A stretch of 33,295 bases of DNA from Acidipila sp. (GTDB taxonomy: Bacteria > Acidobacteriota > Terriglobia > Acidiferrales > UBA7541). Made by a program: the position numbers and the translations under genes. Of the stretch, positions 1 through 33,295 are shown piece after piece; within the stretch, counting starts at the first letter, position 1, and every line of letters starts with the position of its first letter. Below the pieces are notes generated by a model that saw only the letters and a list, made by a program, of their open reading frames with translations, ran no database searches and was not told the origin of the DNA. The stretch is taken from NCBI GenBank assembly GCA_010365215.1, contig JAAFGT010000006.1:134663-167957 (forward strand). Reading direction: 5' to 3'.

Positions 1-2231
1 AGAATAATCTCGCGAATTCCGGCTCGCTTGGCTCCCAGCACCTTTTCTTTAATTCCGCCCACCGGAAGCACAACGCCGGAGAGCGAAGTTTCTCCGGTCA
101 TCGCCACGCGGGGACGAACCGCGCGGTCGGTCATCAAGCTGACCAGGGCGGTCACCATCGCTGCGCCGGCTGACGGCCCGTCTTTGGGAACGCCACCCGC
201 GGGAACGTGGATGTGGATATCCTGCTCCTTGAAGAAGTCAGGATTGATGCCAAAGCGCTCGCAGTTGGAACGCACCCAGGTGAGCGCAGCCTGCATGGAT
301 TCCTGCATCACTTCGCCCAGGCTTCCGGTCATGGTAAATTGCTGCTTGCCGCCGCGCATTTTCGACGCTTCGATAAATACGATGTCGCCGCCGGCCGGAG
401 TCCACACCAAGCCGACGGAAACTCCCGGACGGTTGACGCGCTCCTCCACTTCTTTCTCGGTGCGGTACTTGGGAACGCCCAGCGATCCGCGAACGATTTC
501 CGGAGTGACTTCGAGCTTCTCCATCTTGCCTTCGGCCATGCGCCTGGCCTGCTTGCGGGCGAGGGTGGCGATTTCGCGCTCGAGGTTGCGGACACCGGCC
601 TCACGCGTGTAGCTGTGAATGATTTCGCGCAGGCCCGCTTCGGTGAATTCGATCTGCTCACCGTTGCTGATGCCGTGTTCCTTGGCCTGCTTGGGGATCA
701 GATACTTCCGCGCGATGTGCATCTTCTCTTCCTCGGTATAACCGGGGATTTCGATCACTTCCATGCGGTCGCGCAGCGGCTCGGGGATGGGATCCATCCA
801 GTTGGCGGTAGCGATGAAGATGACCTTGGAAAGATCGAAGGGCACATCGAGATAATGATCGCGGAAGGTGCTGTTCTGCTCGGGATCGAGAACTTCCATC
901 AGCGCCGCCGAGGGATCGCCGCGGAAATCACGTCCCAGTTTGTCCACTTCGTCGAGCATGAACACCGGGTCATTTGTTTCGGCGCGGCGAATGCCTTGCA
1001 ACACCTGCCCCGGCAGAGCGCCGATATAGGTGCGGCGGTGTCCGCGAATTTCCGCTTCGTCATGCATGCCGCCGAGGGAGATGCGCACGAACTTGCGTCC
1101 CAGCGCGCGAGCAATCGATTTTCCGAGAGAGGTTTTGCCCACGCCAGGAGGCCCGACGAAACAGAGGATGGGCCCTTTCATGCCGGGCTGCAGTTTTTTT
1201 ACCGCGAGGTAGTCGAGGATGCGTTCCTTGACCTTGGCGAGATCGTAGTGATCTTCGTCGAGAATGGCTTGCGCCTTCGCGATGTCGATGTCTTCGCCAC
1301 CTGACGATTTGTTCCAGGGCAGCGAGGTCATCCATTCCATGTAGGTTCGCGAGACCATGTATTCCGCGGAGGCCGGCTGCATCTTGGCCAGGCGCTTGAG
1401 CTCGCGTTCGCATTCCTTTCTTGCTTCGGGAGACATTCCCGCGGCTTCCACTTTTTTCCGCAACTCTTCGATTTCCGTCTGCGTGTCGTCGTACTCGCCC
1501 AGCTCCTTCTGAATGGCCTTGAGCTGTTCGCGCAGCAGATATTCACGCTGACTCTGGTTGACCTGCTCCTGCACCTGTTCCTGAATCTTGGTGCGCAGCT
1601 CGAGGACTTCCACTTCTTTAGAAAGCTCGCGGATCAGGATTTCCAGGCGCTTGCGCACGGCAGAGGTTTCCAGAAGCTCCTGCCGCAGAAGCGTGGAGAG
1701 AGACGGCAGAGTTCCGGCCATGAAGTCGGTCAAGCGGCCGGGTTCATCCATATTCATGACCGCGTTTTGCAGATCGTCGGAGAGCTGCGGAGAACGAGCC
1801 ACGACATCTTTAAACAGTTCCTGGGCTTGGCGGACCAGGGCTACGAGCTCGGCATCTTGCGGACCGGTGACATCCTCCTGCACTTCAATGCGAGCGCGCA
1901 GGTAAGGACGAAACCCTACGATTTCAGGCATCCTGATGCGCTGCAAGCCTTCGAGGAACACCACAACCGTGTTATTCGGCATGCGGACCATCTTGTGGAT
2001 CTTGGCCGCCGTGCCGACGGCGTGCAGATCGGTTCCGCTGGGCTCTTCCACGCGCGGATCCAACTGGGCTACGACTCCAATCAGCTTGTCGTCGCCGTGC
2101 AGGGAGTTCAGCAAGGATAGGGAACTCTCGCGGCCCACAGTCAGCGGCAGCACGGCGCCGGGAAACAGCACCGTATCGCGGACCGGCAAAATGGGAAGCT
2201 CCGCGGGGATTTTTAAAGCTTTATCTGGCAT
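1..2231 (-). CDS. lon: ATP-dependent Lon protease (partial, C-terminus off the window)
   Basis: Cytoplasmic AAA+ serine protease that degrades misfolded and regulatory proteins. The reading frame starts at the ATG at 2231, six bases after a GAGGA ribosome binding site, and stays open to the window edge, about 743 codons. The N-terminal substrate-binding domain opens with ELPILPVRDTVLFPG. Walker A (GPPGVGKT) is at residues 360-367, almost the same place as in E. coli Lon. The protease domain shows DGPSAGAA with catalytic Ser687 (bases 173-171) and the GGIKEKVLGA motif with catalytic Lys730, the same 43-residue Ser-Lys spacing as E. coli S679/K722. All these motifs share one frame, so there is no net frameshift. 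Lon proteins are usually near 780-815 residues, so only the last few dozen are missing. It is transcribed away from the cca-type gene. No CIRCE element was seen upstream. Confidence 0.97.
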   Translation of the reverse strand, partial: MPDKALKIPAELPILPVRDTVLFPGAVLPLTVGRESSLSLLNSLHGDDKLIGVVAQLDPRVEEPSGTDLHAVGTAAKIHKMVRMPNNTVVVFLEGLQRIRMPEIVGFRPYLRARIEVQEDVTGPQDAELVALVRQAQELFKDVVARSPQLSDDLQNAVMNMDEPGRLTDFMAGTLPSLSTLLRQELLETSAVRKRLEILIRELSKEVEVLELRTKIQEQVQEQVNQSQREYLLREQLKAIQKELGEYDDTQTEIEELRKKVEAAGMSPEARKECERELKRLAKMQPASAEYMVSRTYMEWMTSLPWNKSSGGEDIDIAKAQAILDEDHYDLAKVKERILDYLAVKKLQPGMKGPILCFVGPPGVGKTSLGKSIARALGRKFVRISLGGMHDEAEIRGHRRTYIGALPGQVLQGIRRAETNDPVFMLDEVDKLGRDFRGDPSAALMEVLDPEQNSTFRDHYLDVPFDLSKVIFIATANWMDPIPEPLRDRMEVIEIPGYTEEEKMHIARKYLIPKQAKEHGISNGEQIEFTEAGLREIIHSYTREAGVRNLEREIATLARKQARRMAEGKMEKLEVTPEIVRGSLGVPKYRTEKEVEERVNRPGVSVGLVWTPAGGDIVFIEASKMRGGKQQFTMTGSLGEVMQESMQAALTWVRSNCERFGINPDFFKEQDIHIHVPAGGVPKDGPSAGAAMVTALVSLMTDRAVRPRVAMTGETSLSGVVLPVGGIKEKVLGAKRAGIREII

Positions 2232-2493
2232 AAACAGTCCTCAGTTGCCCAAGGCTGGTTCCCCGGGCTTGAAATGGCACACAATAGAGTTAGATGCGGT
2301 TGCACACGCAAAGGTACGAAAACAGCATCCTCATCATCAGCATATCTTAGCACATCTCGCTCATATCTGTTAGACATTCAACATCTCGTTTGTTTCTAGC
2401 GACATATATGAACGCTCTCGAATAAGTATGTTCTCGGCCTGAGCCCATCCATAGCTCGCCATAGTGCGCTCCGAGCCCGCGATGGGAGCAGCA
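2232..2493. other. Intergenic region with the lon leader and promoter
   Basis: This 262-bp gap lies between the lon start and the end of the nucleotidyltransferase gene, both on the minus strand. It is richer in A+T than the flanking genes and must hold the lon promoter unless lon is read through from upstream. The best minus-strand candidate is TTGCGT, 17 bases, TCTATT (about 2312-2284), which is a weak match. No inverted CIRCE repeat, tRNA or terminator with a T-tract was recognised. Confidence 0.4.
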
Positions 2494-3864
2494 CTAATTT
2501 GAACTATCGGCAAACTTGGTCCCTTCCACTATGGAAGCTTTCGCAGCAATAAGAGTCCGGGCATAGGCGAGGGCCTCATCCCGATTCGCCAGCTTCCCTT
2601 CGAGTTGAGCCTCTTCCACTGCTTCGAGAATCTGCCGAAACCGGGGGCCCGGGCGGAGGCCTTCCAGTAGCAGGTCATCGCCGGTAACCAGGCGCGCGGG
2701 CCGAACAATTTCCGGCGGCGTCTTCGCTAAAAAGTCGGCGACAAAGTTGTAGGAATCGAGTTGTTGGTGGCTGGAGATGCAATCCAGGCGGTGCAACTCG
2801 AGGTGCTCTTCCTGAAAGCGCGACAGGCGTGCAAACCGCTTGAGGGTGGACACACGCATGCGGTGCACGTCGATAAACCGCATATGATTGGCGATCAGCG
2901 CCTGGATCTGCTCGGTGTCGTCGGTCGAAAATCGCAGGCGCGCGCAGATTTTTGCGGCCAGGGCGATCCCGGTTTCGACGTGACCGTCGAAGCGGATGCG
3001 ATCCTGGGGAGTGCGAGGCGCGGCGAAGGTCGGCGGCTTGCCGACGTCGTGCAGCAAGACGCCCCAGGCCAAAGTAACGGGAGTTCCAGGCGGCAGTTTT
3101 TCAAGCATTAACATCGTGTGATTCCACACATCGCCTTCGGGATGAAACTGTGGAGGCTGCTCGACTCCCTTCATTCTGACTATTTCCGGGAGCACGGCGG
3201 AGAGCAGCGAAGTTTTGTCGAGCAGCTCAAAACCACGTCGCGCTCCTCCTTCGGTTAAGATGCGGGTCAACTCGTTGCGGATGCGCTCGGCGGACACCTG
3301 GCCGATACTTGCAGCGTGCTGGTGAATGGCAGCGAAGGTAAGTTCGTCTACGCGGTAGCCAAAGCGCGCGGCGAACCTTACGGCGCGCAGCATACGGAGC
3401 CGGTCTTCGGCAAAGCGCCGCGCCGGCTCCCCGATGGCACGAATGATTCCCGCCTGAAGATCGACCCGGCCGCCTACGAAGTCGAGGACTTCACCGGCGC
3501 GCGGATCGAATAACAGACCGTTAATGGTGAAATCGCGGCGGTGTGCGTCCTGTTCAGGACTGGCGGAAAACACAACGCCGTCGGGATGCCGGCCGTCGCT
3601 ATAGGCCAGGTCGCTGCGGAAGGTTGCCACTTCCACTTGCACGGAGTCTTCGCGGACGATGATCACGCCGAAATGCGCGCCCACGGTAAAGCTGCCGGGA
3701 AAAAGCTCCTGGACGCGCTGGGGAATGGCGTCGGTGGCCACGTCGTAATCTGCAGGTTCGATGCCCAGCAACAGATCGCGCACACATCCGCCGACAAAGT
3801 AGGCCTGGTGCCCGGCGTCATGCAGCACGGCGCAGATCCGCTCAGCAAGTTGGCGCGGCTTCAT
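2494..3864 (-). CDS. CCA tRNA nucleotidyltransferase / poly(A) polymerase family protein
   Basis: Class II nucleotidyltransferase that probably adds or repairs the 3'-CCA end of tRNA; a poly(A) polymerase role cannot be excluded. From the ATG at 3864 it is 456 residues. The head domain has GGCVRDLLLG (from residue 25) followed by the metal-binding DYD pair (D39/D41), then RRDFTINGL and the ERRFAEDRLRMLRAVRFAARFGY-type nucleotide-recognition region. An HD domain follows with LLHDVGKP (H272/D273), typical of CCA enzymes with a phosphohydrolase domain. A GTG at 3897 would add 11 Pro/Ala-rich residues. I prefer the ATG because family members start just before this helix, but neither start has a clear ribosome binding site. 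It lies 120 bp downstream of the SpoIIE-type phosphatase gene on the same strand and may be cotranscribed. Confidence 0.88.
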   Translation of the reverse strand: MKPRQLAERICAVLHDAGHQAYFVGGCVRDLLLGIEPADYDVATDAIPQRVQELFPGSFTVGAHFGVIIVREDSVQVEVATFRSDLAYSDGRHPDGVVFSASPEQDAHRRDFTINGLLFDPRAGEVLDFVGGRVDLQAGIIRAIGEPARRFAEDRLRMLRAVRFAARFGYRVDELTFAAIHQHAASIGQVSAERIRNELTRILTEGGARRGFELLDKTSLLSAVLPEIVRMKGVEQPPQFHPEGDVWNHTMLMLEKLPPGTPVTLAWGVLLHDVGKPPTFAAPRTPQDRIRFDGHVETGIALAAKICARLRFSTDDTEQIQALIANHMRFIDVHRMRVSTLKRFARLSRFQEEHLELHRLDCISSHQQLDSYNFVADFLAKTPPEIVRPARLVTGDDLLLEGLRPGPRFRQILEAVEEAQLEGKLANRDEALAYARTLIAAKASIVEGTKFADSSN

Positions 3865-3987
3865 AGCGCGATTATCAGGCAGCGCGGGGGCAGGCACAAG
3901 AAGCGCTGCGGCGAGCGGTGAGGAAACACCAACAGCGCTCCGCCATCTCCCGCCATCTCTGGGCGCACCCCAAACCGCCGCCAGGGG

Positions 3988-5154
3988 CTAAGTGACGCGG
4001 GCGATGAGGCAGGTGATGTCGTCGTGCTGACGCGCGCTGCCAACGAAGGAATCGAGGTAGGCGGCCAGATGGGAAAGCGTGGCGGCCGCGGACTCGCTGG
4101 GCTTGACGCTTCCCACCTTCTCGCGCCAGCGTTCCTCGCCGAACTGAACTTCTTCAGAGTTCACGGCGTCGACCACGCCGTCGGTGTAGATCACCAGCAG
4201 GTCGCCGGTCTCGAGGCGCGTGGTGCCGCACTCATACTTCTCCTCTGTCTCGATTCCGAAGGGCAGACCGCCGGCATCCAGTTTTTCGATGGCCCCCTCG
4301 CGACGGCGCAGGATCGGCGGATTGTGTCCGGCGCAGACGTAGAGCATTTCGCGGGTCTCCACATTGAGCTGAGCAAGGAATGCGGTGGTAAATCGCAAAC
4401 CGTTCAGGCTATTCGCGCAGGCATAGCAGTTCAGCCCCCGCACCAGTTCGGGAAAAGGCACACCACTTTCCTGCAGTGCTCGCAAGCTGGCCTGAAACGT
4501 GGCCATGAGCATGGCCGCGGGAACGCTCTTGCCGGCCACGTCGGCTACGGCCAGCAGCAGGGTGGGCGCCTCGCCGTGGATCTTTGCGCGAAGGAAAGCG
4601 TCGTAGTAGTCGCCAGCAACGGTATTTGCCGGGCGCGTAAAGAAGGAAATATCCATGCCTGGCACGGCGGGCGGCGACGCGGGAACCAGCCAGCGCTGAA
4701 TCTCCCGGGCAATTTCCAGGTCGCGCTTCATGGTGACGCGGTCGGCCAATTCCAGCGCCAGGAGCAGGAAAAGCAAAGCGGCCCCAAAGAACTCGAGCTT
4801 CACACCAAAAACGATGTTGCCGATTTGCGCCTCGCCCGAGAAAACAATCATCAGAATCGCCGCCAGCAAGAGAACGCGGCGCGCGGGAGAGAGCTTCATC
4901 AGCATGGCGCCGAACAGGGCCCAGGCAATGCGGAAGGGCCTGCGCCAGGCATGATCGTTGCGAATCGATTCCCACGCTACTTCCCTGGAATATAGGACAT
5001 AGCTGGTACGCGCTTCCGACTTGAACTGTCCCCATAAATCCTGCATCTCGAGACCTTCGGTGACGCGATTCCAGAAAGCTCGAGTGGGATACGAAACGCG
5101 CCGCACGGTCTGAACGGCGCGGTGGAAGTAGACGGGAATGGAAGGCTTTGGCAT
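3988..5154 (-). CDS. Membrane-anchored PP2C-type (SpoIIE/RsbU) serine phosphatase
   Basis: 388-residue protein with a cytoplasmic N-terminus, two predicted membrane helices (about residues 93-107 and 118-137) and a C-terminal SpoIIE-type PP2C domain. Metal-binding acidic motifs are visible in order: VAGDYYDAF (D182), VADVAGKSVPAAM (D205), YTDGVVDAV and the terminal QHDDITCLIARV. Proteins of this family dephosphorylate anti-anti-sigma factors in partner-switching pathways. The ERD-like linker helix MKRDLEIAREIQRWLVP before the phosphatase domain is the usual RsbU/SpoIIE entry helix. No sensor domain such as PAS, GAF or HAMP is present and no anti-sigma partner lies nearby, so the target is unknown. 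A perfect TATAAT sits nine bases before the start codon, suggesting a leaderless message. Confidence 0.9.
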   Translation of the reverse strand: MPKPSIPVYFHRAVQTVRRVSYPTRAFWNRVTEGLEMQDLWGQFKSEARTSYVLYSREVAWESIRNDHAWRRPFRIAWALFGAMLMKLSPARRVLLLAAILMIVFSGEAQIGNIVFGVKLEFFGAALLFLLLALELADRVTMKRDLEIAREIQRWLVPASPPAVPGMDISFFTRPANTVAGDYYDAFLRAKIHGEAPTLLLAVADVAGKSVPAAMLMATFQASLRALQESGVPFPELVRGLNCYACANSLNGLRFTTAFLAQLNVETREMLYVCAGHNPPILRRREGAIEKLDAGGLPFGIETEEKYECGTTRLETGDLLVIYTDGVVDAVNSEEVQFGEERWREKVGSVKPSESAAATLSHLAAYLDSFVGSARQHDDITCLIARVT

Positions 5155-5163
5155 AACCTGGAA

Positions 5164-5169
5164 ATTATA
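5164..5169 (-). promoter_or_regulatory. -10 element (TATAAT) of the phosphatase gene
   Basis: Perfect TATAAT on the minus strand, with nine bases between it and the ATG at 5154. Transcription would start about two or three bases before the start codon. The -35 region is weak (GTATCT at 17-base spacing). No ribosome binding site is present at a usable distance, since the only AGG lies two bases before the ATG. Confidence 0.55.
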
Positions 5170-5234
5170 CGGTAATGCGGGATCGAGATACCGGTTTGTC
5201 GCCTGAGAACTGCATGTGTTGCCTGAGACGGGGG

Positions 5235-6497
5235 TTACGAGTCTCCTGGCTCGCGCAGCGACCCGCCCAATTGAATTTTGTCGAAACCGAATCGGTCGCG
5301 CAAGCGGTCAGCCGCGCGGGCCAGTTTTTCAAGCTTTTCGTGGCGGTCGGAATCCAGCAGATCGAGCTGGCGCCCGGCCGCGCCCAGACCGGTGAGCGCT
5401 ACTCCCAGAAGGCGAATGGCCTGGCGTGAATCGCGGTGTTTCGCCAGCAGCTCTTTTGCCGTTGCCAGGATCACCTGATCGAGATCAGTGGCCTCAGCAG
5501 GAGTGTGCGCGCGCGTGTAGGTTTTAAAGCTGGCGTAGCGAATCGTCAGGGTAATGGTTCGCGCGGAAAGCCTGGCATCGCGCAGGCGTTTCCCCGCTTT
5601 CTGGCACAGGTGACTCAGCGTGGAGTCGAGGACCGCGAGGTCGCGCGTGTCGTCGGCGAAAGTGTGGTTGTGGGAAATGGATTTCGGTTGGGCATCGATT
5701 AGAAATTCGAAAGTGTCGCCACCCAAAGCTTTGCGATGAAGGGCCGTTCCCCACTGGCCAAACAGTTCTTGTAGTTTTTCAGGCGAAATGGCGGCAAGCT
5801 GGGCAACGGTTTCAACGCCCATGCCGCGCAGGGCCGCTGCGGTGACTTCGCCGATGCCGGGAAGTTTGCGCACGGGCAGCAGCGCCAGGAATGCCGCCTC
5901 GCTGCCGGCTGGAATCCATAACAGGCCGGCGGGCTTGGCCTGGTCCGAGGCTACTTTGGCTACCAGGCGCGTTCTGCCCAGACCAATGGAACAGGGCAGG
6001 CCGGTAGACTGGCGAATGTGATTGCGTAAAGTGTGCACGGCGGCGAGCGGCGGGCCGTGCATGCGCTCCGTGCCGGAAAGATCCAAATAGGCTTCGTCCA
6101 CGGAAGCCATCTCCACGACCGGCGAAAATTCACCGAGAATTCGCGCGATGCGGTCGCTCCATTCCGAATACAAGGCGTGGTGCGGATCGAGAAACACGGC
6201 GCCAGGGCACAGCCGTGCGGCGGTGCGCAGCGGCATCGCGGAATGAATGCCGAAACGCCGCGCTTCGTAGCTCGCCGCCGAGACAATGCCGCGCTGGTCG
6301 GGGCGCCCGCCCACGACTACCGGTTTACCGCGCAGCTCGGGATGCGCGAGGAGCTCGACGGAAACGAAGAATGCGTCCATATCGACGTGGGCGATGGGCG
6401 TGTCGAGGGAAGAGGGAGCGGTACGCGGGGATATTGAGGGCGCAGAGTTATCGACAGGAGGAGTTTTCTTGGCGCGGTAAGTGGCGATCTTAGGCAT
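5235..6497 (-). CDS. dinB: DNA polymerase IV (Y-family translesion polymerase)
   Basis: Error-prone polymerase that copies past damaged bases. The 420-residue protein has the palm motifs HVDMDAFFVSVE (D39) and SVDEAYLD (D134/E135) that hold the catalytic metals, and F44 at the steric-gate position equivalent to F13 of E. coli DinB. The helix-hairpin-helix region (LPGIGEVTAAALRGMG) and little-finger domain follow. QLDLL at residues 377-381 fits a beta-clamp-binding motif, placed about 40 residues before the C-terminus rather than at the very end. Compared with E. coli DinB it has an N-terminal extension of about 31 Ser/Pro-rich residues. It follows prmC by 54 bp on the same strand. No LexA box was recognised, so it may simply be read from the prfA promoter. 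Confidence 0.95.
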   Translation of the reverse strand: MPKIATYRAKKTPPVDNSAPSISPRTAPSSLDTPIAHVDMDAFFVSVELLAHPELRGKPVVVGGRPDQRGIVSAASYEARRFGIHSAMPLRTAARLCPGAVFLDPHHALYSEWSDRIARILGEFSPVVEMASVDEAYLDLSGTERMHGPPLAAVHTLRNHIRQSTGLPCSIGLGRTRLVAKVASDQAKPAGLLWIPAGSEAAFLALLPVRKLPGIGEVTAAALRGMGVETVAQLAAISPEKLQELFGQWGTALHRKALGGDTFEFLIDAQPKSISHNHTFADDTRDLAVLDSTLSHLCQKAGKRLRDARLSARTITLTIRYASFKTYTRAHTPAEATDLDQVILATAKELLAKHRDSRQAIRLLGVALTGLGAAGRQLDLLDSDRHEKLEKLARAADRLRDRFGFDKIQLGGSLREPGDS

Positions 6498-6551
6498 GGT
6501 GCGTGCGGCCGTACGCGCTAAGGATACAACGGTTGGGCCGGCAGAGAAATG

Positions 6552-7451
6552 CTAGGTGCGTTCGGCGGCGAGGACTCTGGGGATGCCGGCCAGGTCGTCG
6601 GTGACGGCGACGCGAGTCCAGGCGAAACCCAGCATATCCATTACGCGTTCGGCGGCGCCGTAGCCCAGCTCAAGTACTAATAACCCGCCCGGAGTTAGTA
6701 GCTGCGCTGATTGCGCGATCAGCGCGGCGTAGAGTTCAGTTCCCTCTTTGCCGCCGTAGAGAGCGGCTGCGGGTTCGTATTCACGCACGTCCCGCGGGAG
6801 TTGGTGCGCTGCGTCGCGCGCGATGTAGGGGGGATTGCTGACGATCATATCGAAGGGCGCAACCGAGGCTGCCGTTGGGCCCGGAAGAAATGCGGTGAGC
6901 AGATCGCTTTCGAGAAATTCGATGCGGTCTGTAACGTCATGGCGAGCGGCGTTGCGCCGGGCAAATTCGAGAGCTGCCGGAGAAATATCAGTTGCCCAGA
7001 CGCGAGCTTCGGGGAGCTCGCGCGCCAACGCGATGGCCAGGCAGCCGGACCCTGTGCCCACATCGGCTAGGCGCAGCGCCGCGGCGGGTTCACCGTGCCT
7101 GAATTTGCTGCCAGCGTGCGCGGGTCCCAACCGCTCGAGAGCTACTTCCATGACGTGTTCAGTTTCCGGGCGCGGAATCAAAACGCCGGGGCCGACTGCG
7201 AACTCGAGTCCCCAGAATTCCTGCTTGCCGGTAAGGTATTGCACGGGCGTGCCGGCGGCACGCTGGGCCACGAGATGGAAATAGAGAGCGGAGACTTCCG
7301 GACTGAGCGGATGTTCAGGATGGCCGTAGAGCCAGGCGCGTTCGCAGTGGAGCGCATGCATCAGAAGAAGCTCCGCGGCCAGGGTGTGCGAAGCGACCTC
7401 GGCCACACGTAGACGCGCCATCGCTTCCTGGAGTGCGCCGCGAATGTCCAT
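6552..7451 (-). CDS. prmC: Release factor glutamine N5-methyltransferase
   Basis: Methylates the glutamine of the GGQ motif in peptide-chain release factors, using S-adenosylmethionine. The 299-residue protein has the N-terminal helical release-factor-binding domain, the QYLTGKQEFWGLEFAVGPGVLIPRPETE segment typical of PrmC, the SAM-binding motif DVGTGSGCLAIALA (residues 130-143) and the catalytic NPPY at residues 206-209. It lies 11 bp downstream of prfA, whose product is its substrate; this prfA-prmC pairing is widespread in bacteria. A deletion-prone insert (about residues 110-123, HAGSKFRHGEP) before the SAM motif looks like a lineage-specific loop. Confidence 0.95.
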   Translation of the reverse strand: MDIRGALQEAMARLRVAEVASHTLAAELLLMHALHCERAWLYGHPEHPLSPEVSALYFHLVAQRAAGTPVQYLTGKQEFWGLEFAVGPGVLIPRPETEHVMEVALERLGPAHAGSKFRHGEPAAALRLADVGTGSGCLAIALARELPEARVWATDISPAALEFARRNAARHDVTDRIEFLESDLLTAFLPGPTAASVAPFDMIVSNPPYIARDAAHQLPRDVREYEPAAALYGGKEGTELYAALIAQSAQLLTPGGLLVLELGYGAAERVMDMLGFAWTRVAVTDDLAGIPRVLAAERT

Positions 7452-7462
7452 GGAGACCGGAG

Positions 7463-8545
7463 TTACGCCTTGCCGAGCTCTTCGTTGAGGCGCTCGGCCT
7501 GGAAATGCGCCATCAGGCCTTCGACGAAGGGCGCGAGCTTGCCTTCCATGACGGCGTCGAGCTGGTGAACGGTGAGGCCGATGCGATGATCGGTGACACG
7601 GTTCTGGGGAAAATTGTAGGTGCGAATTTTTTCCGAACGGTCGCCGGATTTGATCTGGCCGCGGCGTTCGGCGGCGATGGCGTCGTGCTGTTTTTGCTGC
7701 TCGAGCTCGTAGAGGCGCGCGCGGAGAACGCGCATCGCCTTTTCGCGATTCTTGATTTGCGACTTCTCGTCCTGGCAGGAGACGATCAGCCCGGTGGCCA
7801 TATGCGTAATGCGCACGGCCGAGTAGGTGGTGTTTACGGACTGGCCGCCGGGACCCGAGGAACAGAACGTGTCGATGCGGATGTCCTTGGCTTCCACCTT
7901 GATGTCGATGTCGTCGGCCTCGGGCAGCACGGCGACAGTGGCCGCCGAGGTGTGAATGCGTCCCTGCTGCTCGGTGGCCGGGACACGCTGCACGCGATGC
8001 ACGCCGCTTTCGTACTTCAGCTTGGAATAGACTTTTTTTCCGGCGATGGAGGCGGTGACTTCCTTCAAGCCGCCAAGAGACGAGGGCGCGCTGCTGAGAA
8101 TTTCCACGCGCCAGCCCAGCGTCTCGGCGAACCGGGAATACATGCGGAACAGCTCCGAGGCGAAGAGGGCCGCTTCGTCGCCGCCGGTGCCGGCGCGGAT
8201 TTCGAGGATGACGTTTTTCTCATCGTTGGGGTCGACCGGCACGAGCAGGAGCTTGAGTGCGGTCTCCACTTTTTCGCGCTGCGCATTGAGCGAGTGCTCC
8301 TCATCGAGGGCAAGCTGCTTCATGTCTCCGTCGGACTCGGAGGCGAGATGGCGCGCCTCGCGAAGGCCGGCGTCCACCAGTTTCAATTCGCGGTACTTCT
8401 CGACAATCTCGGAAAGCTCGGAGTGCGTGCGCGCGAGCCTCTGGAACCGCCCGGAATCTTTAGTGACTTCGGCGGTGGAAAGCTCCTGGGTCAAGGCTTC
8501 GTAGCGCGTTTCAATCTGGTCCAGCTTCTCGAACATGGTTGACAT
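7463..8545 (-). CDS. prfA: Peptide chain release factor 1
   Basis: Recognises UAA and UAG stop codons and triggers peptide release on the ribosome. The 360-residue length is exactly typical of RF1. The codon-recognition tripeptide PAT is at residues 189-191, which marks RF1 rather than RF2 (SPF). The catalytic GGQ is at residues 233-235 in [12 protein letters not shown], with the Gln that PrmC methylates. Start at ATG 8545 follows GAGAAAA; a second ATG nine bases later (MFEKL) is an alternative. It is the first gene of a prfA-prmC-dinB cluster and is preceded by a strong sigma70 promoter about 180 bp upstream. Confidence 0.97.
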
Positions 8546-8727
8546 GATTTTTTCTCGCTGTGTGGCGTCAAAGGCGAACTGAGAACATCAGGTTCGCAAC
8601 TCCCGGCAATCCACTCAAAACTGGGGAATCCGATATGGGAAAAAAACGGGTGGAACGTCCGGGATTACCGGACTCGCAAGAAGGACGCTAATAGAAGTCG
8701 GAGAACACTGTCGTAGGCCTGTTAAAC

Positions 8728-8756
8728 AGCATAGCGACAGGCTGAAGCGCTGTCAA
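8728..8756 (-). promoter_or_regulatory. sigma70 promoter of prfA-prmC-dinB
   Basis: Minus-strand TTGACA (8756-8751), a 17-base spacer and TATGCT (8733-8728). The -35 is perfect, the spacing is ideal and the -10 matches at four positions. Transcription should start near 8721, giving a leader of about 175 bases before the prfA start. It lies in the gap after the CPXCG gene, which ends at 8790, and is the clearest promoter on this strand. Confidence 0.8.
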
Positions 8757-8789
8757 ATGACTGAGCAGAGAACACGAAAATGCCAGGGG

Positions 8790-8966
8790 CTATTCAAGGA
8801 CTTTGGCGGCGAAGTCTACGAGGGCGTCATCTTCAATGGTGTAGCTAATCTCAATGGGATTGCAGCACACTTCGCAATCCTCTACGTAGGTTTGGCGACG
8901 GACGGAGACGTCCAGGACCATGGAAATCTGCTCGCCACAATATGGACAGGTGAAGGAGTGTTCCAC
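8790..8966 (-). CDS. Small cysteine-rich CPXCG protein
   Basis: A 58-residue protein starting at GTG 8966 that reads VEHSFTCPYCGEQ at its N-terminus. It carries CPYCG (residues 7-11) and a second cysteine cluster EDCEVCCNPIE, followed by a short acidic tail (TIEDDALVDFAAKVLE). This arrangement matches the cysteine-rich CPXCG family, presumed to bind zinc; its function is unknown. In-frame TGA codons upstream limit the start to this GTG or a CTG 15 bases earlier. There is no obvious ribosome binding site, and the start lies four bases after the stop of the membrane-protein gene, so translational coupling is likely. Confidence 0.85.
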   Translation of the reverse strand: MEHSFTCPYCGEQISMVLDVSVRRQTYVEDCEVCCNPIEISYTIEDDALVDFAAKVLE

Positions 8967-8970
8967 GGCG

Positions 8971-9561
8971 CTAGCGGCCAGACAACTTTTGTCGCGGGTC
9001 GATCACTTGGGGTGCGATCTCTTGAGATGCGATTTCTTGCGGTGCAGGCTCTGGCTGTGCGGGCTGCTGTGCTTCGAACCCGCGATAAATCAGGAAGAGC
9101 ACGTAAGCGGTGATTGCGCCGGCGGGAATAGCAGATGCCAGTCCCGTCGCAAGAACCATCCCGGGGGCAGAAAATAGCAGCATCAACGCAAACCGGATGA
9201 CTCCGGCCATGTGGCTTCCCGGCCCGGCAGGCGCGGCGTCAAAGTATCTGTCCCCAGAACCCAAGATGAAAACCAGAACCGGGGATAAAATAGCGCCCGT
9301 CAGAATCCACAACAAAGCCCTGGCCGCAGGAAGTTTTGCCAGCAAGCGGCGCAGGATCCATGCAAACAACAAAGACGGAAGCGCCCCGGCCATGAGCGAT
9401 GCCATGGCCAGTCCTAGAAAGCTCGCAACGCCGGCATCGGAGCCATAACCGACGGATGCGCTGGGCATTCGCGACGGAAGAAGCCGCATCATGACAACCG
9501 CGCTGATGCAGCCGACGACCCAGGCGGTGAGGTAGTACACCAGGCTGCCGCGGCGAGTCAT
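8971..9561 (-). CDS. Small integral membrane protein of unknown function
   Basis: From the ATG at 9561 (MTRRGSLVYYLTAW) this is a 196-residue protein with about four to five hydrophobic helices, roughly at residues 7-26, 42-63, 75-95, 117-139 and 145-162. Its hydrophilic C-terminal tail carries a short imperfect repeat (PQEIASQEIAPQVI). The frame stays open to 9786, but that extension overlaps thyX and reads as a His/Arg-rich shadow. The ATG lies five bases after the thyX stop, so the two are probably cotranscribed and coupled. I do not recognise a family; no transporter or enzyme signature is visible. Confidence 0.65.
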   Translation of the reverse strand: MTRRGSLVYYLTAWVVGCISAVVMMRLLPSRMPSASVGYGSDAGVASFLGLAMASLMAGALPSLLFAWILRRLLAKLPAARALLWILTGAILSPVLVFILGSGDRYFDAAPAGPGSHMAGVIRFALMLLFSAPGMVLATGLASAIPAGAITAYVLFLIYRGFEAQQPAQPEPAPQEIASQEIAPQVIDPRQKLSGR

Positions 9562-9566
9562 GCTGC

Positions 9567-11192
9567 TCAGATGCGCCGCGGCGTGTTGGGAAAATCCAGC
9601 CACACCTTGACGCCGCAGAAATGGGAGCCTTCCGTGCAGATGGGAGTGGTGATGCCCGCGCGCAGGTGGCACGGCGGGCCCATGTAACGCGCGATGGCCG
9701 GATGGACGGAGCGCACCTGCTCCACTTCCTCCATAGACGATTGGTAAATTTCCTCTTGCGCGTTGAAGCAGGTGCGCATGGTCCATTTGTGCATCAGGTG
9801 CAGCAACGACCCGGTCTCGACGAGCCGTATCGCTTTGGCGTTGGGGAGCAGGTAAAGGGCAAACTCGCGAGGGACGCCGCGGTCGAGCAGCTCATTCTTC
9901 GCCGCCCAGGCATCGGCCATAGCGCGCTCGTACACTTCCAACGCGCGGGGATTCGAGCGCACCAGCATGGGGACAATATAATCCGGCTGGCGCGTGTCGC
10001 TTAGCACCAGCAAGGGGCGGGAACCCGGCACCAGGCGATGGCGCTGGTCCTGGCTATCCGCGGTGTGGCTGATCTTTTTGGCAAAGGTGTAGTTGGCGTG
10101 CTGCAGGGCGCGCATCATGGGAGCGTGCACGCCGATGTTCAGAGTCTGCAGGCGATAAGGATTTCGGGCGGGGTTGAGCATGCGGTCGAGCGCTTCGGCA
10201 TCGGAGCAGGCTTCGCGGGTGAGTCCCACGACGGCGCGGTAAGCCTCGGCCATCACTTCGGGGGCGCGCGCGGAGAAATCAATCAGTTTCGAAGTTTGCC
10301 CGTGGAGCTGAGCGTCAAACTCGCGCGCAAAGGCATCCCCGTCCGCGGCGGGCAGATTCCATTCCGGCAGATCTTCGAGCGGCTCATTATCGAAGCGATC
10401 GAGAAATTGCGCGTCGACTTCCCGCACGCGCGCCACCATCTCGCCGATAACCGCGCGCGCTTCGGTGGGCGCGTCGGAGGCCGCCTGCATGCGCCACAAG
10501 CGGTAGAGCACAATTCCCGAGAGCGTGTGCACCATGGTGGTGAATGCGGCTACGGGCAGGACGTATCGCGCCACCTCGAACGCCCGCTTCTCCGCCTGGC
10601 GCTCCACTTTTTCGCGGCGCTTGGCATGAGACATGGGACCCAGGTGCCAGATATCGCCGAGGATGGCGCGCGCGTCAGGATCGAGCAATGCGGTCAGCTC
10701 GCGGTAATTGCCCCAGGCGCGGGCTACAGCTTTTTCATAGATGGCGCGCGCCGCGGCGTCGAAGAACAAAGATTCGGGCGGCACATAGGCGCGGGCGTGG
10801 CCCTGGCGGACGTAGCGCTGCGATTGCTGCTCGGAATTGTAAAACGGATGCGCGTGAAGGAAGGACCAGACCAGTTGCCGGCTGATGTTCTCCAGGCCGA
10901 ATTCGAAGTGGGCATGCTGGAAAACGGTGTGATGTCCCGCGTAAAACGTGGCCGCGCCGATGGTCAGCCGTTGTTTGTCGGTGATTTCTTCCGGGCCAAT
11001 CAGCCGCGTGGCGTAACAGCTGCGCGCTGCGGCGATGGCCGAGTCATAGGGCTTTGCAAAATAGCTGCGCAGAGTGGCGCGCGGCGCAGCGCTCTCAACG
11101 ATTATCTCCCCGGGAGTTCCCGCCGAGGGAACAGAGTCTTTATCCGAGGTGGGCGGGCCGGGGGGCGCGGAGGCGGAAAACGATGTGCTCAT
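9567..11192 (-). CDS. thyX: Tandem two-domain ThyX-type flavin-dependent thymidylate synthase
   Basis: ThyX makes dTMP from dUMP with methylene-tetrahydrofolate, FAD and NADPH. Normal ThyX is about 220-250 residues and works as a homotetramer; this protein has 541 residues and two related halves. Half one (about 40-260) has GHHTVFQHAHFEF like the GHETPFEHIVF of T. maritima ThyX, then RQLVWSFLHAHPFYNSEQQ and SQRY: the S-x-R-Y part is kept (S124, R126, Y127) but the RHR is missing. Half two (about 315-541) has RHR at 384-386 but no serine seven residues on, and ends with a Cys-containing PICTEGSHFCGVKVW tail. The two halves may supply one composite site. The first 35 residues are Ser/Pro-rich. 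A -10-like TAATAT lies 11 bases before the ATG. Confidence 0.8.
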   Translation of the reverse strand: MSTSFSASAPPGPPTSDKDSVPSAGTPGEIIVESAAPRATLRSYFAKPYDSAIAAARSCYATRLIGPEEITDKQRLTIGAATFYAGHHTVFQHAHFEFGLENISRQLVWSFLHAHPFYNSEQQSQRYVRQGHARAYVPPESLFFDAAARAIYEKAVARAWGNYRELTALLDPDARAILGDIWHLGPMSHAKRREKVERQAEKRAFEVARYVLPVAAFTTMVHTLSGIVLYRLWRMQAASDAPTEARAVIGEMVARVREVDAQFLDRFDNEPLEDLPEWNLPAADGDAFAREFDAQLHGQTSKLIDFSARAPEVMAEAYRAVVGLTREACSDAEALDRMLNPARNPYRLQTLNIGVHAPMMRALQHANYTFAKKISHTADSQDQRHRLVPGSRPLLVLSDTRQPDYIVPMLVRSNPRALEVYERAMADAWAAKNELLDRGVPREFALYLLPNAKAIRLVETGSLLHLMHKWTMRTCFNAQEEIYQSSMEEVEQVRSVHPAIARYMGPPCHLRAGITTPICTEGSHFCGVKVWLDFPNTPRRI

Positions 11193-11203
11193 ACTCAGTG
11201 GGC

Positions 11204-11209
11204 ATATTA
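11204..11209 (-). promoter_or_regulatory. Possible -10 element (TAATAT) of thyX
   Basis: Minus-strand TAATAT ends 11 bases before the thyX ATG, so the message would have a leader of only about four bases. It abuts the 20-bp repeats, whose TTGATG segments could act as -35 elements only at a 20-base spacing. The call rests mainly on the hexamer and the lack of a ribosome binding site. Confidence 0.35.
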
Positions 11210-11210
11210 C

Positions 11211-11308
11211 ATCAACGCGTACGAAGGAGCATCAACGCGTACGAAGGAGCATCAACGCGCACGAAGAGTATTAAGGGGCACAAACGGGCATCCATGCGTA
11301 CTAACGAG
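11211..11308. repeat. Short tandem array of 20-bp units upstream of thyX
   Basis: Two perfect copies of atcaacgcgtacgaaggagc (11211-11230 and 11231-11250) are followed by a diverged third (11251-11269). A degenerate stretch comes next, then a fourth recognisable unit (11290-11308, about 15 of 19 matches), keeping a period close to 20 bp. Each good unit contains ACGCGT. The array sits between the thyX start and the bL31 gene. It has no spacers, so it is not CRISPR. Confidence 0.85.
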
Positions 11309-11383
11309 ATCACCGAAGCGGCCGCCTACGTTCCCAGTTTGCGTTACCTTACGATGGGGGAACTGCTGCCGCCAGGCGGCCGC

Positions 11384-11635
11384 CTACTTTTTGACCGCTT
11401 CCTTGGCCTTTACAGCGTCTTTGGCTTCTGTAGACTTCGCGTATTTACGCTGGAAGCGCTCGACGCGGCCGGCGGTATCGAGAAGTTTCTGCTTCCCGGT
11501 AAAGAACGGGTGGCAGCTGGAGCAGACTTCGAGCCGCAGCAGGGTGCCTTTAAACGTGGAGCGGGTCTTGAAGGTCGAGCCGCAGGCGCAGGCCACAGTG
11601 ACTTCGTGATAATCCGGGTGAATTCCTTCTTTCAT
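11384..11635 (-). CDS. rpmE: 50S ribosomal protein bL31 (zinc-binding form)
   Basis: 83-residue large-subunit protein at the central protuberance. It begins [22 protein letters not shown] and has Cys16, Cys18, Cys38 and Cys41 (CxC...CSSC), the set that identifies the zinc-containing C+ paralogue. The [22 protein letters not shown] segment is the family signature. The Lys/Ala-rich tail (about residues 65-83) is longer than in E. coli. The ATG at 11635 follows GGAG by eight bases. It has its own strong promoter 90 bp upstream and lies before thyX on the same strand, separated by the repeat array. Confidence 0.96.
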
Positions 11636-11722
11636 GGTTTGCTCCGATCGGCCGGCCGGTCTGCACGGTGTGGTACGCGGGACGCCTCACAGCCGCGTCG
11701 CTTGGCCAGCAGCGAATCCCCG

Positions 11723-11750
11723 ATTATACGTGATTTCGCGATGCGTGCAA
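11723..11750 (-). promoter_or_regulatory. sigma70 promoter of rpmE
   Basis: Minus-strand TTGCAC (11750-11745), 16 bases, then a perfect TATAAT (11728-11723). The transcript would start near 11716 and have a leader of about 80 bases before the bL31 ATG. That is long enough for autoregulatory structure, although I cannot show any by eye. Confidence 0.8.
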
Positions 11751-11787
11751 GCGTCTGCGCTTTAGGGCAATTTCGGAGAAGGAAAAT

Positions 11788-11816
11788 TTGATTTTCGGGC
11801 AGGACACGGTTAGCCT
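11788..11816 (+). promoter_or_regulatory. Possible promoter of the receiver-domain gene
   Basis: TTGATT (11788-11793), 17 bases, TAGCCT (11811-11816). Only five bases separate the -10 from the GTG start, so a transcript from here would be leaderless. The -10 is weak (TAnnnT) and the spacing is ideal. There is no ribosome binding site at the right distance from the GTG. Confidence 0.35.
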
Positions 11817-11821
11817 GATTC

Positions 11822-12250
11822 GTGCTCAAGTCAACCGCCAAACCGAGCGATCTGAAAAAAGGACAGGCGCAGCCCGGCCCCTCGATCCTGGTGGTGGATG
11901 ACGACGTTTCCACGCTGCGGGTCATCGAAATGCTTCTGGAGCGCAACGGCTATACGGTGCGCACCGTGCCCACCGGTGAAGAAGCCCTCACGCTGCTCCC
12001 CGATTTTATTCCCGCGGTCATGATCCTGGATGTAAACATGCCGGGGATGTCCGGCTTCGATGTGTGTCAAATTATTAAACGCCACAACGAGTACTCGAAG
12101 ATTCCGATCATCCTGCTCAGTGGCGAAGGAACGCCGCAAGATTACAAAACGGGACACGACGCCGGAGCGGTAATTTATATGGTCAAGCCGTTCAAAGCGG
12201 AGAAACTGCTGCAGGTGGTCCGGCTCCTCACTGCTCCAAACCAACCATAG
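11822..12250 (+). CDS. Stand-alone response-regulator receiver domain
   Basis: 142-residue CheY-like protein with no output domain. The acidic pocket is VVDDD (D26-D28), the phosphoacceptor is D70 in ILDVNMPGMSG, the switch residue is S100 in ILLSGEG and the conserved lysine is K122 in MVKPF. About 20 polar residues precede the domain. The GTG at 11822 is the first possible start, because TGA lies two codons upstream. No histidine kinase is adjacent. It stands alone between divergent rpmE and the convergent epimerase gene, so its kinase and partner cannot be named; single receivers often act by protein-protein contact in motility or phosphorelay. Confidence 0.9.
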   Translation: MLKSTAKPSDLKKGQAQPGPSILVVDDDVSTLRVIEMLLERNGYTVRTVPTGEEALTLLPDFIPAVMILDVNMPGMSGFDVCQIIKRHNEYSKIPIILLSGEGTPQDYKTGHDAGAVIYMVKPFKAEKLLQVVRLLTAPNQP

Positions 12251-12320
12251 AAATTCAGAACAAGCCAAGAGGTTTGATTTCGGAGAGGGAAATTTAACTC
12301 TCGATTCAATCGACTGAGGG

Positions 12321-13331
12321 CTAGCCCTGCGCAGAGGCTTTTCGCTCGGCAGGCGCCGAGCGATACCAGGCCACAAATTTCACCAAGCCAGCGTCGAGGG
12401 GCGTGGAGGGGTGGAAACCAAGCAGCCGCCCCGCCTTGGAAATGTCCGCCCAAGTCAAAGGAACATCGCCGGGCTGGAGGGGCTTTACGTCGCGTCGCGC
12501 GGTGCGTCCGGTGACGCGCTCGAGCAGGGCGACCAGCTCGTTCAGGGTGACGGGATGCGAGTTGCCGAGATTGAAGACTTCGAACGGCGCGCTGCCGGCG
12601 GGCGGTTGCGGGGCATGGTCCAGCGCGGCGAGCACACCGGCAACAATGTCGTCCACATAGGTGTAGTCCCGGCCCGTCTGGCCATCTCCAAAAATTGGCA
12701 GCGGACGCCCGGCCTCAAGCAAGGCGGTAAATTTATGGATGGCCAGGTCGGGGCGCTGGCGCGGTCCATAGACGGTAAAAAAACGAAGGCAAGTCATGGG
12801 CAACCCGTAAAGGTGAGCATAGGTGTAGCAGTGCAGCTCACAGGCCAGCTTGGTGGCAGCGTAAGGCGAAATGGGGCGAAGCTCGAAATGATCTTCGGAG
12901 AATGGCGCCCGGCTGGTGGCGCCGTAAACGGAACTCGACGAACCAAACACAAAATGAGCTACGGCGAACTCGCGCGCCAATTCCAGAAGATTTACCGTGG
13001 CCAGGACATTGACTTCTTCGTAGAGGCGTGGCTGTTCAATGGAAGGCCGCACGCCGGCGCGCGCAGCAAGATGAATGATGGCCTGCGGGCGCGCGGCGGC
13101 AAATATTTTGCGGAGCCGTTCATAGTCCCTGATGTCTGTCTCGTGCAGCTCAAAGGCGCCAGCGCGGCGCACGTCCTCGATGTTGGCGCGCTTCCATACG
13201 GGGGAATAGAACGAGTCGAAATTATCTACGATGGAAAGCTGCGCTCCGCGGGCCAGCAGGGCTTCGGCCAGGTGCGAGCCGATGAAGCCGGCACCGCCGG
13301 TGAGCAGAATGCGCTGATAAGGGAGAGTCAT
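12321..13331 (-). CDS. NAD-dependent epimerase, UDP-glucuronate 4-epimerase-like
   Basis: 336-residue extended short-chain dehydrogenase/reductase. The Rossmann motif GGAGFIGSH is at residues 12-20, the catalytic serines are in FGSSSSVYG (131-137), and the YxxxK pair is Y157/K161 in PYAATK. The stretch RFFTVYGPRQRPDLAIHKF and GDGQTGRDYTYVDDI are characteristic of the UDP-glucuronate 4-epimerase/CapI branch, which makes UDP-galacturonate for surface polysaccharides. Substrate assignment within this family is not certain by eye. It is divergent from the GDP-mannose dehydrogenase gene and probably belongs to the same polysaccharide programme. A pair of TGCGAACT direct repeats lies about 40-60 bp upstream. 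Confidence 0.85.
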   Translation of the reverse strand: MTLPYQRILLTGGAGFIGSHLAEALLARGAQLSIVDNFDSFYSPVWKRANIEDVRRAGAFELHETDIRDYERLRKIFAAARPQAIIHLAARAGVRPSIEQPRLYEEVNVLATVNLLELAREFAVAHFVFGSSSSVYGATSRAPFSEDHFELRPISPYAATKLACELHCYTYAHLYGLPMTCLRFFTVYGPRQRPDLAIHKFTALLEAGRPLPIFGDGQTGRDYTYVDDIVAGVLAALDHAPQPPAGSAPFEVFNLGNSHPVTLNELVALLERVTGRTARRDVKPLQPGDVPLTWADISKAGRLLGFHPSTPLDAGLVKFVAWYRSAPAERKASAQG

Positions 13332-13369
13332 TGGGGTCGTTTCCGATCCTGGGCCCGAAAATATTTACT

Positions 13370-13393
13370 TGCGAACTGTTCTGAATGCGAACT
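13370..13393. promoter_or_regulatory. Direct-repeat operator candidate before the epimerase
   Basis: TGCGAACT occurs at 13370-13377 and 13386-13393, a period of 16 bp. The similarity extends to 12 bases with one mismatch (TGCGAACTkTTC). It sits upstream of the epimerase, next to an A+T-rich TAAATATT that could be a -10 on the minus strand. Such a pair looks like two half-sites for a dimeric regulator, which I cannot name. Confidence 0.45.
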
Positions 13394-13470
13394 TTTCCAG
13401 TCTAACCGGAAACCAGCCGCCAACAAAGACCTGACGCTTGGCGTTTGCGTCACGCGTGCCGCGGGCTTGG

Positions 13471-13499
13471 TTGCGCCACAGCGTCAATTCCAGCATACT
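13471..13499 (+). promoter_or_regulatory. Tentative promoter of the GDP-mannose dehydrogenase gene
   Basis: TTGCGC (13471-13476), 17 bases, CATACT (13494-13499) on the plus strand, 65 bp before the ATG. The spacing is ideal, the -10 matches the consensus at four positions and the -35 at three. It is the best candidate in the 233-bp divergent gap. Confidence 0.35.
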
Positions 13500-13564
13500 G
13501 CGGCGGCGGTGGGCTTCAGCGCGGATTCATTCGAAACGATCACCGTAGGCGGCAGTCACACTCC

Positions 13565-14878
13565 ATGAAAATCAGCGTCTTTGGAATGGGCTATGTAGGC
13601 TCGGTCACGGCGGCGTGCCTGGCGGAGCAGCGCCATGAAGTGGTGGGCGTGGACGTCAACCCGACGAAAGTAAGCCTGATCAATGCCGGGCAGACTCCGG
13701 TGATCGAACCGGGCTTGGGCGAACTGATGCGCGAGGCGGTTCGCGAGGGGAGATTGCGGGCGACGTCAAGCGCGACCGACGGAGTTTCTTCCACGGATAT
13801 TTCATTGATTTGCGTGGGAACTCCTACGCTGCGCAGCGGGCGTCTGGACCTCTCGGGGATCGAAAAGGTGAGCGTGGAGCTGGGCCGCGCGCTGAAGGAA
13901 AAGTCTGGATTTCACACCATCGCGGTACGCAGCACGATTTTGCCGGGCACCAGCGACGGCCTGGTGATTCCCAATCTCGAAGCGGGCAGCGGAAAGAAAG
14001 CCGGGCGCGATTTCGCGGTTTGCTACAACCCTGAATTCATCCGCGAAGGCACCGCGGTAGCGGATTTTTATTCGCCGCCCTTCACCATTATCGGGGCGCA
14101 CGATCTGCAGCAGGGCCAGCCGATCGCCGAGCTCTACGCGGCCATCGACAAGCCGCTGGTGCACACGGAGATGCGCCTGGCGGAGATGCTGAAATACATC
14201 TGCAATGCGTATCACGCGTTGAAGATTGTTTTCGCCAATGAAATCGGCACCATCGCCAAATCGGTGGGCGTGGATAGCCAGGCGCTGATGCAACTTTTCT
14301 GCACCGACGAGAAACTGAACATTTCGCGCGCGTACTTGCAGCCCGGCTTCGCCTTTGGCGGCTCTTGCCTGCCCAAGGATGTGCGCTCGCTGGCGTATCT
14401 GGGCCGCGAACTGGATCTGAAGCTGCCGCTGCTCGAATCCCTGCTGCCGTCGAATGAAATTCACATCCGGCGCGGGATCGATCTGGTGCTGCAAACCGGA
14501 AAAAAGAAAGTGGGCGTGCTGGGGCTCAGCTTCAAACCGGACACTGACGACTTGCGGGAAAGTCCGACGATCGAACTGGTGAAGGCGCTGATCGGCGAAG
14601 GCTGCCAGGTCAAGATCTTCGACGAGAAAGTGAAACTCTCTTCCATCATAGGGGCTAACCGCGAATTCGTGGAGAAGGAGATACCGCACATCGGCGCGCT
14701 GTTACACGCCTCGCTGGAAGACGTGGTGAAGGACTCGGAGGTGATCGTGGTGGGCCGCGATGCGCGCGAGTTCCCCGGGTTGCGTGAAATGCTGCGCGCG
14801 GATCACACCGTTATCGAACTGGCGCGGTCGAAGAATTTCGAAGCGGGGGCCTGGAAGCATAGCGGGATCTGCTGGTAG
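13565..14878 (+). CDS. algD: GDP-mannose 6-dehydrogenase (AlgD-type)
   Basis: Oxidises GDP-mannose to GDP-mannuronate with NAD+, the committed step to mannuronate-containing polysaccharide. From ATG 13565 it is 437 residues, almost the length of Pseudomonas AlgD (436). It has the Rossmann start MKISVFGMGYVGSV, TLPGT-like VRSTILPGTSDGLVIP, K210 in EMLKYICN and catalytic Cys268 in GGSCLPKD, the same number as in AlgD. FKPDTDDLRESPTIELVKALI and the terminal GICW also match AlgD rather than ordinary UDP-glucose dehydrogenases. An upstream extension of the frame to 13445 is unlikely to be coding. UDP-glucose as substrate remains possible. No alginate polymerase genes are in the window. Confidence 0.85.
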   Translation: MKISVFGMGYVGSVTAACLAEQRHEVVGVDVNPTKVSLINAGQTPVIEPGLGELMREAVREGRLRATSSATDGVSSTDISLICVGTPTLRSGRLDLSGIEKVSVELGRALKEKSGFHTIAVRSTILPGTSDGLVIPNLEAGSGKKAGRDFAVCYNPEFIREGTAVADFYSPPFTIIGAHDLQQGQPIAELYAAIDKPLVHTEMRLAEMLKYICNAYHALKIVFANEIGTIAKSVGVDSQALMQLFCTDEKLNISRAYLQPGFAFGGSCLPKDVRSLAYLGRELDLKLPLLESLLPSNEIHIRRGIDLVLQTGKKKVGVLGLSFKPDTDDLRESPTIELVKALIGEGCQVKIFDEKVKLSSIIGANREFVEKEIPHIGALLHASLEDVVKDSEVIVVGRDAREFPGLREMLRADHTVIELARSKNFEAGAWKHSGICW

Positions 14879-14908
14879 CGTATACCCCGGCCTGTAGTTG
14901 GCGCGGCA

Positions 14909-14926
14909 TGAGGCCCCTGTGCCTCA
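14909..14926. terminator. Short hairpin between convergent genes (weak terminator candidate)
   Basis: TGAGGC, a six-base loop (ccctgt) and GCCTCA form a perfect six-base-pair stem in the 45-bp gap between the convergent dehydrogenase and TPR genes. It overlaps the TPR stop codon. No T-tract follows on either strand, so it may be only a weak or bidirectional stop. Confidence 0.3.
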
Positions 14927-17215
14927 GCCTCCCAGCGACGTCAGCGCCTGGCGCATCTCCGCGGCGTGTTCGGACTTCGGATCGATCTGCAACGCACGGC
15001 GAAAATGCTCGCGCGCCTTGGCCTTGTCCTCCGTCTTCTGATAGACCAGTGCGAGATGATAGTGGTAGGTGGAATTGTCGGGAGATTGCCCCAAAGCTTC
15101 TTGCAGTAGATCGATTGCCAGCCCGTAAGCCCCTTTGCGGTAATAGACCCAAGCAAGCGTGTCAGCGATGTTGGAAATAGTGGGCAATTGCCGGCGCGCG
15201 CTCTCTGCCAGCGACAGGGCCACGTCGGTGCTCCCGCCATTTTCGACCAACAGATAGGCCAGGTTATTAGCCGCCAAGGGGTAGTCGGGTTGAACCTGCA
15301 AGGCCTTCTGGTAAAGCTCACGGGCTCGCGGGATGTTATGGCGCGATTCCTCGAGCACGCCTAATAGGAGAAATGCCCGGGCATCCTGCGGGTTGTCCTT
15401 TATGCTCTTCTCGAAGTTGGCGACGGCCTGCTCGAGCGAACCACGCTGCACCTGCACCTGGGCAAGAGTCAGCAAGGCATCCACGTTATTGTTATCGAGC
15501 GCAACCGCCTTATTAAGCGCTGTTTCGGCCTTTTCGGCGTCTCCCGCATCGATATAGGCCTGGGCCAGCATCGCCTGGTAGTAGCTGTTGTTCGGGCTTT
15601 TCGCGATTTGCGCATTGAGGCGGGCAATCGCCTTCGCCGGCTGTTTTTGTTGAAGATCAGAGCTGACCAGATACTGCATGGCCTCGGTAAAGCCTGGATC
15701 TTTTTCCAGCGCCTGCTCAAAGAATTTCTGCGCCTCGGCATTTTTCTGCTGGCGCATCCGCAGCACGCCGAGCTGGGTATAGACGGCTGGATCGTTGGGA
15801 GCGAGAGCGAGGGCATGGCGCAAATCCGAATCGGCGCCGGCCATATCCGCGGAATTGGACTTGGCCAATGCCCGCAATAGGTATCCAGCTGTGGCTGTGG
15901 GTTCGATATTGACGAGCGCTTCGGCGCTGCTTTTGAGCAGGCCGATGTCACCCTTGCGGATAGCGACAGCGGCCAGGGCCTGGTGACCTTCGGACATCGA
16001 CGGCCGAAGCCTTATTGCTTCGCGCCACGCCGCTTCTGCGCGCGCCAGGTTGCCGACCTGGGCAAACGCGACGCCGAGATGATACTGCGCGACGGGATTA
16101 TCGGGCTCGGTGCCCAGCGCCGCTTCGAGGACCTGAATGGATTCAGGAGCGCGTTTTTGGCGGAACAGAATCTGGCCCTTGAGAACTAAGGCATCGACAT
16201 CTTTGTCATTTTCTTTCAGGATCTCATTGTTAAGCTTGGTGGCGTCGTCGAGTTTATTTCTCAAGATCAGGATCTGGACATAGTCTCTCTTGAGCCGCTT
16301 ATCTTTCGGATACTGGCGGTAGAGCGAAGCGAACTCATCCGAGGCCTTGTCGACATCGCCCAAGGCGAAATAAAAATCACCCAGCAGGCGGTATCCATCG
16401 GGATTATCGTGCAAGGTTTTTTTGGCCTGCTGCAGAAGCTGTTCGGCGTCGGCGCGCCTGCCGCGAACCACCATCAACCGCGCCAGTGTGGCCACGGGAA
16501 GATAGTTGGTGGGGTCCGCCTGCATAGCCAGGCGGAGCTGCTGCTCGGCCTCGTCCCAGCGCTGCAACTCTTCGTAAAAATTGCCCAGCGTCAGACGGGC
16601 GGTAATGGACTTGGGATCAAGCTGCAAAGCCTTCTTTAAACTCGCTTCCGCGGCCGGAACCTGCTGCGCACCTGCTTGCAGCATGGCCAGATTTAGATAC
16701 GAGCGCGAGCGGTCGGGGGCAATCTGGATGGCCTTTTGCATCTCGTCGAGCGCAGCGGGCATGTTCTGAAGCCCGGCATAGGAATTCGCCAGCAGAATGT
16801 GGGCCTCGACGTTGTTGGGTTCAATACTCAGGGCGCTGCGGGCATGGTCCTGTGCTTGATTAAATTTATCAGCACCTCCCGCAACCAGCACAAGGTTGCC
16901 GTAATCAATTTGCCCCTTCACGTGGTTGGCATCCAAGTCGAGAGTGCGCTGCAATTCCCCGGCCGCCCCGGAGAGGGCTCCAAGTTTCAGATAGGCCTGA
17001 GAGAGCTGGTAGTGCGCTTCGACGAAACGCGGATCCACTTGCAACGCGTTCTGATATTGGATGGCCGCTTCGCGGTACTTGTCCTTAGCCAGGAAGCGGT
17101 TGCCGCTCTCCAGATATTTCTGTTTGCGGACGTTGGGATCGCGGGTACAGCCGGCCATGAAACAGGAGGCCAGTACCAGAAAAACCAGTGCGGAACTTAA
17201 TCGTTTCTGCATCAT
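14924..17215 (-). CDS. Large TPR lipoprotein of the exosortase/EPS system (PrsT-like)
   Basis: 763-residue protein made almost wholly of tetratricopeptide repeats, about 18-20 units of 34 residues, recognisable by recurring A-x3-Y/F-x3-L and P-N/D-N patterns. The N-terminus is a lipoprotein signal (MMQKRLSSALVFLVLASCFMAGC) with the lipid-attached cysteine at residue 23, so it should sit in the outer or inner membrane facing the periplasm. Large TPR proteins of this kind (PrsT) accompany exosortase systems and TPR proteins such as AlgK help assemble polysaccharide secretion complexes. It starts 12 bp after the EpsI gene and is the last gene of the exosortase operon. The exact partner is inferred from context. 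Confidence 0.85.
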   Translation of the reverse strand: MMQKRLSSALVFLVLASCFMAGCTRDPNVRKQKYLESGNRFLAKDKYREAAIQYQNALQVDPRFVEAHYQLSQAYLKLGALSGAAGELQRTLDLDANHVKGQIDYGNLVLVAGGADKFNQAQDHARSALSIEPNNVEAHILLANSYAGLQNMPAALDEMQKAIQIAPDRSRSYLNLAMLQAGAQQVPAAEASLKKALQLDPKSITARLTLGNFYEELQRWDEAEQQLRLAMQADPTNYLPVATLARLMVVRGRRADAEQLLQQAKKTLHDNPDGYRLLGDFYFALGDVDKASDEFASLYRQYPKDKRLKRDYVQILILRNKLDDATKLNNEILKENDKDVDALVLKGQILFRQKRAPESIQVLEAALGTEPDNPVAQYHLGVAFAQVGNLARAEAAWREAIRLRPSMSEGHQALAAVAIRKGDIGLLKSSAEALVNIEPTATAGYLLRALAKSNSADMAGADSDLRHALALAPNDPAVYTQLGVLRMRQQKNAEAQKFFEQALEKDPGFTEAMQYLVSSDLQQKQPAKAIARLNAQIAKSPNNSYYQAMLAQAYIDAGDAEKAETALNKAVALDNNNVDALLTLAQVQVQRGSLEQAVANFEKSIKDNPQDARAFLLLGVLEESRHNIPRARELYQKALQVQPDYPLAANNLAYLLVENGGSTDVALSLAESARRQLPTISNIADTLAWVYYRKGAYGLAIDLLQEALGQSPDNSTYHYHLALVYQKTEDKAKAREHFRRALQIDPKSEHAAEMRQALTSLGG

Positions 17216-17227
17216 GCGATGGATACC

Positions 17228-17887
17228 TTAGTCCTCAGGGATATAATTGTTAAGGGTTGGCAGAATGCCTTCCGCAAAGCCCACGACACGGGTCTCGGCA
17301 GACTGAATATCTTCGGAGCGGCCGACCGGGGTGGTGACGCGGACCAGCGAGCCGTCGCTGCGTCCCGTGCGGATGGAGTCCGCCACCAGATAGATTTTAG
17401 CCCAGTATTCGCTGGCCACTACACGGCCGTGGGATTGATACCAGTAGAGAACCAAATCACGGTCAAGACCTTTGCCGATCAGATAGCGGTTCACCACGAC
17501 GCGACGCCCGTCCGGATAACTAAGCTGGCGATAACCGCGGGCAAGGGGAGACCATCCGGCTCCCGGCAAACAGTTTTGCGGTGAGTGCATGGTATCGCCA
17601 GCGCGCTGGCTGGGGAAATAGGCGATGAACAGATCAACCGGCGGAATCGGCAGGGGCTGACGGTAAAGCCTCACCATGAACTCGCCGGCTCCCAGGACTT
17701 TTAGCACCGCGGAATCGAGTTGAAAAGCCTTTCCCGTCCAGTCTCCCAGGACCATGGGAAATTCTTCCAGCGGGCGACGGGTACCGGCGGGTTCAGGCTG
17801 ACGATGGGCTTCCAGGAAGAGCGCAACGCCCAGCAGCATCGCTGCGACGGCGGCGAAACGGAGCCAAATCTTAGCTGGATTACTCAC
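17228..17887 (-). CDS. epsI: EpsI-family protein (exosortase-associated)
   Basis: 219-residue protein from the GTG at 17887, which overlaps the exosortase stop as GTGA. A longer frame reaches 17977 but lies inside the exosortase. It has one N-terminal membrane helix (about residues 8-25) and a periplasmic domain of the EpsI/DUF3485 type, with LGDWTGK, FIAYFPSQRAGDTMHSPQNCLPGAGW (H101 and C106) and the later WYQSHGRVVASEYWAK. EpsI proteins are found beside or fused to exosortases and are needed for exopolysaccharide production in Methylobacillus. The conserved His and Cys suggest a catalytic role that is not established. Overlap with the exosortase gene implies coupled translation. Confidence 0.9.
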   Translation of the reverse strand: MSNPAKIWLRFAAVAAMLLGVALFLEAHRQPEPAGTRRPLEEFPMVLGDWTGKAFQLDSAVLKVLGAGEFMVRLYRQPLPIPPVDLFIAYFPSQRAGDTMHSPQNCLPGAGWSPLARGYRQLSYPDGRRVVVNRYLIGKGLDRDLVLYWYQSHGRVVASEYWAKIYLVADSIRTGRSDGSLVRVTTPVGRSEDIQSAETRVVGFAEGILPTLNNYIPED

Positions 17888-18795
17888 GCGCGCTGCTCCG
17901 GGTGTTTCGGCCAGAACTTCTGCAAGAGTATGTGGAACAGGAAAAGCAGGCCCAACGAGAGCACGAAAATAACCCATCCTTCGAATTCGTGAAAAAAGCC
18001 CTGCGCTTTATCCGGATCCCAATACTGGCCAAGAAGACCTGTGCCCGTCACGCGCAGTGCATTGGCCATGACGGCGATGGGAATTGCTGCCAAGGCAAGA
18101 AGCGCCCGCCGCGTGCGGTTGGGTTCGAGCAAGTAGCCATAGATCAAGGCCAAAGTAAGCAAAGAAACTAACGAACGGATGCCGCTGCAAGCCTCTACCA
18201 CTTCCAGTGACATGGAGGCGAGCTGGATCACGTTTCCGTCCCTGAGAACGGGCACGCCGAGCAGTGAAAGCAGAGCCGTTGCCATACGAGCGGCCAGCAA
18301 CTGGAGAGGAAAGGCGATCTGATTGAAAAGGATCGCGGGAATCGGAATCATAAGAAATAGAAACGCCCAGGGAAAGGCCATGGCGCGCAGCCAGTTCCAA
18401 CCCAGCAGCTGGATGACGATCCCGGCCAATAGCAGAATTAGCGACGTGCGCGACAGGAAGAGCTCGGCGCCCAACACTCCCACTACTAGAATGGCCAGCG
18501 ACCCGCCGATGATCAAGAGTCCCGTCCACGAAGGCCGTAAGGCAAGCTCAGCCAGCCGGTGCCGCCTCTCCCAGAGGATGTAGCCAGAGAACAACGGAAC
18601 GAAGAACCCGTGGGAAAAGTTCGGGTCATTAATCCACTGAAGAACCAGCCGGATCAGAACATCGTGGTAAAGAAGTCCCAGGAGCAGCACTAAAGCTGCA
18701 GCCTGCCCCCACCACACCTTTGCGGAGGCCAGACCGAGCGAGGCCGGCCGTATCATGGCGCGTTCACTCATTAAGTTACTGTGCTCAGCCGACAA
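17884..18795 (-). CDS. Exosortase (membrane transpeptidase of PEP-CTERM-type sorting)
   Basis: Eight-or-so-helix membrane protease that cleaves C-terminal sorting signals and links proteins to a surface molecule. The 303-residue protein has the diagnostic triad: Cys203 in VVEACSGIRS, Arg248 in NALRVTGTG and His269 in FFHEFEGW. NFSHGFFVPLFSGYILW and MIPIPAILFNQIAFPLQLLAA are also family hallmarks. The start is taken as TTG 18795, eight bases after GAGGGA and 17 bases after the predicted sigma54 transcription start. ATG 18771 (MSERAMIRP) is an alternative with a poorer ribosome binding site. First gene of the exosortase-epsI-TPR operon. No substrate with a PEP-type C-terminal signal is encoded in the window. 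Confidence 0.93.
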   Translation of the reverse strand: MSAEHSNLMSERAMIRPASLGLASAKVWWGQAAALVLLLGLLYHDVLIRLVLQWINDPNFSHGFFVPLFSGYILWERRHRLAELALRPSWTGLLIIGGSLAILVVGVLGAELFLSRTSLILLLAGIVIQLLGWNWLRAMAFPWAFLFLMIPIPAILFNQIAFPLQLLAARMATALLSLLGVPVLRDGNVIQLASMSLEVVEACSGIRSLVSLLTLALIYGYLLEPNRTRRALLALAAIPIAVMANALRVTGTGLLGQYWDPDKAQGFFHEFEGWVIFVLSLGLLFLFHILLQKFWPKHPEQRA

Positions 18796-18822
18796 TTAGA
18801 TAGTCCCTCACGCCGAGATGAG

Positions 18823-18838
18823 AGCAAGCCGGCTTCCA
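18823..18838 (-). promoter_or_regulatory. sigma54 (-24/-12) promoter of the exosortase operon
   Basis: Minus-strand TGGAAGCCGGCTTGCT matches the sigma54 consensus TGGCAC-N5-TTGCW at 9 of 11 fixed positions, with the required GG-N10-GC spacing. With -12 at 18824 the transcript starts near 18812, 17 bases before the TTG start of the exosortase. It shares 15 of 18 bases with the opposite sigma54 promoter at 19210-19225, including the trailing TTGCTCT. Confidence 0.7.
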
Positions 18839-18921
18839 TGCTCTGCCATTGCGAGGAATTGCGAAATTTAACCATAATCGGCCCGGGGATGAGCGTTATC
18901 TGCCAAAAGACGCTCACAGTA

Positions 18922-18956
18922 GGGAAAATATTTTCCCATGAAGGAAAACATTTTCC
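18922..18956. promoter_or_regulatory. Tandem palindromic operator/enhancer between the divergent promoters
   Basis: A perfect 16-bp palindrome GGGAAAATATTTTCCC (18922-18937) is followed after five bases by GGAAAACATTTTCC (18943-18956), which is palindromic except for its central two bases. The centres are exactly 20 bp apart, so both face the same side of the helix. They lie about 128 bp upstream of the exosortase start site, the usual distance for a sigma54 upstream activator site, and about 297 bp from the plus-strand start site. Confidence 0.7.
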
Positions 18957-19209
18957 GAAGCGCCCGACAGCGGCACGTCTACTCCCAACTCTGTGACGAT
19001 AGGGAGTATACAGCATTTATGAGATGCGTGAATGTCGCCAAGAGGCAAACTGAGACAGAAAGTGGGCACAAAATTTCCACTAAGTGGTAAAATTATAGGG
19101 ATTCGAAGCGAGTCGCTCGGAACGCATTCTGGGTCCTTTTCGCTTGTAAGTTATTGAACACAGCTATTTTAAATGAAATTTACGTTAAATGAATCAGTGC
19201 GATGATGGC
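18957..19209. other. Rest of the divergent control region
   Basis: No gene is supported in this part of the 495-bp gap. It contains an A+T-rich tract around 19150-19195 that could bend DNA between enhancer and promoter. It also holds two smaller inverted repeats: CCACTAAGTGG (19077-19087), about 154 bp upstream of the plus-strand sigma54 start, and AGCGAgTCGCT (19107-19117). Short frames here (for example minus 18771-19016) have no family resemblance and no ribosome binding site. Confidence 0.5.
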
Positions 19210-19225
19210 TGGAACCTGCCTTGCT
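19210..19225 (+). promoter_or_regulatory. sigma54 (-24/-12) promoter before the AAA+ regulator and EPS genes
   Basis: TGGAACCTGCCTTGCT matches TGGCAC-N5-TTGCW at 10 of 11 fixed positions with correct GG-N10-GC spacing. With -12 at 19224 the start is near 19236, giving a 55-base leader before the regulator ATG. It resembles the divergent exosortase promoter closely (15 of 18 bases), which argues for shared control. Confidence 0.75.
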
Positions 19226-19290
19226 CTACGGTACTGGTGGTTTCGAGTAGCTGCCCGGATGGATCCCGAATTTCTTAACGGGAGGATGTA

Positions 19291-20262
19291 ATGTCTTCGA
19301 GAGTTGCCGCATCGATTGGCTCGACCGACGTCTTGGCGCCTGAGGGCACCAAACCGTGCTACGTGCGTGCGGTCAGTCCGTCTATGTACGCTATTGAGCA
19401 CGTAATAGCCGATATTGCGCCGACCGATATTTCGGTTTTGTTGGTGGGAGAAAGCGGCACAGGAAAAGATGTAGTGGCGTTTCAAATCCACCGCTTATCG
19501 CCCCGGTGCCAGAAACCTTTTCGAAAGTTGAGTTGTTCCTCGTTGAGTCCGGAGGCGCTGTTCCCGGCAATGGAGAATGGAGGTTCGCGCCGATCCGGTG
19601 GGCAGGGTGGAACGCTGTATCTTGACGAAGTAAGCGACCTCTCGTCTGCGGCGCAGGCGCAACTGCTGCAGGCGCTTTCGGAGGGCGAGCTATCCTCCGG
19701 TGAAGGCGTCAACGAAAGATTAATCTGCGCGACGAGCCGGAATCTGGAAGAACAGATGCGCGCGGGCCGCTTCCGGGAGGAACTTTATTTCCGCATCAAC
19801 GGCGTTTGCCTGCGGCTGCCGCCGCTACGCCACCGGCAGGAAGACCTCACGGGTCTGGCCGATTTTTTCCTGGGGAAATACGCGACGCTGTTCGAGCGGC
19901 CGCAGCCTGCCCTGAGCAGGCAGGCGCTGGGGCGTCTTCACCAGCATCAGTGGCCCGGTAACATCCGCGAGCTTGAAAACTCGATGAAAAAACTGGTGGT
20001 TTTGGGCGACGAAGGAATGGCCGTGACCGATCTGGGGCGCCTGCCGCAAGAAATTCCTGCGGCGCCCAACTGCTCGAGCGGCATCTCATTGAAGGAGGCA
20101 GCTCGCGCTGCTTCGCGGCAAGCGGAGCGCGAACTGATCCTGAAGGTGCTCGGACGGACGCGATGGAATCGGAAGCGGGCCGCTTTGGAACTTAAAATCA
20201 GCTATAAGGCGCTGCTTTACAAACTCAAGCAGATTGGGTTGGATGATTTGGCGGGGAGCTAA
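19291..20262 (+). CDS. AAA+/Fis regulator of the sigma54-activator family lacking GAFTGA
   Basis: 323-residue transcription regulator with an enhancer-binding-protein ATPase and a C-terminal Fis-type helix-turn-helix (about residues 270-318, ending RKRAALELKISYKALLYKLKQIG). Walker A is GESGTGKD (53-60), Walker B GGTLYLDEV (106-114), and the arginine region FREELYFRIN (161-170) is normal. The segment that should carry GAFTGA reads LFPAMENGGSRRSGGQGG (90-107): the sigma54-contacting loop is absent and the region is several residues short. Only about 25 residues precede the ATPase, so there is no receiver or sensor domain. ATG 19291 follows GGAGG by five bases. It may bind the palindromes at 18922-18956 and control both divergent operons, but how it would act on sigma54 is unclear. 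Confidence 0.88.
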   Translation: MSSRVAASIGSTDVLAPEGTKPCYVRAVSPSMYAIEHVIADIAPTDISVLLVGESGTGKDVVAFQIHRLSPRCQKPFRKLSCSSLSPEALFPAMENGGSRRSGGQGGTLYLDEVSDLSSAAQAQLLQALSEGELSSGEGVNERLICATSRNLEEQMRAGRFREELYFRINGVCLRLPPLRHRQEDLTGLADFFLGKYATLFERPQPALSRQALGRLHQHQWPGNIRELENSMKKLVVLGDEGMAVTDLGRLPQEIPAAPNCSSGISLKEAARAASRQAERELILKVLGRTRWNRKRAALELKISYKALLYKLKQIGLDDLAGS

Positions 20263-20285
20263 ATGAGTGGGGGAGGCAGATCAAC

Positions 20286-20945
20286 ATGAAAATGAGACGA
20301 ACCCTTTTAGCGCTGGCGGCGATGGTAATCACATTCACCGGGGCTGCCGCCGCGCAGGAAGCAGCGGAGGAGAAGGCCGAGAAGCAGGCCGAGAAGGCCG
20401 CGAAGAAGCCGGCAGTGGTGCCCGCGGCGCCGGCTGCGGCGATGAAGTCCGCCATCGAAGATCCGGACTACATCATCGGCCCGGAAGACTCGCTGGCGAT
20501 TAACGTGTGGAAAGAGACTGAGCTCTCGCATGCCGTCCAGGTGCGCCCCGACGGAAAAATTTCACTGCCGCTGTTGAATGACTTGCAAGCGGCCGGGCTC
20601 TCGCCGCAGCAGCTAGCGGCCTCTATAACCGAAAAATTGCGCAAATTTATAGCCGAGCCCCAGGTCACGGTGATCGTGACGGGGATTCTGAGCCGGCGCA
20701 TCTACATCATGGGAGAGGTGGGCAAGCCTGGGGCGGTTCCTCTGCTGCACGGCATGACCGTGCTGCAGGCGCTCAGCGGGTCCGGAGCATTCAGCCAATT
20801 TGCGGATACACGAAAGATTTATATCCTGCGAAATGAAAATGGCAAGCAAGTGAAATATTTGTTCAACTACAAAGAAGTTATTAAAGGGCGACACACGGAA
20901 CAGAACATCGAACTGAAACCGGGCGACACCATCGTGGTGCCGTGA
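20286..20945 (+). CDS. Polysaccharide export protein (Wza/EpsE type)
   Basis: 219-residue secreted protein with a Sec signal (MKMRRTLLALAAMVITFTGAAAAQ) and no lipobox. The polysaccharide biosynthesis/export domain starts at YIIGPEDSLAINVWKETELS (about 62-81) and continues with VRPDGKISLPLLNDLQAAG, then one SLBB-type beta-grasp module (IYIMGEVGKPGAVPL) and the terminal LKPGDTIVVP. It should form the periplasmic/outer-membrane outlet for the polymer. Between signal and domain is an unusual 20-residue Glu/Lys/Ala-rich stretch. A GGGGAGG ribosome binding site precedes the ATG, 23 bp after the regulator gene. Single-SLBB, lipobox-free forms are typical of exosortase-linked loci. Confidence 0.92.
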   Translation: MKMRRTLLALAAMVITFTGAAAAQEAAEEKAEKQAEKAAKKPAVVPAAPAAAMKSAIEDPDYIIGPEDSLAINVWKETELSHAVQVRPDGKISLPLLNDLQAAGLSPQQLAASITEKLRKFIAEPQVTVIVTGILSRRIYIMGEVGKPGAVPLLHGMTVLQALSGSGAFSQFADTRKIYILRNENGKQVKYLFNYKEVIKGRHTEQNIELKPGDTIVVP

Positions 20946-20955
20946 GGAGGGACAG

Positions 20956-22356
20956 ATGAAAGCAGGTCGTAGGATCGCGGTTACTTTGCTGGGTCTCTTT
21001 CTGTTCGTCCCGTGCACCCGCGCGCAGCAGCCTGAAACTCCGGGCGCGGAAAACGGAATGCCGGTTCAGGGCGAAGAGGTGCCCACGCTAGCGCGCACTC
21101 CACAAAATGACCGCGGGCCCGTATCCGGTGTCGAAGATTACCGTCTCGACGGTTTGAACCTGGGGCGAAGCTTTGTGACCGGCAAGGTTCAAGGGAGGGA
21201 AAGTTACGACACGAACACAAACAACTCGGCGACAAAATCCAGAGCGTCCCAAGACTCGGTCACAAACTTGCTAGGCTCTGTTTCGCTGCAAAAACTTGCG
21301 CGGACAACCGCACTTAACCTGGATTACAGCGGCGCTCTTTTCTTCTATGCGCGCGGATCGCTTTCCTATGGGACGGCCCACAAATTCAATGTTACGGAAA
21401 AATTCTACTTGCGGCGCTGGACTCTGCTGCTGGGCAACGACTTTTCGTTTTTGCCCGAGTCCGCTGCGGGGCTGGGAGGTTTGGGATTTGGAGCGGGCTT
21501 ACCTGGGTTAGGCGGGGGGTTGACGAACTACAATCCCTTCCTACTTCCCGGACAGTCAATCCAGTCCCTGGGCAAACGGATTAACAACGTCACAGTGGGT
21601 CAGGTTCAATACACGATGGGACCGCGATCTTCATTCAATTTCTCGGGCAACTACGGTGTGGTCCATTTCTTCACGCTTGGCCTTCTAAACTCCAGATCTG
21701 TGGGTATGCGAGTGGGCTACGACTATCTGATCGACGCCAGGCAAACTTTTACTCTGGCCTACGTCAACGACTTTTTCAATTACTCGTCGGCTATCCCGGG
21801 CTTCTCCACGCATTCGGCGGTCGCAGCCTATAAACGGTTTCTCACTGGCCGGCTGTCATTTCTGATGGAGGGCGGCCCGCAGATTTCGCGATTCAAGAAT
21901 CCCGTCAGTGGCAACGGGACCTCGCTCTCCTGGCGGCTCCGCAGCCAACTGCGCCGGCTTACGGCTCGGAACAGTCTGGAGTTGGACTATTTACATCACA
22001 TTACAGCAGGTTCCGGCTTGTTGATTGGCGCGAATTCTGACATCTTGCGTACCGATTTTTCGCGAACCTTATCTCGCAACTGGACTGCCGCAGTACTCGC
22101 CTCCTTTAGTCGCAACAGCGGCCTGCGACAGACTTCGGGCATAAACGCCAATCGCCATTCCAACTCTTGGACTGCTGGAACCATGTTTCATCGCCTGGTG
22201 GGAGAGAGGGCCAACATAGATTTGAACTATCACATCTCCCGGCAGACTGCCAATTTTTCGGTGTGCCCGGGAAACGTACCGTGCGGGTCGGTCTCCCTGC
22301 GCCACCAAGTCGGTGTAGGCATGACGTGGAGCTCGAGACCGTATTTGATCGACTGA
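20956..22356 (+). CDS. Outer-membrane beta-barrel protein of the EPS locus
   Basis: 466-residue protein with a signal peptide (MKAGRRIAVTLLGLFLFVPCTRAQ) and long runs of alternating aromatic and polar residues, for example TALNLDYSGALFFYARGS and QTFTLAYVNDFFNYSS, typical of beta strands. It ends VGVGMTWSSRPYLID; the C-terminal aromatic strand expected of a barrel is plausible. Its position between the export protein and the chain-length gene matches the TIGR03016-type barrel protein of PEP-CTERM loci, so it may be the outer-membrane channel or anchor for the polymer. A Gly/Leu-rich segment (about 174-190) could be a periplasmic turn or plug. GGAGG lies five bases before the ATG, ten bases after the export gene. 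Confidence 0.78.
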   Translation: MKAGRRIAVTLLGLFLFVPCTRAQQPETPGAENGMPVQGEEVPTLARTPQNDRGPVSGVEDYRLDGLNLGRSFVTGKVQGRESYDTNTNNSATKSRASQDSVTNLLGSVSLQKLARTTALNLDYSGALFFYARGSLSYGTAHKFNVTEKFYLRRWTLLLGNDFSFLPESAAGLGGLGFGAGLPGLGGGLTNYNPFLLPGQSIQSLGKRINNVTVGQVQYTMGPRSSFNFSGNYGVVHFFTLGLLNSRSVGMRVGYDYLIDARQTFTLAYVNDFFNYSSAIPGFSTHSAVAAYKRFLTGRLSFLMEGGPQISRFKNPVSGNGTSLSWRLRSQLRRLTARNSLELDYLHHITAGSGLLIGANSDILRTDFSRTLSRNWTAAVLASFSRNSGLRQTSGINANRHSNSWTAGTMFHRLVGERANIDLNYHISRQTANFSVCPGNVPCGSVSLRHQVGVGMTWSSRPYLID

Positions 22357-22360
22357 GTCG

Positions 22361-22392
22361 AACTGAGTCAACACGAAACTGAGTCAACACGA
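22361..22392. repeat. Perfect 16-bp tandem duplication before the chain-length gene
   Basis: aactgagtcaacacga occurs twice back to back (22361-22376 and 22377-22392), with a partial third copy gactgagtcg at 22351-22360 across the stop codon of the barrel gene. It lies just before the GGAAGG ribosome binding site of the next gene. Confidence 0.9.
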
Positions 22393-22413
22393 ATAAAGAA
22401 GGAAGGAAGGCTA

Positions 22414-23961
22414 ATGCTAGGTCAAAGAAATTTATCCCCTGAAGAATATGTGGATATCTGGCGGCGCCGGAAACTGTGGCTGCTGGTTAGTGTGGTGTTC
22501 GGGACCTTAGCCGGATTCGGACTGACCCTGGTTCTCCCGGCGAGGTATACCTCGTCCACCCTGGTATTGGTGGAGCAGCCCAAGGTTCCGGAGAACATCG
22601 TCAAGTCCTCGCTAAACGACCCGTTGGGGCAGCGGCTGGCGTCGATGCAGGAACAGATCCTGAGCCGTTCGCGACTGGTACCGATGATCGAACGGTTCAA
22701 TTTGTACCCGGTGGAACAGCGCAAAAAGGTTCCCATGGAAGATTTGGTTGCGGAGATGCGCAAGAACATTACCGTTGCGCCGATTAAACCACCAGCGGGA
22801 AGCAAGCCGGACGCGTTGCTGCCCGGCTTTACGATTGCGTTCACCGCGGAAGATCCAAAAATTGCGCAAGGAATTTGCCAGGAAATCACCTCCATGTTCA
22901 TCGAGGAAAATCTGAAGGTGCGCGAACAACGCGCGCAAGGCACTACCGACTTCCTGGTCAAACAGCTGGAGGAAGCCAAGCGTGATTTGGACCAGCAAGA
23001 CGCGAAGATGGCGGACTTCAAACGGCGCTACAGCGGACAGTTACCCGGGCAGGAAACAGGAAACACCAACGTATTGATGACCCTAAATGCACAATTGGAA
23101 GCAGCGACTTCGGTGCTGAACCGCACGCAGCAGGACAAGGCATTCTCCGAATCTTTGCTGGCACAACAAGTGGCGGCCTGGGAAGCCTCGCAGGCCGGAA
23201 GCAATCCGGTGACGATTGATCAGCAACTGACCATCCTGGAGGCCCAGTTGGTAACTCTGGAAGGACGATACACTCCGGATCATCCGGATGTAATCAAGGC
23301 GCGCGCCGATGTGGCCCAGCTTAAAAAGAAACGCGAAGAGGCGAATAAAGCCCTGGGCACAAAGACCGGGGACGGCAGCCAAAAGGCCAACCTGAGCGAG
23401 CCGCCGCAGATTCTCAATTTGCGGACGCAGATCCATCAGTACAAGCAGACCATTGAAGAGAAGACCCGGGATCAGCAGCGTCTCCAGCAGCAGATCAACA
23501 TTTACCAGGCTCGCGTGCAGGGCAGTCCGATGGTCGAAGAGCAATTCAAACAACTGACGCGAGACTACACGATCTCACTCAACAAGTATGACGAACTGCT
23601 GCAAAAAAAGAATTCCTCGGAGATGGCGACGGATCTCGAGCGACGCATGCAGGGCGAGCAGTTCAAAGTAATGGACGCGCCCAATTTTCCCGATGCCGCT
23701 TCATTTCCTAATCCTGTCTACTTCACGCTGGGTGGCCTGGCCGGAGGATTGGCTCTCGGATTTGGATTAATGGGGCTGCTGGAATTCAGAGATAAGGCCA
23801 TACGCAACGAGCGGGATATCGAGTTCTTCCTGGAATTGCCCACACTGGCTCTGCTGCCGGCCATAGGGCTGCAGGCTACCAACGATAGCGGTGGATTCTG
23901 GAAGTTCGGCAAGAAATCCGGCAACAGCGAGAGCGGCCGGACGATGGGACTCGAGGACTAG
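22414..23961 (+). CDS. Polysaccharide chain-length determinant (Wzz/PCP family)
   Basis: 515-residue inner-membrane protein that sets polymer length. A first membrane helix (about 21-42, LWLLVSVVFGTLAGFGLTLVL) is followed by the Wzz domain (YTSSTLVLVEQPKVPENIV), a long periplasmic coiled coil (about 180-400, with QLEEAKRDLDQQDAKMADF and repeated QQ-rich heptads), the Pro-rich VMDAPNFPDAASFPNPVYF segment and a second helix (about 435-458). It has no kinase domain; the ATPase and the BY-kinase are separate genes downstream. The Wzz-OMP-ATPase neighbourhood matches the PEP-CTERM locus chain-length protein. Starts seven bases after GGAAGG. Confidence 0.93.
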   Translation: MLGQRNLSPEEYVDIWRRRKLWLLVSVVFGTLAGFGLTLVLPARYTSSTLVLVEQPKVPENIVKSSLNDPLGQRLASMQEQILSRSRLVPMIERFNLYPVEQRKKVPMEDLVAEMRKNITVAPIKPPAGSKPDALLPGFTIAFTAEDPKIAQGICQEITSMFIEENLKVREQRAQGTTDFLVKQLEEAKRDLDQQDAKMADFKRRYSGQLPGQETGNTNVLMTLNAQLEAATSVLNRTQQDKAFSESLLAQQVAAWEASQAGSNPVTIDQQLTILEAQLVTLEGRYTPDHPDVIKARADVAQLKKKREEANKALGTKTGDGSQKANLSEPPQILNLRTQIHQYKQTIEEKTRDQQRLQQQINIYQARVQGSPMVEEQFKQLTRDYTISLNKYDELLQKKNSSEMATDLERRMQGEQFKVMDAPNFPDAASFPNPVYFTLGGLAGGLALGFGLMGLLEFRDKAIRNERDIEFFLELPTLALLPAIGLQATNDSGGFWKFGKKSGNSESGRTMGLED

Positions 23962-23972
23962 GAAACCTGACC

Positions 23973-24896
23973 ATGTATAAGAAGTTTTTTGGACTGCGAG
24001 AAAATCCCTTTAACGTGAACCCGGACCCGCGGTTCCTGTTTCCCACGCGGCATACCGAGGAAGCGCTGGCGGTGCTGACCTATGGCATCCAGAGCCGCAA
24101 GGGATTCATCATGCTCAGCGGCGAGGTGGGCACCGGGAAAACGACCCTGCTCAACAAGCTGTTGGACTGGCTGCATCGTGAAAACGTGGCCACCGCGTTC
24201 GTGTTCAACCCGCGGCTGAACGTCATGCAATTCATGGATTTCATGATGGCCGATTTCGGTATTGTCTGCGACTCGAAGATGAAGAGCCAAGTTCTGCTCA
24301 AATTGAATTCGTGGCTGCTCGAGCGTTACCGCGCCGGCGAGACGGCCGTGCTTATCGTGGACGAAGCCCAGAACCTGTCGCCGCAGGTGCTGGAAGAAAT
24401 TCGCCTGCTCACCAACCTGGAGACCTCCACCGAGAAGCTGTTGCAAATCGTGCTGTGCGGGCAGCCGGAGCTTGAACACAAGCTCAACCAGCCTCAGCTT
24501 CGCCAGCTCCGGCAGCGTATCACGCTACGCTGCCGCACCCATTCGCTTACGCCGGAGGAAACGGCCGGATATATCGCCGACCGGCTGCGTGTGGCCGGCG
24601 CGGACGGCGCGGTTATCTTTACACCCGAGGCCATCGACGCCGTACAGCAGTATTCCCGCGGCATCCCGCGAGTAATCAACCTGCTCTGCGAACACGGCTT
24701 GATCAGCGGATTTGTAGATCAGAAGCGACCCATTCAAGCTGAAACCATTACAGAAGTTGCGCGTGAATTTGATTTGCACGAAATTGATCCCATTGCCCAG
24801 CCCGTTACGGTTCAAACGAATGGCGAGAATGCCAGCCTGATGGAGGCGCTCCAAAATCTGGCTACTCTGGTCGATCGGCTGCGCCGGCCGAACTAA
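23973..24896 (+). CDS. GspA/ExeA-type AAA+ ATPase of the exosortase EPS locus
   Basis: 307-residue cytoplasmic ATPase beginning MYKKFFGLRENPFNVNPDPRF, the signature of the XrtA-associated (TIGR03015-type) and ExeA families. Walker A is GEVGTGKTT (50-58), Walker B is AVLIVDEAQNL, and the sensor region LLQIVLCGQPELEHKLNQPQLRQLRQRI is intact. The C-terminal helices (to about 280) are the lid. The protein ends without the peptidoglycan-binding domain found in ExeA. Gene start overlaps the ribosome binding site placed at the end of the chain-length gene, indicating a single operon. Its precise job in polymer assembly is not known. Confidence 0.9.
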   Translation: MYKKFFGLRENPFNVNPDPRFLFPTRHTEEALAVLTYGIQSRKGFIMLSGEVGTGKTTLLNKLLDWLHRENVATAFVFNPRLNVMQFMDFMMADFGIVCDSKMKSQVLLKLNSWLLERYRAGETAVLIVDEAQNLSPQVLEEIRLLTNLETSTEKLLQIVLCGQPELEHKLNQPQLRQLRQRITLRCRTHSLTPEETAGYIADRLRVAGADGAVIFTPEAIDAVQQYSRGIPRVINLLCEHGLISGFVDQKRPIQAETITEVAREFDLHEIDPIAQPVTVQTNGENASLMEALQNLATLVDRLRRPN

Positions 24897-24923
24897 GTCA
24901 GCGAATAACGAGAGAGGATTCCG

Positions 24924-25844
24924 ATGAGCCGTATCCACGAAGCCCTGAAAAAAGCGGAGCAGGAAAAGGCCCCCACATTGCCGGTTGGTGCAGGCAGCGC
25001 GGGCGGGATGTCGCATGCGGACCCGGTGACCGCGGAGCCCGTCCGTATCGCGGCACCGTCCATGGCCGCCGTGGCGATAGCACCTCCGGAACCGCTTGCC
25101 GGCGAATCCATGCTGGCGGCGGCGCGACGCCCAGCATGGCATGCCGACCCGACCAAACTGCTCTTTCTGAATCCACAGACCCAGGGATTCGGCGCCGAAC
25201 AATTACGCACGCTACGCTCGCGGCTCTACCAGATACGCGACCGGATGCCGCTCAAGACCCTGCTCGTCACCAGTGCGCTGCCCGCTGAGGGCAAAACTTT
25301 CGTGGCCGCGAATCTGGCGCAGACCTTTGTGCGCCAGCATGAACGCCGGATTTTGATCATCGACGCCGATCTGCGATGGTCGCGAATGCATGCCCTGCTG
25401 GGTGCTCCGGCCGATCCTGGCCTGACGGAATACTTGCAAGGCCACGCGACGGCGTCCGAAATTCTGCAGCGAGGTCCGCAGGATAACCTGTTCTTCATTC
25501 CCGGAGGAAAGTCCGCTTCCAACCCGGCCGAGCTTCTCCATTCCGGGAGATTAAAAATCCTGCTGGACAACCTGACGCCGCTTTTCGATTGGGTCATCCT
25601 GGATTCGCCGCCCGCCGTGCCCGTTTCCGATTCTGCGTTGCTCGCGGATTTGTGCGATGGCGTGCTGTTGGTGGTTCGCTCGGGGGTCACACCTTTCGAC
25701 GTGGCGCAAAAGATCAGCATGGAATACCGCGAAAAGCGCCTGGTGGGCGTGGTGCTGAATCGAGTGGACAAGCGGCAAGCCGACACGGCGTACGGGTACG
25801 GATATTACGATTACCCGCGCAATCCAAACGAAAATTTGAACTAA
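24924..25844 (+). CDS. BY-kinase-like tyrosine kinase (CpsD/CapB family)
   Basis: 306-residue P-loop ATPase of the bacterial tyrosine-kinase family. It starts MSRIHEALKKAEQEK, as exosortase-locus kinases often do, followed by a low-complexity Pro/Ala linker to about residue 70. Walker A is SALPAEGKT (117-125), Walker A' ILIIDADLR (143-151) and Walker B WVILDSPPA (223-231). The tail is a tyrosine cluster (AYGYGYYDYP), the expected autophosphorylation site. It has no membrane helices, so it should be activated by the chain-length protein at 22414-23961. GAGAGGA lies five bases before the ATG. Confidence 0.92.
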   Translation: MSRIHEALKKAEQEKAPTLPVGAGSAGGMSHADPVTAEPVRIAAPSMAAVAIAPPEPLAGESMLAAARRPAWHADPTKLLFLNPQTQGFGAEQLRTLRSRLYQIRDRMPLKTLLVTSALPAEGKTFVAANLAQTFVRQHERRILIIDADLRWSRMHALLGAPADPGLTEYLQGHATASEILQRGPQDNLFFIPGGKSASNPAELLHSGRLKILLDNLTPLFDWVILDSPPAVPVSDSALLADLCDGVLLVVRSGVTPFDVAQKISMEYREKRLVGVVLNRVDKRQADTAYGYGYYDYPRNPNENLN

Positions 25845-25865
25845 GGCAATCGAGGCTAGGTCGAA

Positions 25866-27242
25866 TTGGTCAGGCTGTTCAACGTCTATTATCCGAAGCG
25901 CTTCCTCATCTTGTTGGGAGGCGAGGCGCTGCTATTGTCCTTGTCCTTTCTCCTGGCGGCGGTTCTGCGCCTGGGGGAAGATTCTTCGCTGGTGCTGAAC
26001 GACGAGAACGGCTACTTTAAAATCCTAGCGGTGACGGTTCTAGCTCTCCTCTGCCTCTATTATCTGGATCTTTATGATTATCAGAAACTGCGCACGGTCG
26101 GCGAAACCTATTTCCGCCTGCTGCTTTTCCTAGGCTGCTTTTCGTTCCTGTTGGCGGCGGTAAGCTATCTGTTTCCCGCGATCATTATGGCCAACGGCGT
26201 ACTGCTGCTCGGTTTGGGGATTTCCGGGATTTCCCTGCTGTCCTGGCGCGCCGCTTATGGCTGGATGCTTACCAAGCCCTATCTTCGCGAGCGCGTTTTC
26301 GTTTTGGGGACCGGGACGCAAGCCTCGTTACTGGTGGAATGTCTGCGCTCGCGTTCGGAGCTGGGTATGGAAGTGGTGGGATGGGCCGGCGAGGTGGGCG
26401 AGAGTGCCGGCACGCGCGAGCAACTGGGCAAGAATCTTCTGGCGGCTGCTGGAAATCGCGGACTGCATCGCATTGTCGTAGCGTTGTCCAACCGCCGCGG
26501 CACCATGCCGATGAACGAGCTGCTCGACCTGCGATTGCAAGGCGTGAAAATCGAGAACGCCGCGGACGTGCTGGAGCGAATCTCCGGCAAGATCGAGGTG
26601 GACGGTCTTAATCCCAGCTGGCTGATATTCGCCGAGGGATTCAACTTGAACTCGCCGATTCTCTTCCTGCGGCGAGTAAACTCTCTGCTCTACTCGCTGA
26701 TGCTTTTGCTCGTTTCACTACCGCTGATCCCGTTCATCATCCTGGCCATCAAGTTCGATTCGCCCGGAGCCGTGCTCTACCGCCAGAAGCGGGTCGGGAG
26801 GCTCGGGCACATTTTTAATTGCTACAAGTTTCGCACCATGCGTCCTGATGCCGAGGCGGATACGGGTCCCACCTGGGCAGGAGATGACGATCCGCGGATC
26901 ACCCGCGTGGGCCGCTTCCTGCGCAATACGCGCATGGACGAGATCCCGCAACTCATCAACGTGGTGAAGGGCGATATGGCCTTCGTCGGGCCGCGGCCCG
27001 AGCGTCCTGAATTCGTGGAGTGGCTCAGCCGGGAGATTCCTTTTTACAGTCTGCGTCACATCGTGCGCCCGGGCGTCACCGGCTGGGCGCAGATCAGTTA
27101 CCAGTACGGCGCTTCGCTCGAAGAATCGAAGGAAAAACTCCGCTACGACCTTTACTACGTAAAACATCTGTCCATGGCCTTTGACCTGTTCATTATTTTC
27201 CAGACCGTGAAGGTCATCTTGTTCGGCCGCGGTGCAAAGTGA
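25866..27242 (+). CDS. Undecaprenyl-phosphate sugar-1-phosphate transferase (EPS priming enzyme)
   Basis: 458-residue membrane protein that transfers a sugar phosphate to undecaprenyl phosphate to begin each repeat unit. The N-terminal half has about four to five helices and a CoA-binding-like fold (RERVFVLGTGTQASLL). The C-terminal catalytic domain (about 275-458) has a membrane-entry helix, then RQKRVGRLGHIFNCYKFRTM, the DDDPRITRVGRFLRNTRMDEIPQLINVVKGDMAFVGPRPERPEF block and GVTGWAQISYQYG. The layout is the TIGR03013-type sugar transferase of PEP-CTERM loci. The first possible start is TTG 25866, with AGG six bases upstream. The sugar transferred cannot be told from sequence. Confidence 0.93.
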   Translation: MVRLFNVYYPKRFLILLGGEALLLSLSFLLAAVLRLGEDSSLVLNDENGYFKILAVTVLALLCLYYLDLYDYQKLRTVGETYFRLLLFLGCFSFLLAAVSYLFPAIIMANGVLLLGLGISGISLLSWRAAYGWMLTKPYLRERVFVLGTGTQASLLVECLRSRSELGMEVVGWAGEVGESAGTREQLGKNLLAAAGNRGLHRIVVALSNRRGTMPMNELLDLRLQGVKIENAADVLERISGKIEVDGLNPSWLIFAEGFNLNSPILFLRRVNSLLYSLMLLLVSLPLIPFIILAIKFDSPGAVLYRQKRVGRLGHIFNCYKFRTMRPDAEADTGPTWAGDDDPRITRVGRFLRNTRMDEIPQLINVVKGDMAFVGPRPERPEFVEWLSREIPFYSLRHIVRPGVTGWAQISYQYGASLEESKEKLRYDLYYVKHLSMAFDLFIIFQTVKVILFGRGAK

Positions 27243-27324
27243 GAGCTCCACTTTCACGTCCGATGCCAGGGGCCAGCTTCCCGTGCGCTCTGCCTGCGGG
27301 CCGGGACTAGGAAGCCGGCAGCCC

Positions 27325-29283
27325 ATGTGCGGAATCTGTGGAATCTTCGATGCCCAAGGCGCGCTGCACGCGGGCGATCCGCTGGTGCGCCAGATGGCGG
27401 CTACGATCGCGCATCGTGGCCCGGATAACGACGGCTTTTACGAATCTCCGCATTGCGCCCTGGGCCATCGCCGCCTGAGGATTCTCGATCTCTCTCCGCT
27501 GGGCCACCAGCCGATGAGCAACGAGGACGGCTCCCTGTGGGTTTCATTCAATGGTGAAATTTACAACTATCTCGACCTGCGTCCGGAACTGGTCAACCGC
27601 GGGCATCACTTTCGAAGCCAAAGCGATACCGAAGTCATCCTCCATCTTTACGAAGATGAGGGCGAAGACTGCCTGCGGCAACTCAATGGCATGTTTGCCA
27701 TCGCCATCTGGGACCAGCGCCGGCGACGGCTTCTGCTGGCGCGCGACCGCTTCGGAAAGAAGCCGATCTACTATTACACCGACGGCCGGAGATTGTTGTT
27801 CGGCTCAGAATTGAAAGCCATCGTAGCCGATCCCAGCGTGCCCCGTGAGCTCGATCCGCAGGCCCTGGCCGATTATCTTTCGCTCGGCTACATCCCATGC
27901 CCGCGCACGATTTTCCGGGGCATCTCGAAACTTCCACCGGCGTCGTGGTTGTCAGTCGAAATCGATCCCTCGGGCGCGTCCGTGCGCCTGCGCGGTCCGG
28001 AGCGTTACTGGACGCTGCGCTACGCTCCCGACGCAACAATCACCGAAGAGGACTGCGTCTCTGAAATCCGGCGGCTCACGCGCGACGCTACGCGCATCCG
28101 TTTATTTTCCGACGTGCCCCTTGGGGCGTTCTTGAGCGGGGGGCTGGACTCCTCTGCGGTAGTCGCGATGATGGCGGAACTCAGCTCGAAACCCGTGGAA
28201 ACGTTTTCCATCGGTTTTGACCAGGCCAGTCATGACGAGTCGCGTTTCGCGGAGATCGTTGCACGGCGCTTCGGCACCCACCATCACAGCTTGCGTTGCG
28301 CGCCCGACGCGCTCGAGACGCTGCCTACCCTGGTTCATCACTTCGACGAGCCGTTTGCCGACGAATCGGCGATTCCCACCTACTACGTTTCAAAACTGGC
28401 GCGGCAGTACGTCACCGTGGCGCTCTCCGGCGACGGCGGCGATGAGGTTTTTGCGGGTTATTCCCGCTATGAAGAAGCGATGCGCCGCGATCGTGCCACG
28501 TCGCGGCTCCCGGGCGCCCTGATCCGCGGGATGTTCCGCATGGTCTCCGACATGGTTCCATCGCACCAACGAGGGTGGGGGGTTCTGCACCGCCATTCCC
28601 TCAACAACCTCGATGCCTACCTGGCGGACCTTTCCTTGTTCCTGCCGCGAGCGAAGGCGGCGCTGGCCGACCCGCGCGGCGTGCTGGCACCGGTTGAGCC
28701 CACGGCTGCGACCGACCTCGTTTTCCAGCGGCTGCGCCGGCTGGCGGCGGAAGCGGGCACCGATGATTTGCTCACGAAAATGCAATATACCGACCAGATG
28801 CTCTATCTGCCCGACGACATTCTGGTGAAGGTGGACCGCGCCAGCATGATCGTGGCCCTCGAAGCACGCGCTCCGTTGTTGGACTACCGCCTGGCGGAGT
28901 TTATGGCGACCGTCCCCGCTGCGCTACGGTTTCGCAACAACACAAAAAAATATCTCTTCAAGCGCGCCATGGAAGGAATCTTGCCTGCGGAAATTTTGCA
29001 GCGCTCGAAGATGGGATTCGCGGTGCCGTTGGTGCATTGGTTCCGCAACGAGTCCGCGGATTTCGCCCGCGATGTGCTGCTCTCCCCCACGGCGCGGCAG
29101 CGCGGATTGTTTCGCGAGCAGGAAGTGGAATACATCTTGAACTGCCACGCGGCCGGGCGGCGCGACCTTTCCCTGAAGATCTGGTCGCTGCTGTTTTTTG
29201 AGGTGTGGTGCCGCGAATGGCTCGACGACGCCCCCACCGCATCGGCTAGCGAAGTAGGAGCGACACGATGCGCCGCAATCTGA
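27325..29283 (+). CDS. Asparagine synthase-type amidotransferase of the EPS locus
   Basis: 652-residue class II glutamine amidotransferase. The start must be ATG 27325, because the next codon is the catalytic cysteine (MCGICGIF) that has to be at the mature N-terminus; the frame upstream to 27232 is not used. The glutaminase domain has RGPDNDGFY, SFNGEIYNY and SDTEVILHLYE. The synthetase domain has the PP-loop SGGLDS at 271-276 and LSGDGGDEVFAGYSRY. In exosortase loci the homologue is called TIGR03108 amidotransferase and is thought to amidate a sugar or other polymer unit rather than make asparagine. The flippase gene overlaps its end by 16 bp. The ribosome binding site is weak. Confidence 0.92.
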   Translation: MCGICGIFDAQGALHAGDPLVRQMAATIAHRGPDNDGFYESPHCALGHRRLRILDLSPLGHQPMSNEDGSLWVSFNGEIYNYLDLRPELVNRGHHFRSQSDTEVILHLYEDEGEDCLRQLNGMFAIAIWDQRRRRLLLARDRFGKKPIYYYTDGRRLLFGSELKAIVADPSVPRELDPQALADYLSLGYIPCPRTIFRGISKLPPASWLSVEIDPSGASVRLRGPERYWTLRYAPDATITEEDCVSEIRRLTRDATRIRLFSDVPLGAFLSGGLDSSAVVAMMAELSSKPVETFSIGFDQASHDESRFAEIVARRFGTHHHSLRCAPDALETLPTLVHHFDEPFADESAIPTYYVSKLARQYVTVALSGDGGDEVFAGYSRYEEAMRRDRATSRLPGALIRGMFRMVSDMVPSHQRGWGVLHRHSLNNLDAYLADLSLFLPRAKAALADPRGVLAPVEPTAATDLVFQRLRRLAAEAGTDDLLTKMQYTDQMLYLPDDILVKVDRASMIVALEARAPLLDYRLAEFMATVPAALRFRNNTKKYLFKRAMEGILPAEILQRSKMGFAVPLVHWFRNESADFARDVLLSPTARQRGLFREQEVEYILNCHAAGRRDLSLKIWSLLFFEVWCREWLDDAPTASASEVGATRCAAI

Positions 29284-30764
29284 CCCTGCAAGCCGGTCTG
29301 CTGACCGGAAGCCGGGCAGTAGGCCAGATTTTCAATGCGCTCTCCGGCATTTTCGTAGTTCGCGTACTCTCCCAGTTTGATTACGGAACCTACCGCCAGC
29401 TCATCCTGATGTGGAGCACGCTGATCCTGGTGGGCGACGCGGCATTTTCCCAGAGTCTCTACCAGTTCATCCCGGGGCATCGCGAGCAGGCGCGCAAATT
29501 CATTGGGCAGACTCTGCTGGTGACCATAGTCCTGGCGTTGGTGTGGACCGGCGGGCTGGTACTTTTGGCCGGGCCGATTTCCGGATTTTTCAAAAATCCT
29601 CAACTCGCCGAGCACATGCTTATCCTGGGCGCTTACCTGGGATTCAGCCTGCTGGCCAAGGCGCCTGAAACTGCATTGATCGCTCTGGAGCGGGTAGGCG
29701 CCGTAGCCTTGAATACCATGATTTTCGAAGGTATGAAATTTGCCCTTATGCTCTTTGTTCTGTATCGCGGTGACGGAATTACCTGGCTGCTGCGCGTTAT
29801 GGCGCTCACCGCCGCTTTGAAGCTGGCGCATCTGCTGTGGACTCTGCGCGATCAAATCTCGATCGCCCCAGCCGGCACCTTAACGTCACAGTTCCGTTAT
29901 TCCATGGCGCTCTGGCTTCCTGGACTGCTAAATATATCCGGGACTTATGCACACCAGTACATCGTGGGGTACTACTTCAACACCATCGAGTACGCGATCT
30001 ATGCAGTGGCGTGTTTCCAAGTGCCGCTGATCGGCGTGGTGGCCGCTTCTATCAACGAAGTCTTCCTGGTGCGCGCAACCGAGTATCACAAGACTAATCA
30101 ACGGGAAGAGCTTTTGAAAATCTGGCTGAGCGCCTGCCGCAAAGCACAGATGATATTCCTCCCCTCTACCATCGCGTGCGTCGCGCTCGCCGGGCCACTG
30201 GTGATTACGCTGTTTACGCGCCGGTATATTTCCAGCGTGCCGTTGTTCATGATCATGGTCACGGGACTGGCCTTCTACGGGTTCTTCCAGGATGGTATGT
30301 TGCGCGCCTACGGCGCCATGCGGGCTTACGCCTTATTCTATTTATTGCGTGTCGCGCTGGCTTTGGGACTGGGAATTGCGGGCGCCCGCTGGTTCGGGCT
30401 ATGGGGAGCGGCAATTTCCACCGTGGCCGCACTGGTGATTCTCAACGCTGCCCAACTATGGAAAGTGGCCGCGCTGCTGGAAGTTCCTTTTTCGCGCGTT
30501 CTGCCCTGGAAGGATATCGGCAAGATTGCGCTGGCCAGCGGCACCAGTGGGATACTAGCGAGGGTATGCGCGGGGCTGATTGCCCGCCCACCCATCGCAC
30601 TGATGGCAGGAGGCATCGTTTTTGGTGTTTCCTATCTGGCTCTTATCCGCATCCTGGAGCTGTTGAGTGCGGATGATACGCGCGAACTTGTCGACAACGT
30701 GCGCGCCGGTTTTAACCGTCTGGGAATCCTGCGCCCCGAAGTGTCCAGGCAGTCCCAGAACTAA
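29268..30764 (+). CDS. Polysaccharide flippase (Wzx/MATE-like)
   Basis: 498-residue membrane protein with about 12-14 hydrophobic helices spread over its whole length. It starts MRRNLTLQAGLLTGSRAVGQIFNALSGIFVVRVLSQFDYGTYRQL, the usual opening of the polysaccharide biosynthesis/flippase family, and has the amphipathic VASFQVPLIG-type segments (here VACFQVPLIGVVAASINEVFLVRA). It should flip the lipid-linked repeat unit across the inner membrane. The ATG lies inside the 3' end of the amidotransferase gene, seven bases after AGGAG, so the two are translationally coupled. No Wzy polymerase has been recognised in the window. Confidence 0.92.
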   Translation: MRRNLTLQAGLLTGSRAVGQIFNALSGIFVVRVLSQFDYGTYRQLILMWSTLILVGDAAFSQSLYQFIPGHREQARKFIGQTLLVTIVLALVWTGGLVLLAGPISGFFKNPQLAEHMLILGAYLGFSLLAKAPETALIALERVGAVALNTMIFEGMKFALMLFVLYRGDGITWLLRVMALTAALKLAHLLWTLRDQISIAPAGTLTSQFRYSMALWLPGLLNISGTYAHQYIVGYYFNTIEYAIYAVACFQVPLIGVVAASINEVFLVRATEYHKTNQREELLKIWLSACRKAQMIFLPSTIACVALAGPLVITLFTRRYISSVPLFMIMVTGLAFYGFFQDGMLRAYGAMRAYALFYLLRVALALGLGIAGARWFGLWGAAISTVAALVILNAAQLWKVAALLEVPFSRVLPWKDIGKIALASGTSGILARVCAGLIARPPIALMAGGIVFGVSYLALIRILELLSADDTRELVDNVRAGFNRLGILRPEVSRQSQN

Positions 30765-30835
30765 ACTGGTAATATTCCGGATATGCAAACCTATATGACT
30801 TCGCCGAAGTTAATGTCGACTGCTGGCGGGCTCAC
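30765..30835. other. Short spacer with a 13-bp inverted repeat
   Basis: The 71-bp gap holds ACTTCGcCGAAGT (30798-30810), a palindrome around a single base. It is followed by no T-tract, so it is not a terminator by the usual rules. It could be an operator, but its half-sites do not resemble the GGGAAAA palindromes at 18.9 kb. Confidence 0.3.
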
Positions 30836-31687
30836 ATGAACGATCTAAGTCGTGAGGAACGCTGGCAATCGGAGCGTAATTTCTTCGATTCTAACGCTGC
30901 GGTAACGAGCCGCAAACTTGCACCGACAGACCCGCTGGCTGTCGCACGCTATGGTGCCTCCCGCCCACGAAGGCGTTTTAACAAGGAATTCCGTTTCCGG
31001 GTTCTCGCGGATCTCCGTGGCAAGAAGGTATTGGACGTGGGATGCGGCGAAGGCAGCAACTCGATTCTGCTTACCAAGCTTGGAGCGGCAGTCACCGGCA
31101 TCGACATCTCCGCTGAATCCATCAAAGTTGCAGAGAAGCGGGCCCAACTCGACGGTGTGCACTCGACGATCCACTTTTTATGTGCGCCAGTTGAAATTGC
31201 CGACTTGGCGCCGCAATCGTTCGACATGATCTGGGGCGACGCCATTCTTCACCATTTGATCGCCGAGCTCGACATGGTGATGTCCCGCCTGGTCTCGTGG
31301 GCAAAGCCAGGCGCGCTTATGCTTTTTGCCGAGCCCGTCAATCTCAACCATACGTTGCGCCGAGTTCGATTCATGGTTCCGGTAAAGACGGACGCAACCC
31401 CCGATGAGCGGCCGCTCGAAGTGCAGGAGATCAAGATTATTCGCCGGCATTTGCACGACGTGAAGATTCGCCATTTTGCATTGCTGGGCCGGCTCGATCG
31501 ATTCATTCTGCCGAACCACAACTATGAACGCTCTGCGCTACCCCGGCGAGCGCTTTCTAACGCTATCGCAAGTGTAGATTACTGTCTGCTATCCCTTCCT
31601 TGGGTCAAGAATCTTGGAGGCACTGCGGTGATCTACGGGCATACGCAGCGATCACCTGGGCCACCTTCGGGCGGAAGCCCTCAGTAG
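30836..31687 (+). CDS. SAM-dependent methyltransferase (class I)
   Basis: 283-residue protein with a class I Rossmann-fold methyltransferase core. Motif I is VLDVGCGEG (residues 65-73), followed by GIDISAESIKVAEKRA and FDMIWGDAILHHL, which fit the UbiE/type 11 group. The first 50 residues resemble other EPS-cluster methyltransferases and contain no membrane helix. The C-terminus is Pro/Gly-rich (SPGPPSGGSPQ). Its location between the flippase and a glycosyltransferase suggests it modifies a sugar of the repeat unit. The acceptor is unknown. Confidence 0.85.
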   Translation: MNDLSREERWQSERNFFDSNAAVTSRKLAPTDPLAVARYGASRPRRRFNKEFRFRVLADLRGKKVLDVGCGEGSNSILLTKLGAAVTGIDISAESIKVAEKRAQLDGVHSTIHFLCAPVEIADLAPQSFDMIWGDAILHHLIAELDMVMSRLVSWAKPGALMLFAEPVNLNHTLRRVRFMVPVKTDATPDERPLEVQEIKIIRRHLHDVKIRHFALLGRLDRFILPNHNYERSALPRRALSNAIASVDYCLLSLPWVKNLGGTAVIYGHTQRSPGPPSGGSPQ

Positions 31688-31695
31688 GAGACTGA

Positions 31696-33295
31696 TTGGA
31701 AGTCGTCGCAGGACAAAATGGCACCAATACGCCGATAGCCACGGCGCCATGGTCGCGTCCGCGCGCGCGGGTGATGCTGTTCACCGACAGCTTTATCCAC
31801 GGCGGCACGGAGCGTCAACTGGTGGAGACGCTGCGGCTGCTCGATCGCTCGAAGTATGACTTGCAGGTGGGCTGCCTCAAGCGCCGCGGGCCGTTCCTCG
31901 CGGATGTTCAGACGCTGGGAATTCCCGTCACGGAGTTTCCGATCACTTCACTTGCAAACCGCAGCACGTTTCTGTGGATGCGCAAGCTGGTGCATTTCCT
32001 GCGCGAGGAAAAAATCGATCTGGTTCATTCCTTCGACTATTACACCAACCTGTTTGCCATTCCAGCAGCGCGCTGGGCAGGCGTACCGGTGGTGATCGCC
32101 AGCCGACGGAACTTGGCCCACAACCGCAGTAGGTTCGAGCGTGCCGCGCTCGGTGGAGCCTGCCGTTTGGCGGACGGAATCGTCGCCAACTCCAGGGTGG
32201 CGGCGGGGGTGGCCACGGGCGGTACGGACGCCGACAGCGCCAAAGTTGCGGTCATTTATAACGCGATCAACCCGGGCGATTTCCGGACGGCCGCATACAA
32301 TCCCGAGCTGCGCACGGAGCTGAATCTGCCGGTTACGGCGATGATTGTCGGTGTGCTTGCCGCGCTGCGGCCGGAAAAAGGGCACCGCACTTTTCTTCGC
32401 GCTGCCGCGCAAGTCGCGGCGGGCTGGAATCAGCCGCGGCGCGAACTGCGCTTCGTACTCGTTGGCGAGGGGCCGGAACAGATGGCGCTGCAGATTCTCG
32501 CGCGCGAGCTGGGAATCAGCGACCGGCTGATTTTTGCGGGTGACCGGCGCAACGTCGCCGACTGGCTGGGCGCACTGAACGTTGTTGTCTCGCCGTCGGA
32601 TGCGGAGAGCCTGCCCAACGCTGTGCTCGAAGCGATGGCTTCCGCTCGCCCCGTGGTGGCCACACGCGTCGGCGGCGTGCCGGAAATTGTGGAGGAAGGT
32701 GTCACTGGATTGCTGGTGCCGCCAGGAGATTCCGCAGCCATGGCTGCTGCCATTCTGAATCTGGTGAGCAATGAGGGCCTTTGCCGCCGCATGGGAGCCG
32801 CGGGACGCGCGCGCATCGAACAGGATTTCAGGCCGGAGCGCGCGAAAGAGCGGCTGGAACTTTTTTATGACCGGCTGCTCCGCAAGAAGCGGCCCACCGC
32901 GCGCATCCTGCAGATAGGAAATTATCCGCCGCCGGTGTGCGGCTGGGCTCTGCACACGCAACTGGTTCATTACGATCTGCTGGCGCGCGGCGCTGACTCC
33001 CAGGTACTCGATATTGGCCCCAGCCGCCGCATCACCGGCCGCGAGTGCCTGCCGGTTCTGGGGGGATTCGATTACGCGAAAAAACTGGTTGCTCACCGGC
33101 TGCGCGGCTTTACATTCCATGCGCACGTGAACGCCGACTCGTGGAAAGGATACGCGCTGGCTTTATCCGCCGTGCTGCTGGGACGGCTGACCGGCAAGCC
33201 TCCCGTGCTTACATTCCACGCCGGGCCGAACCAGATGTATTTTCCGCGCGAGCGCGGCTTCTGGCGTCACGCCTTCCGCCTGCTATTCGCGGCTT
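31696..33295 (+). CDS. Glycosyltransferase with a second GT domain (partial at 3' end)
   Basis: Open frame of 533 codons that runs off the right edge, starting at TTG 31696 five bases after a TAGGAG ribosome binding site; the previous gene stops at 31687. An early frame stop (31693) makes this the earliest start. Residues about 25-395 form a complete GT4-type (GT-B) glycosyltransferase: MLFTDSFIHGGTERQL, VHSFDYYTN, LRPEKGH, LVGEGPE and the ESLPNAVLEAMASARPVVATRVGGVPEIVEEG nucleotide-binding region. From about residue 405 a second unit begins (ARILQIGNYPPPVCGWALHTQLV), which resembles the N-terminal half of another GT-B enzyme. Acceptor and sugar are unknown. The fusion could act in two successive additions to the polysaccharide unit. 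Confidence 0.85.
   Translation, partial: MEVVAGQNGTNTPIATAPWSRPRARVMLFTDSFIHGGTERQLVETLRLLDRSKYDLQVGCLKRRGPFLADVQTLGIPVTEFPITSLANRSTFLWMRKLVHFLREEKIDLVHSFDYYTNLFAIPAARWAGVPVVIASRRNLAHNRSRFERAALGGACRLADGIVANSRVAAGVATGGTDADSAKVAVIYNAINPGDFRTAAYNPELRTELNLPVTAMIVGVLAALRPEKGHRTFLRAAAQVAAGWNQPRRELRFVLVGEGPEQMALQILARELGISDRLIFAGDRRNVADWLGALNVVVSPSDAESLPNAVLEAMASARPVVATRVGGVPEIVEEGVTGLLVPPGDSAAMAAAILNLVSNEGLCRRMGAAGRARIEQDFRPERAKERLELFYDRLLRKKRPTARILQIGNYPPPVCGWALHTQLVHYDLLARGADSQVLDIGPSRRITGRECLPVLGGFDYAKKLVAHRLRGFTFHAHVNADSWKGYALALSAVLLGRLTGKPPVLTFHAGPNQMYFPRERGFWRHAFRLLFAA

Follow-up and report, generated by a model that had tools for sequence, protein, structure and literature searches.

The pair of palindromes at positions 18922–18956 of the window, the 33,295-nucleotide stretch of DNA analysed here (C7:134663-167957 of the organism's own genome, G000), is probably a UAS (enhancer) for the sigma-54 promoters of an exosortase/EPS gene cluster. 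This reading is suggested by the scores that models trained on paralogous loci give to the sites, by a preferred spacing between sites, and by the -24/-12 elements found 70–200 bp from them. The sites themselves, their pairing and conservation, their co-occurrence with -24/-12 elements, the membership of the regulon, and the loss of a loop from the adjacent regulator, EBP1, are features legible in the DNA and its translations. The activator that fires these promoters is probably a paralog of EBP1, encoded elsewhere in the genome.

The named relatives of highest identity are Acidobacteriaceae/Terriglobales assemblies, which makes the genome acidobacterial, probably from Terriglobia. The locus consists of two divergent transcription units with about 500 bp of intergenic DNA between them. 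The minus-strand unit encodes an EpsH-family exosortase (XrtA-like), EpsI, and a PrsT-like TPR protein. The plus-strand unit starts with EBP1, followed by genes for polysaccharide export, chain length, an ATPase, a tyrosine kinase, and a sugar transferase. The features of the locus are as follows:

14924–17215, minus strand: PrsT-like TPR protein (TIGR02917, 338 bits, above the cut-off)
17228–17977, minus strand: EpsI/DUF3485 exosortase partner, assigned by family searches
17884–18795, minus strand: exosortase of the EpsH family (PF09721, E=3.6e-78; XrtA-like, 228.6 bits against a cut-off of 208)
18823–18838, minus strand: predicted -24/-12 (sigma-54) promoter of the exosortase operon, TGGAAGCCGGCTTGCT, with 0.60 identity to relatives
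18922–18937, no strand: putative UAS site 1, GGGAAAATATTTTCCC, a perfect 16-bp palindrome (26.2 bits, EBP2-only model)
18943–18956, no strand: putative UAS site 2, GGAAAACATTTTCC (20.2 bits, EBP2-only model)
19062–19081, no strand: putative proximal UAS, GTGGGCACAAAATTTCCACT, a weaker palindrome (10.2 bits in cross-validation, EBP2-only model)
19210–19225, plus strand: predicted -24/-12 (sigma-54) promoter of the regulator–EPS operon, TGGAACCTGCCTTGCT, one mismatch to the consensus
19291–20262, plus strand: EBP1, a stand-alone AAA+ and Fis-HTH bEBP of 323 aa (Pfam Sigma54_activat, HTH_8)
20286–20945, plus strand: polysaccharide export protein of the EPS operon (PF02563; TIGR03027, 169.4 bits, cut-off 180)
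22414–27242, plus strand: EPS chain-length determinant, ATPase, tyrosine autokinase, and sugar transferase genes (TIGR03007, TIGR03015, TIGR03018, PF02397)

The start codon of the exosortase gene is likely the ATG at 18771. An 81-aa ORF at 18771–19016, which overlaps the sites, had no family match and was set aside.

A sequence-only reading had described a perfect and a near-perfect palindrome with a 20-bp centre spacing, and this is what stands at 18922–18937 and 18943–18956. The centres lie at 18929.5 and 18949.5, exactly 20 bp or two helix turns apart, and site 2 has perfect 6-bp arms, whereas its CA centre lacks self-complementarity. The own genome (4.1 Mb) contains three copies of the 14-mer GGAAAANNTTTTCC, two of them forming the window pair, and no copy of the reversed control pattern. 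When GGAAAN4TTTCC was sought twice at a 20-bp period (10+10 specified bases) in 61 related Acidobacteriota genomes, the window was the single exact match. The other matches at this period, with up to two mismatches, lie upstream of Fis-type bEBP genes (in G002, G010, G014, G021, G025, and G031), with one exception. Matches at a 21-bp period, at the same tolerance, include the G010 ortholog of the window site (one mismatch) and a homologous site of G010 and G021 located between ABC-2 transporter and glycosyltransferase genes.

The exception is a 42-bp tandem repeat in a distant genome (G059:C14:5088-5395), whose GGAAA/TTTCC arms mimic the pair. Single palindromes with up to two mismatches, of which the own genome holds 467, were rejected as uninformative; the one-mismatch single sites examined lie mostly within ORFs, unpaired and without a promoter.

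A motif model trained on the upstream regions of relatives, with the window left out, was used to scan the regions upstream of 61 bEBP genes. A site above 12 bits was present in 42 of these 61 regions, versus 2.5% of dinucleotide shuffles, and the spacing of paired sites peaks at 19–22 bp, with 20–21 bp preferred. The pairing at about 20 bp recurs upstream of the EBP genes of relatives; some EBP1 loci retain single sites only. The circularity of training on the scanned regions is removed by cross-validation between EBP1 and EBP2. For 12 of 25 EBP1 regions (1.2 expected), the model built only from EBP2 upstream regions gave scores beyond the 95% shuffle level, and the converse model did so for 16 of 22 EBP2 regions (1.1 expected). 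Upstream regions of EBP3 remained at chance level in these tests (1 and 0 of 14). With the window-free model, a correctly oriented -24/-12 element was found 70–200 bp from 35 of 65 sites (54%), versus 7.2% of random positions; the p-value of 4e-23 for this co-occurrence overstates independence, since the genomes are related to each other.

At the locus itself, sites 1 and 2 are 91 and 111 bp from the minus-strand -24/-12 element, and their midpoint is about 270 bp from the plus-strand element. The separations of about 128 and 297 bp that had been proposed are those between the middle of the pair and the transcription starts that the minus-strand and plus-strand elements, respectively, predict. 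Equivalents of the exosortase promoter occur at loci where the exosortase gene is divergent, e.g., TGGCAGAGCTATTGCT. The proximal site at 19062–19081 is a weaker copy of the pair's palindrome, located 138 bp before the plus-strand promoter, and the UAS-to-promoter distance at loci of EBP1 orthologs is mostly 125–140 bp. With a site of its own at a conserved distance, the plus-strand promoter does not need the long-range looping from the pair that had been suggested for it. A -24/-12-like match at 19064–19079 was rejected as a promoter and reread as this proximal UAS, given the missing -12 GC and the conserved promoter at 19210.

When the intergenic region is aligned with five relatives, site 2, the proximal site, and the promoters stand out as its best-conserved blocks. 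The most conserved 16-mer is the plus-strand promoter (0.79). Site 2 has 0.77 identity, with 16-mers over it reaching 0.73, and the third most conserved block, around 19062–19081, reaches 0.69; the remainder of the region has 0.34. Conservation relative to flanking DNA had been named beforehand as one of the points on which the palindromes could fall, and the values are 0.77 for site 2 against 0.34. Site 1, as aligned, has an identity of only 0.44, which counts against the UAS reading. Taken with the recurrent pairing and the distance to a -24/-12 promoter, the conservation supports an enhancer-type site upstream of the exosortase promoter.

Promoter regions with a site in the own genome are those of the exosortase, EBP1–EPS, EBP2 (with a pair at 21 bp), and diguanylate cyclase genes and of C91:1069. 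Among relatives, sites accompanied by promoters lie in front of exosortase, EBP1–EPS, EBP2, kinase–EBP3, diguanylate cyclase, prsT, sugar transferase, export, and ABC2/GT2 genes; not every site in this list is paired and also comes with a promoter. The proposal that such palindromes would precede EPS or sorting-substrate genes thus held for the EPS genes and failed for the sorting substrates, as PEP-CTERM genes were rejected as targets of the motif (1 of 35 with a site above 13 bits).

Several side observations concern the reach of the regulon. At G000:C91:1020-1340, two UAS sites spaced by 20 bp, together with a strong -24/-12 element (TGGTACGTCAATTGCA), stand before a lysine-rich ORF of 34 aa (MAKKKLKKLKKLKKLKKGKKLLPTKTLGVRDHSN), possibly a small peptide of the UAS regulon. 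The diguanylate cyclase gene, located between EBP2 and the kinase–EBP3 pair (G000:C7:209138-214047), comes with a site and a -24/-12 element of its own, a hint that c-di-GMP may control the regulon. Both in G000 and in relatives, many PEP-CTERM genes are preceded by a -24/-12 element, and about 90–124 bp before that element lies a different palindrome, TGCAA-N4-TTGCA. This motif is exploratory, having been picked after looking, and may possibly mark a second enhancer class, for sorting substrates.

Between the Walker A and Walker B motifs, EBP1 and the 24 orthologs placed in the tree lack the segment LESELFG..GAFTGA, and these 25 proteins form one clade (support 100/99). EBP1 has no receiver domain. 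Walker A does not vary among 20 orthologs, nor does most of the HTH; in three others, from Acidobacteriaceae/Terriglobales assemblies, the loop is also missing and the Walker motifs are degenerate, with the site and promoter kept. Across Terriglobia-type Acidobacteriota, the EPS operon linked to the exosortase appears to have retained EBP1 as its first gene. Its structure model (pLDDT 79) has the bEBP fold, with PDB matches to 1ojl, NtrC1, PspF, and VpsR. The last of these (7v2b) is itself GAFTGA-less and a regulator of exopolysaccharide.

Contact with sigma-54 is made through GAFTGA, and bEBPs that lack this motif have been reported at sigma-70 promoters (PMC10274813). By established bEBP biochemistry, EBP1, which has no such loop, should not activate sigma-54 alone. 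The earlier suggestion that the adjacent Fis-type regulator is the binder is only partly supported: the HTH fits, and the loss of the loop speaks against self-sufficient activation. GAFTGA-bearing paralogs are preceded by the same kind of site. EBP2 (own copy at G000:C7:207686-208660, 40 kb from EBP1) carries GSFTGA, has no receiver, and has a paired site in front of it; such EBP2 genes with paired sites also occur in genomes where EBP1 was not found. With its loop present and its sites independent of EBP1, EBP2 would be the most likely activator, with EBP3 next, and the chance that it is the main one firing these promoters is about even.

The mechanism that best accounts for these features would work as follows, although we infer the identity of the binder, the assembly of the ring, and the sign of EBP1 action. 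The UAS, with a consensus of roughly AGTGGAAAA-NN-TTTTCCACT, would be recognised by stand-alone sigma-54 activators with the recognition helix ISY[KR]ALLYK. Two dimers on one face of the DNA, 20 bp apart, would nucleate an AAA+ ring, and looping of the DNA would bring this ring to the sigma-54 RNA polymerase at the exosortase promoter 91–111 bp away. The weaker single site at 19062–19081 would act likewise on the divergent EBP1–EPS operon, 138 bp away. The ring would be formed mainly by EBP2, with the kinase-linked, receiver-type EBP3 as the next candidate. EBP1 probably binds the same sites, would be unable to engage sigma-54, and would serve as an autogenously controlled modulator. In its simplest form this modulator would be a brake, a suggestion that we hold tentatively, at somewhat under even chances. 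In other words, EBP1 may be a dedicated pseudo-activator, a former sigma-54 activator that lost its contact loop and shares paired enhancers, or mixed rings, with its active paralogs, thereby providing the exosortase/EPS sigma-54 regulon with a brake of its own; this fuller form is an equally tentative proposal. The rpoN gene was not found in the own, 97.8%-complete assembly with TIGR02395 or PF04552, which counts against the sigma-54 reading. As 37 of the 41 genomes searched do have it, an assembly gap is the likely cause.

Among other readings, the one that survives best, though it is doubtful, makes the pair the site of EBP3, a two-component analogue of PrsR that would directly activate EBP2, EBP1, exosortase, and EPS genes. 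EBP3 combines a receiver, AAA+, and HTH with a GAFTGA loop and an adjacent kinase, its recognition helix (ISYKALLYKMRQ) is similar, and sites occur near kinase–EBP3 operons. Moreover, G017 has sites together with EBP1 and EBP3, and EBP2 was not found there at the threshold used; the sites may thus have binders other than EBP2. However, no site lies immediately upstream of EBP3 itself, its HTH reads WSRKEAA rather than the WNRKRAA of EBP1 and EBP2, and the TGCAA-N4-TTGCA palindrome before PEP-CTERM genes offers an alternative EBP3 site.

It is unlikely that EBP1 alone binds the pair and activates the exosortase promoter as well as that of its own operon, whether by way of sigma-54 in spite of the lost GAFTGA or through a sigma-70 promoter, as is reported of the GAFTGA-less NtrC of Rhodobacter and Caulobacter. 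Its adjacency, its nearly invariant HTH, its Walker A (invariant among the 20 orthologs), and the sigma-70 precedent favour such a role, but the conserved elements beside the sites are -24/-12 promoters, sites stand at EBP2 genes where EBP1 was not found, and the three orthologs with degenerate Walker motifs fit it poorly. Short AT-cored palindromes are common operators across many regulator families, yet it is very improbable that the pair is the operator of a repressor unrelated to bEBPs and near them by coincidence, as it tracks bEBP genes and -24/-12 promoters in tens of genomes at characteristic distances.

The preferred reading, a sigma-54 UAS shared by EBP1 and its paralogs, resembles a known arrangement. 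A UAS and sigma-54 element at PEP-CTERM genes, with PrsR/PrsK, was described by Haft et al. 2006 (PMC1569441) in Proteobacteria only, and the authors of this proteobacterial code expected others. Both systems combine a UAS and a -24/-12 promoter with an NtrC-like bEBP in an exosortase/EPS setting, and the upstream motif of the PrsK/PrsR system is sometimes duplicated, as the pair is here. The motifs differ: GGAAAA-N2-TTTTCC here, and there a 17-mer (motif 1) ending in TTTACA (PMC1569441). Sites here are found mainly before exosortase, EPS, and regulator genes, theirs before PEP-CTERM genes; the UAS spacing is 91–138 bp here and about 63 in theirs; and the adjacent bEBP, unlike PrsR, has neither receiver nor GAFTGA. 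TIGR02915 scores were 190.6 bits for EBP1, 298.3 for EBP2, and 377.4 for EBP3, all below the cut-off of 502.6. As motif, targets, spacing, and adjacent regulator all differ, the system is not classed with the PrsK/PrsR PEP-CTERM box despite the like layout.

Like the NtrC proteins of Rhodobacter capsulatus and Caulobacter and VspR (PMC10274813), EBP1 is an AAA+ bEBP that has lost the L1/GAFTGA loop. Unlike them, it lacks a receiver-like domain, the conserved promoters at its locus are of the -24/-12 type, and it coexists with GAFTGA-bearing paralogs preceded by the same site. SypG and LuxO are both GAFTGA-type response regulators, which EBP1 is not. In Vibrio fischeri, these two bEBPs activate one sigma-54 promoter, that of qrr1 (PMC10162802), and SypG belongs to the syp polysaccharide system, a setting comparable to the EPS genes here. 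Searches of open-access papers turned up no description of the motif and none of a regulator without GAFTGA at EPS loci of Acidobacteria. The motif and its loop-less partner appear to be undescribed, and the mechanism is of a known kind.

The system would represent a second, distinct cis-regulatory code for exosortase systems, this time in Acidobacteriota; its motif, promoters, candidate activators, and list of genes are all open to direct testing. The analysis also brings out a conserved clade, related to sigma-54 activators, whose members have lost the contact loop and are still wired into sigma-54 promoters. In effect, the action of EBP1-type proteins as antagonists, as ring partners, or as sigma-70 regulators becomes testable.
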